From: Ferrimonas marina
GTDB lineage: Bacteria > Pseudomonadota > Gammaproteobacteria > Enterobacterales > Shewanellaceae
Reading direction: 5' to 3'
DNA length: 64,000 bases
NCBI RefSeq assembly: GCF_900129905.1
Contig: NZ_FQXG01000002.1
Coordinates: forward strand, 124,001-188,000
Part shown: positions 1 through 64,000 of the stretch, one piece after another
How the letters are laid out: each line of letters starts with the position of its first letter
Numbering within the stretch: the stretch's first letter is position 1
Translations under genes and position numbers: made by a program
The notes under the pieces: generated by a model
Told to the model about the DNA's origin: nothing
Databases searched by the model: none
What the model saw: the letters and a program-made list of their open reading frames with translations, nothing else

Positions 1-300
1 GTGCAGATCCGCGCCATGCACACCTTCATCAATCAGTCGATGTATGAACCCGAAGCCCAGGCGCCGCTGTTGGCGATGTGGGAAGACAACCTGTGCAAGT
101 ACTGGGACATCGCCACCGCGGTCGCACCGGAGGTGAGCAAGGAGGACATGGACCAGGCCTTTATGATGCTGGATACCTATTTCATCGGCCTGGTGAACCA
201 GTGGTTCCTGATCCAAGACCCGGACGCCACCAAGAAAAACTGGCAGAACTTCTCGTGCATGCTGCTGCATGCCCTGCGCAAAAACAGTGACAAGGCATAA
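1..300 (+). CDS. TetR-family regulator, C-terminal part (5' end outside window)
   Basis: The reading frame is open at the left edge of the window, so only the last 99 or so residues are visible. The GTG at position 1 is probably not the true start. The visible part is all-helical, rich in Met, Trp and Phe, with short helices ending in LLHALRKN. That resembles the ligand-binding C-terminal half of TetR repressors, but the diagnostic N-terminal helix-turn-helix lies outside. A TetR-type repressor fits the context, because an RND periplasmic adaptor and pump follow on the same strand. The assignment rests on fold impression and context, not on a motif. Confidence 0.55.
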   Translation: MQIRAMHTFINQSMYEPEAQAPLLAMWEDNLCKYWDIATAVAPEVSKEDMDQAFMMLDTYFIGLVNQWFLIQDPDATKKNWQNFSCMLLHALRKNSDKA

Positions 301-310
301 GGAGATCCCC

Positions 311-550
311 ATGTCACGCAACTGGTTCTATGCCGCACAGCCCTACCTGGAGATCCTGCTGTGCTGTTACCTGCTGCTATTTGCCGGCCAGAAGGCCGCC
401 ACTGCAGTACACCACTTCAAGCTGCAACACAGCCCAACCTCTGTTTCGGCACAAGAGGATGTCGCCACCCTGGTGACTGGCTGGCTCGACCCACGCCTGA
501 CTGCGCTATTCAACTCGCTCAGCCAGGCGGACGACAAAGCCGTCCCCTGA
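311..550 (+). CDS. Small single-pass membrane protein, unknown function
   Basis: This 79-residue ORF starts at an ATG preceded by a ribosome binding site (AAGGAG) that overlaps the stop codon of the upstream regulator, so translational coupling is likely. Residues 10-28 or so (around EILLCCYLLLFAG) form one hydrophobic segment. The rest is a short polar tail without recognisable motifs. The gene sits between the TetR-type regulator and the RND adaptor gene and is probably cotranscribed with the regulator. I do not recognise a family. The good ribosome binding site and tight spacing make it more credible than its length alone. Confidence 0.55.
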   Translation: MSRNWFYAAQPYLEILLCCYLLLFAGQKAATAVHHFKLQHSPTSVSAQEDVATLVTGWLDPRLTALFNSLSQADDKAVP

Positions 551-644
551 CGACCTTTAATCCCTAATTTTTATCGGTTTCATCGAAGCAGTGTGCTCAT
601 CCCACTGCTTTGGCCCCCTATGACCTGAAGACATCTAATCGCTC

Positions 645-1751
645 ATGACTACTTCCGCACTCACCCAATTGATCCGGCCCGCCGCCACTGCGGCCGTGGC
701 ACTGACCCTGCTGGCCGGCTGCGCCGAGCCGCCGGCCGACACCACCACAGTGGTACGCCCGGTGCCGCTGTTCACCATCACCGACCAGGCCACCCACCAG
801 CTGCGTACCTTCCCGGCCCGCATCGAGGCCCGGGAGGAGACCCAGCTCTCCTTCCGCGTTCCCGGCGAGCTGGAACAGCTCAACGTGCTGGCCGGTCAGG
901 CCGTGGCCGCCGGCGCCCTGCTGGCCCTGCTGGATGACCGCGACTACCGCAGCGAGCTGGCCGCCCGCCAGGCCGACTTCGATCTGGCGGACGCGGACTT
1001 TCGCCGCCTCAAGACCCTGCGGGAGCGCCAGGTGGTGTCCCAGGCGGATTTCGACAACGCCCAGGCCCGCCTGAGTGCCGCCCAGGTGGCGCTGCAGATG
1101 GCCAAGGATCGCCTGGCAGATACCCGCCTTGAGGCGCCGTACGATGGCCGTATCGCTCAGCGTCTGGTGCAGAACCACCAGTCGGTACAAGCGATGCAGC
1201 CGGTGCTGGTAATGCAAGACAACGTCAACCTGGATGTGATTATCCAGGTGCCGGAGGCGCTGCTCAGTCGCATCCAGGAGGAGCAGGTCAGCACCGAGTA
1301 CCAGCCGGAAGTGCGCTTTGCCGCTGCCCCGAGCCAGAGCTACCCGGTCAGCTTCAAGGAGCTGTCCACCCAGATCACCCCCGGCTCCCAGTCCTTCGAG
1401 GTGCGCTTTGCCCTGACCAACCCGGCCCAGCTGACCGTGCTGCCGGGCATGGCCGCCACCCTGGAGCTGGACCTGGCGCAACTGCAGCCCAGCACCTTTG
1501 GTGCCGGTGAGATCACCGTCCCTGTGACCGCCGTCATTGCCGACAACACCACCGGCCAGGACCAGGTCTGGGTCTACCAGCCGGACAACGGCACCGTCCG
1601 TCCTGTCGCCGTCACCCTCGGCGCCATCAGCCAGGATGGGGTAACCGTGCAAGGTCCGCTGACCCCGGGCGATCAGATCGTCTCCGCCGGCGTCGCCAGC
1701 CTGCGTGATGGCATGGCAGTGAAGCCGCTGGTGCGTGAGCGAGGGATCTGA
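645..1751 (+). CDS. RND efflux periplasmic adaptor lipoprotein (HlyD/MFP family)
   Basis: This 368-residue protein has a lipoprotein signal peptide ending in the lipobox LAGC at about residue 25. It is therefore expected to be anchored in the inner membrane and to face the periplasm. The body follows the membrane-fusion-protein plan: a split lipoyl half-motif (FRVPGELEQLNVLAGQ), an alpha-hairpin with ERQVVSQADFDNAQARLSAA, a second lipoyl half (LEAPYDGRIAQRLV), then beta-barrel and membrane-proximal domains. Adaptors of this family link an inner-membrane RND pump to an outer-membrane channel. The stop codon is two bases from the start of the RND pump gene, so the two form one operon. No outer-membrane channel gene is present nearby. 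The substrate cannot be inferred. Confidence 0.93.
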   Translation: MTTSALTQLIRPAATAAVALTLLAGCAEPPADTTTVVRPVPLFTITDQATHQLRTFPARIEAREETQLSFRVPGELEQLNVLAGQAVAAGALLALLDDRDYRSELAARQADFDLADADFRRLKTLRERQVVSQADFDNAQARLSAAQVALQMAKDRLADTRLEAPYDGRIAQRLVQNHQSVQAMQPVLVMQDNVNLDVIIQVPEALLSRIQEEQVSTEYQPEVRFAAAPSQSYPVSFKELSTQITPGSQSFEVRFALTNPAQLTVLPGMAATLELDLAQLQPSTFGAGEITVPVTAVIADNTTGQDQVWVYQPDNGTVRPVAVTLGAISQDGVTVQGPLTPGDQIVSAGVASLRDGMAVKPLVRERGI

Positions 1752-1753
1752 GC

Positions 1754-4700
1754 ATGCGCATTACCGATTACAGCCTGCGCAACAAGGTGATCAGCTGGAC
1801 CGTGGTCCTGCTGTTACTGGTGGGCGGTTCCTTGTCGTTCACCAACCTGGGGCAGCTGGAGTTCCCGGAATTCCCCATCCCCCAGGCCCTGGTCAATACC
1901 CCCTACCCCGGCGCCTCGCCGGAACAGGTGGAGGAGGAGGTGACCCTGCCGTTGGAGCGGGCGCTGCAACGGTTGGAGTACATCAAGCACGTCACCAGCA
2001 TCTCCAGTGCCGGTTTGTCGCAAATCATGGTGGAGCTGAAGGACGATTACAGTGCCGATCAGCAGCCGCAGATCTGGGATGAGCTGCGCCGCAAGGTGAA
2101 TGATGCCCAGGCCAGCTTGCCGCCGGGGGTCTACCCCTCGGAGGTCAACGACGACTTCTCCGATGTGTACGGCATCCTGTTCAACGTCAGTGGCGCCGAC
2201 TACAGCTACCGCGAACTGGAGGACTACGCCAAGATCCTTCACCGGGAGCTGAGCCTGGTGGAGGGGGTGAAGAACGTCAATATTGCCGGCACCGTGCAGC
2301 AGCAGGTGGTACTGGAGATCGCCCAGGATAAGCTCACCGCGCTGGGTCTGGACCCGTCCTGGATCTACGGCCTGATCCAGACCCAGAACCAGGTCTCCAA
2401 CGCCGGTAACATGCTGATCCAGGGTCAGTCCGTGCGTATCCACCCCACCGGCGAGTTCGCCTCTGTGGAGGAGCTGGCACAGCTGATCGTGAGCCCGCCG
2501 GGCAGCAGCGAACTGGTCTACCTGGGGGACATCGCCGAGATCTCCACCGCCTTTGAGGAGACCCCGTTCAACCTCTACCGCAGCAACGGCGTACCAGCCA
2601 TCTCCCTGGGAGTTTCCTTCGCCAAGGGGGTTAACGTGGTGGACGTAGGTGCCGCCATCGACGCCCGCCTGGCCGAGCTGGAGAACCAGCGCCCACTAGG
2701 GATGGACCTGACCAAGGTCAACGATCAGGCCAAGGTGGTTAGCAAGGCGGTATCGGAGTTCCTGGTGAGTCTCGCTATGGCCATCGCCATCGTCATCCTG
2801 GTGCTGCTGGTAACCATGGGGCTGCGCTCCGGCATCCTGATGGGCGCCATCTTGCTGCTCACCATCCTCGGCACCTTTATCGGCATGAACATGCTCAACA
2901 TCGAGCTGGAGCTGATCTCCCTCGGTGCCCTGATCATTGCCCTGGGGATGCTGGTGGATAACGCCATCGTGGTTACCGAAGGGGTGCTGGTAGGTCTTCA
3001 GCGCGGCCAAAGCCGACTGACCGCCATCAAGAACGTGGTCAACCAGCAGGCGATGCCGCTGCTGGGCGCTACGGTGATCGCCATCCTGGCGTTTGCCCCC
3101 ATCGGTCTGTCCAGCGACGCCACCGGTGACTTTATGCGCTCGCTGTTCCTGGTGCTGCTGATCTCCTTGTCACTGAGCTGGTTCTTGGCCATCACCCTGA
3201 CCCCGTTCTTCTGCAACCTGATGTTCAAGGAGCAGGCAGTAACAGAGGGCGAACAACAGGACCCGTACAAAGGGGTGCTGTTCCGACTCTACCGGGCCAG
3301 CCTGATGCTGGCACTGCGCCACCGGATGATCTCCCTGGTGCTGATCATCGCCACCCTGTTCGGTGCCCTGGCGGCGTTTGGCCAGGTGAAGCAGCAGTTC
3401 TTCCCGCCCTCGACCACGCCGGTGTTCTTCGTCGACGTGTGGATGCGCGAAGGCACCGACATGCGCCAGAACGAGCAGAACATGATCAAGCTGGAGCAGG
3501 AGCTGCTGGCCTTCGAGGAGGTGAAGAACGTCACCACGGTGATGGGCATGGGTGCCCAGCGCTTCGTGCTGACCTACGCCCCGGAGATGGCCTACAGCAG
3601 CTACGCCCAGCTGATCGTGGAAACCGACAGCCTCGCCACCATCGAGCGGATGCTGCCGGAGGTGCGCAGCCGATTGAGCGAGAACCATCCTGAGTTTGAG
3701 TACAAGTTCAAACTGATGGAGAACGGCCCAGCCCCGGCGGCTCGCATCGAGGCGCGTTTCTACGGTGCCGATCCGGACGTGCTGCGTCAGCTCGCAGCCC
3801 AGGCCATCGCTGCGATGGAGCAGGTCCCCGGTGCGGTGGACATCCGCAACAACTGGCGTGAGCCCGCCCCCATTGTCCGGCCCCAACTGGATGAGGCCGC
3901 GGCCCGTCGCAGCGGGATCTCCAAGCAGGCGCTGGACCAGGCCCTGCTGGTGAACTTCACCGGCCTGACCGTCGGCCTCTACCGTGACGGCAGCTACCTG
4001 ATGCCCATCGTCGCCCGGGCACCGGAGTCGGAGCGCTTCAACGCCGACCGGGTGCAGGATCTGCAGGTCTGGAGCCAGGAGCGCAACGCCTTTGTGCCCA
4101 TCAGCCAGGCGGTGAGCGGCTTCACCACCGAGATGGAAGATCCCATCATCATGCGCCGCAACAACAAGCGGGTGCTGACGGTGCTGGCCGACGTGGCGCC
4201 CTTCGCTGACGACACTCCGGAGTCGATGCGACAGAAACTGCGTGCTGGCGTCGAAGCCATCGAGCTGCCGCCGGGTTACACCTTCGAGTGGGGTGGCGAG
4301 TTCGAGATGGCCAACGAAGCCAACGAGGCGGTGTTTGCCAGTGTGCCCATGGGCTACCTGGCGATGTTCCTGATCACCATGCTGCTGTTCGGCACCCTGC
4401 GTCAGCCGCTGGCGATCTGGACCACGGTACCGCTGTCGCTGATCGGCATCGCCACCGGTCTGCTGCTGCTGGATGTGCCCTTCTCCTTCACCGCCCTGCT
4501 GGGGATGCTGAGCCTGTCCGGCATGGTGGTAAAAAACGGCATCGTGCTGGTGGAGCAGATCAACATCGAGGCGAGCAAGGAGGGCAACCCGATCCAGACC
4601 GCCATCGTCGACGCCTCGGTCAGCCGGGTCCGCCCGGTGTGCATGGCGGCGCTGACCACCATGCTGGGGATGATCCCTCTGCTGGCGGACGCCTTCTTCC

Positions 4701-4822
4701 AGTCCATGGCGGTGACCATCATCTTCGGTCTGGGCTTTGCCACCGTGCTGACCCTGGTGGTACTGCCGGTGATCTACTCACTGCTGCACCGCATCCGCTT
4801 CGACCAGCCCCTGGCCGCGTAA
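1754..4822 (+). CDS. RND-family inner-membrane efflux transporter
   Basis: This 1022-residue protein has the normal length and layout of HAE-type RND pumps: an N-terminal transmembrane helix, a large periplasmic loop, a block of helices at about residues 335-490, a second periplasmic loop and a C-terminal helix block. The family motif around transmembrane helix 4 reads GMLVDNAIVV. It carries Asp-Asn where AcrB has two aspartates, a variant known in several RND subgroups. The helix-10 lysine is present in VVKNGIVLVE. Such pumps export drugs or other small molecules by proton antiport with an adaptor and an outer-membrane channel. The gene follows the adaptor by two bases. It ends just before a strong hairpin terminator. 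Confidence 0.95.
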   Translation: MRITDYSLRNKVISWTVVLLLLVGGSLSFTNLGQLEFPEFPIPQALVNTPYPGASPEQVEEEVTLPLERALQRLEYIKHVTSISSAGLSQIMVELKDDYSADQQPQIWDELRRKVNDAQASLPPGVYPSEVNDDFSDVYGILFNVSGADYSYRELEDYAKILHRELSLVEGVKNVNIAGTVQQQVVLEIAQDKLTALGLDPSWIYGLIQTQNQVSNAGNMLIQGQSVRIHPTGEFASVEELAQLIVSPPGSSELVYLGDIAEISTAFEETPFNLYRSNGVPAISLGVSFAKGVNVVDVGAAIDARLAELENQRPLGMDLTKVNDQAKVVSKAVSEFLVSLAMAIAIVILVLLVTMGLRSGILMGAILLLTILGTFIGMNMLNIELELISLGALIIALGMLVDNAIVVTEGVLVGLQRGQSRLTAIKNVVNQQAMPLLGATVIAILAFAPIGLSSDATGDFMRSLFLVLLISLSLSWFLAITLTPFFCNLMFKEQAVTEGEQQDPYKGVLFRLYRASLMLALRHRMISLVLIIATLFGALAAFGQVKQQFFPPSTTPVFFVDVWMREGTDMRQNEQNMIKLEQELLAFEEVKNVTTVMGMGAQRFVLTYAPEMAYSSYAQLIVETDSLATIERMLPEVRSRLSENHPEFEYKFKLMENGPAPAARIEARFYGADPDVLRQLAAQAIAAMEQVPGAVDIRNNWREPAPIVRPQLDEAAARRSGISKQALDQALLVNFTGLTVGLYRDGSYLMPIVARAPESERFNADRVQDLQVWSQERNAFVPISQAVSGFTTEMEDPIIMRRNNKRVLTVLADVAPFADDTPESMRQKLRAGVEAIELPPGYTFEWGGEFEMANEANEAVFASVPMGYLAMFLITMLLFGTLRQPLAIWTTVPLSLIGIATGLLLLDVPFSFTALLGMLSLSGMVVKNGIVLVEQINIEASKEGNPIQTAIVDASVSRVRPVCMAALTTMLGMIPLLADAFFQSMAVTIIFGLGFATVLTLVVLPVIYSLLHRIRFDQPLAA

Positions 4823-4880
4823 GCCTTCTGCAGCGGGTGTTGATGGCATAAGCCAAACGAGTATGGCCTCCGCCCAAAAC

Positions 4881-4911
4881 AAAAGCGCCCGCATATAGCG
4901 GGCGCTTTTTT
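4881..4911. terminator. Bidirectional rho-independent terminator
   Basis: A perfect stem (AAAAGCGCCCGC / GCGGGCGCTTTT with a short ATATA-like loop) is followed by a T run on the plus strand and preceded by an A run that serves the minus strand. It lies between the convergent RND pump and patatin genes and can end both transcripts. Confidence 0.9.
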
Positions 4912-4916
4912 GTTGC

Positions 4917-6095
4917 TCAGGGCAGCTGCTCAGCCCACAAGGTGTTTTGCACCGCCTTGTTGTAGCCGTAGTCGTACAGTGCCTGCATGTAGTCCTGATC
5001 GAACATCGCCTTGGTGGTCTTCTTGCCATCAAAGTCGTCGTCGATGAAGGTGAAGGACAGCGACAGGTCAGACACCTCACTGAAGTACATCATCCGGTAC
5101 AGATCGCCACGGGATTGCTGGATGGTCAGGCTCTTCAGGCTGCGGTTGAGCAGCGCCATCCCTTTGTCCTTGGTGGGGCTGTAAGGCATTTTCAGCATGC
5201 CGTTACGGATCACGTGCACCTGGGGCGTCTCGGTCAGGCCCTGGGCTTCGCTGATCTTGCGGTAATCGACGTTGGCCGGCTGGAAGAACATCTGCTCAGA
5301 CAAGCCCCCGTCCACGTGCAGCTCCTCCATCACCGCGCCATTGGCCATAACGTTGATGAACTGCGGCGGAAACACACCGGGAATGGAGGAACTGGCCGCC
5401 AGCACCTGGTGGATAAGGGCATCACGGTTGGCAAGGTCACTGTTGGCGATCTGCCCCAGGTTCCACACCACCAGCTGACCGGAATCAAACTGGGTGGTGC
5501 CGATCAGCAGACGACGGCCAGCACGATGCTGTTCAGCGATCTGCTCGATCATCTTCGGGCTGTATACCTCGGCGATGAACTCGTACATGTTCTTGCCGTT
5601 GGTGAAGGCATCCTTAAGCAGCGCATTAAAGAAGTTGCGCTTGCCCAGCACCATCTTGTCGTCGATGCCCAGCATCACCTCCTGCAGCTGGTGGATCTGC
5701 TCTCCCCCGACAAACACAAAGGGGGCAATCAGGGAACCGGCGCTGATCCCGGTAACCACTGAGTAATCGGCCAACTGGCCGCTGTCATACAGGCCATTGA
5801 TCACACCAGCACCAAAGGCACCGTTGGCACCCCCACCGGACAGGGCGAGGATGCTCATGCGGTCGCCGTCGACGCGCACCGGTGTGGTACCGCTTTCGGC
5901 GTCGTAAAACAGCTCAACGTCGTCGTCCGCCCAGACTCGCAGCGGCTCCTGCTTAGCGATGGGAGAGGTGTGCGCGACCTTAGCGTCGCGGTAATTATCC
6001 TGGTCGACGCGAACGTCCAGGCCATGGGTAGAACTACAGCCACTGACCGCTATAACGACCGCGACCAGGGCAAACAGGGATCGGGATTGTTTCAT
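4917..6095 (-). CDS. Patatin-like phospholipase, lipoprotein
   Basis: The start is placed at the ATG at 6095 because it begins a clear lipoprotein signal peptide with lipobox VSGC (lipidated Cys20). The longer open frame upstream has no signal sequence. The 392-residue protein carries the patatin catalytic signature: the glycine-rich oxyanion loop SGGGANGAFG at about residues 86-95, the nucleophile elbow GISAG with Ser118, and the catalytic Asp in the DGG motif of HVDGGLSEQ. These indicate a Ser-Asp dyad acyl hydrolase acting on phospholipids or other acyl esters at the cell envelope. The gene stands alone and converges on the RND operon. The natural substrate is unknown. Confidence 0.9.
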   Translation of the reverse strand: MKQSRSLFALVAVVIAVSGCSSTHGLDVRVDQDNYRDAKVAHTSPIAKQEPLRVWADDDVELFYDAESGTTPVRVDGDRMSILALSGGGANGAFGAGVINGLYDSGQLADYSVVTGISAGSLIAPFVFVGGEQIHQLQEVMLGIDDKMVLGKRNFFNALLKDAFTNGKNMYEFIAEVYSPKMIEQIAEQHRAGRRLLIGTTQFDSGQLVVWNLGQIANSDLANRDALIHQVLAASSSIPGVFPPQFINVMANGAVMEELHVDGGLSEQMFFQPANVDYRKISEAQGLTETPQVHVIRNGMLKMPYSPTKDKGMALLNRSLKSLTIQQSRGDLYRMMYFSEVSDLSLSFTFIDDDFDGKKTTKAMFDQDYMQALYDYGYNKAVQNTLWAEQLP

Positions 6096-6382
6096 GCTCG
6101 TACTCAACTCTTCTGCTTCACCCCCTTGGTGAAGGTGAGTGAACTGGCAGGGGGCTACCGGGATGGCAGCTCGGAACGCGGCAGAGTCTAGGGGGTTCAC
6201 AGGATCGCAACCAATCGCATTTGAAGGATGCAATCCGTCCAGCAAAGGAGGAGCACTCGGCAGCCAAAACAGGCCAGGAAACCGTACGTTGGACGGATGA
6301 GATCCGGCAAACACGAGGCGGAATTGAGGCCCTTCAGCGCTAAGCTGGCGCTCCAGATTTTAGCAACCCAGGAACCCTGCTC

Positions 6383-6808
6383 ATGCACCATCAACTGCGA
6401 TCCTTGCGCCCACTGACCTTTCTCTCCCTGGCCTCACTGGCTCTGCTCTCCCTCTCAGCCCAGGCCAACGTCATTGTCGACACTCAAGGGGTGGATATGG
6501 AGCGCTATCACGCCGACCGCTATGAGTGCGAGCAGCTCAGCCAACAGGTCGAGCACCAGCAAACCGACTCGCTCGGCCACGACGCCCTGCGCTCCACCGG
6601 CAAAGGGGCACTGCTGGGAGCCGCCGGCGGGGCCATCGCCGGTGGCAGCGGCAGCAAGGGCGCCAAGATTGGCGCCGGAGTGGGCCTGGTCAGCGGTGCC
6701 CTGCACCACAGTGCCGAAAAGCGAGAGGCGCAGCAGGAGTACTCTTTCGAGCAGCAACAGGTGGTGCGTAACTGCCTGATCAACCGCGGCTACCAGGTAC
6801 TGAACTAA
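6383..6808 (+). CDS. Secreted glycine-zipper protein
   Basis: This 141-residue protein begins with a signal peptide (cleavage likely after LSAQA, near residue 28). It contains a glycine-zipper stretch at about residues 74-106 (GALLGAAGGAIAGGSG and GAKIGAGVGLVSGAL). Such segments insert into or associate with membranes in the outer-membrane glycine-zipper families. Two cysteines (in YECEQ and RNCL) flank the zipper and could form a disulfide in the periplasm. The C-terminal NCLINRGYQVLN resembles the tail seen in many short envelope proteins of this type. The function is unknown. The gene is monocistronic, with a divergent patatin gene upstream. Confidence 0.8.
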   Translation: MHHQLRSLRPLTFLSLASLALLSLSAQANVIVDTQGVDMERYHADRYECEQLSQQVEHQQTDSLGHDALRSTGKGALLGAAGGAIAGGSGSKGAKIGAGVGLVSGALHHSAEKREAQQEYSFEQQQVVRNCLINRGYQVLN

Positions 6809-7040
6809 CACGGAGCGTTACGACAAGGCGCAGAGAAAGGCTCACTGGATCACAAAGTTGGTGACCGAACCCGGTTTTGGCACATCCAGGGGCAAATGTC
6901 TCACCCGCAATCATCGCAAAGGGATTAATCTCGGCACATCCAAGCCTCTGACTGTAACGAGCATGCCGGTGTAATATACGACGCCGACCCAAGCCCAAAC
7001 TGAGTCAAGCTGAGTCACCCGACATGTTGAGTCTGCCGAA

Positions 7041-8423
7041 ATGATGCCATCCCGTGCCCTGCCCTTTTCCCTACCGCGCGCCGCTGTGCTGAGTGCCGCT
7101 GTGCTGGCCCTGTCCGCTTGTAGTGGCGAGCGTCCCGGTACCGTCAGTGAAAACTGGCAACCGGCCTTTCCTGACCAGTACGACAGCTGGGCCAGCAGCA
7201 TCGAGACCGACCAGAAGATTGACCTGCTGGCCAAACGGCCGGCAATGGTGGTGCTCTGGGCCGGCTACCCCTTTGCCCGGGACTACAAGAGCGCTCGCGG
7301 CCACCAGTTTGCCGTCACCGACGTCACCAACACCCTGCGTACCGGCGGCCCCATGGGCGTGGAGGGCGAGCATGACCTGCCCGCCAGTTGCTGGAGCTGC
7401 AAAACCCCGGATGCGCCCCGGCTGATGGAGGAGTACGGCGAACTGGGCTTTGCCGCCAAGAAATTCAGCGAAGTGGGCCATGAGATCACCTCTGGCTCCA
7501 TTGGCTGCAGCGACTGCCACGAGGATGGCAAGGCCGATCTGCGCCTGAGTCGTCCCCACGCCCAGCATGCCATGGAGAAGATCAAGCAGCCGTTTGAGCA
7601 GCAAAGTGCTTCCCTCCAGGCAGCCCAGACCTGCGGCCAGTGCCACGTGGAGTACTACTTCCAGCCAGAGCAGGAGAACCGGGTCAACATCCCCTGGATC
7701 TTCGGCAACACCGCCGACGAGATTGAGCGCTACTACGACACCCGCCGCTTCCACGACTGGGTTCACCCCCTGTCCGGCGCTCCCATGCTCAAGGCCCAGC
7801 ACCCGGAGTACGAAACCTGGGGCCGCAGCGTCCATGCCGAACACGACGTTACCTGCGTCAGCTGCCATATGCCCAGCAAGCAGAACGCGCAGGGCCAGCA
7901 CTACACCGAGCACAACGTCACCGGAGCGATGGACAACTACGAGTTAGCCTGCGCCCAGTGCCACGACAGCGAAGCCGAGCTGCGCCAAAGCCTGGCCAGC
8001 AGTAAGGCCGCCATCGATGAAGCCCGCACCAAGCTGGAAGCCACCCTGGTTAAGGCCCACATCGAGGCCCGTGCGGCCTGGGACAGTGGCGCCAAGTGGC
8101 ACCAGATGGAATCGCCACTGATGGACATCCGTCACGGCCAGTGGCGCTGGGACTTCGCCATCGCCTCCCACGGCATCCATGCCCACAACCCGGAAGAGGC
8201 CCTGACCCTGTTGGCAGTAGGACAGCGCCAGGCCAACATGGCCCGGGCCAAGCTGGCCGCGGTACTGGAGGAGCTGGGCGCTGAGCAAGTGCGCTACCCA
8301 GAGCTGGCTGACAAGGCCAGCGCCCAGGCCTTCGTCGGCCTGGACATGGCAGCACTGGAAGCTGAAAAGCAGCGCTTCCTCGAGCAGGTCACCCAGCATT
8401 GGTCTGACGCCACCCGCCGATAA
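7041..8423 (+). CDS. nrfA: Ammonia-forming cytochrome c nitrite reductase NrfA
   Basis: This 460-residue protein carries five heme-binding motifs in the NrfA arrangement: CWSCK at 117-121 (the lysine-ligated active-site heme), then CSDCH at 156-160, CGQCH at 198-202, CVSCH at 272-276 and CAQCH at 304-308. NrfA reduces nitrite to ammonium with six electrons in the periplasm during anaerobic respiration. The signal sequence ends in LSAC with Cys27, a lipobox-like site. The enzyme may therefore be a lipoprotein rather than soluble as in the best-studied species. No nrfBCD or nrfH partner is adjacent, so the electron donor must be encoded elsewhere. A strong terminator follows, so the gene appears monocistronic. 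Confidence 0.96.
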   Translation: MMPSRALPFSLPRAAVLSAAVLALSACSGERPGTVSENWQPAFPDQYDSWASSIETDQKIDLLAKRPAMVVLWAGYPFARDYKSARGHQFAVTDVTNTLRTGGPMGVEGEHDLPASCWSCKTPDAPRLMEEYGELGFAAKKFSEVGHEITSGSIGCSDCHEDGKADLRLSRPHAQHAMEKIKQPFEQQSASLQAAQTCGQCHVEYYFQPEQENRVNIPWIFGNTADEIERYYDTRRFHDWVHPLSGAPMLKAQHPEYETWGRSVHAEHDVTCVSCHMPSKQNAQGQHYTEHNVTGAMDNYELACAQCHDSEAELRQSLASSKAAIDEARTKLEATLVKAHIEARAAWDSGAKWHQMESPLMDIRHGQWRWDFAIASHGIHAHNPEEALTLLAVGQRQANMARAKLAAVLEELGAEQVRYPELADKASAQAFVGLDMAALEAEKQRFLEQVTQHWSDATRR

Positions 8424-8444
8424 CCTGCCCCCTCGATAACCGGC

Positions 8445-8480
8445 AAAAGGCCGCGGTGCGCATAGCACCGCGGCCTTTTT
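8445..8480 (+). terminator. Rho-independent terminator of nrfA
   Basis: A 15-bp perfect stem (arms 8445-8459 and 8465-8479) around a five-base loop ends in a T run. It lies 22 bases after the nrfA stop codon. Confidence 0.9.
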
Positions 8481-8585
8481 AATGCACTGGTATTAATGAC
8501 ACTGGTAATAACGGCTCTGACACAAAGGGCGCTAACACAGAAGGCACTGACAGGCACAAGCGGCTCTGGCACGCCTCTGACCCAA

Positions 8586-8618
8586 TCATGCCTTTGCTCC
8601 AGTCATGCCTTTGCTCCA
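8586..8618. repeat. Tandem 16-17-bp duplication
   Basis: The 16-mer TCATGCCTTTGCTCCA occurs at 8586-8601 and again at 8603-8618, separated by one base. The preceding 90 bases also contain several degenerate copies of CACTGG/CACTGA. The duplication lies in the leader of the small ORF that starts at 8670. Confidence 0.8.
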
Positions 8619-8669
8619 AACAGGGCTTCAGCGCGTAGTAATGGCACACCAATTGATTCAAGCCGTTGC

Positions 8670-9020
8670 ATGCCCTTTTCCCGTTCCGCCAATCGCCCAC
8701 CGCCACGCCCCCGGCCGCCCAATGACGCCGAAACACGGTTCTATAGTGCGGTGTTCGCCAAGCTTCGTGCCCAGCCCGAGCTGCAACAGCAGCTTCGCAC
8801 TAACCTGGCGCAGTTCCAGGCCCGGCAGTTCCTTAGCAAAAGTCAGCGCCGCGCCCTGGTGGACTTTGGTTGGATCCTGGCGGCCAATCTCAGTCTGGAT
8901 GAGCTTGAGCAACGGTTGATGGCGGACGATCGCAACGGCCAGCGTCTTCGTCGCTTCCCCCAGCTGTTTCATGGCGTGCTCAGCCCAGAGGAGCTGGAAC
9001 GACTGCACCACTCGGGCTGA
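8670..9020 (+). CDS. Small basic hypothetical protein
   Basis: The open frame extends upstream to 8496, but the upstream part translates the repeated leader and has no protein-like composition. The ATG at 8670 is therefore preferred, giving 116 residues. After a Pro/Arg-rich start the protein becomes a plausible helical domain (about residues 25-110) with AKLRAQPELQQQLRTNL and LSKSQRRALVDFGWILAAN. No catalytic or binding motif was recognised, and no function is proposed. It lies between nrfA and the AT-rich ankyrin insert. Confidence 0.55.
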   Translation: MPFSRSANRPPPRPRPPNDAETRFYSAVFAKLRAQPELQQQLRTNLAQFQARQFLSKSQRRALVDFGWILAANLSLDELEQRLMADDRNGQRLRRFPQLFHGVLSPEELERLHHSG

Positions 9021-9044
9021 GAGTGCCCTTTGAGGTCCGAGCGA

Positions 9045-9071
9045 GTTTCAATCCACTCTGACCCCATTGGT
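9045..9071. repeat. 27-bp direct repeat, left copy, flanking AT-rich insert
   Basis: This 27-base sequence begins GTTTCAATCCACTCTGACC and ends in ATTGGT. It recurs at 10464-10490 in the same orientation with one mismatch (position 21, C against T). The copy abuts the stop codon of the ankyrin gene. Confidence 0.9.
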
Positions 9072-9836
9072 CTACACATTGTTATCCAGGCCCATTATCT
9101 CCATGGCCCTCAGATATTTAATGTGTTTCTCAGAGCCATGAACAATCCGTTCGTTGTAGGTAGACATTAATTCTTTGAAAGAAAGCCCTGCGCATGATGT
9201 AACTTCAACCGATGCTCCATTCTCATATAAATAAACTACAGCATCAAAACGACCCACCTGGGCAGCCATATACATTACTGTAACACAACCTCTATTGACA
9301 TGTTCTATATTGGCACCAGCGTCAACCAAGAAAATCATCGCACTTGGAACTTCTTCATTAAATGGATCTATGGTGCTGAATATAGGTGTGGCACGAAAGT
9401 CGTCCTCTATCTCAATGTTGCCAGAGAAAATGATTAATTCACTAAGCAAAGATACAAATTCATTCTCTGCTGTCAGATGCAACAAAGTAGTTCCATTGAA
9501 TTTGACATTAGGGTCCGCTCCTAACCTAAGAAGTTCTCTGAACATTTCTACATCATCAAGAGCACAGAGTAATAGCGGTGAACCGTCCCCCACCTTAAAA
9601 TTTATATCACTCCCTTGGGCCACCAATTCATTGAGAAGTAAAAAGTCACGTTCCCTGACAGCGCTGAATACTTGCAGATTATTTTCTGAAACCTCATCAA
9701 ATTTACACGAGTAAGAAACAAAATAGCTAGGACTAGGTTTCGCGGAAAGAAAGTCTGCGGAAGTAAAGATCGCGGAACATGCCTGCATTAACAATGTTGA
9801 AATCAATACTAAGACTTTTAACCTAAGCTCTTGCAT
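9072..9836 (-). CDS. Ankyrin-repeat lipoprotein
   Basis: The ATG at 9836 is chosen because it begins a lipoprotein signal peptide (KVLVLISTLLMQAC, lipidated Cys near residue 20). The open frame extends 15 codons further upstream. The mature part contains at least three ankyrin-type repeats, recognisable as L..GADPN, GTTLLHLTAEN, DAGANIEH, TVMYMAAQVGR and YENGASVEV. Ankyrin repeats mediate protein-protein contacts. A lipid-anchored form would act at the envelope, possibly as an immunity or scaffold protein, but that is inference. The base composition is clearly AT-richer than the neighbouring genes, and the gene lies inside a segment bounded by direct repeats. Both suggest horizontal acquisition. 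Confidence 0.85.
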   Translation of the reverse strand: MQELRLKVLVLISTLLMQACSAIFTSADFLSAKPSPSYFVSYSCKFDEVSENNLQVFSAVRERDFLLLNELVAQGSDINFKVGDGSPLLLCALDDVEMFRELLRLGADPNVKFNGTTLLHLTAENEFVSLLSELIIFSGNIEIEDDFRATPIFSTIDPFNEEVPSAMIFLVDAGANIEHVNRGCVTVMYMAAQVGRFDAVVYLYENGASVEVTSCAGLSFKELMSTYNERIVHGSEKHIKYLRAMEIMGLDNNV

Positions 9837-9908
9837 ACGCCTCCAACGGTTAAATAAATGGCTAGTGATAACAGAGCCCATCGACTTGCTGGCAAACTCA
9901 AGCTCTCG

Positions 9909-10202
9909 TTAAGAGCTCTGTTCCTCCACAAATATTCCAGATATTTTTTGGCCTCGGTTTCGATTGCACCACCATTTATAAAATGGATAACCAAATAAAG
10001 CATTCAACAATCCATAAAACCCACCAGTCAACGGAAGAATAACTGAACCTAGAAATACGTCTGCGCCTGATTCATAAGGCTGAAAAAACATACCTGCAAA
10101 CAAAGAAATAATCATTAGAATCACTCCTGTTCCAAAACCACACACTCCAAGGACCTTCATAAGGCTCTTAATGTCGAGTTCAGAACGAAACTCCTTATTC
10201 AT
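9909..10202 (-). CDS. Small two-helix membrane protein, unknown
   Basis: This 97-residue protein has two hydrophobic segments at about residues 15-40 (GVCGFGTGVILMIISLFAG) and 47-70 (FLGSVILPLTGGFYGLLNAL). A polar, basic C-terminal tail (KWWCNRNRGQK) follows. No family was recognised. It is upstream of the ankyrin lipoprotein gene on the same strand, 72 bases apart, and shares its AT-rich composition, so the two are probably cotranscribed and were probably acquired together. Confidence 0.65.
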   Translation of the reverse strand: MNKEFRSELDIKSLMKVLGVCGFGTGVILMIISLFAGMFFQPYESGADVFLGSVILPLTGGFYGLLNALFGYPFYKWWCNRNRGQKISGIFVEEQSS

Positions 10203-10463
10203 TATTACTCCCCTCCACTGGGATTCCTTACAGCCAATTATCTTGAATTATCATTTCTGAAGGATCATGTTGACACTACATCATGCCTGTCAATGGTAAC
10301 CACGCTACCAAGTGAAACGTTTTCAATCAATGGGTTAGGTTACGGAGTAGCTCTGTTACCTGGTGAAACGGAGAAGACGCCATTGAAAACCTCCAACGCG
10401 ACAGCTCGGCCTTTTCTACCTACTCTGTTGGCTCACGGGAAGGAACCGCAGTACTTGTCGTTC
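10203..10463. other. Noncoding right part of AT-rich insert
   Basis: No convincing gene is visible between the small membrane protein and the right direct repeat. It should contain the promoter for the two-gene minus-strand unit. A plus-strand open frame from 10293 crosses the repeat but has no protein-like composition and no ribosome binding site. Confidence 0.5.
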
Positions 10464-10490
10464 GTTTCAATCCACTCTGACCCTATTGGT
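10464..10490. repeat. 27-bp direct repeat, right copy, flanking AT-rich insert
   Basis: This copy matches 9045-9071 at 26 of 27 positions and has the same orientation. It marks the change from AT-rich insert to GC-rich host-like sequence and lies about 100 bases upstream of the AraC-type regulator gene. Confidence 0.9.
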
Positions 10491-10591
10491 TGGCTGACCC
10501 CCTTAGTTCCTGCGTTATTGTCTTTGCTTTTGCATTTACGAGAGAACGGCGTCATGGTCATAGAATCCTTACCATCCTCGGAGCCGTCTCG

Positions 10592-11479
10592 TTGAAATAC
10601 CAAGAGGTGTACCCCAGCGCCCCTGCCGTCGACAGCAACGAGCTCGACTCGGAGCGGGCCGCCGAACTGCTCACCCTGGAGTACTTCGAGGCGGAACCGA
10701 ACCGTATGCCCACCGAGGCATTCAGCCAGCACCACATCCTGCTTAACCTCAACCCCGATCCTCACCGGGTGGAGAACTGGCGCCAGGGGGTGCATCGGGA
10801 CTTTACCTTCCACCAGGGCGATGTGGTGATCACCCCGGCCGAGACCGAAAGCGGCTGGCGCTGGCACGCCCGCTCCCAGGTGATCGTGATAACCCTGGCA
10901 CCGGAGAAGCTGCAACGCTTCGCCGCCCAGGAGCTGCAACTGGTGCTCGCCCCGGGCCAGTTAAAGGACGTTCCTTGCCAGCCAGATCCCGAGTTGGTGG
11001 CCTGCGGCCAGCAGCTCATTACTGCCATGGGCCAACGCCTCGGCAGTGAGCTGATGTTTGAGAGCCTGGCGCGGGTGTTTCTCACCCAACTGCTCGACCG
11101 CTATGGTCGGGTGCTGCAGCGCGGCGAACAGCGCCACTTCAGCCAGGCCCAGCTGCAGCGAGTACTGAACTTCCTGCAGCAGCACTATGCCGACAAGATC
11201 ACCGTGGAGCAAATGGCCCAACAAGCCGCCTTCAGCACCTACCACTTTGCCCGGGCCTTCAAGCGGGTAATGGGCCTCTCCCCCTACCTCTACCTGCAGC
11301 AGCTGCGCATCGAACAGGCCAAGCAGAAGCTGCTAACCCAATCCGACAGCCTGCTGGTGATCGCCCAGGCCTGCGGCTTCGCCAACCAGGCTCACTTCTC
11401 CCGGGTGTTCAAACAGCTCACCGGAGAGAGCCCCTCCCGCTGGCAACAGCAGCAAAGAGCAAGATCAGACAAAAACTGA
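10592..11479 (+). CDS. AraC-family transcriptional regulator
   Basis: The frame is open from 10490, but the first 34 codons look non-coding. A TTG at 10592 with a GGAG upstream is the preferred start, giving 295 residues; this choice is uncertain. The N-terminal part (through about residue 165) resembles a cupin-like sensing domain, with FHQGDVVITPAE. The C-terminal 100 residues form the double helix-turn-helix of the AraC family: ITVEQMAQQAAFSTYHFARAF, then LLVIAQACGFANQAHFSRVFK and the closing GESPSRW. It likely controls the hydrolase and SnoaL-like genes that follow on the same strand 118 bases downstream. The ligand is unknown. Confidence 0.88.
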   Translation: MKYQEVYPSAPAVDSNELDSERAAELLTLEYFEAEPNRMPTEAFSQHHILLNLNPDPHRVENWRQGVHRDFTFHQGDVVITPAETESGWRWHARSQVIVITLAPEKLQRFAAQELQLVLAPGQLKDVPCQPDPELVACGQQLITAMGQRLGSELMFESLARVFLTQLLDRYGRVLQRGEQRHFSQAQLQRVLNFLQQHYADKITVEQMAQQAAFSTYHFARAFKRVMGLSPYLYLQQLRIEQAKQKLLTQSDSLLVIAQACGFANQAHFSRVFKQLTGESPSRWQQQQRARSDKN

Positions 11480-11597
11480 GCAGCATCCCTCAATCCCTTT
11501 CATCGCTGTCCCGATAGGCTTAATTCAACCGCTGGCCACTGCGCTGTACACACTGCTTACGGTGGCCCGGCTCAAGTCATAACGGAGAGGACAAAGG

Positions 11598-12467
11598 ATG
11601 AAAACGTCAGTGGAATTTTGGAGTCACGGTGACCGCCTGGTGGGCACCCTGTACCTGCCGGAGCAAGGCACCGGCCCCTTCCCCGGCCTGGTGATCACCG
11701 GCGCCTGGACCACGGTCAAGGAGCAGATGCCCAGCCTGTACGCCCAGCAGATGGCCGAGCGCGGCTTTGCTGCCCTGGTGTTTGATTTTCGCGGCTGGGG
11801 CGCCTCCGACGGCGAGCCTCGCTACCTGGAGCACCCCGAACGCAAAAGCCGCGACATCGAGGCGGCGGTTGCCTTCCTGGCCGAGCGGCCGGAGGTGGAC
11901 AGCAATCGCCTTGGAGGGCTGGGGATCTGCGCCTCCTCCGGTTACATGAGCGATGCCGCCACCCATAGTCCCCTCATTCGCAGCTACGCACTGGTGGCCC
12001 CCTGGCTGCACACCCCGGAGATCGCCGAAGCGGTGTACGGCGGTGCCGAGGCGGTACAAGGGCTGATCGCCCAAGGCCGCAGCGCCGAGCAAGCGGACAC
12101 ACCGCAATACATCGAGGCGGCCAGCACCACTAATGAACAGGCCCTGATGTACCAGGCTCCCTACTACACCGAACCGGAGCGCGGCCTGATCGCAGAATAC
12201 GACAACCTGTTTAACCTGGCGTCCTGGGAGCCCTGGCTGCGCTACGACAGCCACCGCAACGCCAACAACGGCAAGCCTGCCCTGCTGGTGCACTCTGAGG
12301 CGGCGGTGATCCCGAACGGAGCTCGGCAGTACCTTGAGCGCAAGGGCAGCGACGGCAAGATGCTGTGGCTGGACAACGTCACCCAGTTCGACTTCTACGA
12401 CCAGCCCGAGCCGGTGCGTCTGGCCTGCGACGCGGTTGCCGCGCATTTTCGTTCGACCCTCAACTGA
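11598..12467 (+). CDS. Alpha/beta hydrolase with Cys at the nucleophile position
   Basis: This 289-residue protein shows an alpha/beta-hydrolase fold of the COG1073/dienelactone-hydrolase type. An N-terminal strand region (LVGTLYLPEQG) is followed by LVITGAWTTVKEQM at the oxyanion position and FDFRGWGASDG. The nucleophile elbow reads GLGICASSG, placing Cys111 where most members have Ser. A C-terminal region with LLVHSEAAVIPNGAR and DFYDQPE follows. Cys nucleophiles are known for dienelactone hydrolase. The substrate is unknown. A strong ribosome binding site (GGAGAGGA) precedes the ATG. The next gene begins 14 bases after the stop, indicating an operon. Confidence 0.85.
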   Translation: MKTSVEFWSHGDRLVGTLYLPEQGTGPFPGLVITGAWTTVKEQMPSLYAQQMAERGFAALVFDFRGWGASDGEPRYLEHPERKSRDIEAAVAFLAERPEVDSNRLGGLGICASSGYMSDAATHSPLIRSYALVAPWLHTPEIAEAVYGGAEAVQGLIAQGRSAEQADTPQYIEAASTTNEQALMYQAPYYTEPERGLIAEYDNLFNLASWEPWLRYDSHRNANNGKPALLVHSEAAVIPNGARQYLERKGSDGKMLWLDNVTQFDFYDQPEPVRLACDAVAAHFRSTLN

Positions 12468-12481
12468 AGGAGCCGACCGCA

Positions 12482-13474
12482 ATGAAGAGCCGACTTACCA
12501 CCCTGTTGATAAGGACCATGGCGCTTGCGGCCATCCCCTTTGAGTTAACAGCAGAGAGCCAAGAGACCATGAACAGCACCCAATACACTCAAGAGCACGC
12601 CGCGGTCCGCGCCGTTATCCAAGCGGTGGGCAACCTGGCGGACAGACACCAGTTTGAGGATCTGCAGCAGCTCTATGCCGATCAGGTACTGCTGGACTAC
12701 CAGTCCCTCAGTGGCGAAGCCCCACAACGCATTGAGGCGCAGACGCTGATGACCCAGTGGGCCTCGGTACTGCCCGGGTTCGACCAGACCTACCACGACC
12801 TTGGCACTATCCAGATAGAGCTTGATGGCCAATCCGCCATCGCCACCGCCCCAGTACGGGCCCAGCATCACCTGGATGGCGAGCTTTGGCAGGTGAGCGG
12901 TCACTACCGCTACGCCCTGGCCCAGCAGCAAGGCCGCTGGCGTATCACCGAGCATCAGTTTGTGCTGGAGCAGGAACAGGGGGATCGGGCACTGCTGTCC
13001 GAGGCCGTGACTCGAGCCGCTCAGCAGCCGGTCGCCTACCTGCAGCGCCAGCAAACCGTGGCGGCGGTGCGCGACTTCCTGTCAGCACTGGAGCGCAAGG
13101 CGATGGACGACTTTGCCGAGGTATGGAACGAGGATGCAGTCCAGCACATGCCCTATGCCCCGGAGGGCTTCCCCAAGCGGGTGGAGGGTAAAGAAGCGCT
13201 GATCGCCCACTACGCGGGCTGGCCGGATAACGCCGGCAAGGCGGACTTCCTGTCCCAGTTCAGGGTGTACCCCATGGTGGACCCGCAGTGGGTGTTCGTG
13301 GAGTTTGTTGGCGAGGCGGAGATCCGACCCACCGGTCGCACCTACCACCAAAACTATGGCGGTCTGTTCCACGTGGTTGGCGGCAAGATCTCGCTGTTTC
13401 GAGAGTACTTCGACCCAGCCCCGTTCAAGTACGCCTTTGGCCTGGAGGAAGGCGGCAGCTTTCACCCCGAGTAG
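12482..13474 (+). CDS. Tandem SnoaL/NTF2-like domain protein, probably exported
   Basis: The ATG at 12482 has a good ribosome binding site (AAGGAG) and is preferred over the longer open frame that overlaps the hydrolase gene. The 330-residue product begins with a hydrophobic, basic segment resembling a weak signal peptide ending near ELTAES. Two NTF2-fold (SnoaL-like) domains follow. The first is at about residues 35-175 (AVRAVIQAVGNLADRHQFEDL to WRITEHQF). The second is at about residues 200-325 (VRDFLSALERKAMDDFAEVW to FREYFDPAPFKYAFG). SnoaL-like domains act as cyclases, isomerases or binding proteins. Together with the hydrolase it may process an organic compound under control of the AraC regulator. 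Confidence 0.8.
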   Translation: MKSRLTTLLIRTMALAAIPFELTAESQETMNSTQYTQEHAAVRAVIQAVGNLADRHQFEDLQQLYADQVLLDYQSLSGEAPQRIEAQTLMTQWASVLPGFDQTYHDLGTIQIELDGQSAIATAPVRAQHHLDGELWQVSGHYRYALAQQQGRWRITEHQFVLEQEQGDRALLSEAVTRAAQQPVAYLQRQQTVAAVRDFLSALERKAMDDFAEVWNEDAVQHMPYAPEGFPKRVEGKEALIAHYAGWPDNAGKADFLSQFRVYPMVDPQWVFVEFVGEAEIRPTGRTYHQNYGGLFHVVGGKISLFREYFDPAPFKYAFGLEEGGSFHPE

Positions 13475-13525
13475 GGCTTATCTTCAGGGACGCCCATACT
13501 CAATATCACTGGGCGCTGGATACTA

Positions 13526-13586
13526 GGCGCTAGGCACTGGGCACTTGGCACTTGGCACTTGGCACTTGGCATTAAGCATTAGGCAC
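13526..13586. repeat. Heptanucleotide tandem array (GGCACTT)n
   Basis: The unit GGCACTT occurs four times perfectly at 13540-13567. It is flanked in register by degenerate units GGCGCTA, GGCACTG, GGCATTA, AGCATTA and a partial GGCACC. The array lies in the noncoding gap between two secreted-protein genes. Confidence 0.9.
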
Positions 13587-13672
13587 CGAGGAGCGATTGC
13601 CCGGTGCCCTGTGCTTCTAAAAGAAAAACAGTCCGGCAAAGCCATTAATGTCAAACCAACGGGGGCTCATCG

Positions 13673-14269
13673 ATGAACCTGTTCAACCCTGCACCACGTT
13701 CGCTCTGGATTCTTCCCGTACTGGCCATCGGGCTCTTCACTTCCAGCGTTATGGCCAATGAGGGAGTCACAAGCGGGGAGGTTGAGAGTTCAGCGCAGGC
13801 GCAGGCGCAGGCCCAGCCCCAGACCACGTCCCAAATCCCTGCGTTGGACACGTTAAGCCCCAACTACGATGCCAAGGCTCGCGCCGAGTTCAGCCACAAT
13901 GACGTGGCGGCCTTCGTCTACCAGTGGTTTGCCGGCTTCGACCACCAACGTGAAGCGCGCTTCTTCTTAGAGCGCATCGCAGAACCGGTCGCTCTTCACT
14001 ACCCCGACGCGCCACTGCGCTCCGTGGACGACTTCCTCGGCTGGTACCAGGGCGTCATCGACAACATCGCCTGGAATGCTCACGAGCTGAGCGAACTTTC
14101 AATTCAAGGCAATCAACAACAGGGTTGGCAGGTCAGCTACCTGGTGCGCTGGCAGGCGAGGGATTACAGCGGACAAAACCTGGAGATGGACGTAGCCCAG
14201 CAGCTGGTGATTGTGCGAGAAGGGGAAGCACTGAAAATCGCGCAACTGAGGGCGAAGCTTCATGGGTAA
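13673..14269 (+). CDS. Secreted NTF2-like hypothetical protein
   Basis: This 198-residue protein has a signal peptide (LWILPVLAIGLFTSSVMA) with cleavage expected after residue 27 or so. A low-complexity Ala/Gln segment (AQAQAQAQPQ) follows, encoded by an imperfect CAGGCG hexamer repeat at about 13796-13820. The globular part (about residues 70-198) looks like an NTF2/SnoaL-like domain, with HNDVAAFVYQWFAGFDHQRE near its start and a closing beta strand VIVREGEALKIAQLRA. A function in binding or catalysis cannot be told from sequence. It may be linked to the SnoaL-like gene upstream, with the heptamer array between them. Confidence 0.7.
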   Translation: MNLFNPAPRSLWILPVLAIGLFTSSVMANEGVTSGEVESSAQAQAQAQPQTTSQIPALDTLSPNYDAKARAEFSHNDVAAFVYQWFAGFDHQREARFFLERIAEPVALHYPDAPLRSVDDFLGWYQGVIDNIAWNAHELSELSIQGNQQQGWQVSYLVRWQARDYSGQNLEMDVAQQLVIVREGEALKIAQLRAKLHG

Positions 14270-14321
14270 CTAATTTAAAAGGACCGAGTTTGGCTAGGTC
14301 CCGCCCACACTGAATAGATTT

Positions 14322-14894
14322 TTATAGCCTGTCATAGTTCTTTGCCACGGTCTCATTAATCTCGTCGGCAAGTACCTGAGCCTCTCGCATGGTTTCTTGA
14401 ACAAGTTCCCAGTTTCTCCAGTGCTGCTCCCATTTATCCTTCCCGACCACGAACTCGAAATCTACTTTGGTAGGGGCTTCAGCACTTTCATAGCGCTCAA
14501 GACTTTCCATTCTTTGCTTGATATCTTGCACACCTTTAGTTTTGGGCGACAACGCAGCATCACTCAACATCCAGGCACGCCAATCCTTATTCCCTTTCGA
14601 CTGATTACATTTCCCACACGCTGGAACTAAATTTTTTATTTCAGATACATACCCTGTGGGCCTCTTGTTCATTACTAGTGGGCGAAGATGATCCCATTCG
14701 GTTGCTTCGGAACCACAATATGAACACTGAAACGAATTTAGGTCCATGCCAAGCATATGAAGTGCATGCTTCACTTCATCTTCTGTAGGCTCAATCACTG
14801 GAATAATTGAGTTAATGAATGAATTCGTGATACTTGACGACCTGCCCGTTATTTTCATCGGCCTTGGCATTTTAAAAAGCGACAAATAGATCAT
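14322..14894 (-). CDS. HNH endonuclease
   Basis: This 190-residue protein contains a zinc-ribbon HNH nuclease core: CSYC at about residues 58-61, the catalytic segment EWDHLRP (His at about residue 69), then NLVPACGKCNQSKGNKDW, which supplies the Asn and the second Cys pair. HNH enzymes cut DNA and occur in restriction systems, homing elements and phage-defence systems. The start at 14894 has an AAGG five bases upstream; an internal ATG at 14870 is the alternative. The gene is AT-rich compared with the chromosome. It is the last of three genes on the minus strand, 37 bases after the membrane-protein gene, so a joint function is likely. Confidence 0.88.
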   Translation of the reverse strand: MIYLSLFKMPRPMKITGRSSSITNSFINSIIPVIEPTEDEVKHALHMLGMDLNSFQCSYCGSEATEWDHLRPLVMNKRPTGYVSEIKNLVPACGKCNQSKGNKDWRAWMLSDAALSPKTKGVQDIKQRMESLERYESAEAPTKVDFEFVVGKDKWEQHWRNWELVQETMREAQVLADEINETVAKNYDRL

Positions 14895-14931
14895 AACAAC
14901 CTTGATTTAGATCTGTTTCAACCCATAGAAA

Positions 14932-15396
14932 TCATTTAACTTTTAGCAGCATACTTTTAATGGATATAATGGCCATATAGAAACTGCATGCATTGATTAA
15001 AATAACCAACGTTGATATAAGAAACAGCCAGGCGAGCTTAAATTGTTCCAACCCATCAATTAGCCATACGTAGATGCAAACAATGGAAAAAACAACTGCA
15101 ATTAAGATCCCGATATTAAAGTGACACTTTAGCTTCCAGTAATCTGGCCATTCATGAAGAAACTTATCAAGCTTTTCATTCGGGAAAATAACAACCTTTC
15201 CTTCTTTAAAGGTCCACCCGACAATGCCAAGAGGTAACATCAATAGCCATTTGCGTGCATCCTCATTAATGCTCAAAGACTCGAAAGCCTCTTTCAATTC
15301 TGGCTCAAAAGAAAAATACAAAAAAACACCACTCAAAAAGACAAGCATCTCAAAACTTATAAAAATGATTCGGAGATAGTAAATTGACTTCATCAA
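14932..15396 (-). CDS. Membrane protein of the HNH operon, unknown family
   Basis: This 154-residue protein has an N-terminal hydrophobic helix (about residues 8-28). A soluble segment with charged helices covers about residues 30-85. Two closely spaced C-terminal helices follow (about residues 92-115, IGILIAVVFSIVCIYVWLI, and 121-145, LAWLFLISTLVILINACSF). The start codon overlaps the stop of the upstream gene by four bases (ATGA), so translation is coupled. I do not recognise the family. Its place between an unknown soluble protein and a nuclease is the main clue. A membrane effector or anchor is possible, but that is inference. Confidence 0.75.
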   Translation of the reverse strand: MMKSIYYLRIIFISFEMLVFLSGVFLYFSFEPELKEAFESLSINEDARKWLLMLPLGIVGWTFKEGKVVIFPNEKLDKFLHEWPDYWKLKCHFNIGILIAVVFSIVCIYVWLIDGLEQFKLAWLFLISTLVILINACSFYMAIISIKSMLLKVK

Positions 15397-16274
15397 TGCT
15401 TCATATCTCTTTCTTTTGTAACTCGACTAAAATGTGTATTAGAAACCTTAGCTAGGTCATAAGGAGCTGGTTCCTTTGGAAATAGGAAGCTTTTTTGTGT
15501 ATCGCTAGTTTTAACCACAACCTCCTCTCCACCTTCTAGTCCAACAACCTTACCTCTGCCATAACCATCTGCTGCCATTAGTATTGCAGCATCGCCAATA
15601 TCCGGGATTTTTTCAGGCTCAAACTCAGAATCTTCTAGGATTCTGTCCATCAATTCAACAATATTAGACTTTAAACCATCAGTCTTAGATGTTTGCTCCT
15701 TTACTGTAATCTCTGAAGCATTTCTCTCAGAAATATAAGTATTTAGACTAGACCAAAGCCTTCCAAATAAAGGGTTAGGCGGGAATACAGTCGCTGAGAA
15801 TTCAGTATAATGGCTTAACTTTTTCAACCTGGATGTGAATTTTCTATAGTCAGATACTGGATCTATATCGCAGGAAATAAAGAAATTATCATATGCCTTC
15901 TCGATAATTGACTTGAAGCGCCTAGGGAAAACTTCCTCTTGAATGCCATTCCAAACATGTAAGTAAGCTATTCCAGAGCACTCAGGAAGGTATACGAACG
16001 GTGAACTTGCTTCCACGAGATTTGGTACGTCAGTATTTACTTGATTTCGTTTTCCTTCATCAATTACGGTAGCATGACCGTTTTTCGCATATTTAGACAG
16101 CTTACCGAACACAAATGGCAATTCAGAATCTCTATTGTCTACAATATCAGTAATTGTCCAGTCGAACTTTCCGACTGTAACAATTGGAGGGTTAGAAATT
16201 GCATCCATAATTTGCTCTTGACTTAAGTTTATTTTTACAACTCGCCCTAGGAAATATCGGCCTCTTTTCATCAC
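15393..16274 (-). CDS. Unknown AT-rich-operon protein, first gene of HNH operon
   Basis: This 293-residue soluble protein has no signal peptide or membrane segment. Recognisable stretches include LPFVFGKLSKYAKNG, a serine/proline-rich strand pair SSPFVYLPECSGIAYLHVW, PRRFKSIIEKAYDNFF, ATVFPPNPLFGRLWSSL, and a C-terminal beta-rich end with AADGYGRGKVVGLEGGEEV. The overall layout reminds me of DUF4747-like proteins, but this is from memory and not verified. It starts the three-gene AT-rich operon and overlaps the membrane-protein gene by four bases. No function is assigned. Its composition differs sharply from the GC-rich genes on either side. Confidence 0.7.
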   Translation of the reverse strand: MMKRGRYFLGRVVKINLSQEQIMDAISNPPIVTVGKFDWTITDIVDNRDSELPFVFGKLSKYAKNGHATVIDEGKRNQVNTDVPNLVEASSPFVYLPECSGIAYLHVWNGIQEEVFPRRFKSIIEKAYDNFFISCDIDPVSDYRKFTSRLKKLSHYTEFSATVFPPNPLFGRLWSSLNTYISERNASEITVKEQTSKTDGLKSNIVELMDRILEDSEFEPEKIPDIGDAAILMAADGYGRGKVVGLEGGEEVVVKTSDTQKSFLFPKEPAPYDLAKVSNTHFSRVTKERDMKH

Positions 16275-16472
16275 ATCCTCAATTATTTACGAAGTCCAAT
16301 CGCATATTTCATTCAAATTAATTTTGTGCCGGATAATATTACCGCAACATTATCTCTCGCAGCGGTGTCAAGAAACTATCAAGTGAATGGGAGTCAAGCA
16401 ATGCGTTAGATGCAGCAATTTCGCCGTGCAGGTGGCAAGACAAAGAAGATGTCACATGCAGACCTAAACGCG

Positions 16473-16509
16473 ACAGGCCGCCCCGTCATGCAATGACGGG
16501 GCGGCCTGT
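16473..16509. repeat. Perfect 17-bp inverted repeat (hairpin) downstream of diheme peroxidase gene
   Basis: The arms at 16473-16489 and 16493-16509 are perfectly complementary around a three-base loop (GCA). There is no strong T run on either side; on the minus strand a short TTT follows 9 bases later. It lies 43 bases beyond the 3' end of the minus-strand cytochrome gene. It probably terminates or stabilises that transcript. Confidence 0.7.
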
Positions 16510-16552
16510 ACGATTCTCTACCTGCTGGTTTCTAAGAGCTTGCCAGTTGGGC

Positions 16553-17962
16553 CTACTGAAAGGGGTCGCTGTACTTCTCGTCGGCGAGCATCGTTTCATC
16601 GGTGAGGGTGTGGAGAAAGGCCACTAGGGCATCTTTTTCTTCTTGAGTGAAGTCAAAGCGGGCGGGTTCGCCGTCGGAGGTTATCAGTGGTGCCATCAGG
16701 TTGGGGTGAGGCTGGATACCACTGCTGTAGTGTTCAATCACCTCCTCCAGCGTCGCGAAGCGGCCATCGTGCATATAGGGCGGTCGCGCGCCGATGTTGC
16801 GCAGTGAGGGAACCTTGAACTTACCGATGTCATTTGGATTGCCAGTGGTTTCGTAGACGCCGAGATCGTCGGTGGAGTCCGCATCCAGTCCATTGTTGGT
16901 GGCGGTGGTGGAGCCACGCACGGCGTTGGGCACCGGACCGATAAAGGCCTCACTGACGTGGCAGCCGGCGCAGTTGGCCCGGTCACCATTGGCCAGTGTG
17001 ATGGGCTGCAGGAACAGCCGCTTGCCCTGGTTCTCCTGGTCGGTAAAGCCAGGGAAGTTGTCGGTGGCGGACTCCACCTCGGCCCGGGCGATATCGTACT
17101 TGGCCGTGGTGCTCACCATGCTGCGAACGAACTGGGCCAGGGCACGGGCGATGCGATCGCTATTGATCGTCTCATCGCCAAAGGCGTTGGCGAACAGTGC
17201 CGGGTAGTAGGTTTGCTCCGCGACAATCTGCTCCAGTTCATCTAGCGTCAGTCCCATTTCCACAGGATCCTGGAACGGCATCAACACCTGCTCCTCCAGG
17301 GTGTCTGCCCGCTCGTCCCAGAAGAACTTGCCGCTGTCGTAGAAGCGGGCGTTGGTCAGCCCCATCGAGTGGCGCCGGGTCAGCTCGTCGTCAAAGCCAC
17401 GGCTGAGCACCTCGGGATCGGAGAAGCCATGCTCCGCCTGATGGCAAGACGCACAGGAGATGGTGCCATTAGCGCTGAGCTTGATGTCGTAGAACAGCAC
17501 CCGTCCCAGGGTGGCGCCATGGTCGGTGATGGGGTTGTCGTCCGGGGTGTTGTCCTGATCAATCGCGGCATGCTGAAACAGCGCCTGATCGTTAAAGCTG
17601 TTGCTGGTGTAGTGCTCCGGCAGTTCAATGTTGGCGTAGTTGTAGGGCTGTTCTGGCAGTGTTGGCACCTGCCCTTGCGGGCTTTCAGGATCGGTATCGT
17701 CACCGGGCGTAGTGTCATCGCCAGGAGCAGCTTCCTCCTCCGGTGGGGTTTCGTCCTCACCAGGTTCAGTACCGGAGTCATCACCCGGCGTGCTTTCTTC
17801 AGGATCAGCACCCGATTCCTCGCCGTCGCTGCCTTGTGCCGGTTGCTCTTCACTGGGGGGTTCAAGGGTGGCCGGTGCGCTGTCATCGCCGCCGGAGCAG
17901 CCGCTTAGTGCCAGAAGGCTGGCGATCATCAGGCTGTGTTTGAGGGTGTGAGGGATGTCCAT
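16553..17962 (-). CDS. Diheme cytochrome c peroxidase/MauG-family lipoprotein
   Basis: The 469-residue protein has a lipoprotein signal peptide with lipobox LSGC (Cys22). An acidic Pro/Glu/Asp/Gly-rich linker covers about residues 27-100. The catalytic part follows, with two c-type heme sites: CASCH at 170-174 and CAGCH at 331-335. It has the layout of bacterial cytochrome c peroxidases and MauG-like enzymes (FYDIKLSANGTISCASCH, then PPYMHDGRFATLEEVIEHY). The likely role is periplasmic peroxide reduction or oxidation of a protein or small-molecule substrate, with electrons from a small cytochrome. The linker may hold the enzyme away from the membrane. The neighbouring genes do not reveal a partner. 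Confidence 0.9.
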   Translation of the reverse strand: MDIPHTLKHSLMIASLLALSGCSGGDDSAPATLEPPSEEQPAQGSDGEESGADPEESTPGDDSGTEPGEDETPPEEEAAPGDDTTPGDDTDPESPQGQVPTLPEQPYNYANIELPEHYTSNSFNDQALFQHAAIDQDNTPDDNPITDHGATLGRVLFYDIKLSANGTISCASCHQAEHGFSDPEVLSRGFDDELTRRHSMGLTNARFYDSGKFFWDERADTLEEQVLMPFQDPVEMGLTLDELEQIVAEQTYYPALFANAFGDETINSDRIARALAQFVRSMVSTTAKYDIARAEVESATDNFPGFTDQENQGKRLFLQPITLANGDRANCAGCHVSEAFIGPVPNAVRGSTTATNNGLDADSTDDLGVYETTGNPNDIGKFKVPSLRNIGARPPYMHDGRFATLEEVIEHYSSGIQPHPNLMAPLITSDGEPARFDFTQEEKDALVAFLHTLTDETMLADEKYSDPFQ

Positions 17963-18166
17963 ATCGTTCGGCTCCTTGCCCGGACGCCTGGCCTTTACCT
18001 CCTTGGACTATGCCCCAAGGCCAGGTGCGGTGAATTGCTCTTATTGGCCAGCCCGTCGACACAGCGACGGGGCAGCAAACGCGACATCCTCATAGTGCGT
18101 CAGGCCACGCCCCCTTTCTGTAATGCTTTGTATCAAAGTTGTTAAATGCGCCGGATTGCCGGAAGC

Positions 18167-18191
18167 AAAAAGGCTGGCGATTGCCAGCCTT
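18167..18191 (-). terminator. Terminator of the M19-type gene
   Basis: A 9-bp stem (18170-18178 with 18183-18191) is followed on the minus strand by a run of five T. It lies about 30 bases past the stop codon of the minus-strand gene that ends at 18224. Confidence 0.85.
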
Positions 18192-18223
18192 GTCGCTTTA
18201 GTGCGTCATGTCGTCGAGGTAAT

Positions 18224-19540
18224 TTAACGGGTGCCGTACTTCTCCATCAGCTGTTGGCGCAGCTGCAAACGCTCTTCCATCTCCTCATCCCACTGGCCCC
18301 GGGCGGCGCCTTCCCAGACCCGCTGGAATACCCGCATCTTGTTGCCGCCGTAGATCTTGGCCAATTGAGCGTCGGTATAGCCGCGCTGCCAGAGATCATC
18401 AGTAATAGCCGGCAGGATCCGCGCCAGCATCGCCGCATCATCCGCCCCTTGGTTAAAGGCGTTGATCATGTAGCCGCCATCGTTGTACATCGCGGCGTTC
18501 TTCTTGGCGAAGGCCACCACCAGCGAGACATCGTACATGTCGTCGGTGGCCAGTCCGACGTGGTCCTCCCCCAACAGCTTGACGTAATAGTCAATCATAT
18601 CCGCCGCCTGCTTGGGGGTAATGTCATCCGGCCAGATCCCATCCAGCATCCACTCGGTAAAGGTGGGCGAGACGTAGCCGCCGGACTTCACCACCCGCAG
18701 CGCCTCCTCGTCGGTAATGTTGCGATAGCAGCCCTTGGGCGTGGCCATGGGCTCGTCCTTGTACAGCCCCGCCGGGATAGAATGGGTAAAGACGTAGGGC
18801 ACGTCGGGGTAGTGCTCATCCATGTGGTCCATGGCGTCCATCGCCGTTTGCTTGCCGGTGTGGCTGAGATCCAGCAGGATGCCCCAGCGCACCATCTCAT
18901 CAATCACCGCCCTGCCCCAGGTCGTCAGGCCATCGTCCATGCCGTTGTAGGCGGTCAGTGAGCCTGAGCCGGTGCGGAAGCGATCGTTGTAGGCCAGGAT
19001 CATCGAGTTGATGCCCATCTCCTTGAGCATCGGCATGCGGGAGAGATCTTCCTCGAGGATGGTGGCGGTTTGAGAGTTCCAGATCACCGCGGTCTGGCCC
19101 TTAAGGTGGGCGGATTCAATATCCCGGATGGAGCGGACAAAGACGTAGTTTTCCGGCTCTTTGGCCATGGCGGCGCGAAAGGCCCGATGCTGGCGCATCA
19201 GCTCATCCCAGTTGTGGGAGGCGGCGGTGAGGGTGAGTTCGTGGCCGGTGATCCCCGCCTCGCGGGACTCCCGGTAGTAGCTGAGCAGTTGCTCATCCTC
19301 GGTCCAGCCGGTGCCATGGGGGCTGGCCATCATACCGATGACGATGTTGTCTTTGACGAACTGCTTGGCTTTGTCGGAGGCGGGCCAGGTCTTGGCCTTG
19401 AGGCTGGCATGGGCGCTGACGGGCATCAGCAGCAGGGCCGCCGACATAACTAAGGTCACAACTTTAGCCATGCCCGTTGCCCATCGCCTGGCAGTGAGTT
19501 CGGTGGCCGATTGATTGCAGCTGATCCTTCCCTGGTCCAT
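18224..19540 (-). CDS. Peptidase M19 (membrane dipeptidase) family protein, divergent
   Basis: The start at 19540 has a GGGAG ribosome binding site. It gives 438 residues with a long positively charged n-region and a signal peptide ending near VSAHA (about residue 45). The fold resembles renal-dipeptidase-type M19 enzymes: ILLDLSHTG and YVFTHS supply the two conserved histidines, and GLATDD supplies the C-terminal aspartate. The usual N-terminal HxD metal motif (DGHND in typical members) is not seen. The corresponding stretch reads [12 protein letters not shown], and the glutamate of the EG motif is replaced in [12 protein letters not shown]. Activity as a classical dinuclear zinc dipeptidase is therefore doubtful. 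It could be a specialised hydrolase or amidohydrolase relative. Confidence 0.82.
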
Positions 19541-19693
19541 TGTTGCGCTCCCATCTCAGTCATGGCGGCCCCCAGAGTCTTTTCCGAGGGCCGAGGATAC
19601 TGAAAATGTAGACCTTAAATGACAGATGGCAGTTGTAATGTCAGCTGAGGTGCAAGGTGCGATACCCGGTGCGATTGCAGGGATGACGCGGCC

Positions 19694-20122
19694 TCAGCCC
19701 TGGGGACACTGGCCCTGCAGGGCAATGCCCTTGGCGGTGGGGCGCTGCTCCAGGATCTCATAGCCCTCCAGGCAGAGACCCCGCTGGTCCAGCTCCGACT
19801 CCAGCAGGGGGATCAGCTTGGCACTGCTGCGTTCGGCGGCCATCTCGGCATGCTGTTCGGGATCCATTGCATCGCGATCCCCTCGGCTTCCGCCTGGGCC
19901 ACCTCTCTCACCACCGCGGCCGCCACGACCACCGCCTTTGCCACGCCCCTCTCTCGACTTGGCGTCACCACCGCGGCGCTCATCGTCGTTGCCGAAGTAG
20001 CTCAGGGTAAACAGCACGGTGCCCTCATCGGTGAGTTGATGACGAAAGGCATGGTCAGCGGGTTCCGGTTTGCTGCTGCAACCGGCAATAAACAGAAGGG
20101 GAAGGAGGCGGTATAGCTTCAT
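19694..20122 (-). CDS. Arg/Gly-rich lipoprotein, unknown
   Basis: The ATG at 20122 begins a lipoprotein signal peptide (LYRLLPLLFIAGC, Cys near residue 15). The open frame extends 11 codons further upstream without support. The 142-residue product has an RGG-like low-complexity stretch at about residues 49-83 (GRGKGGGRGGRGGERGG). A short globular C-terminal part follows (about residues 95-140), with two cysteines in RGLCLEG and LQGQC. Arg/Gly tracts bind anionic polymers such as nucleic acids or polysaccharides, but the location here would be periplasmic. No family was recognised. It stands alone between the M19 gene and the Aae-like operon. Confidence 0.7.
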   Translation of the reverse strand: MKLYRLLPLLFIAGCSSKPEPADHAFRHQLTDEGTVLFTLSYFGNDDERRGGDAKSREGRGKGGGRGGRGGERGGPGGSRGDRDAMDPEQHAEMAAERSSAKLIPLLESELDQRGLCLEGYEILEQRPTAKGIALQGQCPQG

Positions 20123-20340
20123 GGCAACAGGGCTCTCATGGCAGCATGGAATCAAGGCTTATGCCGCTGACCTCCCTCCAATCGGGGAGGCCAACGAACC
20201 GATGCCATTACACCACCCTGGCGGTCACCAGGTTTCCCCAGCCTGCCGCAAGCTGTCGCAGTGTGTAACAAGGCCAACGTCCCTTTGCCGCTAGGGCTGC
20301 TTTTGCTCCCGGCGCTGCCGTCTCAGGCAGTGCGCCCGGC

Positions 20341-21828
20341 TCAGGCGGTGGCCGGCACCGCCTTGGGTGCCACAGGCTCCATCAACTTGACGAAGAAGTT
20401 GACGATGAACAACAGCAGCCAGACAAACAGCACCATCATCAAAGGCTGCACCACGCCGATGCTGGGGCTTAGCTGCATCACACCTGTAGTCATGATCACC
20501 AGCATCTGCGCCCCCATCATCCGCAGCAGCACCTGCTCCGGCTTGGGGAACACACGCCAGATGAAGAACACGTTGGCAAAGTAGAACAGTCCCAGCTGCC
20601 AACCCTCGGTCAGGTGCGGCAGGATCAATACCATCTGCAGCACCGCCGGAACCGAGAACAGGGTTACCCCCCAGAACGCCAGCTTCAGTGCCTGGCGAGG
20701 GAAACCCACCAGCACGCTGCTCAGCGACACCAGCACCACCGGGAACAGCACCCCGCCAGGGATCGGCAGGTAAACCCAAATCGCCATCGCAGACGCAACA
20801 ATGAGCATCAGGGTCAATGCCTGATGCAGCCGCTCTGAGCCATTGAGGGCCCATTGATACTTCACCCAGGGGACTCGCTTGGGTGGATTGAGACTGGGGT
20901 CCAGCCCCAGGGCAATGCGAAACTCCGAGGCACTCTGCAGCAGCTGCTGTTGCAGCTTTGCCACCGCCCCCTCCCCTTGCTGGGTCAGGGTTACCGGCTC
21001 AAGGTGGCTGCGACGATGGGGCTGACGCGCCATGGCTTCCAGCTGGGCCAGTACGCTATCCAGCTCCGCCAGGGCAATACTCTGGCCGGCGGTCAGGTCA
21101 GAGGGGGCTTTTGCCAGTTCAGCAAAGCTATCGACACTGGACTCCAGCGCCACCAACAGCTGCTGCCAATGGGCGGTGCGGTAGCGCAGGGTAAAACTGC
21201 TGCCCAGGGGCATCCGCAACTGCAGGTGCAATGGCTTGAGTCGCGCCTGAATTGACTGCGCTAAATCCGGCTCCACGCTCTCACCCTGGGCCAAACGGCG
21301 GATGGCACTGCGCAGCTGAGCCACCGAGCCTTGGGTCTCCTGGAAGAACTGGTCCTGGGCGGTTTCCGGCCACAGGCAATGCCAAACCAGGGAGAACACC
21401 ACCAGGCCCAGCACGTTTTCCTGTACCCGGGTGATGGCCATATGGAAGGTGTTGGCCCCGTCCAGCGCCCCCATGCCTCCTACCACGGCACAAATAGTCA
21501 GTGCCATCTGGAAGGTGTAGCCGTAGTAAGGGCAGCCGGTCATGTAGCGCAACAGCCCCGCCAGCAGGGTCAATGCGGTAATAAACAGCAGCGGCTGCTG
21601 GGCAAAGTTGGCCACCAGCAGAAAGGCCAGAATGATGCCCAGCACGGTGCCGGCCATGCGGTTAATCCCCTTGTGGTGGGACTCGCTCAGTGACTCCGAG
21701 GTGGCCAGAACCAGGATAACGATGGCGGCCCAGTAGGGCTTTTCCCAACCCAGGCTCAGGGCAATCAGGATGCTGATGGCGATGGAGAGCGCCACCTTGA
21801 TCGCGGTCTTTGTGGCGGTTGCCAACAT
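20341..21828 (-). CDS. FUSC-family inner-membrane efflux protein (AaeB-like)
   Basis: This 495-residue protein has two blocks of transmembrane helices, at about residues 10-160 and 335-485. A cytoplasmic helical region separates them, the arrangement of the FUSC/aromatic acid exporter family. It includes the family-like segment EKPYWAAIVILVLATSES and repeats it in the second block as PIPGGVLFPVVLVSLSS. It is the pump component of an AaeXAB-like system, which exports aromatic carboxylic acids in enterobacteria. The gene is shorter than E. coli AaeB. It follows the HlyD-like gene by two bases in the same operon. Confidence 0.9.
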   Translation of the reverse strand: MLATATKTAIKVALSIAISILIALSLGWEKPYWAAIVILVLATSESLSESHHKGINRMAGTVLGIILAFLLVANFAQQPLLFITALTLLAGLLRYMTGCPYYGYTFQMALTICAVVGGMGALDGANTFHMAITRVQENVLGLVVFSLVWHCLWPETAQDQFFQETQGSVAQLRSAIRRLAQGESVEPDLAQSIQARLKPLHLQLRMPLGSSFTLRYRTAHWQQLLVALESSVDSFAELAKAPSDLTAGQSIALAELDSVLAQLEAMARQPHRRSHLEPVTLTQQGEGAVAKLQQQLLQSASEFRIALGLDPSLNPPKRVPWVKYQWALNGSERLHQALTLMLIVASAMAIWVYLPIPGGVLFPVVLVSLSSVLVGFPRQALKLAFWGVTLFSVPAVLQMVLILPHLTEGWQLGLFYFANVFFIWRVFPKPEQVLLRMMGAQMLVIMTTGVMQLSPSIGVVQPLMMVLFVWLLLFIVNFFVKLMEPVAPKAVPATA

Positions 21829-21830
21829 GG

Positions 21831-22706
21831 TTACACCCCGCCCGGTACCGATTTGCTCAACTGGACACTGGCGGTGGTGCCCACACGAAGCTGGATCTCC
21901 TGCGGCAGGCTATCCAGGGTCACCTTCACCGGCACCCGCTGGGCCAGACGGATCCACTGGAAGTTGGGGTTCACATTGGGCAGCAGGAAGGCACCGGTGC
22001 TGCCGTCGCTCTGGGCGATACCGTAGCCGATGCTGGTCACCTCACCGGTCAGGGTGTGGTCGCTGTACCCCATCAGAGTGACTTCAGCGCGGTCGCCTAC
22101 TGCCACGCCGTTGAGATCGGTCTCCTTAAAGAAGCCATCCACCCAGAAGCTGTTCTGATCAATAAGCGCCACCATCGGCTGGTTGGCCACCACCTGGGTG
22201 CCCTCGTGCAGGTTCAGGTTGGTGATAAAGCCATCCGCCGCAGCGTAGATCTTGGTGTACTCCAGGTTCAGCTGGGCCTCACGAACGCCGGCCTCGGCGG
22301 CCTTAACGTTGGCTTCGGCCACGTCCACCGCGTTCTGGTAGTTGTTCAGCTGCAAGGTGGAGATGGAGTTAGGCTCGCGCTGTTCCAGCCGCTTGGAGCG
22401 GTTGTTCTCGTTCACCGCCTTCTCCAGCGCCGCCTTAGCCTGCAGCAGGCCGGCCTCGGCCTTGGCCAGGGCGGTCTCGTAGGGTACCGGGTCCACCTCA
22501 AACAGCAGCTGACCTTCGGCCACCTGGCTGTTGTCCTCGATGTGGACGCGCTTGAGCGGACCGGTAACCCGCGGGGTCACCTGGATGATGTGGGCACGCA
22601 CCAGGCCATCCCGGGTCCAGGGGTTATCAAGGTGATGGTGATAACGTTGGCCCACCAGGGCGACCGCCAGGGCGATGATGCAGCCGGTTACGAGAAAGCG
22701 GATCAT
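21831..22706 (-). CDS. HlyD-family periplasmic adaptor (AaeA-like)
   Basis: This 291-residue protein has an N-terminal membrane anchor (about residues 5-20). The lipoyl half-motif IQVTPRVTGPLKRVHIEDNS follows, then a coiled-coil hairpin (about residues 75-150) and the second lipoyl half with YAAADGFITNLNLHEG. A beta-barrel domain around WVDGFFKETDL ends the protein. This is the AaeA/EmrA-type adaptor layout. It joins the FUSC pump encoded two bases downstream to the outer membrane. It lies between the DUF1656 gene and the pump gene, exactly as in aaeXAB. Confidence 0.92.
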   Translation of the reverse strand: MIRFLVTGCIIALAVALVGQRYHHHLDNPWTRDGLVRAHIIQVTPRVTGPLKRVHIEDNSQVAEGQLLFEVDPVPYETALAKAEAGLLQAKAALEKAVNENNRSKRLEQREPNSISTLQLNNYQNAVDVAEANVKAAEAGVREAQLNLEYTKIYAAADGFITNLNLHEGTQVVANQPMVALIDQNSFWVDGFFKETDLNGVAVGDRAEVTLMGYSDHTLTGEVTSIGYGIAQSDGSTGAFLLPNVNPNFQWIRLAQRVPVKVTLDSLPQEIQLRVGTTASVQLSKSVPGGV

Positions 22707-22722
22707 GATGAGACTCCCAGGG

Positions 22723-22935
22723 TTAAGAAGGAATGACGTAGGTAGCCAACAGGACGGCGTAGATGGCAGTGAGGCTCAGCTCAAACAGCGCGGGCATCGC
22801 CACAAAGCGTTGCAGGCCGCTTTTCACCAGGCCGTAGGAGGTCGCCAGCGTCGCCAGGTAGGCGATCACCATCACCAGCAACAGCGGTGGGAAAAACACG
22901 TCGGCCAGGGCCAGCTCTTTGGGGGCTGCAATCAT
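22723..22935 (-). CDS. DUF1656 small membrane protein (AaeX-like)
   Basis: This 70-residue protein has two hydrophobic segments, the first around ADVFFPPLLLVMVIAYLATLA and the second at FELSLTAIYAVLLATYV. It matches the DUF1656/AaeX family, small inner-membrane proteins always found as the first gene of Aae-type efflux operons. Its exact role is unknown. The adaptor gene begins 16 bases downstream. Confidence 0.85.
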   Translation of the reverse strand: MIAAPKELALADVFFPPLLLVMVIAYLATLATSYGLVKSGLQRFVAMPALFELSLTAIYAVLLATYVIPS

Positions 22936-23215
22936 CGTCTTGTTGTCCTGATGGGGTCATCCGAAACGGCGCCGGGGTTAAGCCCGGCAAACGGTGCCAA
23001 GTGTGTGGCAGCGCTGCCAAGTCTCGGCTCTCAATCCAGCCAACCCGGTAGCGCAACGGCGGTACCGAAGTGTTCGTCTCGGTACCAATGGAGCGGCATT
23101 GTAGGGGGTTGGGACAGACTGCCCGACTCCTATTTGAAGGATTCAACCCATCAAAGGAAAACCTCAGTTCAGCCAGACACTTTGCCCAGTGCTAAAGCCA
23201 CAAAGCAGAACGACA
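22936..23215. other. Leader/promoter region of the Aae-like operon
   Basis: No gene is visible in this stretch. It lies upstream of the DUF1656 gene and should contain the operon promoter. No LysR-type regulator gene adjoins it, unlike the aaeR-aaeXAB arrangement. Confidence 0.5.
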
Positions 23216-23239
23216 AAAAGATGGCCGGGGCCATCTTTT
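23216..23239. terminator. Hairpin terminator downstream of mdaB
   Basis: A 10-bp perfect stem (AAAAGATGGC with GCCATCTTTT) encloses the loop CGGG. The A run on its left becomes a T run for minus-strand transcripts coming from mdaB, and TTTT follows on the plus strand. Confidence 0.85.
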
Positions 23240-23321
23240 CTGTCTGCTTGCTGCTGTCTTGGTTCAGCGCGCGGTCTGCGGCCTCGGAGCGTGAGGCGGC
23301 GGGCACTCCGGCCCGCGCGGC

Positions 23322-23903
23322 TTAGAGGTGTTGCTGCAGGTGAGCCTGGAAGCGAACCAGGTCCTGCTCGATCTGGGGGTTCTTCATCACGTCGTAGGCG
23401 GCAAAGGTGGGCAGCCCGGTCAAACCGAAGAAGCGGAAGTTCATGTGCTGCGGGTAGAGCAGATCGTCCACGCCCTTACCCTCGAACAGCCACTGCTTAG
23501 GATCGTCGAACGCCTCCTGCGGCGCGTTGAAGGTCAGCGACATCAGGTACTGCTTGCCCTCCAGTTTGCCACCGGTGCCGTACTGCTTGCTGGGGTCCTG
23601 GCGGGTACGACCGTCACCATCACACAGCTCGCCCATCATGCCGGCGGTGTAAACGTCATCCATGTACTTCTTGAACGACCAAGGCACCCCCATCCAGTTC
23701 ACCGGGATCTGCAGTACCACGCGGTCGGCCCACAGGTGCTTTTCGATCTCCTCGGCCACCTCGTAGCCTTCCGCGACCTGGGTGATACGCACCTTGTGGC
23801 CCTTGGCTTGCGCCACCTCGGCGGCCAAGTCCACCATTGCCTGGCTGAGCTTGCCTTCAGAGAAGGGGTAAGGCTGGTGGGTGTTGATGATCAGAATGTT
23901 CAT
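23322..23903 (-). CDS. mdaB: NAD(P)H quinone oxidoreductase MdaB
   Basis: The ATG at 23903 has a GGAGG ribosome binding site and starts the conserved strand [20 protein letters not shown]. The open frame upstream of it is not needed. The 193-residue length and the segments [31 protein letters not shown] and [16 protein letters not shown] match the MdaB flavodoxin-fold family, which uses FAD for two-electron reduction of quinones and protects against redox cycling. The gene is divergent from an HxlR-type regulator with a palindrome between them, so quinone-responsive control is likely. Confidence 0.92.
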
Positions 23904-23982
23904 TGCTTGGCCTCCATCGGGCACGCTGTTTGTGTCTGTGGGGCCGAGTTTGCTACCATCAGTTACCACAATCAACCAGTAT

Positions 23983-24005
23983 ACTTTTTGTAACCACCAA
24001 AAAGT
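23983..24005. promoter_or_regulatory. Inverted repeat between mdaB and hxlR, probable operator
   Basis: The arms ACTTTTTG (23983-23990) and CAAAAAGT (23998-24005) are perfect inverted repeats spaced by seven bases. A second pair, GTTACC (23962-23967) and GTAACC (23990-23995), overlaps it. The site lies in the 143-base divergent intergenic region and is a likely binding site for the HxlR protein. Confidence 0.6.
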
Positions 24006-24046
24006 GTCGCCTCGGGCACGCAGCCCAATAAAGTGAAAGGAGCCCC

Positions 24047-24409
24047 ATGACCCCGTCAGAACGAATTCAACAAAATGCCCAGGGGCAGAAGAGCGTGATC
24101 GCCCCCTGCCTGGAGCCCTGCCCGATTGAGCGCGGCATGCGCATCATCGGTGGCAAGTGGAAAGGCTCCATCCTGTGGCACCTCAAGGATGGCCCGGTGC
24201 GCTTCAACGACCTGGCACGGATGCTCGGCGGTGCCAGCAAGAAGATGGTGAATCAGCGGCTCAAGGAGATGGAGGAGCAGGGCCTGCTGACCCGTACCGT
24301 GATCAACGACCGCCCCATCGCAGTCTGCTACGAGATCACCGAGTTTGGTTGCTCCTCGCTGTCGATTCTGGAGCAACTGAAAGACTGGGCCGAATTGCAC
24401 GAGATCTAG
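24047..24409 (+). CDS. HxlR-family winged-helix regulator
   Basis: This 120-residue protein is a typical HxlR/DUF24 regulator. It has an N-terminal Cys-containing segment [19 protein letters not shown] (Cys21 and Cys25). A winged helix follows with [18 protein letters not shown], the recognition helix [17 protein letters not shown] and the wing [19 protein letters not shown]. Relatives such as QorR and YodB sense quinones or electrophiles through such a cysteine. The gene is divergent from mdaB and presumably represses it. It converges with a LysR gene 30 bases downstream. Confidence 0.92.
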
Positions 24410-24438
24410 CAATCCCTGCGTCAGCCCGGACCACGGCC

Positions 24439-25356
24439 TCAGTTAGCCAGGGCCTGCTGTAACCGCTCACGCAGCCAGACCAGGCCGGCCTGTTCACTGC
24501 TGCTGCGGCGCCAGTAAAGGCCAATAGGCAAGGGCGAGCAATCAAATGGCAGCGGCCTGACCTCCAGCCCCAGCAGCGATGCCAAATGGGTTCCGTAGGT
24601 GGCGGGCATGGTCAGCAGCAGCTGGGTGTGGGCCACCACCTGGGCCGCGGCAAAGTAGGTTTCACAATGTAGCCGTACCCGGCGCTCGCCCTGCAGGCCG
24701 GTCATGCGCTGATCAACAAAGGCGCGCTCCTCCGCCTGCAGGGTCACCAGCACATGGTGGCTGGCCTGGTAATCCGCCTGGCTAAAGCTCTCTTGGCCAA
24801 AGGCCGGATGCTTGGGCCCCAGCAGCAAGACCAGCGGCTCGTCCCGCAGGTGGCAGCTTTCGATCCCCGCCGCCACCGGCCGCTCCAGATCCACCGCCAC
24901 ATCCAGCTCTCCCGCCAATAATCGCTGTGCCATCTGATTGCCCCGTACCCGGCTGCTGGTAAAGCTCAGCGGCGAACCCATCTGCTCCAGCTCCTGCATC
25001 CAGCGGGGCAACACCATAGCCTCCAGGATGTCGCGAAACCCCAACCTAAAGGTGAGATCGCTGTGGCGGGGGTCAAACCCCTCCCCCTGGCCCATGCAGC
25101 CCTGCAGCTGGGTCAGTGCCTGTTGCACCTTGGGCAGGATGGCCCGGCCATGGGGGGTCAACACCAGGTGTCGCCCCTGCCGTACCAGCACCGGTTCGCC
25201 CAGCTGCTGACGCAACCGGCCCAGGGCGTGGGATACCGCCGACTGGGTCAGGTGCAGCTCCTCCGCCGCCGCACCGGTGGAGCCGCGCTGCGCCACGGTG
25301 ACGAAGATGCGGAACAGGTTCAGATCCACCCGGGCCAAACTATGAGATTCATTCAT
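24439..25356 (-). CDS. LysR-family transcriptional regulator
   Basis: This 305-residue protein has the LysR N-terminal helix-turn-helix at about residues 8-65 (LNLFRIFVTVAQRGSTGAAAE, HLTQSAVSHALGRLRQQLGE, LVRQGRHLVLTPHGR). A PBP-like effector domain of normal length follows. It is divergent from the DUF962 gene at 25444 across an 87-base gap with a GTCAG-CTGAC palindrome, and may control it or itself. The effector is unknown. Confidence 0.92.
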   Translation of the reverse strand: MNESHSLARVDLNLFRIFVTVAQRGSTGAAAEELHLTQSAVSHALGRLRQQLGEPVLVRQGRHLVLTPHGRAILPKVQQALTQLQGCMGQGEGFDPRHSDLTFRLGFRDILEAMVLPRWMQELEQMGSPLSFTSSRVRGNQMAQRLLAGELDVAVDLERPVAAGIESCHLRDEPLVLLLGPKHPAFGQESFSQADYQASHHVLVTLQAEERAFVDQRMTGLQGERRVRLHCETYFAAAQVVAHTQLLLTMPATYGTHLASLLGLEVRPLPFDCSPLPIGLYWRRSSSEQAGLVWLRERLQQALAN

Positions 25357-25390
25357 AGATAAGACTGAAAAACCGTCATTGGATTATTAG

Positions 25391-25401
25391 GTCAGGCTGA
25401 C
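25391..25401. promoter_or_regulatory. Short palindrome between LysR gene and DUF962 gene
   Basis: GTCAG and CTGAC are perfect half-sites around a single G, in the divergent intergenic region. It is a candidate LysR or other operator. Short palindromes arise by chance, so confidence is low. Confidence 0.35.
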
Positions 25402-25443
25402 TTAGGGTGTGATCTGTGTCAAGTTTTTTGCAGCGGAGACCCT

Positions 25444-25929
25444 ATGTTGCACAAGAACATCCAACAATGGCTCGATGCCTACGGTGTCAGCCACCAGAAC
25501 CCCACCAACAAGCTGATCCACTGGATCTGCGTGCCGGTGATCATGTGGACGGTACTGGCCCTGCTGTGGCCATTGGCCCTGCCCGGCCAACCCTACCTCA
25601 ACGGTGCGACCCTGCTGATGGTGGTTAGTCTGGCGTTCTACTTCAAGCTGTCGCCCAAACTGGCGCTGGGCATGATCGGCGTGACGGCGGTGAATATCGC
25701 CCTGATCCTATGGCACCAAGCCAATGTCGCTCACCCACTGTGGATAACCGCGCTGACCCTGTTCGTAGTGGCGTGGATCTTCCAGTTCGTCGGCCACAAG
25801 ATTGAGGGTGCCAAGCCCAGCTTCTTTGAGGATGTGCAGTTTCTGCTGATCGGCCCCATCTGGCTGCTCAGCTTCCTCTACCGCAAGTGGGGCATCGACT
25901 ACCAGCCCAGCCGCAACCAGCCGGCCTGA
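25444..25929 (+). CDS. DUF962/Mpo1-like integral membrane protein
   Basis: This 161-residue protein has four or five hydrophobic segments. It also has the conserved histidine/asparagine motifs of the DUF962 (YGL010w/Mpo1) family: HQNPTNKLIHWICVP near the N-terminus and QFVGHKIEGAKPSFFED in the C-terminal half. Yeast Mpo1 is an iron-dependent dioxygenase acting on 2-hydroxy fatty acids in phytosphingosine breakdown; the role of bacterial members is not settled. A hairpin terminator follows. A shorter relative of the same family lies at 60487 in this window. Confidence 0.88.
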   Translation: MLHKNIQQWLDAYGVSHQNPTNKLIHWICVPVIMWTVLALLWPLALPGQPYLNGATLLMVVSLAFYFKLSPKLALGMIGVTAVNIALILWHQANVAHPLWITALTLFVVAWIFQFVGHKIEGAKPSFFEDVQFLLIGPIWLLSFLYRKWGIDYQPSRNQPA

Positions 25930-25966
25930 TCCCGGCCCCCTGAAAGGGGGAGGCAAGTCAAAAATG

Positions 25967-25990
25967 GGGCGGAGATTCCGCCCTTTGCTT
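25967..25990 (+). terminator. Probable terminator of the DUF962 gene
   Basis: A 7-bp stem (GGGCGGA with TCCGCCC) around GAT is followed by TTTGCTTT. It is weaker than the other terminators in this window. Confidence 0.5.
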
Positions 25991-26002
25991 TACCTCGTTG
26001 CT

Positions 26003-26048
26003 TTTTCACAAACTGCCTTCTAAGGTCGGTCCAATCCGTTTGTGAAAA
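26003..26048. promoter_or_regulatory. 11-bp inverted repeat in the yqhD leader
   Basis: TTTTCACAAAC (26003-26013) and GTTTGTGAAAA (26038-26048) are perfect inverted repeats 24 bases apart. The right arm runs into the AAGG ribosome binding site 10 bases before the yqhD start codon. It could be a dimeric operator or an mRNA hairpin that affects translation. Confidence 0.55.
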
Positions 26049-26060
26049 GGACCCTTCTCC

Positions 26061-27206
26061 ATGCAGTTCACCTACCACAACCCCACCCGCCTGCACTTTG
26101 GTCGCAACCAGTTTGGCCAGATCGGCCGTGAGATCCCCAAGGACGCCAAGGTATTGGTGCTGTTTGGCGGCGGCTCCATTCAGCGCAATGGCGTCTACGA
26201 CCAGGTCAGCCAGGCCCTCAGTGCTCATCAATGGCTGGATTTTGGTGGTATCGAGCCCAACCCCTCCATCGAGACCCTGGATGGCGCGGTTAAAAAGGTA
26301 CAGGAGGAGCAGATCGACTATCTGCTGGCGGTAGGCGGTGGCTCGGTGATAGACGGCGCCAAGTACATTGCCGCGGCGGCCTGCTATTCAGGCTACGGCT
26401 GGGATATCCTCGATGGCAGTCATAAGGTGCGTAAAGCACTGCCTGTCGGCGCGGTATTGACCCTGCCGGCCACCGGCTCCGAGTCCAACGGCGCTGCGGT
26501 GATCACCCGCACCGCCACCCATGAGAAGCGCTCCTTCCTGTCGCCGCTGGTGCAACCGGCCTTTGCCATCCTTGATCCCACCGTGATGCGCTCGCTGCCG
26601 GATCGCCAGCTCTCCAATGGCATCATCGATGCCTTCGTTCACATCTGCGAGCAATACCTGACCGAGCCCACCGAGGCGGTGGTGCAGGAAGGGTACGCCG
26701 AGGTGCTGCTGCGCAACCTGGTGGCTCTGGCGCGAAGCTATGATCACCGCGCCGAGGATGGCTGGCAGGAGAACCTGATGTGGACTGCCAACCAGTCGCT
26801 CAATGGCCTGATTGGGGCTGGGGTGCCGCAGGATTGGTCCACCCACGCCATCGGCCATGAGCTGACCGCGGTGTTCGGCATGGACCACGCCCAGACCCTG
26901 GCGGTGGTGTTGCCGGCGCTGCTGGAGGAGATGATCATCAACAAGCGAGCCAAGCTGACTCAGATGGGGGAGCGGGTATTCGGTTTGAGCGGCGAGGCGG
27001 TGGCAGAGCAAACCATTGTGGCGATCGAGGACCTGTTCCGCAGCATCGGGGCCGCCACCCGGCTGAATCAACACCACATCAGTCGCAATGATGTGGCCAC
27101 CGAGCTGCTGCCGGCGCTGCAGGCCCACGCCCGTTGGCCGCTGGGAGAGAAGCGGGACATCGATTTGGCCCGCTGCGAGGCGATCCTGATGCGGGCGGTG
27201 GGGTAA
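26061..27206 (+). CDS. yqhD: Iron-containing NADPH-dependent alcohol dehydrogenase YqhD
   Basis: This 381-residue protein matches the YqhD/butanol-dehydrogenase branch of group III alcohol dehydrogenases throughout. It has HNPTRLHFGRNQ at the N-terminus, FGGGSIQRNGVYDQV and VGGGSVIDGAKYIAAAA in the dinucleotide domain, and the metal-binding histidines in DAFVHICEQY, HAIGHELTAVFGMDHAQT. YqhD reduces short-chain aldehydes, including lipid-peroxidation products, and confers aldehyde tolerance. The gene is monocistronic with an inverted repeat in its leader. E. coli uses the AraC-type YqhC as activator, but no such gene adjoins it here. Confidence 0.93.
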   Translation: MQFTYHNPTRLHFGRNQFGQIGREIPKDAKVLVLFGGGSIQRNGVYDQVSQALSAHQWLDFGGIEPNPSIETLDGAVKKVQEEQIDYLLAVGGGSVIDGAKYIAAAACYSGYGWDILDGSHKVRKALPVGAVLTLPATGSESNGAAVITRTATHEKRSFLSPLVQPAFAILDPTVMRSLPDRQLSNGIIDAFVHICEQYLTEPTEAVVQEGYAEVLLRNLVALARSYDHRAEDGWQENLMWTANQSLNGLIGAGVPQDWSTHAIGHELTAVFGMDHAQTLAVVLPALLEEMIINKRAKLTQMGERVFGLSGEAVAEQTIVAIEDLFRSIGAATRLNQHHISRNDVATELLPALQAHARWPLGEKRDIDLARCEAILMRAVG

Positions 27207-27240
27207 TCCGCCCACGAATCGCCCCGCTTCAAACGCAAAC

Positions 27241-27263
27241 AGGCGCGACCTTAGGTCGCGCCT
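27241..27263. terminator. Hairpin between yqhD and focA-CBS
   Basis: A 10-bp perfect stem (AGGCGCGACC with GGTCGCGCCT) around TTA lies between convergent genes. On the minus strand it is followed by GTTTGCGTTT, so it more likely ends the FocA-CBS transcript. Confidence 0.65.
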
Positions 27264-27278
27264 GACGGTTACCCGGCC

Positions 27279-27797
27279 TTAGGCCGCGGTGCTCAGCTTG
27301 GCTTTCTCAAAGGCCACACCGGCCATGGCGGCCAGCACGTGGCGCTTGTGCACCACACCCGCCAGCACTTCCCCTTCCATCACCAGCACCAGGCCGTTGC
27401 TGTTGGGGGCCGCCAGTTGGGCCCGACGGGCCAGGCTCAAGTCTGAGTAGCGGGTCAGGTAGCCGGCGTCGGAGATCGGGTAGAGTTTCTCCCGGTCCAC
27501 CGCCAGACGATCCGCCAGCTTCACCAGGGGCTCATCCACGGTCGCTACGAACGGTAGCGGCTGCATCAGCTCAGCGATGGCCATCTCGCCCTCTTGATCT
27601 GCCAGGTAGTAGCCACGCAGCAGGTCCTGCTCGTCGAGCTGGCCTACCGGCTTGCCCTGGTCAACCACCAGCACGGCGTTGGCGCCGCTGCCCAGCAGGG
27701 CGATGGCCGCCTCGCGGGTGCCGGTTTCCGGGCTCAGGGTCAGAGGTTGACGGTCAATGAGATCGCCTGCAGTCAGTTTGGTTGCATCGTGAGACAT
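27279..27797 (-). CDS. Possible separately translated CBS-domain protein (internal start of the FocA-CBS frame)
   Basis: The ATG at 27797 (MSHDATKLTAGDLIDRQ) is preceded by AAGGGGA at a normal distance, as expected for an independent gene start. If used, it yields a 172-residue soluble protein with two CBS motifs: TREAAIALLGSGANAVLVVDQG and VLVMEGEVLAGVVHKRHVLAAM. Whether the cell makes the fusion, the free CBS protein or both cannot be told from sequence. Confidence 0.45.
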   Translation of the reverse strand: MSHDATKLTAGDLIDRQPLTLSPETGTREAAIALLGSGANAVLVVDQGKPVGQLDEQDLLRGYYLADQEGEMAIAELMQPLPFVATVDEPLVKLADRLAVDREKLYPISDAGYLTRYSDLSLARRAQLAAPNSNGLVLVMEGEVLAGVVHKRHVLAAMAGVAFEKAKLSTAA

Positions 27798-28688
27798 GAT
27801 GGAGTTCCCCTTGGGTAACAATGCGTTTGAATGTGGTTGTCGGTCATGTTGACGACCGTGAATCCACCAGTGGCTAAGGCCGACAAACAGGGCGCCCCCC
27901 AGAATGTTGCCCAAGGTCACCGGCAGCAGATTGGCCTGCAGGAAGTGGCTCCAGGTCAGATCGGCGTATTGCGCCGGTGACGTGCCCACTGCCTGCCAGA
28001 AACTGGCGTCGGCGAACTGATGGATTGCGATCCCCATGGGAATCAAGAACAAGTTGGCGATGCTGTGCTCAAACCCGGCGCTGACAAACATCGCCACCGG
28101 CAGAACCAGCAGGGCGGCTTTGCCCATCGGATCCTTGGCGCTGAAGCTCATCCAGATACCGAGACACACCAGCAGGTTACACAGTGCCCCCAGGACAACT
28201 GCCTGGCCGAAGTCGTAGTGCAGCTTGGCCTTGGCCACGCTCATCAGCTTCAATCCCCACTGGCCTCCGGCCTGACCATGTTGGCCAGCCAGCCAGAGCA
28301 ACCCCACCAACAGCAACGCACCGAGGGCATTGCCGCAGAACACCAAAGTCCAGTGCCGCAGCATCGGTCCGGTTCGCACCAGGCCCTTGGCCCAGGGGAT
28401 CACCGTCAGCACCGTACTGGTAAACAGTTCGGCACCGCACACCACCACCAGGATCAGACCAAGGCTGAACACCAGGCCTCCCATCAGGCGGGACAGGCCC
28501 CAAGGCAGTGCATCAGCACCGGTCAGTACCGTGACGTAGAAGGTGAAGGCCAGGCCGATGTAGATGCCCGCCAGTACCGACAGCGCCAACCGGCGCCCAG
28601 TGCTGCGGGACAGCTTGGCCAAACCGCTCTTCAGCGCCGCGGTCAGGATGGGATCTTGAGAGGGTTTATTCGAAACCAAGGTCAGCAC
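27279..28688 (-). CDS. focA: FNT-family formate/nitrite channel fused in frame to a CBS-domain pair
   Basis: The GTG at 28688 is preferred because it has a GGGGGAG sequence upstream; the frame stays open to 28796. Residues from about 20 to 285 match FocA closely: FTFYVTVLTGA, LGLILVVVCGAELFTSTVL, KAALLVLPVAMFVSAGFEHS, NLFLIPMGI and NLLPVTLGNILGGALFVGL. FocA exchanges formate (or nitrite) across the inner membrane. No stop codon follows; after a short polar linker the protein continues into two CBS domains (about the last 165 residues). CBS pairs often bind adenine nucleotides, so the channel may be nucleotide-gated. An internal ATG at 27797 has its own ribosome binding site. The LysR gene divergent from it may regulate it. 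Confidence 0.88.
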   Translation of the reverse strand: MLTLVSNKPSQDPILTAALKSGLAKLSRSTGRRLALSVLAGIYIGLAFTFYVTVLTGADALPWGLSRLMGGLVFSLGLILVVVCGAELFTSTVLTVIPWAKGLVRTGPMLRHWTLVFCGNALGALLLVGLLWLAGQHGQAGGQWGLKLMSVAKAKLHYDFGQAVVLGALCNLLVCLGIWMSFSAKDPMGKAALLVLPVAMFVSAGFEHSIANLFLIPMGIAIHQFADASFWQAVGTSPAQYADLTWSHFLQANLLPVTLGNILGGALFVGLSHWWIHGRQHDRQPHSNALLPKGNSIMSHDATKLTAGDLIDRQPLTLSPETGTREAAIALLGSGANAVLVVDQGKPVGQLDEQDLLRGYYLADQEGEMAIAELMQPLPFVATVDEPLVKLADRLAVDREKLYPISDAGYLTRYSDLSLARRAQLAAPNSNGLVLVMEGEVLAGVVHKRHVLAAMAGVAFEKAKLSTAA

Positions 28689-28828
28689 CCGAAACTCCCC
28701 CGCTCTCTCTTCCCGTAGTTCGTCATACACACCTCCATAGCGTGGATCGCCACGACCCCATGCCGTGACAAAAAACAGATTAAGAGCCATTTTCACACAT
28801 TAAAAATTGAATATTTTTACTCACCGCA

Positions 28829-28875
28829 TCAGAATTACTGATAATGTGAAAAGGCTCCAAAATCGGAACCGATTT
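28829..28875. promoter_or_regulatory. Divergent focA/lysR control region with two palindromes
   Basis: The 13-mer TCAGAATTACTGA (28829-28841) fits the T-N11-A inverted-repeat form of LysR boxes. A second perfect inverted repeat, AAATCGG-AA-CCGATTT, lies at 28860-28875. Both fall between the divergent focA-CBS and LysR genes and are plausible operator sites. Confidence 0.5.
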
Positions 28876-28939
28876 CGAGTGATAATTTCGTTTTATGCTG
28901 AGTTTTAACCAATCGAATTAGAGTCTGTGGGAGTTCTCC

Positions 28940-29842
28940 ATGCGCTATACCCTCAAGCAACTCGCGGTATTCGACGCCATCGCCAGCCGTGGCAGCGTCA
29001 GCCTGGCGGCAGAGCAGTTGTCCCTGACCCAGTCCGCCACCAGCATGTCCCTGTCTCAGCTTGAGAAAATGCTGGGAAAACCGTTATTTGAGCGTGTTGG
29101 TAAACGCATGGTGCTGACCCATTGGGGGCAGTGGCTGCGGCCCAAGGCGAAGGGCCTGTTGGGCCAGGCGGAGCAGATCCAGTTGGGCTTCAGTGGCCAG
29201 CACCTGGTCAGTGGCAACATCAGTGTCGGGGCCAGTCAGACCTCAGCCCACCACCTGGTACCGGACCTAATCAGCAAGACTGATAAAGACTTCCCAGAGG
29301 TGCGGATCCAGCTTGAGGTGGAGAACACCGAGCACGTGATTGAGGGGGTGCTGGATCACCGTTACCAGCTGGGGATCATCGAGGGACGTTGCGACGACAG
29401 TCGCCTGCTGCAGCAAACCTGGTGTAACGACCAACTGGCGGTGGTGGCGGGGCCTCACCACCCCTATGCACGGCTAAAGAGCGTCAGTCTGGGCCAGCTG
29501 GAACAGGCGGAATGGGTGCTGCGGGAACAGGGCGCCGGCACCCGTGCCATCTTCGATGCCGCCATCCATGGCCACATCGACAACCTCAATGTCCGCCATG
29601 AATATGAGCAGATCAGTATCCTAAAAACCCTTGTACAACAAGGGCCTTATCTTAGCTGCTTGCCGGTATTGGATGTTGAACGCGCGATCGAGCGGGACGA
29701 ACTGGTGGCATTGAAGGTACCGGAGCTGAACATGACCCGACGCCTCTCCTTCATCTGGCGACGGGAGAGCGCCGACAACCCGGTACGTAACTGCTTGCTG
29801 ACCGAGGGTAAGCGGCTCGAGCGGGTTCGGGCACTGCAGTAG
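28940..29842 (+). CDS. LysR-family transcriptional regulator
   Basis: This 300-residue protein begins with the LysR helix-turn-helix (LKQLAVFDAIASRGSVSLAAE, LTQSATSMSLSQLEKMLGK, LFERVGKRMVLTHWG). An effector-binding domain of ordinary length follows, with VASLISV-like strands and EQGAGTRAIFDAAI. The ribosome binding site is GGGAG. It is divergent from the FocA-CBS gene, so that gene is the most likely target. The effector is unknown. Confidence 0.92.
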   Translation: MRYTLKQLAVFDAIASRGSVSLAAEQLSLTQSATSMSLSQLEKMLGKPLFERVGKRMVLTHWGQWLRPKAKGLLGQAEQIQLGFSGQHLVSGNISVGASQTSAHHLVPDLISKTDKDFPEVRIQLEVENTEHVIEGVLDHRYQLGIIEGRCDDSRLLQQTWCNDQLAVVAGPHHPYARLKSVSLGQLEQAEWVLREQGAGTRAIFDAAIHGHIDNLNVRHEYEQISILKTLVQQGPYLSCLPVLDVERAIERDELVALKVPELNMTRRLSFIWRRESADNPVRNCLLTEGKRLERVRALQ

Positions 29843-29910
29843 TCACCAAGGACTGGCAGGCTTGCCAACGCCATGGCCAGGTCATTGTCGCCTTGTTGTG
29901 GCCCTGGAAT

Positions 29911-30103
29911 TAATCAGTCAGTTTTACTGATGGAAGATATCAGGTGCATTCTTCGAACCTGATTTATGCACCAAGCTCACACTCCTCGCCCTTATCGCCA
30001 GATTACAGGGCGTTACCCATACACTCGTGAATGGGTAACGCCGTTAGATCGGCATTCGAACCGGCAATCGCACCTGAAAATTCATCAGTTTCTCTGATTT
30101 ACC
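29911..30103. repeat. Palindromic intergenic element with imperfect terminal inverted repeats
   Basis: The left end (29911-29948) and the reverse complement of the right end (30070-30103) share the ordered blocks AATCAG, ACTGATG and CAGGTGC. Inside is a perfect 12-bp hairpin (30009-30020 with 30031-30042, loop of ten bases). The element fills the gap between the convergent LysR and DUF4442 genes. It resembles a small nonautonomous repeat, but no second copy was seen in this window. Confidence 0.45.
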
Positions 30104-30106
30104 GTA

Positions 30107-30580
30107 TCAGGCGGTTTTTGCAGGCTTTTCACTGAGCCACAACCGGATGGTACCGGTCACCACCTCGGTATTGTCCTTGTCGTAGGCCACCACCGGGACG
30201 TTCATGTCGCCGGGCTGCCAATCCTCCGGAGCCACCTTGGCCACGCAGCGAATATCACTGCCCGCCTTGGCGGTGTAATCAACGCTCATCCCCTTGGGGA
30301 TCCAGCGCAGGTGTTTGGGGATGGAGGCCTCTGCCATCACGCCCATCGCCAGTTCCAGGCCATTGCACACCGCAATCACGTGCACAGTGCCGATGTGGTT
30401 TTGCACCGCCTTACGCTTGGGCACCAGGCACTCGCAGTGGTGCGGCTCCAGGTGCAGCAGGCGGGCCTTGAGGGTACGGAAATAGGGGGCGCGGGCGGCT
30501 ATGATCGCCACCAGCAGGCGATCGCCCCAGGGCCATTTTTTTAATTTTTCTTGCAGATTCAGTACGTAGTTCCCTGACAT
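30107..30580 (-). CDS. DUF4442 hotdog-fold protein
   Basis: This 157-residue protein fits the DUF4442 family, hotdog-fold proteins related to acyl-CoA thioesterases. The characteristic segments are AVQNHIGTVHVIAVCNGLELAMGVM in the central helix region and HLRWIPKGMSVDYTAKAG in the following strands. The active-site residues of thioesterases are not obvious, so catalysis is unproven. It is monocistronic and converges on the LysR gene. Confidence 0.82.
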   Translation of the reverse strand: MSGNYVLNLQEKLKKWPWGDRLLVAIIAARAPYFRTLKARLLHLEPHHCECLVPKRKAVQNHIGTVHVIAVCNGLELAMGVMAEASIPKHLRWIPKGMSVDYTAKAGSDIRCVAKVAPEDWQPGDMNVPVVAYDKDNTEVVTGTIRLWLSEKPAKTA

Positions 30581-30657
30581 ATGACTTCCTTGGTCAACTG
30601 GTCTGACTTCTGGGCAGGATACTGCAAGACGTGATCTAAATCACCCTTTGCGCTGAT

Positions 30658-31509
30658 TCAGAAACGCCGCCCAACCGAGAAGAACAGCGATTCCCGTTCG
30701 CCAAAGCCGCCCTCGAGGATGAACTCCCACTGCTGATCCAGCACGTACATCATCCCCACCATGGTGTTCCAGGGGTCTGACAGGTGCTGGGTGACCTCGA
30801 ACTTGCCGTCAGGGACCAGGGCCACCAGTTGGTCGCTCAGGCCGATGTCACTGATGTTGCCGCGAAACACCTGGTCGATGTCCTGGTACATGGCCCCGGC
30901 CCAAACCCGCACCTCATGTCGTCCCATCGGCCAGCGATAGCCCACTCGAGGGGTTGCGGTCATGGCGCGGATGTCACCGTCCAGCACGTTCAGATCGGTA
31001 TAGGTGTAGTTGATGTCCACCAGGGCAAAGACGTTGCCTATGCCGCCGGCCAGGGTGGCACCGGCGCCGTAACTGGGGCCCTGGAAGTCCAGCGCGAAGT
31101 CGGTCTCAACGGAAGGAATAAAGGGCAGGTTGATGTTGGCGACGATGGGGGCGACCGAGTCCCCCTTGGTGTAACCGAGGATGCCGTAGACATTCAGGAA
31201 GGGGAACAGCCAGAGATCGCCGCGCAGGGTATAGGTGGTGGAGTCCTGGGAGGCGATGTTGGCGTCGATGCTCACCAACTGGTCCAGTGGCAGGTTAGGG
31301 TTGCCGCTGTCCAGCACAATGCTGTCGATCACCAGCGGCTGCTCCATGGTCATCACGCTTAGGGTCAGACCATAGGGTCGGGGCAGCTCGTAGCCTCGGG
31401 CCCGGGCTTCCTCCCCCCAGATGGGGAACATCGACTGGGCCATCGCTGGGGCCAATGCCCACAGCCACAGCCCGAAACCACCGACAAAGAACCGCTTTTG
31501 ATACCGCAT
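30658..31509 (-). CDS. Predicted outer-membrane beta-barrel protein
   Basis: The ATG at 31509 has a GGAGGGGAG ribosome binding site and starts a signal peptide ending in APAMAQ (about residue 24). The upstream open frame is not supported. The 283-residue protein consists of alternating hydrophobic strands, for example YTLRGDLWLFPFLNVYGILGY and EFILEGGFGERESLFFSVGRRF. It ends in phenylalanine, the usual C-terminal signature of outer-membrane barrels. The glycine/aromatic pattern suggests a small barrel related to porin-like proteins of unknown substrate. The neighbours give no further clue. Confidence 0.82.
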   Translation of the reverse strand: MRYQKRFFVGGFGLWLWALAPAMAQSMFPIWGEEARARGYELPRPYGLTLSVMTMEQPLVIDSIVLDSGNPNLPLDQLVSIDANIASQDSTTYTLRGDLWLFPFLNVYGILGYTKGDSVAPIVANINLPFIPSVETDFALDFQGPSYGAGATLAGGIGNVFALVDINYTYTDLNVLDGDIRAMTATPRVGYRWPMGRHEVRVWAGAMYQDIDQVFRGNISDIGLSDQLVALVPDGKFEVTQHLSDPWNTMVGMMYVLDQQWEFILEGGFGERESLFFSVGRRF

Positions 31510-31729
31510 CGCTCTCCCCTCCTGGTGCACCTGTAACCTTAGTGCCATTCGCACTTTCAGCGAATCGGATGCCGCGCTTGGGCTGCCCGGATCCTGGGGG
31601 ATTTTCAAAAGTCGCTGCTTTTGCTTAACAAAATGTCACATTCGTGCACAGGCTCACAATTATCCTGGGGCACCCTGCCTACAATCCATATCGAGCTTGT
31701 CCTTCCCAATCTGACCTTGTTGGTTAACC
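31510..31729 (+). ncRNA. Candidate small RNA region upstream of an orphan terminator
   Basis: No plus-strand gene precedes the plus-strand terminator at 31730-31760, because the outer-membrane protein gene on the left runs the other way. The stretch from about 31620 holds AT-rich sequence compatible with a promoter (around TCACAATTATCC, 31652-31663). A transcript of roughly 80-100 bases could end at the terminator. No known sRNA family was recognised; exact ends are unknown. Confidence 0.3.
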
Positions 31730-31760
31730 GCGGCGTCCCCTAGTGTGACGCCGCTTTTTT
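31730..31760 (+). terminator. Orphan rho-independent terminator
   Basis: GCGGCGTC (31730-31737) pairs with GACGCCGC (31747-31754), and a run of six T follows. It is not preceded by any plus-strand CDS. Confidence 0.85.
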
Positions 31761-31845
31761 GCCTTTAATCTGAGCAGTCGCCGTCCTTGGCATCGCATTC
31801 CCCGCGGGATCTGGGTATAACAACGCCCTTTACCTGGCCAAGACG

Positions 31846-32124
31846 ATGAATCGCACTCAACTCATTCGCCAGATGGCGCAGCGCAGTGAACTGACCCAAG
31901 CGGATTGCAAACGCATCCTGGCGGTGCTGGAAGCCAAGATCACCCAGGCACTGTACGAGGGTGAAACCCTCTACCTTCCCCCCCTGGGCGTCTTCGAGAT
32001 CCGCTATCACCTGCCCCGCAGCGGTCAGAACCCGCAGACCGGTGCCGCGATGGAGATCCCGCTGAAGACCGTGGTGGCATTTAAGCCGTCATCAGCACTG
32101 AAACAAGCCGTCAACCAATCGTAA
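31846..32124 (+). CDS. HU/IHF-family DNA-binding protein
   Basis: This 92-residue protein follows the HU/IHF plan. An N-terminal two-helix part reads NRTQLIRQMAQRSELTQADC and a beta-saddle with LPPLGVFEIRYHL follows. The arm segment RSGQNPQTGAAMEIP and the closing VVAFKPSSALKQAV complete it. It differs from canonical HU (for example Ala/Gln-rich helix 2 and a non-canonical VFEIRYH strand), so it is probably an accessory nucleoid protein rather than the main HU. It lies alone just upstream of cpdB, 53 bases apart. Confidence 0.9.
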   Translation: MNRTQLIRQMAQRSELTQADCKRILAVLEAKITQALYEGETLYLPPLGVFEIRYHLPRSGQNPQTGAAMEIPLKTVVAFKPSSALKQAVNQS

Positions 32125-32177
32125 CCCTGCTTTCCCCTGACTCTCGGGTATACTTGCCCGACCACTGACCGCAACAC

Positions 32178-34160
32178 ATGACCTTGATGAAAAACACCGC
32201 TTTGAAGCTACTGCTTCTCTCCTCCACCCTGCTCGCCGGCTGTAGCGGCGCCCCCGAGGCTCCGCAAGTGGAGGTCCGTCTGCTGCAGACTACGGATCTG
32301 CACGCCAACATGATGGGCTTCGATTACTACCGTAACGCCCCTACCGAGAAATACGGTCTCAGCTACGTCGCACCGCTGATCCATCAGGCACGGGAAGAGC
32401 ATCAAAACGTGATGCTGTTCGACAACGGTGACCTGATCCAGGGCAGCCCAGTGGGCGACTACGTGTTTCACCGCCAGCAGCAGGACGATTACCTGGCCGG
32501 TGAGGCGCACCCGGTATTCAAGGCGATGAACCTGTTGGATTACGATGCCGCCAACATCGGCAATCACGAGTTCAACTACGGCCTGCCGTTCCTGCAGAAG
32601 ACCCTGGCGACCGCGAACTTCCCCTATGTGAACGCCAACGTGCTGTACAAAGCCGCCCAGGACGAGCGCCCCTACGGTGAGTACGAGCAACAGGCCCATG
32701 TGTTTAACCCTTACCTGCTGCTGGAGCGCGAGTTTGCCGACAGCCAGGGCAAGACCCACGCCCTCACCATCGGCGTGCTGGGCCTGACCCCGCCGCAGAT
32801 CATGAACTGGGACAAGCGCCACCTCTACGGTCGGGTCGAGACCCTGGACATGCTGGAGATGGCGGAGCACTACGTGCCGCTGATGCGTGAGAAGGGCGCC
32901 GACCTGGTTGTGGTGATCGCCCACTCCGGCATCACCACCACCGAGCCGGAGCCGCTGATGGAGAACGCCGGCTACCATCTGGCCGGTGTTGAAGGGGTCG
33001 ATGTGCTGATGCTGGGCCATTCCCATCGTCGCTTCCCCGGCGACTACGCCGGCATCGAAGGGATCGACAACGACCAGGGCCTGATCCAGGGCACTCCCAC
33101 GGTGATGCCCGGTGTTTGGGGCAACCACCTAGGCCTGATCGATCTGACCCTGGAGCAGCACGATAGCCAGTGGCAGGTGGTGGAGCAGCAGGCCTTCCTG
33201 CGCGCCATCAAGCCGGAAGAGGGTGAAGACAAGGAGATCCTGGCGGTGATCAAGCCGGACCACCAGGGCACCAACACCTGGCTGGACCAGGCCCTGGTGC
33301 CGATCAGTGCCCCGATCCACAGCTTCTTCGCCCTGATGCAGGATGACCCGTCCGTGCAGCTGGTGACCGATGCCCAGCAGTGGCATGCCGAAGCGCTTAT
33401 CGCCCAGGGCGACCTGCCGGATCTGCCGGTGCTCTCTGCGGCAGCCCCCTTCCGTGGTGGCCGCAACGGTGTGCACGACTACACCTTTATCGAACAGGGC
33501 AACCTGGCACTGCGCAGCATCTCCGATCTCTACGTTTACCCCAACACCCTGCAGGTGGTGAAGGTGGACGGTGCCGGAGTGAAGGAGTGGCTGGAGATGG
33601 CCGCGGGCCAGTTCCACCACATCCAGGCCGACAGTGCCGAGGTACAGGCGCTGATCAACCCTGCCTTCGCCAGCTACAACTTCGATGTTATCGATGGGGT
33701 TGAGTACCGCATCGACCTGAGCCAGGCCCCCAAGTACGATCCCCAGGGTGAGCTGGCCAACCCGGACAGCAGCCGCATCATCGACCTGACCTACCAGGGC
33801 AAGCCGCTGGATCCGAACCAGACCTTCCTGGTGGTGACCAACAACTACCGCGGCAGCGGCGGTGGCAACTTCCCCAACCTGGGCCCGGATGCGGTGGTGT
33901 GGGATGACCCGGAAGAGACCCGCAACATCCTCTCCGCCTACCTGCAGCAGCTGGCCTCCGATGGCAAAGCGCTGGACCCGAGCGCCGACGGTAACTGGTC
34001 TCTGTACCTGCCCGGCGGCAACGTGGAGTTCACCTCCTCGCCCAACGAGCACGCCCAGGCGGTGGCCGCCCAGTCCCCCGCGTTCGAGTTCGTCACCATC
34101 GTTGAGGACCCGGAAGACAGCCGCAACGGCTTCGCCCGTTACCGCCTGACTCCCCAGTAA
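32178..34160 (+). CDS. cpdB: 2',3'-cyclic-nucleotide 2'-phosphodiesterase/3'-nucleotidase CpdB, lipoprotein
   Basis: This 660-residue protein has the CpdB domain order. An N-terminal calcineurin-like metallophosphatase domain carries the metal motifs TTDLHANM, FDNGDLIQGSPVGDY, NIGNHEFNYG and LGHSHRRF. A C-terminal 5'-nucleotidase-type substrate domain follows (about residues 390-640), with AAAPFRGGRNG and VTNNYRGSGGG. CpdB hydrolyses cyclic nucleotides and 3'-nucleotides in the periplasm to recover nucleosides and phosphate. The signal peptide ends in LLAGC, so this version is predicted to be lipid-anchored. A second ATG three codons in (32187) could be the start. A strong terminator follows. 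Confidence 0.94.
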   Translation: MTLMKNTALKLLLLSSTLLAGCSGAPEAPQVEVRLLQTTDLHANMMGFDYYRNAPTEKYGLSYVAPLIHQAREEHQNVMLFDNGDLIQGSPVGDYVFHRQQQDDYLAGEAHPVFKAMNLLDYDAANIGNHEFNYGLPFLQKTLATANFPYVNANVLYKAAQDERPYGEYEQQAHVFNPYLLLEREFADSQGKTHALTIGVLGLTPPQIMNWDKRHLYGRVETLDMLEMAEHYVPLMREKGADLVVVIAHSGITTTEPEPLMENAGYHLAGVEGVDVLMLGHSHRRFPGDYAGIEGIDNDQGLIQGTPTVMPGVWGNHLGLIDLTLEQHDSQWQVVEQQAFLRAIKPEEGEDKEILAVIKPDHQGTNTWLDQALVPISAPIHSFFALMQDDPSVQLVTDAQQWHAEALIAQGDLPDLPVLSAAAPFRGGRNGVHDYTFIEQGNLALRSISDLYVYPNTLQVVKVDGAGVKEWLEMAAGQFHHIQADSAEVQALINPAFASYNFDVIDGVEYRIDLSQAPKYDPQGELANPDSSRIIDLTYQGKPLDPNQTFLVVTNNYRGSGGGNFPNLGPDAVVWDDPEETRNILSAYLQQLASDGKALDPSADGNWSLYLPGGNVEFTSSPNEHAQAVAAQSPAFEFVTIVEDPEDSRNGFARYRLTPQ

Positions 34161-34172
34161 TCTTCAGTGATT

Positions 34173-34200
34173 AAAAAGCCGCCTTCGGGCGGCTTTTTTT
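34173..34200 (+). terminator. Terminator of cpdB
   Basis: The stem AAAAAGCCGCC / GGCGGCTTTTT around a TTCG-type loop ends in a run of T, 12 bases after the cpdB stop codon. Confidence 0.92.
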
Positions 34201-34217
34201 GTGCCAAATCCAAAAAA

Positions 34218-34328
34218 GGACTAGTCCGATTAATCTGTTTATTTTGCAATCACTTGCGATAGTATATATTGAGTTCTACACTCTGATTCCCCGCAGGGCT
34301 GCGCCAAAGATGTGAAATGGACTAGGCC
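34218..34328. promoter_or_regulatory. Two GGACTAG palindromic boxes upstream of the ParA-like gene
   Basis: GGACTAGTCC (34218-34227) is a perfect 10-bp palindrome. GGACTAGGCC (34319-34328) repeats its left half 101 bases later within a near-palindrome TGGACTAGGCCA. Both precede the ParA-like gene (start 34362) and are candidate sites for the ribbon-helix-helix partner. Confidence 0.5.
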
Positions 34329-34361
34329 ATTGCGCCCAAGGACAATGCAAAGGAAAGCGAC

Positions 34362-35084
34362 ATGATCATATTGGTCGGCGGTGAGAAAGGCGGCAGCGGC
34401 AAGAGCTGCCTGGCACAAAACCTGGCGGTCTACCTGGCATCGGAGTGCCAGTTGACAGTGATGCTGGTGGATTGCGATCCGCAACGCACCACGGCCAACT
34501 GGGTCCAGGCTCGCAATGAGCGCCCGGAGCTCACCAAGCTCCACTGCGTGCAGATGTTCGGCAAGATCCGCGACGATCTCAGCAGCCTGGCCAACCACTA
34601 CGAGGCGGTGGTGGTGGACTGTGGCGGTCAGGATACCCTGGCCCAGCGCGCCGCCATGTCGGTGGCCAACTTCGCCTTGCTGCCGCTGCGCCCCAAGCGC
34701 CGCGACCTGCAAACCGTTCCCCACATCGACGAACTGCTCAACACCAGCCTGATGTTCAATCCGGACCTCAACGCTGCCTTTGTCATGACCCAGTGCCCCA
34801 GCCTGCCTAACCAGGCCAAGCGGATCCTCGAGGCCAAGTCGGTGTGCCAGTCCTGGGAGATCCGGGTGCTCGATGCCTTAACCTATCAACGCAACATCTA
34901 CGACGATTCGGAGGAGGCCGGCAGCTCGGTGATGGAGATGGAGCCCAATGGCAAGGCCGCCTCCGAGCTGCGGGCAATCTTCAATGAGTTGCTGGGTGAA
35001 GCCAATGCCCGCACCCTTGAGCTGCGCTACGCCCGCAGTGTGCAGCTGGTTGAGCGTGAGGAGATGCAATATGGCATTGGCTGA
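34362..35084 (+). CDS. ParA/MinD-type ATPase
   Basis: This 240-residue protein has the deviant Walker A motif GGEKGGSGKSCLAQNLA at residues 6-22, with the signature lysine (KGGSGKS). A Walker A' region VMLVDCDPQRTTANW and a switch segment VVVDCGGQDT follow. Proteins of this kind form ATP-dependent dimers that position DNA or cargo. The gene overlaps the next gene by 14 bases. That product is a ribbon-helix-helix protein, so the pair resembles a partition cassette of the ParA/RHH type found on plasmids and some chromosomal islands. The rest of the region is chromosomal housekeeping DNA, so its cargo is unclear. Confidence 0.9.
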   Translation: MIILVGGEKGGSGKSCLAQNLAVYLASECQLTVMLVDCDPQRTTANWVQARNERPELTKLHCVQMFGKIRDDLSSLANHYEAVVVDCGGQDTLAQRAAMSVANFALLPLRPKRRDLQTVPHIDELLNTSLMFNPDLNAAFVMTQCPSLPNQAKRILEAKSVCQSWEIRVLDALTYQRNIYDDSEEAGSSVMEMEPNGKAASELRAIFNELLGEANARTLELRYARSVQLVEREEMQYGIG

Positions 35085-35406
35085 TCTTAAACGGGGCCAG
35101 GGCCACTCCGGTCAGCACTGCCTCAACCTGACGGTGGACCAGTTCATCAGCCGCGCCGAGCATTACGCCGCGGGTGAGCCCACCATCAAGGCCAAGAGCG
35201 CACCGCTGCGGCTGGTTTCAACCAAACCCAAGCCGCTGCGCAAGGCCAGCTACACCATCAGTGAGCAGACCCGCGCCAGCTTGAACCAGTTGGCTGAGAG
35301 GACCGGCTACTCCCGCTCCCGCATCATCCGCATCCTGGTGCATCATATCGCCACCCTGCCCCGCCAGGAGCAGTTGCGGCTACTGGCCCGCTTCCAGGTC
35401 CGCTAG
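35071..35406 (+). CDS. Ribbon-helix-helix DNA-binding partner of the ParA-like ATPase
   Basis: The ATG at 35071 is chosen because the ParA gene ends at 35084 and the first residues (MALADLKRGQG) are plausible; the open frame upstream lies inside parA. The 111-residue protein has a basic N-terminal half and a C-terminal CopG/MetJ-like ribbon-helix-helix at about residues 58-100 (KASYTISEQTRASLNQLAER, GYSRSRIIRILVHHIATL). Such proteins bind palindromic sites and stimulate ParA ATPases. Its stop codon shares CTAG with the stop codon of the convergent msrQ gene. Confidence 0.8.
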   Translation: MALADLKRGQGHSGQHCLNLTVDQFISRAEHYAAGEPTIKAKSAPLRLVSTKPKPLRKASYTISEQTRASLNQLAERTGYSRSRIIRILVHHIATLPRQEQLRLLARFQVR

Positions 35407-36017
35407 CTGGAGGTCACCGGGGTGCGGCGCCAGCGGCGCAGCTGGGCCTGCCACCAGGGTTTTCTTAGCAGCAACAGGGCCAGGAAGCCGGCAAAGTAGA
35501 GCGCCGGCTCCCAGTTGCCGGATTTGACCGACCACCAGAAATGGATGGGCCCGAGCAGCGCCACCAGGTAGACCCAGCGGTGCAGCGACTGCCAGCGACG
35601 CCCCAGGCGCCGCTGCATTGCCATCGGCGAAGTCAGCGCCAACGCCAACAACACCACAAAGGCCACCATCCCCACCAGGATGTAGGGCCGCTTCACTATC
35701 TCTGACAGCAGCAATTGCCAGTCAAACAGCAGGTCAAAGGCGGCGAAGGCCGCCAGGTGCAGTGCCGCATAGGTGAAGCACCATAACCCCAGAAGCCGAC
35801 GCACCCGCATCAGCCAGCCCCAACGAAAACGACGCGCCACCGGCGACACCAGCAATGTCAGTGCCAGGGTGTGGAGGATCCCCATGCCGAGGAAGTGGAT
35901 GATGTACTGCACCGGATCGCCACCGGCGGCACCGGACTGTACCGCCAGGAACAGCCAGACCAGCGGCAGGCCACAGGCCAGGTGCAATCCCGCCTTGGTC
36001 AGCCACACCCGGTCCAT
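35403..36017 (-). CDS. msrQ: MsrQ heme-binding membrane subunit
   Basis: This 204-residue protein has about six hydrophobic segments and belongs to the MsrQ/YedZ ferric-reductase-like family. Histidines suited to heme coordination occur in IIHFLGMGILHTLAL, YAALHLAAFA and LHRWVYLVALLGPIHFW. MsrQ passes electrons from the quinone pool to the periplasmic molybdoenzyme MsrP. The msrP stop and msrQ start overlap at 36017, so the two are translationally coupled. The gene converges on the RHH gene with a four-base overlap. Confidence 0.95.
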   Translation of the reverse strand: MDRVWLTKAGLHLACGLPLVWLFLAVQSGAAGGDPVQYIIHFLGMGILHTLALTLLVSPVARRFRWGWLMRVRRLLGLWCFTYAALHLAAFAAFDLLFDWQLLLSEIVKRPYILVGMVAFVVLLALALTSPMAMQRRLGRRWQSLHRWVYLVALLGPIHFWWSVKSGNWEPALYFAGFLALLLLRKPWWQAQLRRWRRTPVTSS

Positions 36018-37018
36018 CAGTAATCCCTCCGCAGGTCCTGCCCCTGGTAGAGATCCGCCACGAACTCGCCATAACCGTTGAACGGCTCGGTGGCGATCCG
36101 CTTGGCCGACAGCAGACCCCCTTCACCGATGCGCCGCTCACTGGCCTGAGACCAGCGCGGGTGATGCACAGCGGGGTTCACATTGGCGTAGAAGCCGTAT
36201 TCGTGGGGCGCCAACTGATTCCAGGTGGTGGGCGGCTGCTGTTCGGTCAGATGGATGCGGACAATGGACTTAATCCCCTTGAAGCCGTACTTCCAGGGCA
36301 CCACCAGGCGCACCGGGGCGCCATTTTGCGGTGGCAGTGTCTTGCCGTAGAGGCCCAGGCTCAGAATGGTCAGTGGGTGCATCGCCTCGTCCATCCGCAG
36401 CCCTTCGACATAGGGAAAGTTGATGCCGCCACCGACGCGACCGGAGCGCTGGCCGCGCATTTGCTCTGGGTCGTACAGGGTCTCGAAGGCGACGTAGCGG
36501 GCCTTGCTATTAGGCTGCGCCTTCTCCAGCAGCTGCGACAGCGGGAAGCCCAGCCAGGGGATCACCATCGACCAGGCCTCGACGCAGCGCATTCGGTAGA
36601 TGCGCTCCTCCAGCGGATACTGGTTAATCAGTTCGGCGATGGAGTAGCTACCGGGCTTGTCCACCTCGCCGTCCACCACCAGCTGCCAGGGCTCGGTTTT
36701 GAACTCCTGGGCATAGTGCAGCGGGTCGGTCTTGCCGGTGCCAAACTCGTAGAAGTTGTTGTGGGAGATCACCTTGTCTTCCGGGGTCAGCGCATCCTCG
36801 ATGCCGTAGCGCTGGCTGCCCTGGTAGTGCAACGGTGCCCGGGGTGCCGTCTCCGGTGCCTTGCCCAGCCAGTCCAGCAGGCCCGCCTGCACCCCCAAGG
36901 GCACACTTGCGCCGATGGCGGACAGGCCCAGGGCCTGAACAATCTGGCGGCGCTGACGAAACACCGCCTCCGGGGTCACGCTGTCCTGGCGTCGCTGCCA
37001 ATATGAGCCCTTCTTCAT
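36017..37018 (-). CDS. msrP: MsrP, periplasmic methionine sulfoxide reductase (Tat-exported molybdoenzyme)
   Basis: This 333-residue protein has a Tat-type N-terminus with the twin arginine [12 protein letters not shown] at residues 23-34. It also has the sulfite-oxidase-like molybdopterin domain with the cofactor-binding cysteine in [10 protein letters not shown] (Cys145). Other family segments are [22 protein letters not shown] and FYANVNP. MsrP reduces oxidised methionine in periplasmic proteins, using electrons delivered by MsrQ. It protects envelope proteins against chlorine and other oxidative stress. Confidence 0.95.
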
Positions 37019-37254
37019 CCCGCTTTCCTCCCAATCTGCTTTGCCGGTTCGAGTGGCGGTGGTGATAGCGTCCCAAACGGGTCGGTTGCCGTCTGGGGTC
37101 GGGCACCGGGTCCAGCCTACCCTCCCCTTACAGGACAGGGTCAGAACGCTATCGCTTTCACCGCTCAGGCTTTATTCGAACGACACCCCGCCCCTTGCCC
37201 CCATCCTGCAGGGATGACAAGCTCAGGGATAAGCTCTTCATTGAAATCAATACT

Positions 37255-38544
37255 ATGACCGACCCCGTTTGGATCGCCGCCGGCTGCGCGGCCCTGCTTG
37301 GCAGCCTCTGCCTGGCGCTGTTGTTTGCCCTGGCACGGGCGCGTCAGCACATCGCCTACCTGAGCCAACAGCAAGAGCAGGAGACACAGCAGCGGGATGA
37401 GCTGCTGGGCAAGCTGTCCGCCAAAGAGGTGGAGCTCAACCGGTTGCACGCCGGGCTGGGTCAGCTGCGCAGCCAGGAGCAGCAGCTGCGCGCCCAGCTA
37501 AGCCAGCAGCAGGACCAGGAGCAGCGCCTCAGTGAGCGCTTCGAGAACCTGGCCAACCGCATCTTTGAGCAGAAACAGCAGAGCTTTCTCAGCCGCAGCC
37601 ACAAGGACATGGACGCCGTTCTGGCCCCGCTGAAACAGCAGATGGAGCAGTTTCGTCAGCAGGTGGCTCACAGCCACACCGAGGAGGCCAAGCAGCGCCA
37701 CGCGCTGGAGCAGCAACTGCGGGATCTGAAGCAGCTCAACGTGCAGATGAGCGAAGACGCCCTCAACCTGACCCGGGCGCTGAAGGGCGATAACAAGATC
37801 CAGGGCAACTGGGGTGAGGTGGTGCTAACCCGGCTGCTGGAGCAAAGCGGCCTGAAGGCGGGGCGGGAGTATGAGATCCAGGCCAGCTTGCAGCAGGAGG
37901 ACGGCAAGCGCTACCAGCCGGATGTGATCATCCACCTGCCGGACGGCAAGGACGTGGTGGTGGATGCCAAGATGTCGCTCAACGCCTACGAGCGCTATTA
38001 CAGCAGCGACGATCCGGCAGAGCGTGAGCGGGCACTGGATGAGCATGTCGCCTCGGTCCGCGGCCACATCAAGGGGCTGGGCCAGAAGGATTACCACAAG
38101 CTCAAGGGGCTGCGCAGCCTCGACTACGTGCTGATGTTCATCCCGGTGGAACCCGCCTTCCTGGCCGCCATCGACCGGGATCCCAGCCTGATCAGCGACG
38201 CGCTGTCCGCCAACATCCTGTTGATCAGCCCCACCAACCTCTTGGTGGCGCTGCGCACCATCCAGAACCTGTGGCGGTTTGAGCACCAGAATCAGAACGC
38301 CGTGACCATCGCCCAGCAAGCCGGCAAGCTGTACGACAAGCTGGTGGGTTTCTCCGAGGACCTGCAAAAGCTGGGACGGGCCCTGGATACCGCCCAGGGC
38401 AGCTACCAGAACGCCATGAACAAATTTTCCGAAGGGCGCGGAAATCTGCTTCGCCAGGGTGAACAATTGCGCCAGCTTGGGGTCGAAAGCAGCAAGCAGC
38501 CTGACGCGGCGCTGCTCAAGCAGGCACTGGAAGCTGAGGAATAG
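37255..38544 (+). CDS. rmuC: DNA recombination protein RmuC homolog
   Basis: The ATG at 37255 is preferred over a TTG at 37195, giving 429 residues. A single N-terminal membrane segment (VWIAAGCAALLGSLCLALLFALA) is followed by a long coiled coil (about residues 35-165). The RmuC core starts with NWGEVVLTRLLEQSGL and contains HLPDGKDVVVDAKMSL, DYVLMFIPVEPAF and LLISPTNLLVALRTI. The PD-(D/E)xK-like nuclease residues fall in the DVVVDAKMS stretch. RmuC limits DNA inversions at short repeats in E. coli. The gene is monocistronic with a terminator after it. Confidence 0.93.
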   Translation: MTDPVWIAAGCAALLGSLCLALLFALARARQHIAYLSQQQEQETQQRDELLGKLSAKEVELNRLHAGLGQLRSQEQQLRAQLSQQQDQEQRLSERFENLANRIFEQKQQSFLSRSHKDMDAVLAPLKQQMEQFRQQVAHSHTEEAKQRHALEQQLRDLKQLNVQMSEDALNLTRALKGDNKIQGNWGEVVLTRLLEQSGLKAGREYEIQASLQQEDGKRYQPDVIIHLPDGKDVVVDAKMSLNAYERYYSSDDPAERERALDEHVASVRGHIKGLGQKDYHKLKGLRSLDYVLMFIPVEPAFLAAIDRDPSLISDALSANILLISPTNLLVALRTIQNLWRFEHQNQNAVTIAQQAGKLYDKLVGFSEDLQKLGRALDTAQGSYQNAMNKFSEGRGNLLRQGEQLRQLGVESSKQPDAALLKQALEAEE

Positions 38545-38551
38545 CTCACTG

Positions 38552-38579
38552 AAAACCGGCTTTTATTTGCCGGTTTTTT
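38552..38579 (+). terminator. Terminator of rmuC
   Basis: AAAACCGGC pairs with GCCGGTTTT around TTTTATTT, and a T run follows. It lies seven bases after the stop codon. Confidence 0.9.
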
Positions 38580-38762
38580 CTGCCACAAACTACGCTTAGC
38601 AGCAGCCGTATCGGACAGGGCATAACGACACATCCGGGTGTCGTTTCCTGTTCTCAGACGTACCAAAACCGCACACTCGGCAACCCAGTCCGTTTAAGGG
38701 CACCAGTATAAAGGCGCCTGCGAGGCCACCGCCTCGCCCCCACGGACTAAGGAGCGATCATT

Positions 38763-40685
38763 TTGGCTTGGGGAAGAACCGTATCTCGACTGCTCGCGGC
38801 CATCGCCGCCTTAACCACTGTCCAGCTCGCTGCCAGCGAGGTGGATGGCCAGCTTAAGGCCCAGCGCGAGCAGTACCAACAGGCGCGCACCGCCTTGAAG
38901 CAGGGCAAGCTGCCCAGCTATCGAACCCTGCGACAACAACTCGACGACTACCCGCTCGCGCCCTACTTGGACTACCACTACGAGCGGGCCAAGCTTCCGC
39001 ACGTCTCACCGGAGCACGCCCAGCAGGTGCTGGATGCCCTGGCCCAGACGCCACTGCAAACCCAGTACAAGCACTACTACCTGCTGGCCCGGGGCCAGCG
39101 CCGCGACTGGCCTGAGTTTCTCGCCATCAGCCCGGAGCCACCGCGCTCCGAAGCGCTGCGCTGTTACTACTATCGGGCCCAGTTGAGCCAGGGCCAAGAC
39201 AGCCTGGCCTGGCAAGGTGCCGAGGAGCTGTGGCTGACCGGCAAGAGCCGCGATAAGGCCTGTGACCCCTTGTTCAAGGCGTGGCACAAGGCCGGTGGTC
39301 GCGATGATGAGATGATCTGGCAGCGCATGATCCTGGCCCACGAAGCCCGCCAGGGTAAACTGCTGCGCTACCTCAACAGCCTGCTCAGTGAGCGCTATCG
39401 CGCCCAGGGCGACCTGCTGCTGCGCCTCTACAGCCACCCCCATGAGCTGCGCCACCGTGCCCCCTACACCCGCAGTGATGCCGGCCGCCAGATTGCCGCC
39501 CTCACCATCGGCCGTCAGGCCCGCAAGTCGCCCCGCAAGGCCTGGAAGCAATGGCAGGCCTGGGATGAGGATCTGGGGCCTTACCAGACCGACGCCGCGC
39601 ATAGCCTGATCTACTACAGCCTGCTGGATAACGAATGGAATCCCGGCCTGGAGAAACTGCTGGCGCAGTTCCCCCGGGACGACCTGCTGGTGCTGCGGAT
39701 CCGCCGCGCCATCTTCCAGGCCGACTGGCACGGCAGCCAGCGCTGGCTGCAGGACCTGACCCAGACCACCCAAAGCAAGAGCGAGTGGCAGTTCTGGCTG
39801 GGCTACAGCGCACAGAAGCTGGGCGACGAACAACAGGCCAAGGGCTACTGGCAGCCGCTGGCCCAGAATCGCAACTTCTATGGCTTCCTGGCGGCGCAGC
39901 AATTGGGCATGCCCTACAGCCTGCAAAACCAGTTGCCGGAGTTCACCAGCCAGGACCGCAGCACCGTCAGTCAGCTGCCGGCCACCGCCCGACTGGCGGA
40001 GCTGATGTGGCTGGAGAAGACCCGCGACGCCCGGGCCGAGATCCGCTGGCAGATGCCGCAGCTGAGTCGGCCCCAACAGGCGGCGCTGCTGGAGTACACC
40101 CATCAGCAGCAGTGGGCCTTCCTGACGGTGGAGGGCACCATCCAGGCCAAGATGTGGGATGCCCTGCCCTGGCGCTTCCCGCCGGCCTACCAGGAGCATT
40201 TCGCCCAGTACGCCGAGATGCGCGAGCTGGATGAGGCGCTGTTGCAGGCGGTGGCCCGTCGCGAGAGCGCGCTCTACCCCCGTGCCCGCTCCAGCGCCAA
40301 TGCCTATGGCTTGATGCAGCTGCTGCCCAGCACCGCCAAGGGCACCGCCCGCAAGATCGGCGCCGCCTACCGGGGCCAGCAGGACCTCTACCAGCCCCGC
40401 CGCAATATCCAGTTGGGCTCCGCTTACCTGCAGCAGCTTTACACCCAGTACGAGGGCAACCGTCTGCTGGCCAGTGCTGCCTACAATGCCGGACCTCACC
40501 GGGTTTCCCGCTGGCTCAAGCGCTCCGATGGCGAGCTGGACGCCCCGCGCTTTATCGCCACCATCCCGTTCCGCGAGACCCGGGAATACGTCGAGGCGAT
40601 CCTCAGTTACCAGCTGATCTACGCCAGCCTGGACGACCGTGCCCTGCCGCTGATGACCGAATCGGAACAGCAGCGCCGCTACTGA
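38763..40685 (+). CDS. slt: Soluble lytic murein transglycosylase Slt
   Basis: The start is a TTG at 38763 with the ribosome binding site AAGGAG; no ATG is suitably placed. The 640-residue length fits Slt70-type enzymes. A signal peptide (residues 1-25) and an alpha-superhelical U/L domain (about 30-460) precede the C-terminal SLT domain. The catalytic glutamate is in AVARRESALYP (Glu501), followed by NAYGLMQLLPSTA and AYNAGPHRVSRWL. The enzyme cleaves peptidoglycan glycan strands in the periplasm to give 1,6-anhydromuramic ends, in turnover and recycling. It is monocistronic with a terminator. Confidence 0.95.
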   Translation: MAWGRTVSRLLAAIAALTTVQLAASEVDGQLKAQREQYQQARTALKQGKLPSYRTLRQQLDDYPLAPYLDYHYERAKLPHVSPEHAQQVLDALAQTPLQTQYKHYYLLARGQRRDWPEFLAISPEPPRSEALRCYYYRAQLSQGQDSLAWQGAEELWLTGKSRDKACDPLFKAWHKAGGRDDEMIWQRMILAHEARQGKLLRYLNSLLSERYRAQGDLLLRLYSHPHELRHRAPYTRSDAGRQIAALTIGRQARKSPRKAWKQWQAWDEDLGPYQTDAAHSLIYYSLLDNEWNPGLEKLLAQFPRDDLLVLRIRRAIFQADWHGSQRWLQDLTQTTQSKSEWQFWLGYSAQKLGDEQQAKGYWQPLAQNRNFYGFLAAQQLGMPYSLQNQLPEFTSQDRSTVSQLPATARLAELMWLEKTRDARAEIRWQMPQLSRPQQAALLEYTHQQQWAFLTVEGTIQAKMWDALPWRFPPAYQEHFAQYAEMRELDEALLQAVARRESALYPRARSSANAYGLMQLLPSTAKGTARKIGAAYRGQQDLYQPRRNIQLGSAYLQQLYTQYEGNRLLASAAYNAGPHRVSRWLKRSDGELDAPRFIATIPFRETREYVEAILSYQLIYASLDDRALPLMTESEQQRRY

Positions 40686-40712
40686 GCCAGGCAACATTAA
40701 GGTAATCCCAAC

Positions 40713-40745
40713 AGAGGCCGAGTTCGGAAGAACTCGGCCTCTTTC
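40713..40745 (+). terminator. Terminator of slt
   Basis: A 12-bp stem (AGAGGCCGAGTT with AACTCGGCCTCT) around a six-base loop is followed by TTTC. Confidence 0.85.
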
Positions 40746-40836
40746 GTTGCTGTTCCACGCCACTGACTCGGCCAGTGAACAATCTTTGTCCGCAGCTGGT
40801 ATACAGTTAAGAGAACGGGGTCCATCAGGAGGACCA

Positions 40837-42198
40837 ATGCGCTACCTGCTGCTTTGCCTAATGTTATGGATGCCACTGGGTTGGGCCCAGGTGTGGGTGG
40901 TGCCGATCAAAGGGGTGATCGGTCCCGCCAGCTCCGAGCTGCTGATCAAGGAGCTGAGCCTGGCCCAGCAACAATCCGTCTCCCTGTTCGTCATTAAACT
41001 CGACACCCCCGGCGGGCTGGACACCGCCATGCGCGACATGATCCAGGCCATCACTCAAAGTTCGGTGCCCGTGGTCACCTACGTCACCCCCACCGGCGCT
41101 CGCGCCGCCAGCGCCGGCACCTACCTGCTATTGGCCAGCCACGTGGCAGCGATGGCACCGGGTACCAACCTCGGCGCCGCCTCGCCGGTAGCGGTGGGTA
41201 TGCCCAGTCAACCCGGCCCGGGCTCGCGTCCCAGTGACGACGACCCCGAGGGGGATGAAGAGGGAGCCAATGAGGAAGAGGATAAGGCGGACAACAAGGT
41301 CAAGGCCGGCACCACCATGGAGAAGAAGGTGCTGAACGATGCCATCGCCTACATCCGCGCCCTGGCGGAGCTGCATGGCCGTAACGCCGACTGGGCCGAG
41401 ACCGCGGTCAGTGAAGCCGCCAGCCTGGCCGCCAACGACGCGCTGGAGCAGGGGGTGATCGATATCGTCGCCCCCAACCTTAATGAGCTGCTGCAGCAGA
41501 TCCAGGGCCGCGAGGTGCTGATCAACGGTCAACCCTTCGCCCTCAGCTTCAGCGGCGAGCCACAACTGCGTGAACCGGGCTGGCGTCACCGCTTCCTGTC
41601 GGTCATTACCAATCCCAATGTCGCCTACATCCTGATGCTGGTGGGGATCTACGGCCTGATCCTGGAGTTTTATAACCCCGGTGTTGGCCTGCCCGGCGTG
41701 CTCGGCGGGATCAGCCTGCTGGTGGCGATGTATGCCCTGCAGATGCTGCCCATCAACTACGCAGGCCTGGGGCTGATGCTGCTGGGAATACTGCTGATGA
41801 TCGCCGAGGCGTTCAGTCCCACCTTTGGCCTGTTTGGCATTGGCGGGGTGATCGCCTTTGCCCTGGGCTCCACCATGTTGATGGACTCGGACTTGCCCGG
41901 CTACCAGATCGCCCTGCCGCTGATCCTCGGCCTGTCGGTCACCTCGCTGGCGGTGTTCAGCCTGATCCTCTCCATGGTGCTGCGGATCCGGCGACGACCA
42001 GCCACCACCGGCGATCCCCAGATGATCGGCGCCACCGCCACCGTGGTGGATGGCTTCCCCGGCGAGGGCCGGGTGCGCTACGCCGGCGAGATCTGGCAAG
42101 CCTACAGCGAACAGATCCTCACCCCCCATCAACCCGTGGCCATCACCGGGCGGCAAGGCATGACGCTGCTGGTTGGCCAGGACAAGGAGGCCTCATGA
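40837..42198 (+). CDS. NfeD-family membrane protein with ClpP-class serine protease domain
   Basis: The ATG at 40837 has the ribosome binding site CAGGAGG; the upstream part of the frame is the slt terminator region. The 453-residue protein begins with a signal peptide and a ClpP/SppA-like protease domain. The sheet-helix segment is [15 protein letters not shown], the nucleophile serine is in [16 protein letters not shown], and a Lys-containing helix follows. An acidic linker (about residues 125-155) precedes a C-terminal block of membrane helices and the NfeD OB-fold domain with [15 protein letters not shown]. Partners are stomatin-like slipins; together they act in membrane quality control. 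The slipin gene follows with a four-base overlap. Confidence 0.9.
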
Positions 42199-42977
42199 TC
42201 CCCCAATACACCGCCCTGACCGTCCTGATTCTGCTGGTCGCCCTGCTGGTGACCATGTTCCGGATCCTGCGGGAATACGAGCGTGCCGTGGTGTTCTTTC
42301 TCGGTCGTTTTCAGACCGTGAAGGGCCCGGGCCTGATCATCATCATCCCCATCGTGCAACAGATGGTGCGGGTCGATCTGCGTACCATCGTGCTGGATGT
42401 GCCGACCCAGGATTTGATCACCCGGGATAACGTCTCGGTGCGGGTCAATGCCGTGGTCTACTTCCGGGTGCTGGACCCGGAGATGGCGATCAACAACGTG
42501 GAAAACTACCTTGAGGCCACCAGCCAACTGGCCCAGACCACCCTGCGTTCGGTGCTGGGGCAACACGAGCTGGACGAGTTGCTGGCGGACCGGGAAACCC
42601 TCAATCAGGACCTGCAAGGCATCCTCGATCAGCACACCGACAACTGGGGCATCAAGATCGCCAACGTGGAGATCAAGCACGTCGACATCTCCGAGTCGAT
42701 GGTCCGTGCCATGGCCCGCCAGGCGGAAGCCGAGCGGATGCGTCGGGCCAAGGTGATCCACGCCACCGGTGAGATGGAAGCCTCGAAGAAGCTATCAGAG
42801 GCCGCCGCGGTGCTGGCCGATCAACCCAATTCGCTGCAGCTGCGCTACCTGCAGACCCTGACCGAGGTGGCCACCGACCGCACCAACACCCTGATATTCC
42901 CGGTACCCATGGATCTTATTGACCGATTCCGTGCAGCCACGGAACAAACTGGCGAATCCAAGGAACCTGACCAATAG
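42195..42977 (+). CDS. SPFH/band-7 protein (slipin, stomatin-like)
   Basis: This 260-residue protein has an N-terminal membrane hairpin (about residues 6-25) followed by the SPFH domain: [53 protein letters not shown] and [19 protein letters not shown]. Alpha helices ([20 protein letters not shown]) complete the C-terminal part. Slipins form ring-shaped membrane assemblies and work with NfeD proteases. The gene overlaps the NfeD gene (ATGA at 42195-42198) and is followed 37 bases later by the MoxR gene. Confidence 0.93.
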
Positions 42978-43014
42978 TTGGGCCTGTATCTGAAGGAAAA
43001 ACTAGGGTTAAAGA

Positions 43015-43923
43015 ATGGAATCCGAACTTCGGCTGGCGCTGAGTCAGCTGGAACAAGTGTTACTGGACAAGCCTAAGGCGGTGCGGCTGTCGATGGCGTG
43101 CCTGTTGGCCGGGGGCCACCTGCTTATCGAGGACCTGCCCGGGATGGGCAAGACCACCCTTAGCACCGCCCTGGCCAGCACCCTGGGGCTGTCCTATCGA
43201 CGGGTCCAGTTTACCGCGGACATGTTGCCAGCGGATCTGTTGGGGGTGAACATCTTCAACCAGGCCACCGCGCAGTTCGAGTTTCACCAGGGGCCGCTGT
43301 TCTGCCAGGTGCTGCTGGCGGATGAGATCAACCGGGCCAGCCCGAAAACTCAGAGTGCCCTGCTAGAAGCGATGGCAGAGAAGCAGATCAGCCTCGATGG
43401 CACCACCCACCCGCTGCCCGCCCCCTTTTTCGTTATCGCCACCCAGAATCCCACTGAGCAAAGTGGCACCTTCCCCCTGCCCGAATCCCAGGTCGACCGC
43501 TTCATGATGCGCCTGAGCCTGGGCTACCCCGGTGAAGCGGCAGAGCGCCGCCTGCTCAAAGGGGACCACCGTGCCGATGACCCGGCGGGACTCAGCCCGG
43601 TACTGACCCCGGAGCGTCTGCATCAGCTGGGCCAGGCGGTGTCCGCTATACGGGTCAGCGATGCGGTGCTGGACTACCTGCTGGCGCTGGTGAACTACTC
43701 CAGGCAGTGCGAGCGGGCGCTGCACCCGCTCTCGCCCCGGGCCAGCCAGGCCCTGTTGGCCGCTGCCAAGGCCTGGGCCCTGCTGGCGGGCCGGGCCTTC
43801 CTGGTACCGGAGGACATCATGGCGGTCTTTGCGCCGGTGACCCAACACCGCTTATGCCCGCAAAGCGCCGATCAGGGCCAGCTGCACGCCGAACATATCC
43901 TCAGTCAGGTTGCCCCGGCATGA
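43015..43923 (+). CDS. MoxR-family AAA+ ATPase
   Basis: This 302-residue protein has the MoxR motifs: Walker A LLIEDLPGMGKTTLSTAL, Walker B VLLADEINRASPKTQSALLEAM, sensor region FVIATQNPTEQSGTFPLPES with the arginine in QVDRFMMRLSL, and a C-terminal lid domain. MoxR ATPases act as chaperones for the assembly of enzyme complexes. In many proteobacteria they sit with a DUF58 protein and a transglutaminase-like protein. The stop codon overlaps the DUF58 start. Confidence 0.94.
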   Translation: MESELRLALSQLEQVLLDKPKAVRLSMACLLAGGHLLIEDLPGMGKTTLSTALASTLGLSYRRVQFTADMLPADLLGVNIFNQATAQFEFHQGPLFCQVLLADEINRASPKTQSALLEAMAEKQISLDGTTHPLPAPFFVIATQNPTEQSGTFPLPESQVDRFMMRLSLGYPGEAAERRLLKGDHRADDPAGLSPVLTPERLHQLGQAVSAIRVSDAVLDYLLALVNYSRQCERALHPLSPRASQALLAAAKAWALLAGRAFLVPEDIMAVFAPVTQHRLCPQSADQGQLHAEHILSQVAPA

Positions 43924-44852
43924 AGCCAGGCACGCTGGGCCAACGGTGGTGGCTTGGCTGGCTGCGGCGACGCTGCCCGGCGCAGTCAAGTCAAGGGCTG
44001 TCACATCGCAGCGTGTTTGTGCTGCCCACCGGCAATGGCGTCTATTTCCTGGCGATGTGCCTGGTGCTGTTCCTGCTAGGCACCAACTACCAGAACAACC
44101 TGGTGCTGGTCCTCTCCTTTTTGCTGTTCAGCCTGTTCATCTCCGCCCTATTTATCGGCTTTCGTAACCTGGCGGGGCTGCAGATCGCCGCCACCGAGGT
44201 CAGCCCCTGCCATGCCGGTGCCCTGGCCCGGTTTGAGCTGAGCCTGAGCAGCCAGGTTAAGCGCTACGACCTGCACCTGGCCTACCCCTTGGGCCAACCG
44301 CGCCACATAGCGGTTTTGGATCAGGCCATGCTGCGCTGTGCCATGACCGTCCCTACCGCACAACGTGGCCACTTTCAGCCCGGCCGCCTCAAACTGCAAA
44401 GCCTCTATCCCCTCGGCCTGTGCCGATTCTGGTCGCAGCTGGATCTGGACCAGCATTGCTGGATCTGGCCCCAGCCCATTCCAGGGCCGGTTAAGCGGCT
44501 AAGCACTGGCAGCGGTGGCCTCGCCGCCCAGGGCGAGCTGGACGGTACTCTGGAGCGTTGGCAACCGGGCCATGGCCTGGGCCGGGTCGCCTGGAAGCAG
44601 CTGGCCCAATCAGGCCGCTGGCACGCCAAAACCCTGGCCCAGCCCAGCGATGGCGGCCAGCTCACTTTGGAACCCACATTGCCTTTGGAATCGGCCCTCA
44701 GTCACCTGTGCCATGCCCTACTAGCCCACCACCAGCGGGGGGAGTCGTTGCAATTGGTGCTGGGTCAACGCAGCTGGCCAGGCAGCGAACCGCACCAGCT
44801 GCAAGACTGCCTCAACCGACTGGCCCACTACCCTGCAGAGCCCGGGCCATGA
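43920..44852 (+). CDS. DUF58-domain membrane protein
   Basis: The start at 43920 overlaps the moxR stop codon (ATGA). The 310-residue protein has two N-terminal membrane helices at about residues 40-75 (GVYFLAMCLVLFLLG, LVLVLSFLLFSLFIS). A domain of the DUF58 family follows, ending around AWKQLAQSGRWHAKT. DUF58 proteins lie in MoxR-linked operons and are thought to be MoxR partners. The sequence lacks an obvious MIDAS-like metal site in the visible region. The tgpA gene overlaps by four bases. Confidence 0.85.
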   Translation: MKPGTLGQRWWLGWLRRRCPAQSSQGLSHRSVFVLPTGNGVYFLAMCLVLFLLGTNYQNNLVLVLSFLLFSLFISALFIGFRNLAGLQIAATEVSPCHAGALARFELSLSSQVKRYDLHLAYPLGQPRHIAVLDQAMLRCAMTVPTAQRGHFQPGRLKLQSLYPLGLCRFWSQLDLDQHCWIWPQPIPGPVKRLSTGSGGLAAQGELDGTLERWQPGHGLGRVAWKQLAQSGRWHAKTLAQPSDGGQLTLEPTLPLESALSHLCHALLAHHQRGESLQLVLGQRSWPGSEPHQLQDCLNRLAHYPAEPGP

Positions 44853-46840
44853 CCCTGACCCGCTCCGCCCAGTGGTGGCAACTGGTCAGCCAGGTAGGCC
44901 TGCTGCTGCCGCTGGCCGCCCAGGCGACGCCGGCGGTGATTGCCCTCTACCTGCTGGGCCTGCTTTGGCGCCTGGGCCTGCTGCTGGGCCGGGTCAGCAG
45001 CCCGCCTCGCTGGCTGGTGGGAACCCTGGGACTGGCTGCCACCCTGACCCTGGCCCTGCTATCGGACCAGCTGGGCGTGATGTCGGCACTGACCAACCTG
45101 CTGCTGCTGGCCTATGCCCTCAAGTCGCTGGAGTGTAAAAACGTCAGCGATCTCACCGTAGTGGTGCTGACCGGCTACTTCCTTATCGGCCTGCACCTGC
45201 TGGAGCGCTTCTCACCGATGGTGGCTGCCCACCTGTTGCTGCTGGCAGCCCTTAACACCGTACCCCTGCTGGCCTGCTACCGACCGGGTAGCGTGCTGAG
45301 CCAGCTGGGCCACACCAGTCGCCTGTTGGCACTGAGCCTGCCCCTGGCCCTGTTGCTGTTTGTGCTGGTCCCCCGCCTGCCGCCAATCTGGCACATGAAC
45401 CAGCCGGGCCTGGCACGCACCGGCTTGAGCGACTCCATGGCGCTGGGGCAGATCGCCCAACTGACCCGTTCCGATGAACTGGTGATGCGAGCGGCGTTCG
45501 AGCACGGCCTGCCGACGCCACCGCAACGCTATTGGCGCGCGCTGATCCTGGATCAGTTCGACGGTCAGCGCTGGCACGGTAGCAGCGCCCGGATCAGCGA
45601 GCCGCCCCATTGGCCCGGCCCCAGTCAGGACTATCAGCTGCTGGTGGAGGCCACAGGTCAGCCCTGGTTGGCGGCGCTGCAATACAGCCGCAGCTCCGAT
45701 CCCCAGGTCCAGCCGCTGGACCAGAACCGGCTTCGCTGGGCCCGACCGCTGACCCAGCGTCGGGTCATCACCATGGAACGGCCCCTGCTGTCACCACCGC
45801 CGGTGCCCTTGTCTGAAGCAGAGCGGCGACGCAACCTTGCCCTGCCCCACCATGGCAACCCCCGCAGTCGCGATTGGGCCTGGTCGTTGATGCGACGCTA
45901 CCCCGAACCGCGGGACCGGCTGCAGGCGATCCTGACCGAGTTTCGCCAATCCCCCTTCCACTACACCCTGAAGCCACCCGCGCTGGGCCGGGATCAGATC
46001 GACAGCTTCCTGTTTGATACCCAGGCAGGATTCTGCGGCCACTACGCCTCCGCCTTTGTCTTCGTGGCGCGCGCCGCACAGCTGCCGGCACGGATGGTCA
46101 CCGGCTACCAGGGCGGCGAGGCCAGCCCAGATGGCAAGCTGCTGTCGGTGTACCAGTACAACGCCCACGCTTGGGCGGAGGTGTGGCTCCCCGGCAGCGG
46201 CTGGACCCGATACGACCCCACGTCGGCCGTCGCCCCCGAGCGCATTGAGCAGGGCCCAACCGCCAGCCTGGGCCATGAGCCCTCCTTTCTGGCGGATGCC
46301 AACTCTCCCTGGCTTCGCTTTGGCCAGCACAGCCTGCTGTGGCCGATAAAGGGGTGGTGGAACCAGGTGGATTACCAGTGGAGTCGGTGGGTGATGGGAT
46401 TTGACCGCCAGCAGCAGCGCCAGTTTTGGCAGACCGGGTGGCAGCCGCTGCTGCAGGGGCCCCTGCTGGGCATCATGTTGGGATTGCTGATGTTGCTGCT
46501 GTGGCGCGTACGCAGCACCCTGAGCGCGCTCACCGAGCCCGCCGGCGTGGCCCGACGGCTCTATCTGCGTGGCCAGCGCCTGCTTTCTCCCGGTCAGTTA
46601 CAGGCGAGGGACAACGAGCCCCCGCTGGAGCACCTGCAGCGGCTGCAGAAGCAACAGCCAGCACTGGCGCACCTCTTCGCCCCGGTGTGCCACAGCTACC
46701 TGCGGCTGCGTTACGATCCTGACTGTCCGCCCGAGGAACTGGCACAGCTGAAACAGGCTCTGCAACGGCTACGCCAGCAGGTCAGGAGCGATCCTGCACG
46801 CTATGGGCGTCCTGCCAACGCTGACGGATCGTCGACCTAG
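44849..46840 (+). CDS. tgpA: TgpA-type transglutaminase-like membrane protein (DUF3488)
   Basis: The start at 44849 overlaps the DUF58 stop codon. The 663-residue protein has an N-terminal block of about six helices (residues 15-185). A periplasmic transglutaminase domain carries the triad Cys396 in AGFCGHYASAF, His440 in NAHAWAEVW and Asp456 in TRYDPTSAV. One helix at about residues 530-555 and a DUF4129-like tail complete it. TgpA of Pseudomonas aeruginosa is essential and has transglutaminase activity. The last 59 bases overlap the 3' end of the convergent mltF-like gene. Confidence 0.93.
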   Translation: MTLTRSAQWWQLVSQVGLLLPLAAQATPAVIALYLLGLLWRLGLLLGRVSSPPRWLVGTLGLAATLTLALLSDQLGVMSALTNLLLLAYALKSLECKNVSDLTVVVLTGYFLIGLHLLERFSPMVAAHLLLLAALNTVPLLACYRPGSVLSQLGHTSRLLALSLPLALLLFVLVPRLPPIWHMNQPGLARTGLSDSMALGQIAQLTRSDELVMRAAFEHGLPTPPQRYWRALILDQFDGQRWHGSSARISEPPHWPGPSQDYQLLVEATGQPWLAALQYSRSSDPQVQPLDQNRLRWARPLTQRRVITMERPLLSPPPVPLSEAERRRNLALPHHGNPRSRDWAWSLMRRYPEPRDRLQAILTEFRQSPFHYTLKPPALGRDQIDSFLFDTQAGFCGHYASAFVFVARAAQLPARMVTGYQGGEASPDGKLLSVYQYNAHAWAEVWLPGSGWTRYDPTSAVAPERIEQGPTASLGHEPSFLADANSPWLRFGQHSLLWPIKGWWNQVDYQWSRWVMGFDRQQQRQFWQTGWQPLLQGPLLGIMLGLLMLLLWRVRSTLSALTEPAGVARRLYLRGQRLLSPGQLQARDNEPPLEHLQRLQKQQPALAHLFAPVCHSYLRLRYDPDCPPEELAQLKQALQRLRQQVRSDPARYGRPANADGSST

Positions 46841-48299
46841 CCTCCTGCTCCGCCAACACCCGCTTGTAGGACACAAAGTAGCGATACACGTTGGCCACGT
46901 AGTTCACGGTTTCGCCGCCGATCTGCGCCGCCACCAGATCCTCCACGTTGTTAAACCAGACATTGGGATCCAATCCCCGGGCCTCGGCTTCCCGCCGCAG
47001 TCGATTGATCCGGTTCGGTCCGGCGTTGTAGGCCGCCATGGCAAAGATCATCCGGTTGAATTCTGACAGCTCGCCGTCATCAAAGTAGCTGCGCCGCAGC
47101 AGGTCCAGGTACTTGGTGCCGGCGTGGATGTTGTTCTCGGTCAGGTGGATATCGGCGATATCGATGCGTCGATCCTTGGCGGTGGACGGCATCACCTGCA
47201 TCACCCCAACCGCGCCCACCGGGCTCTTGGCGCCGGGATTGAAGCGGGACTCCTGGTAGGCAAACGCCATCAGCAGCACCCAGTCAAAGTCGTAGATCTG
47301 ACCGTACTTCTCAAACAGGGGGATCAGCTCCTGGGCACCGGCAAAGGGCTGCTGCTGCCGCGCCTCCTGCAGCCAGGCATCCCCCCGCAGGTAGCGGCCG
47401 GTCACTATGTTGTAGAGCTTACTGCCCATCGGATGGGTCTGGACGTAGCTGTCCACCAACGCCTGCATCTTGGGGCTGTCCGGTCGCATCGCCCAGGCCA
47501 CCTGGCCACCATCGCGCACCACCAGTTGCCCCTGCACCACCAGCTCCGGTAAGGCCCGCTGCCAAGGTGGCAGCTTATGATCGCCAATCACCGTGGCCGC
47601 CAGCTGGCCCAGCGCCACCATCTCCAGCAGGTCTTCATCCTCGAGGCGGGGATCGGCGAACTGCACCGTCAATTCCGGCAAACCGCGCTGAAACCGCAGT
47701 TGGTTCTGCTGCTGCAGGCTGTCATGGTAACTGCTGTCACGGCGGACGGTGATGGGACGGTCGTCCCAGTGATCCAGGCTGGACAGGGGCTGACTGTCAG
47801 GGCCGCTGACCACCAGCTCCCGCACCGGCTCAATCACCGGGATGGAGAAGCGTACCTGCTCGGACAGATCCGGGGTGATGGTAAGGTTGGCGAAGATGAC
47901 GTCGCCCAGTCCCTGCAGCAGGTAGGGCACCAGCTGGTCGGTACGCACCGGGATCACCGTCACCTTAAGCCCCTCGGCCTCGGGACCGAGGTACTCCTCT
48001 AGGTGTTGCTCAAACAGACGGGTCAGCTCAAAGATCAGGCCGCTGGGCTGACCCTGCTCGATGTAGTACCAGCCCAGGGTAAAGCTGGTCAGCACCCGGA
48101 TCTCACCACGCTGCAGCATGGCGTCCAGATCCCCCTGCCCCGGTTGCGCCAGTACCGGCCAGACGTCACTCAACTGGGCGGGACGGGTCCTTACCGGTGC
48201 CACCGCGCTGTCCGCAGGGGCAAACAGCTGCTCAAACTGAAGCCATTGGGGTGAACAGACCAACAGGCCTGCCACCAGCACAAGAATGCCAATCCGCAT
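46782..48299 (-). CDS. mltF: Lytic transglycosylase MltF-like (PBP-like domain plus SLT domain)
   Basis: The ATG at 48299 has a GGAG ribosome binding site and starts a signal-like segment IGILVLVAGLLVC; the Cys at its end is a weak lipobox. The 505-residue product has an extracellular solute-binding-like domain (about residues 60-290), with DVIFANLTITPDLSEQVRFS. A C-terminal SLT transglycosylase domain follows: catalytic Glu in MAFAYQESRFNPGAKSP, then GAVGVMQVMPSTA and AYNAGPNRINRL. MltF enzymes cleave peptidoglycan at the outer membrane. The 3' end overlaps tgpA by 59 bases on the opposite strand. Confidence 0.92.
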   Translation of the reverse strand: MRIGILVLVAGLLVCSPQWLQFEQLFAPADSAVAPVRTRPAQLSDVWPVLAQPGQGDLDAMLQRGEIRVLTSFTLGWYYIEQGQPSGLIFELTRLFEQHLEEYLGPEAEGLKVTVIPVRTDQLVPYLLQGLGDVIFANLTITPDLSEQVRFSIPVIEPVRELVVSGPDSQPLSSLDHWDDRPITVRRDSSYHDSLQQQNQLRFQRGLPELTVQFADPRLEDEDLLEMVALGQLAATVIGDHKLPPWQRALPELVVQGQLVVRDGGQVAWAMRPDSPKMQALVDSYVQTHPMGSKLYNIVTGRYLRGDAWLQEARQQQPFAGAQELIPLFEKYGQIYDFDWVLLMAFAYQESRFNPGAKSPVGAVGVMQVMPSTAKDRRIDIADIHLTENNIHAGTKYLDLLRRSYFDDGELSEFNRMIFAMAAYNAGPNRINRLRREAEARGLDPNVWFNNVEDLVAAQIGGETVNYVANVYRYFVSYKRVLAEQEARSTIRQRWQDAHSVQDRS

Positions 48300-48397
48300 C
48301 GTTGCTCCGGTTCCAGCCCCATCTCGCCCATCCCTGGTCACTGCGGGGTCAATGATTGCAAGGGGTCCCCAGAGGATTGATCACATCGAATCCGGGC

Positions 48398-49753
48398 CTA
48401 GCCGCTGCCAGCGCACATCGCCTCGTACTCCTGTTGCCAAAAGAACTGCGCCTCGCCAAAGGCGGGCTTGAGATCGTCCAGCCAATAGGCCTGGGTATCG
48501 TACCGGGCAAAGAAGGGCCGGTAGGTCCAGGCCGGGTTGCGCGCCTGCAAAAAGCGCAGCACAAACACCTTCTCCCCGGCCACCTCGCAGATCCCCTGGA
48601 TCTCGACCTTGCCCGGGCCGGCGCTCATGCTCGGCCCCCGCGCGGTGCGGGCCAGGCCGGAGACCTGACTGATGGCATCCCGGTAGATCTCATAGGCCCG
48701 ATGCAGCGGCACCTCAAAGTAGTGCTTCGGCCCGGTATCCCGTTCGATGAAGAAATAGTAGGGTACGATCCCCAATTGAACCTGGCGACGCCACATCTGG
48801 GCCCAATCCTCGGCACTGTCGTTGATGTTGGCCAGCAGCGGGCCTTGCGAGCGGATGTTGGCGCCAGTGGCGCGGATCCGCCGCACCGCCTCCTCAAAGA
48901 TCGGGGTCTCCATCTCGCGCCAGTGATTCAGATGGGCCATCACGGTGACGTGCTTGCCCGCTCGCACCAGCCGCTCGAAAAGGCGCAACAACTCATCGGC
49001 ATCCTCATCGGTGACAAAGCGGTAGGGCCAGTAGGTCAGCGCCTTGGTACCGAAACGGACACTGCGCACATGGGCCAGCGATGGGGAGTCCAACAAGGGC
49101 GTCAGGTACTGGGCCAGCTTCTCGGTGCGCATCACCATGGGGTCGCCACCGGTCATCAGCAGATCGGTGATCTCCGGATGAGACGAAAGATACCCATGCA
49201 GCGCCGCCACATCATTGGAGTTAAAGCGCAGGGAGCGGCCGACAAACTGGGCCCAACGGAAGCAAAAGGTGCAGTAGCTATGGCAATACTGTCCCTGGGA
49301 GGGGAAGAACAGCAGGGTTTCCTTGTACTTGTGCTGCATCCCATCCAGCGACTCCCCCTGCTGCTTGGGCACGTTCAGGCTCATCTGGCCGGCGGGGTGG
49401 GGATTCATCTGCGCCCGGATCTGGGCGGCCAGTTGCTGGACCTGCTCGTTGCTGGGCCCGGAACGCAGCAGCTGCGCCATCCGTTCAAAGGCCGCGGGCC
49501 GCAGCATCTTGGCTTGGGGAAAGGTCAATCGAAAGATGGGGTCCTCTGGCACCCGCTGCCAATCGATCAGGTCATTGATCACATACTCATTAACCCGAAA
49601 CGGCAGCACGCTGGCGACCACCCTCATGGCGAATCGCAGCGACTCGGGCAGCCCCTGCACCGGGGCGATCTTGTCCAGTTGACGATGTTGGTACACCTTG
49701 AAGCGGCGCTGCGGGTAGATCTGCAACGTCTCCAAATCCGTGGATTGATTCAT
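48398..49753 (-). CDS. Radical SAM KamA-family (lysine 2,3-aminomutase-like) protein
   Basis: This 451-residue protein has a radical SAM cluster motif CHSYCTFCFRW (Cys157, Cys161, Cys164) and the KamA-like segments TDLLMTGGDPMVM, TVMAHLNH and GPLLANINDSAEDW. A lysine in GPGKVEIQG is a candidate pyridoxal-phosphate anchor. Lysine 2,3-aminomutases interconvert alpha- and beta-amino acids. This member is longer than EpmB (about 340 residues) and has an N-terminal extension of about 120 residues, so it is probably a distinct subgroup rather than EpmB. The efp and epmA genes are not adjacent. The substrate is unknown. Confidence 0.87.
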   Translation of the reverse strand: MNQSTDLETLQIYPQRRFKVYQHRQLDKIAPVQGLPESLRFAMRVVASVLPFRVNEYVINDLIDWQRVPEDPIFRLTFPQAKMLRPAAFERMAQLLRSGPSNEQVQQLAAQIRAQMNPHPAGQMSLNVPKQQGESLDGMQHKYKETLLFFPSQGQYCHSYCTFCFRWAQFVGRSLRFNSNDVAALHGYLSSHPEITDLLMTGGDPMVMRTEKLAQYLTPLLDSPSLAHVRSVRFGTKALTYWPYRFVTDEDADELLRLFERLVRAGKHVTVMAHLNHWREMETPIFEEAVRRIRATGANIRSQGPLLANINDSAEDWAQMWRRQVQLGIVPYYFFIERDTGPKHYFEVPLHRAYEIYRDAISQVSGLARTARGPSMSAGPGKVEIQGICEVAGEKVFVLRFLQARNPAWTYRPFFARYDTQAYWLDDLKPAFGEAQFFWQQEYEAMCAGSG

Positions 49754-49951
49754 TGGGTGACCTCAGTTAGTTAGCTTTGATTTGAATCTCACGTCATCCA
49801 GGCAGTGCAAAATGTTAACAAGTCTAGTCAGTGCAAACCGGGCGTGCCGGGCCAAAGCGCCGGTTTTACCAGCGTATAAGCCGGCTCTGGGTGCCTGAGT
49901 GCCTGAACCAACGGCGTTTTCTGATACACTGACATTTTTGCTCAGACCCGG

Positions 49952-51370
49952 ATGCCGATGCGCCAAGACCAAACCCTGCTGTGGCACGATTACGAGACCT
50001 GGGGTGCCGAACCCAGCGTCGACCGGCCCGCTCAATTCGCCGCCATTCGTACCGATCTCGACCTCAACCCTATTGAGGATCCGGTGGAGATCTTCTGCCG
50101 CCTGCCCACCGACTACCTGCCCCAGCCTGAGGCACTGTTTGTCACCGGCATCACCCCGCAAAAGGCCAACCGGGTCGGTTTGGTGGAGGCGGAGTTCATC
50201 CGTAAGGTGCACGAGCAGATGGCCCGCCCCGGCACTTGTACCCTGGGTTACAACTCCATCCGCTTTGACGATGAGGTCACCCGCTACACCCTCTACCGCA
50301 ACTTCTTTGACCCCTACGGCCGCGAGTGGCAAAACGGCAACAGCCGCTGGGATCTGATCGATCTGGTTCGCGCTTGCTATGCCCTGCGTCCCGAGGGGAT
50401 CGAGTGGCCGGAGCGGAAGCCCGGCGTCCCCAGCTTCAAGCTGGAGCACCTGACCGCCGCCAATGGCCTCGACCATGGCAACGCCCACGATGCGGTCTCC
50501 GATGTGAAGGCCACCATTGCCCTGGCCAAGCTGATCAAGGAGAAGCAGCCCAAGCTGTACCAATGGGCCTTCTCGCTGCGGCGTAAGCAGGCGGTGGCGC
50601 AGCAGATCGACATCCTCAACCTCAAACCGCTGCTGCACGTCAGCTCCCGCTTCCCGGCGGCCCAAGGCTGTGCCGCCCTGGTGCTGCCGATGGCCTGGCA
50701 TCCGGACAACAAGAATGCGGTGGCCTGCGTCGACCTGACCCAGGACCCGACGCCGCTGCTGGAGTGGGACATCGAGACCCTGCGGGAGAAGCTCTACCTT
50801 AAAGCGGAGCAGCGCCCGGAGGGGGAGCCGCGGGTACCGGTCAAGCTGGTTCACCTCAATCGCAGCCCCTTCATTGCCCCGGCTTCCACCCTGGACGATG
50901 GCAATGCCGAGCGGCTGGGACTGGACAAGGCCCGCTGCCGCGAGCACTACCGTAAGCTGCGGGAGCAGCACAAGCTGGTGCGGGAAAAGCTGCATGGCCT
51001 GTTCCTGGACTCGGCGCCGCCGCAAAGCGACGACAAGCCGGCGGAACAGAAGCTCTATGAGGGCTTTTTCAGCGACAGCGACCGGGCCCAGATGGAGCTG
51101 GTGCGGGATACCGCGCCACAGAACCTGTCCGCGCTGGAGCCGCAGTTCAGCGACCCGCGTCTGGCGCCACTGTTCTTCCGCTACCGCGCCCGCAACTACC
51201 CGGAAACCCTGTCGGAGCAGGAACTGCAGCGCTGGCATGAGCATTGTCACCAGGCACTGAACAATCCCGAGTACCTGTACCGGCTAGAACGTCTGTTCGA
51301 GCAGCACGGCAGTGACGAGGAGAAAACCCGGCTGCTGACCGCGTTGGGCCACTACCTGCGCAGCCTCTGA
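49952..51370 (+). CDS. sbcB: Exodeoxyribonuclease I
   Basis: This 472-residue protein aligns along its length with E. coli exonuclease I. Its DEDDh motif begins with Asp13 and Glu15 in WHDYETWG. It continues with RPAQFAAIRTDLDLN, GYNSIRFDDEVTRYTLYRNFF, SRWDLIDLVRACYALRPEGI and the last acidic site in NAHDAVSDVKATIA. SH3-like and C-terminal domains follow. The enzyme degrades single-stranded DNA 3'-5' in recombination and mismatch repair. The ATG pair at 49952 and 49958 leaves the exact start within two codons. Confidence 0.95.
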   Translation: MPMRQDQTLLWHDYETWGAEPSVDRPAQFAAIRTDLDLNPIEDPVEIFCRLPTDYLPQPEALFVTGITPQKANRVGLVEAEFIRKVHEQMARPGTCTLGYNSIRFDDEVTRYTLYRNFFDPYGREWQNGNSRWDLIDLVRACYALRPEGIEWPERKPGVPSFKLEHLTAANGLDHGNAHDAVSDVKATIALAKLIKEKQPKLYQWAFSLRRKQAVAQQIDILNLKPLLHVSSRFPAAQGCAALVLPMAWHPDNKNAVACVDLTQDPTPLLEWDIETLREKLYLKAEQRPEGEPRVPVKLVHLNRSPFIAPASTLDDGNAERLGLDKARCREHYRKLREQHKLVREKLHGLFLDSAPPQSDDKPAEQKLYEGFFSDSDRAQMELVRDTAPQNLSALEPQFSDPRLAPLFFRYRARNYPETLSEQELQRWHEHCHQALNNPEYLYRLERLFEQHGSDEEKTRLLTALGHYLRSL

Positions 51371-51453
51371 TTGAGTTGCCCTCGTGAGCTGGCGCACACT
51401 AATGTGAGGCGCTTCACACTACACTATCGTCAGGTTCTGTTAGGAAGTTGACG

Positions 51454-52344
51454 ATGACCCAACCCTTTTCTGAGGCGTTAGCCAGCCTGCCCGCCCCCCT
51501 CGCCCAGGCACTGGTCGAGGTGGTGGAGCAGCCCTTCACTGGTTACCTCAATCACACACAGCGCCAGGCGCTGGAGCAGCGCAGTGGCCTCAGCGGTAAT
51601 GAGCTGCTGCTGGCGTTGCTGCCCTTGGCGGCAGACCTGGCCCAGGCACCGGTTTCCCACTTCAAGGTGGGGGCCATCGCCGTTGGCCACTCGGATGATC
51701 TCTACTTTGGCGCCAACCTGGAGCTGCAGGGACAAACCCTGTTCCACTCGGTCCACGCCGAGCAGGCCGCCATCAGCCACGCCTGGCTGGCCGGTGAGCC
51801 TGAGCTGAAGGCGATCGTGATCAACGCCTCCCCCTGTGGCCACTGCCGTCAGTTTATGAACGAGCTGCAGCACGCCAGCGCCTTGCAGGTGGTATTGCCT
51901 GAACAGGGCAGCCAGGATCTGCACCACTACCTGCCCTACGCATTTGGTCCTGCGGATCTGGGGGTGGAAACCGGACTGATGGCAGACCGGGTCAAGCCGC
52001 TGCAGATCCAGGGCGGCGACGCCGTGGTTCAGCTCGCCTGTGAACAGGCCGCTGCCAGTTACGCCCCCTACTCCCTCAGCCCCGCCGCTGTAGTGCTGCA
52101 GACCCGGGATGGACGCCAGTTTGCCGGCCGTTACGCCGAGAACGCCGCCTTCAACCCCAGCCTGCCGCCGATGCAGATGGCCCTCAGTGCCATGGCTCTG
52201 GCCAAGGTGCCGTTCAGCGAGATCCAGCGTGCGGTGCTGCTGCAGCTGGAAGGAGCACAGATCGATCAGAGCCACGCCGCCACCGCGGCCCTTTCAGCAG
52301 TCAGCGAGGTTGCCCTGGAGGTGGCCCTGGCCCGACCGGCCTGA
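51454..52344 (+). CDS. cdd: Cytidine deaminase
   Basis: The ATG at 51454 has the ribosome binding site AGGAAG; a TTG two codons upstream is less likely. The 296-residue length fits the two-domain dimeric CDA of enterobacteria. Zinc site residues are HAEQAAISHAW (catalytic Glu with the His) and SPCGHCRQFMNE. The C-terminal half is a degenerate deaminase repeat (YAPYSLSPAAVVLQT). The enzyme converts cytidine and deoxycytidine to uridine compounds for pyrimidine salvage. A terminator-like hairpin follows. Confidence 0.94.
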   Translation: MTQPFSEALASLPAPLAQALVEVVEQPFTGYLNHTQRQALEQRSGLSGNELLLALLPLAADLAQAPVSHFKVGAIAVGHSDDLYFGANLELQGQTLFHSVHAEQAAISHAWLAGEPELKAIVINASPCGHCRQFMNELQHASALQVVLPEQGSQDLHHYLPYAFGPADLGVETGLMADRVKPLQIQGGDAVVQLACEQAAASYAPYSLSPAAVVLQTRDGRQFAGRYAENAAFNPSLPPMQMALSAMALAKVPFSEIQRAVLLQLEGAQIDQSHAATAALSAVSEVALEVALARPA

Positions 52345-52355
52345 TGCCAGATCAA

Positions 52356-52382
52356 CAACACCGCCCTCGGGCGGCGTTTTTA
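52356..52382 (+). terminator. Terminator of cdd
   Basis: A GC-rich stem (CCGCC with GGCGG, loop CTCG, extended by A-T pairs) ends in a T run shortly after the cdd stop codon. Confidence 0.75.
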
Positions 52383-52418
52383 TTGCTCTAGTAGCTACCG
52401 AGTCGGATGCTTACCGGC

Positions 52419-53297
52419 TCAGGCTTTATCCGAGCGGGTCAGGCGTGCCATCAGTGACGAGGTATCCCAGCGCTGGCCACCCATGTTCTGCACCTCGGCG
52501 TAGAACTGATCCACCAGGGCGGTCAGCGGCAGCTGAGAGCCGTTGCGCCGCGCCTCGGACAGGGCGATATCCAGATCCTTGCGCATCCAGTCCACCGCGA
52601 AGCCAAAGTCGTACTCGCCCTTGAGCATGGTGTGGGAGCGGTTCTCCATCTGCCAGGATTGGGCCGCGCCCTTGCTGATGACATCCACCACCGCCTCGCC
52701 ATCCAGTCCCGCCTGCTGGGCAAAGTGCAGCCCCTCGGCCAGGCCCTGGACCACCCCGGCAATGCAGATCTGGTTAACCATCTTGCACAGTTGACCGCTG
52801 CCCACCGGGCCTAAACGCACCGCACTGCGGGCATAGGCATCCATCACCGGGGCTGACCGGTCAAAGGCGGCTTGCTCGCCGCCGACCATGATGGTCAACA
52901 CGCCGTTTTCTGCCCCGGCCTGACCGCCGGAGACCGGCGCATCCAGGAAGGCCACCTGCTGCTTATCAGCCACCGCAGCCAGCTCGCGGGCCACGTCCGC
53001 CGACGCGGTGGTGTGATCCACCAGCACGCTGCCCGCCGCCATGCCCGCCAGGGCGCCGTCCGGCCCCAGCACCACCGAGCGCAGGTCGTCATCGTTGCCC
53101 ACGCAGAGCATTACCAACTCGGCATCCCCCGCCGCTTCCGCCGGGGTCAGTCCCAGCTCACCACCGTGCTCAGAGACCCACTGCTGGGCCTTGCTCTGGG
53201 TTCGGTTATACACCCGCACCTGGTGCCCCGCGGCCACCAGATGCCCGGCCATGGGGTACCCCATCACGCCCAATCCAATGAAGGCTACCTTCGCCAT
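52419..53297 (-). CDS. Beta-hydroxyacid dehydrogenase (3-hydroxyisobutyrate dehydrogenase family)
   Basis: The ATG at 53297 has a GAGGAAG ribosome binding site and starts the NAD-binding strand MAKVAFIGLGVMGYPMAGHL; the upstream open frame is not needed. The 292-residue protein has the family motifs: the Rossmann GLGVMG, the substrate-binding loop DAPVSGGQAGAENG, and the catalytic lysine in GSGQLCKMVNQICIAG. The sequence fits the 2-hydroxy-3-oxopropionate or 3-hydroxyisobutyrate branch; the exact substrate is uncertain. It is monocistronic and ends near the convergent cdd terminator. Confidence 0.92.
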   Translation of the reverse strand: MAKVAFIGLGVMGYPMAGHLVAAGHQVRVYNRTQSKAQQWVSEHGGELGLTPAEAAGDAELVMLCVGNDDDLRSVVLGPDGALAGMAAGSVLVDHTTASADVARELAAVADKQQVAFLDAPVSGGQAGAENGVLTIMVGGEQAAFDRSAPVMDAYARSAVRLGPVGSGQLCKMVNQICIAGVVQGLAEGLHFAQQAGLDGEAVVDVISKGAAQSWQMENRSHTMLKGEYDFGFAVDWMRKDLDIALSEARRNGSQLPLTALVDQFYAEVQNMGGQRWDTSSLMARLTRSDKA

Positions 53298-53481
53298 CTT
53301 GCTTCCTCGCTGTCCTGATTTGGCTGCCGCGCACAATGACTTAGCGCTCGTGCTGGCGCGGCGACAGGCCATTGTTGGCCATTGCCCGACAATATACAAA
53401 CCTCAACCAGCCTAACGAGCCTTGGCGGCCTGTCCGTGACCCGCGCCGTGAGCGGGATTTCTGCCGTGCCATAAGCCAAAA

Positions 53482-53509
53482 AAAACGGCTCCCCTTGGGG
53501 AGCCGTTTT
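53482..53509 (-). terminator. Terminator of the fab cluster
   Basis: A 12-bp stem (AAAACGGCTCCC with GGGAGCCGTTTT, loop CTTG) is followed on the minus strand by a run of T. It ends transcription just after fabF. Confidence 0.93.
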
Positions 53510-53525
53510 CATCAAGCCTGAGACC

Positions 53526-54764
53526 TTAAGCGCGCTTAAACAGCAGCGAGCCGTTGGTGCCACCAAAGCCGAAGGAGTTACACAGGGCGTACTCCAGCTC
53601 AACCTTACGGGCCCCTTGCGGGTTGAAGTCCAGATCACAACCTTCGCTGGGGTTTTCCAGGTTGATGGTCGGCGGGACTTCCTGGTTGTGCAGCGCCAGG
53701 ATGGTGAAGATCGACTCCACCGCACCGGCGGCACCCAGCAGGTGACCGGTCATGGACTTGGTGGAGCCCATGATCAGCTGGTAAGCGTGCTCGCCAAACA
53801 GCTGCTTCACGCCGTTCACCTCGGCGATGTCGCCGGCCGGGGTGGAGGTGCCGTGGGCATTGATGTAACCCACCGCGTCCGGGGCCACATCGGCGTCGTT
53901 AAGGGCATTGCGCATGGCCGCCGCACCGCCGCGACCGTCTTCCGGCGGCGACGTCATGTGGTGGGCGTCGCCGCTCATGCCAAAGCCGCTCAGCTCGGCG
54001 TAGATCTTGGCGCCACGGGCCTTGGCGTGCTCGTACTCTTCCAGTACCACCATGCCGGCACCGTCGCCGATAACGAAGCCGTCGCGGTCCTTATCCCAGG
54101 GACGAGAAGCCTTCTGCGGGTCGTCGTTGCGGGTAGACAGCGCCTTGGCGGAGGCGAAACCGCCCACACCCAGTTCAGTGGTGGCCATCTCGGCACCGCC
54201 GGCAATCATCACGTCGGCATCGCCGTAGGCGATCATCCGCGCCGCGTGGCCGATGTTGTGCACACCGGTGGTACAGGCGGTGGTGATGGCGATGTTCGGG
54301 CCGGTAAAGCCATACATGATCGACAGGTGACCGGCGATCATGTTGATGATGGTGGACGGCACGAAGAAGGGGGAGATCCGGCGCGGGCCGGACTTGCGCA
54401 GCTGGTCGTGGTTGTTCTCGATCAGCTCCAGGCCACCCATGCCGGCACCGATGGCGGCACCAATGCGATGGGCGTTGCTCTCATCGATGGTCAGGCCAGA
54501 GTCTTTCAGTGCCTGGATGGACGCCGCCATGCCGTACTGGATGAACAGGTCCATCTTTCGGGCGTCTTTCTTGCTCAGGTAGGCCTCAACGTCAAAATCT
54601 TTGACGGAAGCGGAGAAGCGGACGGCAAAATCGGTGGCATCAAACTGGCGGATGGGGGCAACACCACTTTGACCAGCCAGCAGGTTTTTCCAGGTAGTTT
54701 CTACATCGTTACCAACGGGCGTCACCGCCCCAAGGCCAGTAACGACAATACGACGTTTGGTCAC
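53526..54764 (-). CDS. fabF: Beta-ketoacyl-ACP synthase II (FabF)
   Basis: The start is a GTG at 54764 with GGAGG five bases upstream, giving 412 residues and the expected N-terminus [19 protein letters not shown]. The active site is Cys164 in [10 protein letters not shown], with histidines in NAHGTST and [11 protein letters not shown]. FabF condenses malonyl-ACP with acyl-ACP and is needed for temperature-dependent adjustment of unsaturated fatty acids. It is the last gene of the cluster, after an acpP-fabF hairpin. Confidence 0.97.
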
Positions 54765-54781
54765 AGGAACCTCCAAAACGC

Positions 54782-54807
54782 AAACAGGCGGCCGTAGCCG
54801 CCTGTTT
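54782..54807 (-). terminator. Intergenic hairpin between acpP and fabF
   Basis: An 11-bp perfect stem (AAACAGGCGGC with GCCGCCTGTTT, loop CGTA) lies between acpP and fabF, with only a weak T-rich tail. It probably causes partial termination or protects the acpP mRNA end, allowing more acpP than fabF. Confidence 0.6.
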
Positions 54808-54823
54808 CAAAAATTCGTTAGGC

Positions 54824-55057
54824 TTACTGGTTAGCCTGAACGTAGTCGATCGCAGCCTGAACGGTAGTGATCTTCTCAGCTTCTTCGTCCGGGATCTCGG
54901 TGTCGAACTCTTCTTCCAGAGCCATTACCAGCTCAACGGTGTCCAGGGAATCGGCACCCAGATCATCTACAAAAGAAGCCTCAGCTTTAACGTCTTCTTC
55001 CTTTACGCCCAGCTGTTCAACGATGATCTTCTTTACGCGTTCTTCGATGTTGCTCAT
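54824..55057 (-). CDS. acpP: Acyl carrier protein
   Basis: The ATG at 55057 gives the standard 77-residue ACP ([17 protein letters not shown]). The phosphopantetheine-binding serine is Ser37 in [12 protein letters not shown] carries acyl chains in fatty-acid synthesis. The gene sits between fabG and fabF as usual, with a 162-base gap to fabG that should hold its own strong promoter. Confidence 0.98.
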
Positions 55058-55219
55058 GATTATTACTTTCCTGTTCAAGTACGCAGATGCGTCGATTTGC
55101 GGTTAGTGTATTCGATTCCAGAGACATTGCAAGCATTTAGCAGCGTGGTCAAACCACGAAAATGCAACCAATATCACGACTTATCGAACCCATTTCACCG
55201 CCTTTAGCCACACTGGCCG

Positions 55220-55966
55220 TTAGGCCATCACCATGCCGCCGTTGACGTGCAAAGTTTCACCAGTAATGTACCCTGCCCGATCGGATGCCAGGAACAGAAC
55301 CGCGTCCGCGATCTCCTGCGCCTGACCCAATCGCCCTGCCGGTACCTGGCCCATAATAGCGGCTTTCTGGTCTTCGGTCAGTTCGTCGGTCATGTCGGTT
55401 TGAATGAAGCCCGGGGCCACAGCGTTCACCGTGATACCACGGCTGGCCACTTCCTTTGCCAGGGACTTAGTAAAGCCCAGCAGGCCGGCCTTGGCCGCCG
55501 CGTAGTTGGCCTGACCCGGGTTACCCATGGTACCGACCACGGAGCCGATGTTGATGATACGACCATGACGTTTTTTCATCATCGCCCGCAGTACCGCCTT
55601 GGAGGTACGGAATACCGAGGTCAGGTTGGTGTCGAGAATGTCGCACCACTCGTCCTCTTTCATCCGCATCATCAGGTTGTCGCGGGTGATCCCGGCGTTG
55701 TTCACCAGGATGTCGATGTCGCCATACTCGGCCTTGATACGCTCAAACAGGCCGTCGATGGACGCCTGTTCGGTCACGTTCAACACCATGCCGTTGCCGT
55801 GTTCGCCCAGGTATTCAGCGATGGCGGCGGCGCCGCGCTCACTGGTGGCGGTGCCAATCACCTTGGCGCCGGCGGCCACCAGCTGCAAGGCGATCGCCTT
55901 GCCGATACCACGGCTGGCACCGGTGACCAGCGCCACCTTGCCAGACAGGTCCAGGGTTAAACCCAT
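55220..55966 (-). CDS. fabG: 3-oxoacyl-ACP reductase (FabG)
   Basis: This 248-residue SDR enzyme has the NADP motif TGASRGIGKA, NNAG at about residues 89-92 and the catalytic residues Ser142, Tyr155 and Lys159 (IGSVVG, NYAAAKAG). It reduces 3-oxoacyl-ACP to 3-hydroxyacyl-ACP in each round of elongation. It starts 26 bases after fabD. Confidence 0.97.
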   Translation of the reverse strand: MGLTLDLSGKVALVTGASRGIGKAIALQLVAAGAKVIGTATSERGAAAIAEYLGEHGNGMVLNVTEQASIDGLFERIKAEYGDIDILVNNAGITRDNLMMRMKEDEWCDILDTNLTSVFRTSKAVLRAMMKKRHGRIINIGSVVGTMGNPGQANYAAAKAGLLGFTKSLAKEVASRGITVNAVAPGFIQTDMTDELTEDQKAAIMGQVPAGRLGQAQEIADAVLFLASDRAGYITGETLHVNGGMVMA

Positions 55967-55991
55967 AACGTCTCTCTCCCTTTTGTTGTTC

Positions 55992-56912
55992 TTAGGCTGA
56001 CGGCAGATCCGCGGGGCCGTTAAGCGCCGCAGCCGTCAGGGATTTATCAATACGCTTAGTCAGTCCGGCCAACACCTTGCCCGGACCACATTCGAACAGT
56101 TGGCTCACCCCTTGCTCTGCCATCTTCTGAACCGTCTCGGTCCAGCGTACCGGGCAGTAGAGCTGGCGTACCAGGGCGTCCTTAATCGCCGCCACGTCGC
56201 TGGCCTCGGCCACGTCAACGTTGTTGATCACCGGGATGCTCGGTGCGGAGAACTCGATAGACTCCAGCGCCACCGCCAGTTTCTCCGCCGCCGGCTTCAT
56301 CAGCTCGCAGTGGGAAGGCACGCTGACCGGTAGCGGCAGCGCGCGCTTGGCACCGGCGGCCTTACAGGCAGCACCGGCACGCTCAACCGCGGCCTTATGA
56401 CCGGCGATCACCACCTGACCCGGGCTGTTGTAGTTGACCGGAGCCACCACCTCGCCCTCGGCGCTGTCGGCGCAGGCCTTGGCGATGGATTCGTCGCCCA
56501 GACCAATGATGGCGGACATGGCACCAACACCGGCCGGCACCGCCTGCTGCATCAGATCACCGCGCAACGCCACCAGTTTGACCGCTTCGGCGAAAGGGAT
56601 CACCCCAGCACACACCAAAGCGGAGTACTCACCCAGGCTGTGGCCAGCCAACAGAGCCGGCGCCTCGCCACCGGCAGCCTGGTAGGCGCGCCAGGTGGCC
56701 ACCGACGCGGTCAGCAGCGCCGGCTGGGTGTTCTGGGTCTGGTTCAGCTGTTCGGCCGGGCCGTCCTGCACCAGTTGCCACAGGTCAAAACCCAGGGCTT
56801 CAGACGCTTCAGCGAAGGTCTCGGTGACCACCGGGTGGGCTTCGGCCAGCTCGGCCAGCATGCCAACGCTTTGGCTGCCCTGACCGGGAAAGACAAATGC
56901 GGTTTTACTCAT
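55992..56912 (-). CDS. fabD: Malonyl-CoA:ACP transacylase (FabD)
   Basis: This 306-residue protein has the active serine Ser92 in AGHSLGEYSA, the N-terminal FPGQGSQSVGM oxyanion loop and the catalytic histidine in VPSHCELM. It transfers malonyl groups from CoA to ACP. The gene follows fabH by 11 bases. Confidence 0.97.
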   Translation of the reverse strand: MSKTAFVFPGQGSQSVGMLAELAEAHPVVTETFAEASEALGFDLWQLVQDGPAEQLNQTQNTQPALLTASVATWRAYQAAGGEAPALLAGHSLGEYSALVCAGVIPFAEAVKLVALRGDLMQQAVPAGVGAMSAIIGLGDESIAKACADSAEGEVVAPVNYNSPGQVVIAGHKAAVERAGAACKAAGAKRALPLPVSVPSHCELMKPAAEKLAVALESIEFSAPSIPVINNVDVAEASDVAAIKDALVRQLYCPVRWTETVQKMAEQGVSQLFECGPGKVLAGLTKRIDKSLTAAALNGPADLPSA

Positions 56913-56923
56913 TGGGAATATCC

Positions 56924-57886
56924 TTAGTACTTAATCACGGCGGCGCCCCAGGCAAAGCCGGCACCGAACGCTTCCAATAACAGGGTCTGACCACGCTGAA
57001 TGCGGCCGTCACGCACCGCCATATCCAGGGCGATGGGCACCGAAGCCGCAGAGGTGTTGCCATGGTGCTCCAGAGTCAATACCACCTGGTCCATCGACAG
57101 GCTCAGCTTCTTGGCGGTGGCCTTGAGGATGCGGTAGTTGGCGTTATGGGGCACCAACCAGTCGATGTCACTCTTGACCATCTGGTTGGCATCCAGCGCC
57201 TCTTCCACCACCTGCGCCAAACGGGTCACCGCATGGCGGAACACCTCGTTACCCTTCATCACCAGGTAATCGTCCTGGCGCTGCTGGGCTGCCTTGCTGC
57301 GGCTGGGGTTGGCGGTCTTGAGCAGCTCGGCCTGGCTGCCGTCGCTGTGGATGTGGGTTGAGAGGATGCCGGGAGCTTCGCTGGCCCCGACAACCGCAGC
57401 ACCGGCACCGTCACCGAACAGGATGATGGTGGTGCGATCGTCCGGATCACACTGGCTGGACAGGGCATCGGCACCGATCACCAGCACCTTGCGGCACTGG
57501 CCGCTTTTAACAAACTGGTCAGCCACCGACAGGGCAAACAGGAAGCCACTGCAGGCTGCGGAGACATCAAAGGCCGGGCAGCCGGTTAGCCCTAAGCTGG
57601 CCTGGATCTCACAGGCGGCAGCGGGGAACGCGTTTTCAGCGCTGGTGGTGCCACAGACGATCATATCGATCTCGCTGGCATCGATGCCGGCGGCCTCGAT
57701 CGCCTTGAGGCTGGCCTGGTAGCCCATGGTCGCCACGGTTTCACCGTTGGCGGCAATGCGGCGCTCCCGGATCCCGGTGCGTTCCAGGATCCACTCGTCG
57801 CTGGTGTCCACCATGCGCTCGAGATCGGCGTTAGTGCGCACCTGTGCGGGCAGGTAACTGCCGGTGCCCAAAATTTTTGTATGCAT
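56924..57886 (-). CDS. fabH: Beta-ketoacyl-ACP synthase III (FabH)
   Basis: This 320-residue protein has catalytic Cys112 in [13 protein letters not shown], histidine in [12 protein letters not shown] and the closing asparagine in [11 protein letters not shown]. It starts fatty-acid synthesis by condensing acetyl-CoA with malonyl-ACP. The start is eight bases from the plsX stop, in one operon. Confidence 0.97.
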
Positions 57887-57894
57887 AAGGAGGC

Positions 57895-58920
57895 TTAAGA
57901 TTTATCCAGTAGAACCGACTCGAGCCGGTCTTTGATCCGTCCCGGAACCTGCCGCTCGACCTCCACCATCGCTTCTTCGATGGCGCGCAGGAAGGCGGTT
58001 TGATCAGCGTTTCCGTGACTCTTGACCACGATACCGCGCAATCCTAACAGACTGGCACCGTTATACTGGTCGGGGTTCATTTGTTGATTCAGCTTGCGCA
58101 GCCGGCCTTTGAGTAACCAGGCCAAACATTGCGCTAATACGCTGCCTTTCACGCTCTGCCGCAGCTGGTCAAGCAGCAGGCGGGCGATCCCTTCCGTGGT
58201 CTTCAGGGTGACGTTGCCGACGAAGCCGTCGCAGACGATCACATCCACCTCACCGGTGAAGATGCCGTCACCCTCGATAAATCCTGTGTAGTTCAATTGC
58301 GGTGTCGCCTGCAGCAACTGGGCTGCCTGCTGCACCTGGTCGTTGCCCTTGATCTCTTCCGAGCCGACATTGAGCAGCGCCAGCTTGGGACGCTTGCGCC
58401 GGCCCACCCGCTCTGCCAGAACCGAGCCCATCACCGCAAACTGGAACAGGGTTTCGGAGTCACACACCACGTTGGCGCCCAGGTCCAGCAGGTAGACAGG
58501 TCGATTATTGGTGGTGGGCAGGGTGGCCACCAGGGCGGGACGATCAATGCCCGGCAGGGTGCGCAGCACCACTTTGGCCATGGCCATCAGCGCCCCGGTG
58601 TTGCCGGCGGAGACACAGGCATCGGCCTGGCCATCCCGAACCAGATCGAGGGCTAAACGCATGGAGCTTTGTCGCCGGGTACGCAGAGCCTGGACCGGAC
58701 GCTCGGTCATGGGCACCACTTGTTCGGCGTGGAGAAGTTGCAGACGGGGAGATTCGGTGGCGTTGTGGCGTCGCAGTTGCTCGCCAACGGCGATGCGATC
58801 GCCCACTAGAACAATATTTAGGTGGGGATAATGCGACAGTGCCTGCAAAGCTGCAGGCACTGTGACATGGGGGCCGAAATCGCCCCCCATTGCATCTAAC
58901 GCTAGGGTTAGATTGGACAA
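57895..58920 (-). CDS. plsX: Phosphate acyltransferase PlsX
   Basis: This 341-residue protein begins with [20 protein letters not shown], the PlsX signature. Other family stretches are [16 protein letters not shown] and [18 protein letters not shown]. It makes acyl-phosphate from acyl-ACP for phosphatidic-acid synthesis. It follows rpmF by 12 bases. Confidence 0.97.
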
Positions 58921-58932
58921 GCTGGTATCACC

Positions 58933-59103
58933 TTACAGGTTGATAACCTTCTTGCCACGGTAGAAACCGTCAGCAGTTACGTGGTGACGCAGGTGCTTCT
59001 CACCGGAAGTCGCGTCAACAGACAGCTGAGCAGTGGTCAGTGCATCGTGGGAACGACGCATGCCACGACGGGAACGGGTTACCTTGCTTTTTTGTACGGC
59101 CAT
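58933..59103 (-). CDS. rpmF: 50S ribosomal protein L32
   Basis: This 56-residue basic protein ([20 protein letters not shown] to [16 protein letters not shown]) matches L32 of gammaproteobacteria. It lies between yceD and plsX, 17 bases after yceD, in the order conserved in this group. It is a component of the large ribosomal subunit. Confidence 0.97.
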
Positions 59104-59120
59104 AGCCCCAATCTCCTAGA

Positions 59121-59654
59121 TTAATTTCGCTTAAGAGTTTCTAACACCGCGAACGGGTTCTTCGGTTGCTTATCAGCAGGCTTCGGTTCATTAACTCTGC
59201 CGACAACCACATCTCTGGACGCCATCTTGCAGCCCTCGCCATCGTGGCTGGCCACGATGGGGAAGCCCAACAGGACCTCATCCTCAATCAGTTGTTGCAG
59301 ATGCACCTCGCCATTTTCGTCGAGTTCGACTGGCTCATAAGCATCCGGGAGCTCATCAATCTGTGATTCATCAGTCACAGGGCTGAATGCGAATTCAACC
59401 GCGACAGGATGTTTCATCGGTTCCATGCAGCGTTGACAGATCAGAGTGAGCTCCGTCACAGCCTTCCCCTTGAGGTAGACTATCCCCTGAACATCGACAC
59501 CACATTCCACGGAAACGTCAACATCCGTGCAGTCGCCGGCGCTGGCCCCGTTAACACGCTTAAGCACCTTCGCCGGAAGGAGACCTTCGTAGCGTAGTTG
59601 CCGCTGAGCGCATCGGGCCGGATTCAGCGTTACCGGTATTCGTACTTTCTGCAT
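59121..59654 (-). CDS. yceD: YceD (DUF177) protein, 23S rRNA accumulation factor
   Basis: This 177-residue protein begins MQKVRIPVTLNPARCAQR and contains the family Cys motif LICQRCMEPM and an acidic segment ELDENGEVHLQQLIEDEVLLGFPI. YceD affects 23S rRNA accumulation and is always upstream of rpmF. It is the first gene of the long fab/plsX cluster. Confidence 0.94.
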   Translation of the reverse strand: MQKVRIPVTLNPARCAQRQLRYEGLLPAKVLKRVNGASAGDCTDVDVSVECGVDVQGIVYLKGKAVTELTLICQRCMEPMKHPVAVEFAFSPVTDESQIDELPDAYEPVELDENGEVHLQQLIEDEVLLGFPIVASHDGEGCKMASRDVVVGRVNEPKPADKQPKNPFAVLETLKRN

Positions 59655-59856
59655 AGGCCGCGGAGTTTATAGATAGAGCCCATCTGAGTCAAAACTATTT
59701 TAGCGGTTTTAGCCCCAGCTGGCGTAGCTTTATCCAGACCTGGAGCCTAGCAAAAAGACGTCATCGCAGGGCGGGGTTTTTACGTCTTTGCCTTGGTGCT
59801 GTCAATCCGCTTTGATAACCTTTGTTGACCGCTTCAACCGATTCTTTTTCTTCATG

Positions 59857-60450
59857 ATGAACAAACAACTGGTGCTCGGCTCCACCTCCCCCTTCCGCCG
59901 CGAAATCCTCGACAAGCTGGGGCTGCCCTTTCTGTGTGACAAGCCGGAGGTGGATGAGACCCCACTGGCCGGGGAGAGCGCCCAACAGCTGGTGGGCCGC
60001 CTGGCCCAGGCCAAAGCAGAGGCGGTGGCGGCGCGCCACGCCAATGCGCTGGTGATCGGCTCCGACCAGGTGGCAGTGATCGACGGCCAGATCCTCGGCA
60101 AGCCGCACACCCACGACAAGGCGGTGGCCCAGCTCAGTGCGGCCAGTGGCAAAACCGTCACCTTTTATACTGGCCTGGCACTGGTGGACAGCGACAACGG
60201 CCGTGCCCAGATGGCGGTCGAGCCCTTCCACGTCCATTTCCGCAAGCTCAGTGCCGCCCAGATTGAAGGCTATCTGCAGGCGGAGCAGCCTTATAACTGC
60301 GCCGGCAGCTTCAAGAGCGAAGGGCTGGGGATCCTGCTGTTTGATAAACTGGAGGGACGCGACCCCAACACCCTGATCGGCTTGCCTCTGATCGCGCTCA
60401 GTGAGATGTTGGCAAACGAAGGGGTGGATGTGCTGACGCAACAGCGCTGA
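59857..60450 (+). CDS. yceF: Maf/YceF-type nucleotide pyrophosphatase
   Basis: The start is at one of two consecutive ATGs (59854/59857); the longer upstream frame is not supported. The 197-residue protein matches YceF along its length: [68 protein letters not shown]. YceF-type Maf proteins hydrolyse modified nucleoside triphosphates such as 7-methyl-GTP. The gene is divergent from yceD. Confidence 0.93.
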
Positions 60451-60486
60451 GGGACCGCCCGCTCAACTCAAGCTAAGGAGCGCAGC

Positions 60487-60837
60487 GTGGCCAAGCCGTT
60501 TAACCGATACAGCGAGTTCTACCTTTATTACCTCAGTGAACACCAGGACCCCCGATGTCGAGCCCTGCACTACATCGGCTCGTTCCTGGTGCTTGGGGAG
60601 TTGGCCTGGCTGACAGTCAGCGGCCTATGGGGTTACTGGTGGATACTGCCGCTGACCGGCTACGGCTTCGCCTGGCTTGGCCATTTCCGTTTCGAGCACA
60701 ACAAGCCCGCCACCTTTAAATACCCGGTGTACAGCCTGATCAGCGATTGGGTGATGCTCAAGGACTGGCTCACCGGCCAGCTGCCCGCCAAGCTTGAGCG
60801 GGCAGCGAGCCTCAGCTCAGCCGGCCAGCAAGGCTAG
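60487..60837 (+). CDS. Short DUF962-type membrane protein
   Basis: The start is a GTG at 60487 with AAGGAG upstream. The 116-residue protein has HPSEHQDPRCR-like chemistry in the segment YLSEHQDPRCRALHYIGS, two hydrophobic segments and a later HFRFEHNKPATFKYPVYSL. This matches the short DUF962 branch. A longer family member lies at 25444. The function is not known. Confidence 0.85.
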   Translation: MAKPFNRYSEFYLYYLSEHQDPRCRALHYIGSFLVLGELAWLTVSGLWGYWWILPLTGYGFAWLGHFRFEHNKPATFKYPVYSLISDWVMLKDWLTGQLPAKLERAASLSSAGQQG

Positions 60838-60856
60838 CCTGCTCAGGATTCTTGTC

Positions 60857-61501
60857 TTAGAGGTGGTCTAGCAGTGCCAGCGGGCGATCAATGATGGCCA
60901 GTGGCTCGGCCTTGAGCAGGCTGGCCACCTCCCCTGCCCCGTAACTGACGCCTACCCGCTCGGCCCCCGCCCGGCGGGCCATCTCCATATCAAACCAGGC
61001 ATCTCCCACCACCACACTGCGTTGCGGCGATACGCCCGCTTCCTGACACAGCTCCAGCACCATCTGCGGATGGGGCTTGGAGGCGGTATCAGAGGCGCTG
61101 CGGGTGTGGGAAAAGAAGTGGCGCAACTGGCTGCTGTCCAGCACCCGCTCCAAGCCATGGCGAGCCTTACCGGTGGCCACCGCCAGCGTTTGCCCACGGC
61201 CGGCCAGGGTTTCCAGCAACTCCGGTATGCCCTCAAACAGCGGTGACGGGGTCTGCTCCGCGTCCAGGTATTGCGCCCGGTAGTGATCGCGAAAGGCGGT
61301 GCGCTGGGTGTTATCCAGCTGCGGCGCCACCTGTTCGATGCAGGCCTCCATCGACAGGCCTATCATCCCCTTAATGGCGGAGGGAGCCGGCACCGGCAGC
61401 CCCATTGCCTGACTGGCCCCCTGCCAGCAGTGAACGATGCGATCGACGGTATCCATCACGGTCCCGTCCCAATCAAAGATCACCAGATCGAATCGGTTCA
61501 T
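60857..61501 (-). CDS. HAD-superfamily phosphatase
   Basis: This 214-residue protein has the HAD motifs in order: nucleophile FDWDGTVMDT (residues 8-17), motif II VATGKARHG, a lysine in SKPHPQMV, and VVGDAWFDMEMARRAG. A helical cap (about residues 18-90) indicates a phosphoglycolate-phosphatase-like enzyme. The substrate is unknown. The gene overlaps rluC by four bases and is probably translated with it. Confidence 0.92.
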   Translation of the reverse strand: MNRFDLVIFDWDGTVMDTVDRIVHCWQGASQAMGLPVPAPSAIKGMIGLSMEACIEQVAPQLDNTQRTAFRDHYRAQYLDAEQTPSPLFEGIPELLETLAGRGQTLAVATGKARHGLERVLDSSQLRHFFSHTRSASDTASKPHPQMVLELCQEAGVSPQRSVVVGDAWFDMEMARRAGAERVGVSYGAGEVASLLKAEPLAIIDRPLALLDHL

Positions 61502-62460
61502 CGGCGCAGATTCTCCAGCAGGCGCTCCAGTTTGGGCTCCAACGGTGCTTCCACCACCAGTTCGTTCTCCTCCACCGGATGGCGGAAGGTCAGTCGGAAG
61601 GCGTGCAGGAACAAGCGGTTCAGCCCTTTGTTAGCCATCTGCTGGTCAAACTGGGCATCACCATAGCGCTCATCGCAGGCAATAGGGTGGCCGGCGTGCT
61701 GGGTATGCACCCGGATCTGGTGGGTACGGCCGGTGATCGGGCTGGCCTCCACCAGTGTGGCGCGCTCAAACGCCTCGGCGATACGAAAACGGGTTTCCGA
61801 CGGCTTGCCCTTGTCGGAGACGATCACCGCCCGGATGCCGGTGGTCTGGGGCAGCTTCAGCAACGGCGCCTGCACCGCGCGGCGCTTGGGCGACCAACGC
61901 CCCTTCACCAAGGCCAGGTACTGCTTGCGCATGGTCTTGGCCCGCAGCTGGTCCTGCAGATGACGCAGGGCGGAGCGCCGCTTGGCCACCATCAGCAAGC
62001 CGGAGGTAGCGCGGTCGAGCCGGTGCACCAGTTCCAGATTGCGCTCCTTGGGGCGCAGCGCCCGCAGCGCCTCGATCACCCCGAAATTGACCCCACTGCC
62101 GCCGTGCACCGCAATGCCGGAGGGCTTGTTGATCACCAGCATCACCTTATCTTCGTAGACAATGTGCTGCTCCAGCGACGCCACCTTCTCCAGCTTGGCG
62201 GAAGGCAGGGCATCGGGCTTGGGCTCGGCCATACGGATGGGGGCGATACGGATCTGATCGCCATAGGCCAATTTGTATTCGGGTTTAATGCGCTTTTTAT
62301 TCACCCGCACCTCCCCTTTGCGCAAAAGTCGATAAATCAGACTCTTTGGCACGCCTTTTAGGAAGGTAATCAGGAAGTTATCGATTCTTTGACCGGCATG
62401 GTCTTCGTCAATATCCAGCCATTGCACGGCGCTGGACTTGGGGGCATTAGTCTCTGTCAT
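61498..62460 (-). CDS. rluC: 23S rRNA pseudouridine synthase RluC
   Basis: The ATG at 62460 is chosen because it begins the conserved start region MTETNAPKSSAVQWLDIDED; the open frame reaches 62514. The 320-residue protein has an S4 RNA-binding domain (about residues 13-75) and the pseudouridine synthase core with the catalytic aspartate in HRLDRATSGLLMVAK. RluC makes pseudouridines at 955, 2504 and 2580 of 23S rRNA. It is divergent from rne. Confidence 0.95.
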   Translation of the reverse strand: MTETNAPKSSAVQWLDIDEDHAGQRIDNFLITFLKGVPKSLIYRLLRKGEVRVNKKRIKPEYKLAYGDQIRIAPIRMAEPKPDALPSAKLEKVASLEQHIVYEDKVMLVINKPSGIAVHGGSGVNFGVIEALRALRPKERNLELVHRLDRATSGLLMVAKRRSALRHLQDQLRAKTMRKQYLALVKGRWSPKRRAVQAPLLKLPQTTGIRAVIVSDKGKPSETRFRIAEAFERATLVEASPITGRTHQIRVHTQHAGHPIACDERYGDAQFDQQMANKGLNRLFLHAFRLTFRHPVEENELVVEAPLEPKLERLLENLRR

Positions 62461-63028
62461 GGAAGATATTGTACCCGTTTCGTCGCAACGCCCCAAATGA
62501 GCGATGTTCTTCATTGCCCGTAAATTACAGAATTGCTATTCTTGTCGCACCGATGGTTGTTGCTGACTCAAACATAGTCGCCCAATCTCGGCCGGAACTG
62601 GAAGCGCATCGGGTGTCACGCAGTAATACGACCCCGTCAATTCGCCAGGTTGATAAGCCCGCATCAATACCCTTTTGCGGCCCAATCCAGGCCCATTTGC
62701 CATTGGCGACGCCCCACTCCACCGAATGAATTATTAAAGGTAAATCGTTACCGCTTCAGGTTTAGCCGGCCAACTCCGGCAATAGAGAATTTTTCCCAGG
62801 CGCTGGCAAGATTGGCGACTGGTGAGTGCTTCGGCACTGGACAACGGGGCCTAACAGGCGATTCGAACATCCGTGGCTGGCCCACGGCCGCCTGCTCTTG
62901 GTTACGGCGTGACTGCCGTCTGCCCCCTCCCCCAACCAGCCGTGAGGCTGCAACATCTTTGCCATTGGGGTGCCGGATGCGCCCGATGCTTAACCTGAAC
63001 GGTGACTCTAAATGGACTCAGTCACCTA
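62461..63028 (+). promoter_or_regulatory. Divergent rluC/rne region and long rne 5' leader
   Basis: The 568 bases between the rluC start and the rne start contain no convincing gene; short frames here are shadows. Notable hairpins are AGTGC-TTCG-GCACT at 62825-62838 and GGTGACT (63001-63007) with AGTCACC (63020-63026), two bases before the rne ATG. The E. coli rne leader is an RNase E-cleaved autoregulatory element; a similar role here is inferred from position. Confidence 0.55.
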
Positions 63029-64000
63029 ATGAAAAGAATGCTGATCAATGCAACTCAATCTGAAGAGTTGCGTGTGGCACTGGTCGATGGCCAGCGCCTG
63101 TACGATCTGGACATCGAAAGTCCCGGTCATGAGCAGAAAAAAGCTAACATCTACAAAGGTAAAATCACCCGCGTAGAACCCTCCCTGGAAGCTGCCTTCG
63201 TCGATTATGGCGCTGAGCGTCACGGTTTCCTGCCCCTCAAAGAGATTGCCCGCGAGTACTTCTCCGAATCCGCCTCCAAGGGTCGCCCCAGCATTAAGGA
63301 AGCGATCAAGGAAGGTCAGGAAGTGATCGTCCAGGTGGACAAAGAGGAGCGTGGTACCAAGGGCGCCGCCCTGACCACCTTCATCAGCCTGGCCGGTTCC
63401 TACTTGGTTCTGATGCCCAACAACCCCCGTGCCGGTGGTATCTCCCGCCGCATCGAGGGCGATGAGCGCTCCGAGCTGAAAGAGGCGCTGTCCAAGCTGA
63501 CCGTGCCGGAAGGGATGGGCCTGATTGTTCGCACTGCCGGTGTGGGCAAAGCCGCTGAAGAGCTGGGCGAGGATCTCAACGTGCTGCTGCACCACTGGGA
63601 TGCCATCACCCAGGCTGCCGGTGCCCGTCCGGCGCCGTTCCTGATCCACCAGGAAAGCAACGTCATCGTTCGCGCTATTCGTGATTACCTGCGCAGCGAC
63701 ATCGGCGAGATCCTGATTGACCATCAGCGCATCTTCGAGCAAGCCAAGGAGCACATCTCCCTGGTGCGCCCCGACGCCGTCAGCAAGCTCAAGCTGTACC
63801 AGAGCGAAGTGCCGCTGTTCACCCACTACCAGATCGAAAGTCAGATCGAATCCGCCTTCCAGCGTGAGGTTCGCCTGCCTTCCGGTGGTTCCATCGTTAT
63901 CGATCCCACCGAAGCTCTGACCGCCATCGACATCAACTCCGCTCGCGCCACCAAAGGCGGCGACATTGAAGAGACCGCGCTACAGACCAACCTGGAAGCC
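63029..64000 (+). CDS. rne: Ribonuclease E, N-terminal part (3' end outside window)
   Basis: The first 324 residues of RNase E are present; the frame is open at the right edge. The start [20 protein letters not shown] and the S1-domain segment [20 protein letters not shown] match E. coli RNase E closely. They continue with [20 protein letters not shown], the 5'-sensor/RNase H-like region, and the catalytic DNase I-like part with the aspartate-containing [16 protein letters not shown]. RNase E is the main endoribonuclease of mRNA decay and of rRNA and tRNA processing, on the inner membrane. No clear ribosome binding site is seen, in line with the structured leader. Confidence 0.97.

Follow-up and report, generated by a model that had tools for sequence, protein, structure and literature searches.

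Locus, gene calls and composition

The locus lies in a 64,000-nucleotide stretch of the Ferrimonas marina genome (4.98 Mb), and the whole of that stretch is referred to here as the window. Its features are the following.

14300 to 16400 (edges approximate), strand not applicable: AT-rich acquired block, delimited by composition
15393 to 16271, minus strand: gene A, soluble 292-aa DUF4747/RexA-like candidate sensor (a GTG start at 16274 gives 293 aa)
14932 to 15393, minus strand: gene B, candidate pore/effector, a membrane protein of 153 aa predicted to have four helices; shares one base with A
14322 to 14894, minus strand: HNH nuclease gene, 190 aa with zinc-ribbon cysteines; shares the block with A and B but is not conserved with them

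The three open reading frames as called (15393–16274, 14932–15396 and 14322–14894, all on the minus strand) are present where the preliminary description of this DNA placed them, and the 37-base gap between B and the HNH gene is correct. Two details of the gene starts were revised. The first open reading frame stands, but its product is more likely 292 than 293 residues long, since the relatives of A start at the position of the ATG at 16271 and not at that of the GTG at 16274. Genes A and B do overlap, but the four bases claimed would need a TTG start for B; we place the start at the ATG at 15393 because the relatives start at the corresponding position, and the overlap is then a single base (TGATG). 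The same one-base overlap is found at the Neptuniibacter locus L002, where A ends and B starts at 8882.

The block was also said to be AT-rich in GC-rich surroundings, and the values bear this out (35–44% GC against 60% for the window). The GC content is 0.38 in A, 0.35 in B and 0.44 in the HNH gene, compared with 0.605 for the window and 0.59–0.65 for five nearby genes, and the corresponding GC3 values are 0.30, 0.41 and 0.46, compared with 0.72–0.82 for the five nearby genes. By composition, the A-B-HNH block is foreign. As described before, no integrase, tRNA or terminal repeat was seen at its edges: the window has a single tRNA, at 61278, no direct repeat of at least 14 bases was found in 13900–16900, and neither an integrase nor a repressor was seen by eye among the open reading frames of 11500–19500. 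Relatives of the genes to either side of the block occur in some genomes of the same genus. A consensus scan of 13900–16700 detected nothing resembling a terminator and, on the minus strand, nothing resembling a promoter; two promoter-like sites were found on the plus strand, with 4.8 expected by chance. Just past the stop codon of the cytochrome gene, 16473–16509 is a perfect inverted repeat (17 bases, 3-base loop) that is probably the terminator of that gene. The window holds a second AT-rich island (9072–10202, minus strand, GC 0.38–0.40) that encodes two proteins. One is an ankyrin-repeat protein of 269 aa, whose start resembles that of a lipoprotein by eye; the other has 97 aa and, also by eye, is membrane-like.

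Distribution of gene A and its pairing with gene B

A and B scored above no Pfam cut-off and had no match in PADLOC, NCBIfam or PHROGs; the sub-cut-off Pfam matches were Myosin_N for A (E 0.2) and DUF4282 for B (E 0.07). Their relatives, too, gave nothing above a Pfam cut-off and no clear PADLOC match. A was present in 1 of 194 related genomes and 1 of 398 genomes of the phylum, its own in each case, and in 2 of 369 genomes of the class, its own and G454 (53% identity); the three genome sets overlap. A pattern scan of genome contigs, which reaches close relatives only, uncovered one locus with a 72% identical protein in a Neptuniibacter metagenome-assembled genome (MAG), and a single one of 72,556 plasmid records, from Picosynechococcus sp. 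PCC 8807, carried a relative (25% identity over 59% of the query, E 2e-6). No relative of A was found in phage records, and none was confirmed in viral contigs scanned with A and with B. The A family looks rare, yet it crosses phyla. No A-B pair was reported in the titles and abstract openings of the open-access literature searched, a scope outside which subscription journals fall. AlphaFold models of A and B, made with two sequences per job, reached a pLDDT of 35 (mean, A) and 50, too poor for a fold search that could set A beside the two-domain, RdgC-like dimer of RexA.

In all four A loci (the window, the Neptuniibacter MAG, G454 and the Picosynechococcus plasmid), a gene for a small four-helix membrane protein lies directly downstream of A. 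The membrane nature of the middle gene's product had been noted previously and agrees with its four helices predicted by hydropathy. The B homologues of Neptuniibacter (163 aa) and G454 (156 aa) are 39% and 30% identical to the 153-aa window protein, and the relation of the 177-aa Picosynechococcus protein to B is undetectable (hhalign 20.9, probability 3%). By hydropathy, four hydrophobic stretches are present in all four membrane proteins at a threshold of 1.1, one of the window B helices being weak (1.16), and their spacing is much like that of lambda RexB. Weak B matches in 11 related genomes (E 3e-4 to 9e-4) fall inside frames of 392–406 aa and were left out of the counts.

We compared this pairing with a background made up of the window plus five loci that had been retrieved for the HNH gene. 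Of 117 open reading frames of at least 100 aa, 2 were immediately followed by a protein of 130–225 aa with at least three strong helices, and one of the two was the A/B locus itself; with that locus excluded, the figure was 1 of 116. The comparison is a rough one, as open reading frames without a close neighbour were included and the threshold of 1.5 was stricter than 1.1, so that Neptuniibacter B has only two helices at this setting. We conclude that A and B are a conserved unit.

The surroundings of the pair differ among the loci. In Picosynechococcus it lies between dndD/dndE and the gene for a DNA-phosphorothioation-associated methyltransferase, and nearby are a toxin gene of the HigB family and an HNH_2-type gene, the latter within the Dnd region. 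This HNH_2-type gene (L003, 6443–7393) encodes an HNH_2-domain nuclease on the opposite strand and adjoins the pair. The G454 copy of A follows an open reading frame that we named IS3-like transposase from its sequence, and has a GC content of 0.49 compared with 0.63 around it; two further G454 neighbours had no Pfam or PADLOC match. The composition contrast of the Neptuniibacter copy is unclear (0.41 versus 0.43).

The HNH gene is not conserved with A and B

The third gene had been called a zinc-ribbon HNH nuclease, and its product (P0003) carries the zinc-ribbon cysteines and passes the Pfam HNH model PF01844 (29.4 bits, cut-off 21.4). It also gave generic HNH-domain matches in PADLOC and PHROGs and weak matches to the PtuB domain. 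The last result recalls the Septu system (PtuAB); unlike Septu, however, the window HNH gene has no adjoining gene for a PtuA-type ATPase, the gene on its other side (13673–14269) encoding a 198-aa protein that is not PtuA-like by eye, and A and B have no PADLOC match.

One could envisage that all three genes make up a single defence system, with A as the sensor of infection, B as a localising or gating component and the HNH nuclease as the effector that cuts DNA. The common strand, the 37-base gap, the shared AT-rich composition and the lack of a detected terminator-like site in the block would all be in keeping with such an arrangement, and the HNH gene may be co-transcribed with A and B. 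The co-occurrence data argue otherwise. HNH matches were obtained in 7 of 194 related genomes, namely its own, five with close relatives (58–76% identity) and one with a weak match (G165, E 8e-4), and A was found in none of the HNH-bearing genomes other than its own. Conversely, tblastn with the HNH protein gave no match at L002, L003 or L007, the remaining A/B loci, and the opposite-strand HNH gene of L003 was likewise unmatched. Co-occurrence of all three genes is accordingly rejected; of what the preliminary description proposed, the association of A with B holds in four of four loci, and the inclusion of the nuclease in a three-gene system is not supported.

Selected neighbours of the HNH relatives were scanned with PADLOC in four of the five neighbourhoods. 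No further than about 2 kb from the HNH gene there is an AbiJ-like gene in L028, an OLD/Gabija-like one in L029 and a PD-T4-5-like one in L030, and the one neighbour tested in L031 had no match. These neighbours, which differ from A and B, also speak against the three-gene system, and we regard it as improbable; the HNH gene is most likely an independent defence gene that moves by itself from one defence island to another. Defence-like genes are present in three of the four scanned HNH neighbourhoods, and the Picosynechococcus pair lies inside the Dnd genes; no defence match was detected in the two G454 neighbours and the one Neptuniibacter neighbour scanned. The HNH relative of G049 is in two pieces on two contigs (L032, 83–475; L033, 3499–3708), one of which adjoins a reverse-transcriptase-like open reading frame; judging from the sequence, the gene is possibly interrupted by a group II intron.

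Gene A and the DUF4747 family

The layout of A and B resembled that of lambda RexA-RexB, and this resemblance was put to the test. In the accessible text of three papers, RexA, CarolAnn gp44, Sbash gp30 and Butters gp30 are said to carry a DUF4747 motif, the match being weak for the actinobacteriophage proteins, and DUF4747 appears there as a cytosolic protein, similar to RexA, that is paired with four-helix membrane proteins (PMC6426606, PMC6426596, PMC7542560). None of the four A proteins matched the DUF4747 Pfam model (PF15931). We searched genomes for DUF4747 proteins, with 0 of 185 class genomes and 6 of 398 phylum genomes giving a match, and built a profile from five of the six; a later profile of seven included two plasmid copies. 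The sixth match (L072) is partial and was kept out of the profile but counted in the neighbourhood tally.

The A profile (four sequences) aligned with the seven-sequence DUF4747 profile in hhalign with a score of 51.9 (E 1e-6, probability 91%) over 175 of about 293 columns, and with a score of 40.1 (E 5.4e-5) when the Picosynechococcus member was removed from the A profile. In 100 column shuffles of each, the scores did not exceed 21.8 and 23.5, respectively. With the five-sequence DUF4747 profile the scores were 40.5 (E 6e-5) and, without the Picosynechococcus member, 29.5, compared with column-shuffle maxima of 22.9 and 25.6. Shuffling in blocks of ten, which covers the five-sequence profile only, gave maxima of 31.8 and 28.4, and the score of 29.5 is marginal because it is so nearly reached by the latter. 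The five-sequence HMM detected Picosynechococcus A directly (25.2 bits; E 2e-9 when four sequences were searched) but scored the other A proteins low (P0011, 5.8; P0009, 0.7; window A, −0.1), with no signal for window A itself. Although the profiles are shallow, these comparisons suggest, with moderate to good confidence, that A is homologous to DUF4747.

The DUF4747 genes resemble A in their neighbourhoods as well. A membrane protein of 171–219 aa follows the DUF4747 protein in seven of eight loci (L067, L068, L069, L071, L072, L074 and L075), and no such partner was found in the eighth, L070. In L068 the gene upstream of DUF4747 encodes a CI-type repressor that contains an S24 peptidase domain, an order like that of lambda cI-rexA-rexB. 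The L067 protein is also present, at 100% identity, in a viral contig; this locus, identical to the query, was the only one found in viral contigs scanned with four DUF4747 proteins. With tblastn, two DUF4747 proteins matched 0 and 2 plasmid records, and one DUF4747 protein matched no phage record. When CarolAnn gp44 was compared on its own with the profiles, it matched none of them (DUF4747, 15.4; A, 12.2; RexA, 12.8), in a test that lacks power for single distant sequences.

Among known systems, the pair is close to the DUF4747/CarolAnn gp44-gp43 type of prophage defence: A aligns over 163–175 columns that include the PN(P/A) motif, and a cytosolic gene is followed by a multi-helix membrane gene. 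Unlike these systems, A misses the Pfam model, the window has no nearby immunity repressor, and B shows no clear sequence relation to the DUF4747 partners (24.6, probability 7%, out of register). The earlier idea that a soluble sensor-like protein and a membrane protein make up an abortive-infection layout is supported by the profile match of A, by the published description of a RexA-like partner and by the co-occurrence of A and B elsewhere.

A pair with no antiviral role, either an unrelated two-gene membrane regulator or a toxin-antitoxin-like pair that moves horizontally, would fit the lack of family annotation for A and B, the neighbours without a defence match in G454 (two) and Neptuniibacter (one), and the IS3-like transposase next to one A copy, which suits any mobile cargo. 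We consider this unlikely in view of the shuffle-controlled DUF4747 match, the pairing of DUF4747 with membrane genes and the Dnd context of the plasmid copy.

Comparison with RexA-RexB

Lambda RexAB was tied to phage exclusion 70 years ago; to our knowledge, its activation by T4 rII infection has yet to be explained. We took the lambda proteins from the public record and built a RexA profile of eight sequences. RexA relatives were present in 39 plasmid records, of which four were fetched and none of the eight from Yersinia, and in 19 phage records, of which three were fetched in addition to lambda. Direct homology of A to lambda RexA found no signal by hmmscan, by phmmer/hmmsearch against PDB sequences or by hhalign (18.0), and that of B to RexB gave no hmmscan match and a profile score of 14.8. 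When the A and DUF4747 profiles were merged, the score against RexA was 23.4 (E 0.024, 114 columns), which none of 100 shuffles attained (maximum 21.6), at an hhalign probability of 2%. The step from DUF4747 to RexA thus appears weaker than that from A to DUF4747, and the merged score is suggestive only. The RexA model had no match in the own genome, a result of little weight since the controls also gave none.

In architecture, A/B and lambda RexA-RexB (PF15969, PF15968) are alike: the sizes are 292/153 and 279/144 aa, the gene order is the same, and the predicted helices of B (9–27, 51–69, 94–112 and 125–143) lie close to those of RexB (8–26, 48–66, 84–102 and 116–134). Unlike the lambda genes, A and B lie outside a prophage immunity region, and there is no direct sequence match. 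A further parallel, drawn from description and not from sequence, is RexABpp of P. putida (PP_5643/PP_5644), a divergent RexA-type DNA-binding protein with a four-helix protein for which HHpred gave no probable homologue; according to the portion of the paper available, this prophage-borne pair was tested experimentally and shown to provide RexAB-type defence (PMC12894663). The same text, from 2026, counts five RexAB-like systems described so far, each of them carried by a phage or prophage.

Proposed function of the A/B pair

Taken together, the results lead us to favour, as a fairly probable reading, that A and B are a sequence-divergent abortive-infection pair of the RexAB/DUF4747 type that lies outside a prophage, next to an independent HNH defence gene. 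We infer the mechanism from RexAB as presented in the available parts of PMC12894663 and PMC11077077, because there is little or no direct similarity to RexA and RexB, and neither AlphaFold model is usable. By this analogy, A would be a cytosolic sensor, probably a DNA-binding dimer, that is triggered by phage DNA-protein intermediates or by a phage protein and then switches on B. The four-helix membrane protein would leak ions and damage the membrane, so that the infected cell would stop growing and the phage would fail. Sensing, activation, pore function, dimerisation, DNA binding and phage resistance are all transferred to A/B in this manner.

The roles could also be reversed, with A alone as the antiviral effector and the membrane protein restraining it. 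This is what the accessible text reports for the DUF4747-related pair Butters gp30/gp31, in which the membrane protein holds the cytosolic effector in check (PMC12894663, PMC7542560), and the present data fit either direction. Of the five described systems, however, a single one is published with the reversed arrangement, the membrane protein being the effector in lambda, CarolAnn, Sbash and P. putida as far as the available text goes (PMC12894663), and we think it rather improbable for A/B compared with B as the effector.

A broader proposal, which we put forward tentatively and hold to be doubtful as a whole, is that A/B represents an unrecognised branch of the RexA/DUF4747 group outside prophages, extending from gammaproteobacteria to a cyanobacterial plasmid, there in a phosphorothioation locus. 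One sensor fold would then work with interchangeable pores, the effector having been replaced by unrelated four-helix proteins, and the HNH nuclease may be an added second effector in the window. Such a branch, missed by the family libraries searched, would widen the RexAB class and offer comparison points for the sensor surface. DUF4747 neighbourhoods offer a route to more such pairs, since 17 DUF4747/CarolAnn operons are already listed among the immune operons behind capK-capS in the accessible part of a 2026 paper (PMC13373217).

The searches with RexA also brought to light Rex-type genes on plasmids. A 3.3-kb ColRNAI-type E. coli plasmid (L065, 101–1382) carries a RexA/RexB pair above both Pfam cut-offs (105.9 and 48.3 bits), and among the matches listed, seven plasmid records of 3–5 kb resemble it, so that very small plasmids, and not lambdoid phages alone, carry Rex modules. 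RexA-like proteins are encoded on the Acinetobacter plasmids L064 and L066 as well, with an IS256-type transposase just downstream in L064 and an unannotated membrane-like open reading frame in L066.

Follow-up and report, generated by a model that had tools for sequence, protein, structure and literature searches.

Tail-to-tail tgpA-type and MltF-like genes of Ferrimonas marina share 59 bases, probably as an ordinary convergent overlap retained within the genus

When two genes on opposite strands run into one another at their 3′ ends, the DNA that they have in common may couple their expression or may simply be what abutting reading frames come to share. This question is raised by a locus in a 64,000-nucleotide stretch of the Ferrimonas marina genome (the window, by which we mean the whole of the DNA analysed), for which a sequence-only reading had proposed that tgpA and an mltF-like gene overlap by 59 bases, that no terminator lies between them and that antisense pairing could couple the two. 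The overlap was found exactly where it had been placed. In the reading frames of the two strands, the 3′ ends of the convergent tgpA-type and MltF-like genes have 59 bases in common (46782-46840, both strands), a segment that contains the stops of both frames, TAG at 46838-46840 for tgpA and TGA at 46784-46782 (the complement of 46782-46784) for its partner. Across this segment, positions 1, 2 and 3 of the tgpA codons face positions 1, 3 and 2 of the mltF codons (phase 123:132), and the overlap, being one of 3′ ends, is unaffected by the choice of start codon for either gene. The locus contains a convergent overlapping gene pair, both partners being true protein-coding genes whose 3′ ends overlap on opposite strands.

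The names given to the two genes also hold, that of the second in its guarded form. The tgpA-type gene (44849-46840, plus strand) encodes a protein of 663 amino acids when its start is taken as the ATG at 44849, the listed open reading frame beginning further upstream at a TTG. The protein comprises TgpA_N (PF11992, E 2.1e-59), a transglutaminase core (PF01841, E 1.3e-21) and a DUF4129 match that, at 24.9 bits, barely exceeds its cut-off of 24.8; the first two domains, both above their Pfam cut-offs in a single protein, identify it as a TgpA. It is the final gene of a plus-strand run in which a MoxR-type AAA ATPase gene (43015-43923; AAA_3, E 4.7e-62) and a gene at 44013-44852 lie upstream. 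The frame that holds the latter (43707-44852) returned no Pfam match; this gene between moxR and tgpA bears the provisional label DUF58. On the minus strand, the convergent gene (46782-48341) encodes a solute-binding domain, SBP_bac_3, followed by the lytic transglycosylase domain SLT in a protein of 519 amino acids if translation starts at the GTG at 48341, or 505 if it starts at the ATG at 48299. Against the NCBIfam MltF equivalog NF008112 this protein scores 175 bits, below the cut-off of 354, and it is therefore called MltF-like rather than MltF. Upstream of it on the same strand lies a KamA-type radical SAM gene (48398-49753; TIGR00238, 133.9 bits, under the cut-off of 199.2), and sbcB, at 49952, is the next plus-strand gene beyond these two minus-strand genes. 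The same contig also bears a canonical MltF, the paralogue at locus L002 (607 bits against the equivalog), in addition to the more distant MltF-like protein; records titled Vibrio, Aliivibrio, Desulfobulbaceae and other groups contain relatives of the latter that are roughly 35-50% identical to it. Elsewhere in the window an AT-rich island (14322-16274, minus strand; GC 0.42 over 14001-16000) holds an HNH endonuclease gene (PF01844) with weak PADLOC matches to the PtuB and PDC-M01B models, together with two other genes that lack a Pfam or PADLOC match at E 0.01, one of them seemingly encoding a membrane protein as judged by eye; the island has the appearance of a small acquired cassette, possibly a defensive one.

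The overlap lies outside the Pfam domains of both proteins, in their C-terminal tails. It first touches TgpA at codon 645, the DUF4129 match having stopped at residue 639, and it first touches the MltF-like protein at codon 501, the SLT match having stopped at residue 455. How the shared DNA is constrained was compared in three genomes of a single sub-clade (G002, G003 and G011) over 46 columns, of which 12 are variable, seven of these being columns in which a third codon position of one gene faces a third position of the other. DNA identity rises from 0.50-0.60 in the last 60 bases that belong to tgpA only, through 0.78-0.85 in the overlap, to 0.85-0.88 in the next 60 bases that belong to mltF only, so that among these three genomes conservation of the overlap does not exceed that of the adjoining mltF DNA. 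Because third positions coincide when the overlap length is 1 mod 3, the comparison separates the two genes poorly; the simplest reading would be that the constraint is carried by the MltF-like tail, with that of TgpA following. A structured RNA in the overlap was considered and rejected, as the 141-base and 59-base segments, folded on each strand, gave four structures inside the range of shuffled sequences (z -0.54 to -1.35) and no Rfam family reached its gathering score there.

Whether the overlap is conserved, a check that the sequence-only reading had called for, was assessed in 14 genomes of the genus, the window's own (G000) included. All 14 have a tgpA match, and 11 also have a close mltF-like gene (E 1.5e-143 or better). 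The two are convergent neighbours in eight of the genomes, and in every one of the eight their coding sequences overlap, by 59 bases in G000, 50 in G007, 77 in G013, 49 in G004, 89 in G010 and 46 in each of G002, G003 and G011. The frame relation is not fixed. The length is 1 mod 3 in G002, G003, G004 and G011 and 2 mod 3 in G000, G007, G010 and G013, and in an unrooted tree of the two proteins a single branch with support 1.000 parts one group from the other; the frame relation must therefore have changed at least once while the overlap was either kept or formed again. The genes are apart in the other six genomes, the mltF-like gene being on another contig in three (G001, G006 and G009) and without a close copy in three. 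In five genomes (G005, G006, G008, G009 and G012) tgpA is followed on its own strand by sbcB with no mltF-like gene between them, and the interval gave no kamA match at E 1e-10. The spacing from tgpA to sbcB is 101 bases in G005 and 88 in G008, 779 in G006 and 798 in G009, neither of these two longer intervals containing an open reading frame of 80 amino acids or more, and 1750 bases in G012, where other open reading frames lie inside. Since the interval lacks an mltF-like gene in five genomes, that gene was gained or lost there during the history of the genus.

Outside the genus the pairing was not encountered. No tgpA match at E 1e-5 was present at any of 103 mltF-like gene loci, within flanks that reached no further than 1.5 to 4 kb (less where a contig ended) and that a looser linkage might exceed; these loci comprise 69 from a search of genome contigs, 28 new ones fetched in a search of the order (in which 70 of 295 genomes matched at E 1e-60) and six that cover three genus genomes twice. 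From the other side, tgpA was found in 135 of 146 genomes in a search of the family, and 30 loci were fetched, 22 of them from outside the genus; none of these 22 had an mltF-like match at E 1e-8 within flanks of 1.5 kb.

How ordinary such an overlap is can be judged from the 729-kb contig (of a 4.98-Mb genome) on which the window lies. Among its 100 convergent pairs, 16 overlap, seven of them by 39 bases or more and four, tgpA/mltF included, by 59 or more; this single-contig background rests on 639 genes from a simple hexamer gene caller used without external check, and at least one of its overlapping pairs (40 bases) contains a 52-amino-acid frame that is possibly no gene. When a frame runs on into the strand opposite a gene's 3′ end, it stays open over at least 59 bases in 84%, 37% or 57% of cases among 519 genes, depending on phase, with the tgpA/mltF-like phase being the 57% class, so that the length of the overlap is one that this DNA readily provides. 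As controls we took five further overlapping pairs from the contig, named by eye, and sought each in the 14 genomes. A GIY-YIG-like/acetyltransferase-like pair is adjacent in four relatives and overlaps in all of them (56, 38, 35 and 128 bases). On the window's contig this pair constitutes a second convergent overlap of 59 bases (G000:C7:71868-72615; L133:11868-12615). An EAL-like/YbaK-like pair (39 bases here) is adjacent in four relatives and overlaps in three (54, 44 and 4 bases); in the fourth, 6 bases separate the genes. In the two relatives where a two-component-type pair (16 bases here) is convergent, its genes are separated by gaps (19 and 13), and for the remaining two pairs no relative had both partners in the fetched stretch. 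Beyond the genus, convergent overlaps are documented in prokaryotes (PMC2478687, PMC2174442), and a survey of 1218 such overlaps in 58 species assigns 49% of them to phase 123:132, the commonest, and 18% to phase 123:213 (PMC2174442). The pair in the window has the same orientation and this commonest phase, four relatives have phase 123:213, and the locus differs from those already described only in the genes concerned.

We consider it very likely, then, that this is an ordinary convergent overlap, in which the dispensable tails of two abutting genes share DNA and the sharing is kept because the gene order is kept. On this account the tgpA-type and MltF-like genes would meet tail to tail without a spacer, each stop codon falling within a C-terminal tail of the other gene that is under little constraint and lies outside its Pfam domains. 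The overlap would last within the genus because the order of the genes lasts and because tails of normal length need common DNA, whereas its exact length and phase would be free to drift, with no dedicated function being required. If both genes were expressed in one cell their mRNAs would share at least 59 bases, and transcription would end without an intergenic site, for example in a Rho-dependent manner or by collision of polymerases. Several observations count against this account. The overlap was kept in eight of eight neighbouring pairs, at 46 bases or more in each, whereas 84 of the contig's 100 convergent pairs do not overlap at all; overlap may be favoured at this locus, though the eight genomes are related. 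The two control pairs that retain their overlap both rest on G002, G003, G004 and G011, so that their retention spans the main split of the tree but covers fewer lineages than that of tgpA/mltF, and the third control lost its overlap. In addition, the full-length MltF model aligns through residue 505, some five residues into the shared segment.

The alternative that fares best is that the overlap is regulatory, in the manner of an excludon, with a duplex of at least 59 bp being cut by RNase III, or polymerases colliding head on, such that tgpA and the mltF-like gene would repress or balance one another. The absence of a terminator between the genes, as the sequence-only reading had it, agrees with a consensus scan that detected no terminator-like site in 46300-47300, the scan being one of low power (eight sites in 11 kb compared with 6.6 in shuffled sequences); it also detected no promoter signal at the junction. 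Full-length mRNAs of the two genes would have at least 59 bases in common, neither ending before it enters the other gene, and with no terminator-like site in the scan Rho-dependent ends or polymerase collision are plausible. One form of the excludon is depicted as convergent genes that lack a terminator (PMC7154746), and in Rickettsia prowazekii the majority of transcripts examined from convergent pairs either continued into the opposite gene as antisense RNA or ended unspecifically (PMC3027695), both articles reporting run-through and unspecific ends for convergent genes. The tgpA/mltF pair would resemble an excludon (PMC7154746) in being convergent, with no terminator-like site between the genes in the low-power scan and with full-length transcripts that would overlap; in contrast with the mutual repression and RNase III processing that mark the excludon, what is seen here is a 59-base coding overlap.

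A regulatory role would also be in keeping with the retention of the overlap wherever the genes are neighbours, and both proteins are envelope-related, a role that would make coupling sensible. It should be emphasized, however, that convergent transcripts may overlap without any coding overlap, so that the latter adds little to the case for antisense pairing. Moreover, neither the length nor the phase of the overlap is constant, it has no notable fold or Rfam match, two unrelated convergent pairs in the genus behave likewise, and the genes are not neighbours in six of the 14 genomes. The lack of particular sequence conservation is not among these objections, because antisense pairing requires none. 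Thus, coupling through antisense RNA or collision is possible, as it would be for any such pair, but we regard a regulatory function for the overlap as improbable. Its most specific form would be a switch maintained by selection across the genus, the transcripts of the TgpA membrane protein and of a wall-cleaving enzyme limiting each other by duplex formation or polymerase collision, possibly within a noncontiguous tgpA-sbcB operon, one that would carry on beyond the oppositely transcribed genes enclosed in it; the spacing of about 100 bases between tgpA and sbcB, on one strand, in two relatives without an mltF-like gene there would fit such an operon. We would give this switch a slimmer chance than regulation in general.

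Slightly less probable again is a linkage lock, in which mutations that separated the genes would also damage a tail, holding the pair together without any coupling of expression; against it, the genes are apart in six of the 14 genus genomes and TgpA tails vary freely. There is almost no prospect that a sequencing or frameshift error displaced one stop and that the true genes do not overlap, the circumstance that the sequence-only reading had named as its refutation: although one survey put 124 of 178 annotated convergent overlaps longer than 60 bases down to erroneous 3′ extension (PMC2478687), the overlap recurs in eight genomes that represent different species, and neither protein exceeds in length the orthologues that lack this arrangement. 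The latter comparison follows the test by which abnormal extension relative to orthologues flags false overlaps (PMC2478687). Beyond a conserved anchor the MltF-like tail has 24-30 residues in the eight genomes and 18-42 in 31 orthologues that do not adjoin tgpA, and beyond its own anchor TgpA has 203-209 residues in the eight, compared with 182-209 in 28 orthologues that do not adjoin an mltF-like gene; with orthologues chosen by the absence of the tgpA/mltF-like pairing, whatever their other neighbours, neither protein is artificially extended.

The ordinary convergent overlap that we favour makes the tgpA/mltF pair a further instance of a well-described kind. As it stands the overlap matters little, beyond the caution that an overlap can be conserved without being regulatory. 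If coupling were true, however, a lytic transglycosylase and the TgpA gene group would be linked in their control by nothing more than the architecture of their transcripts.
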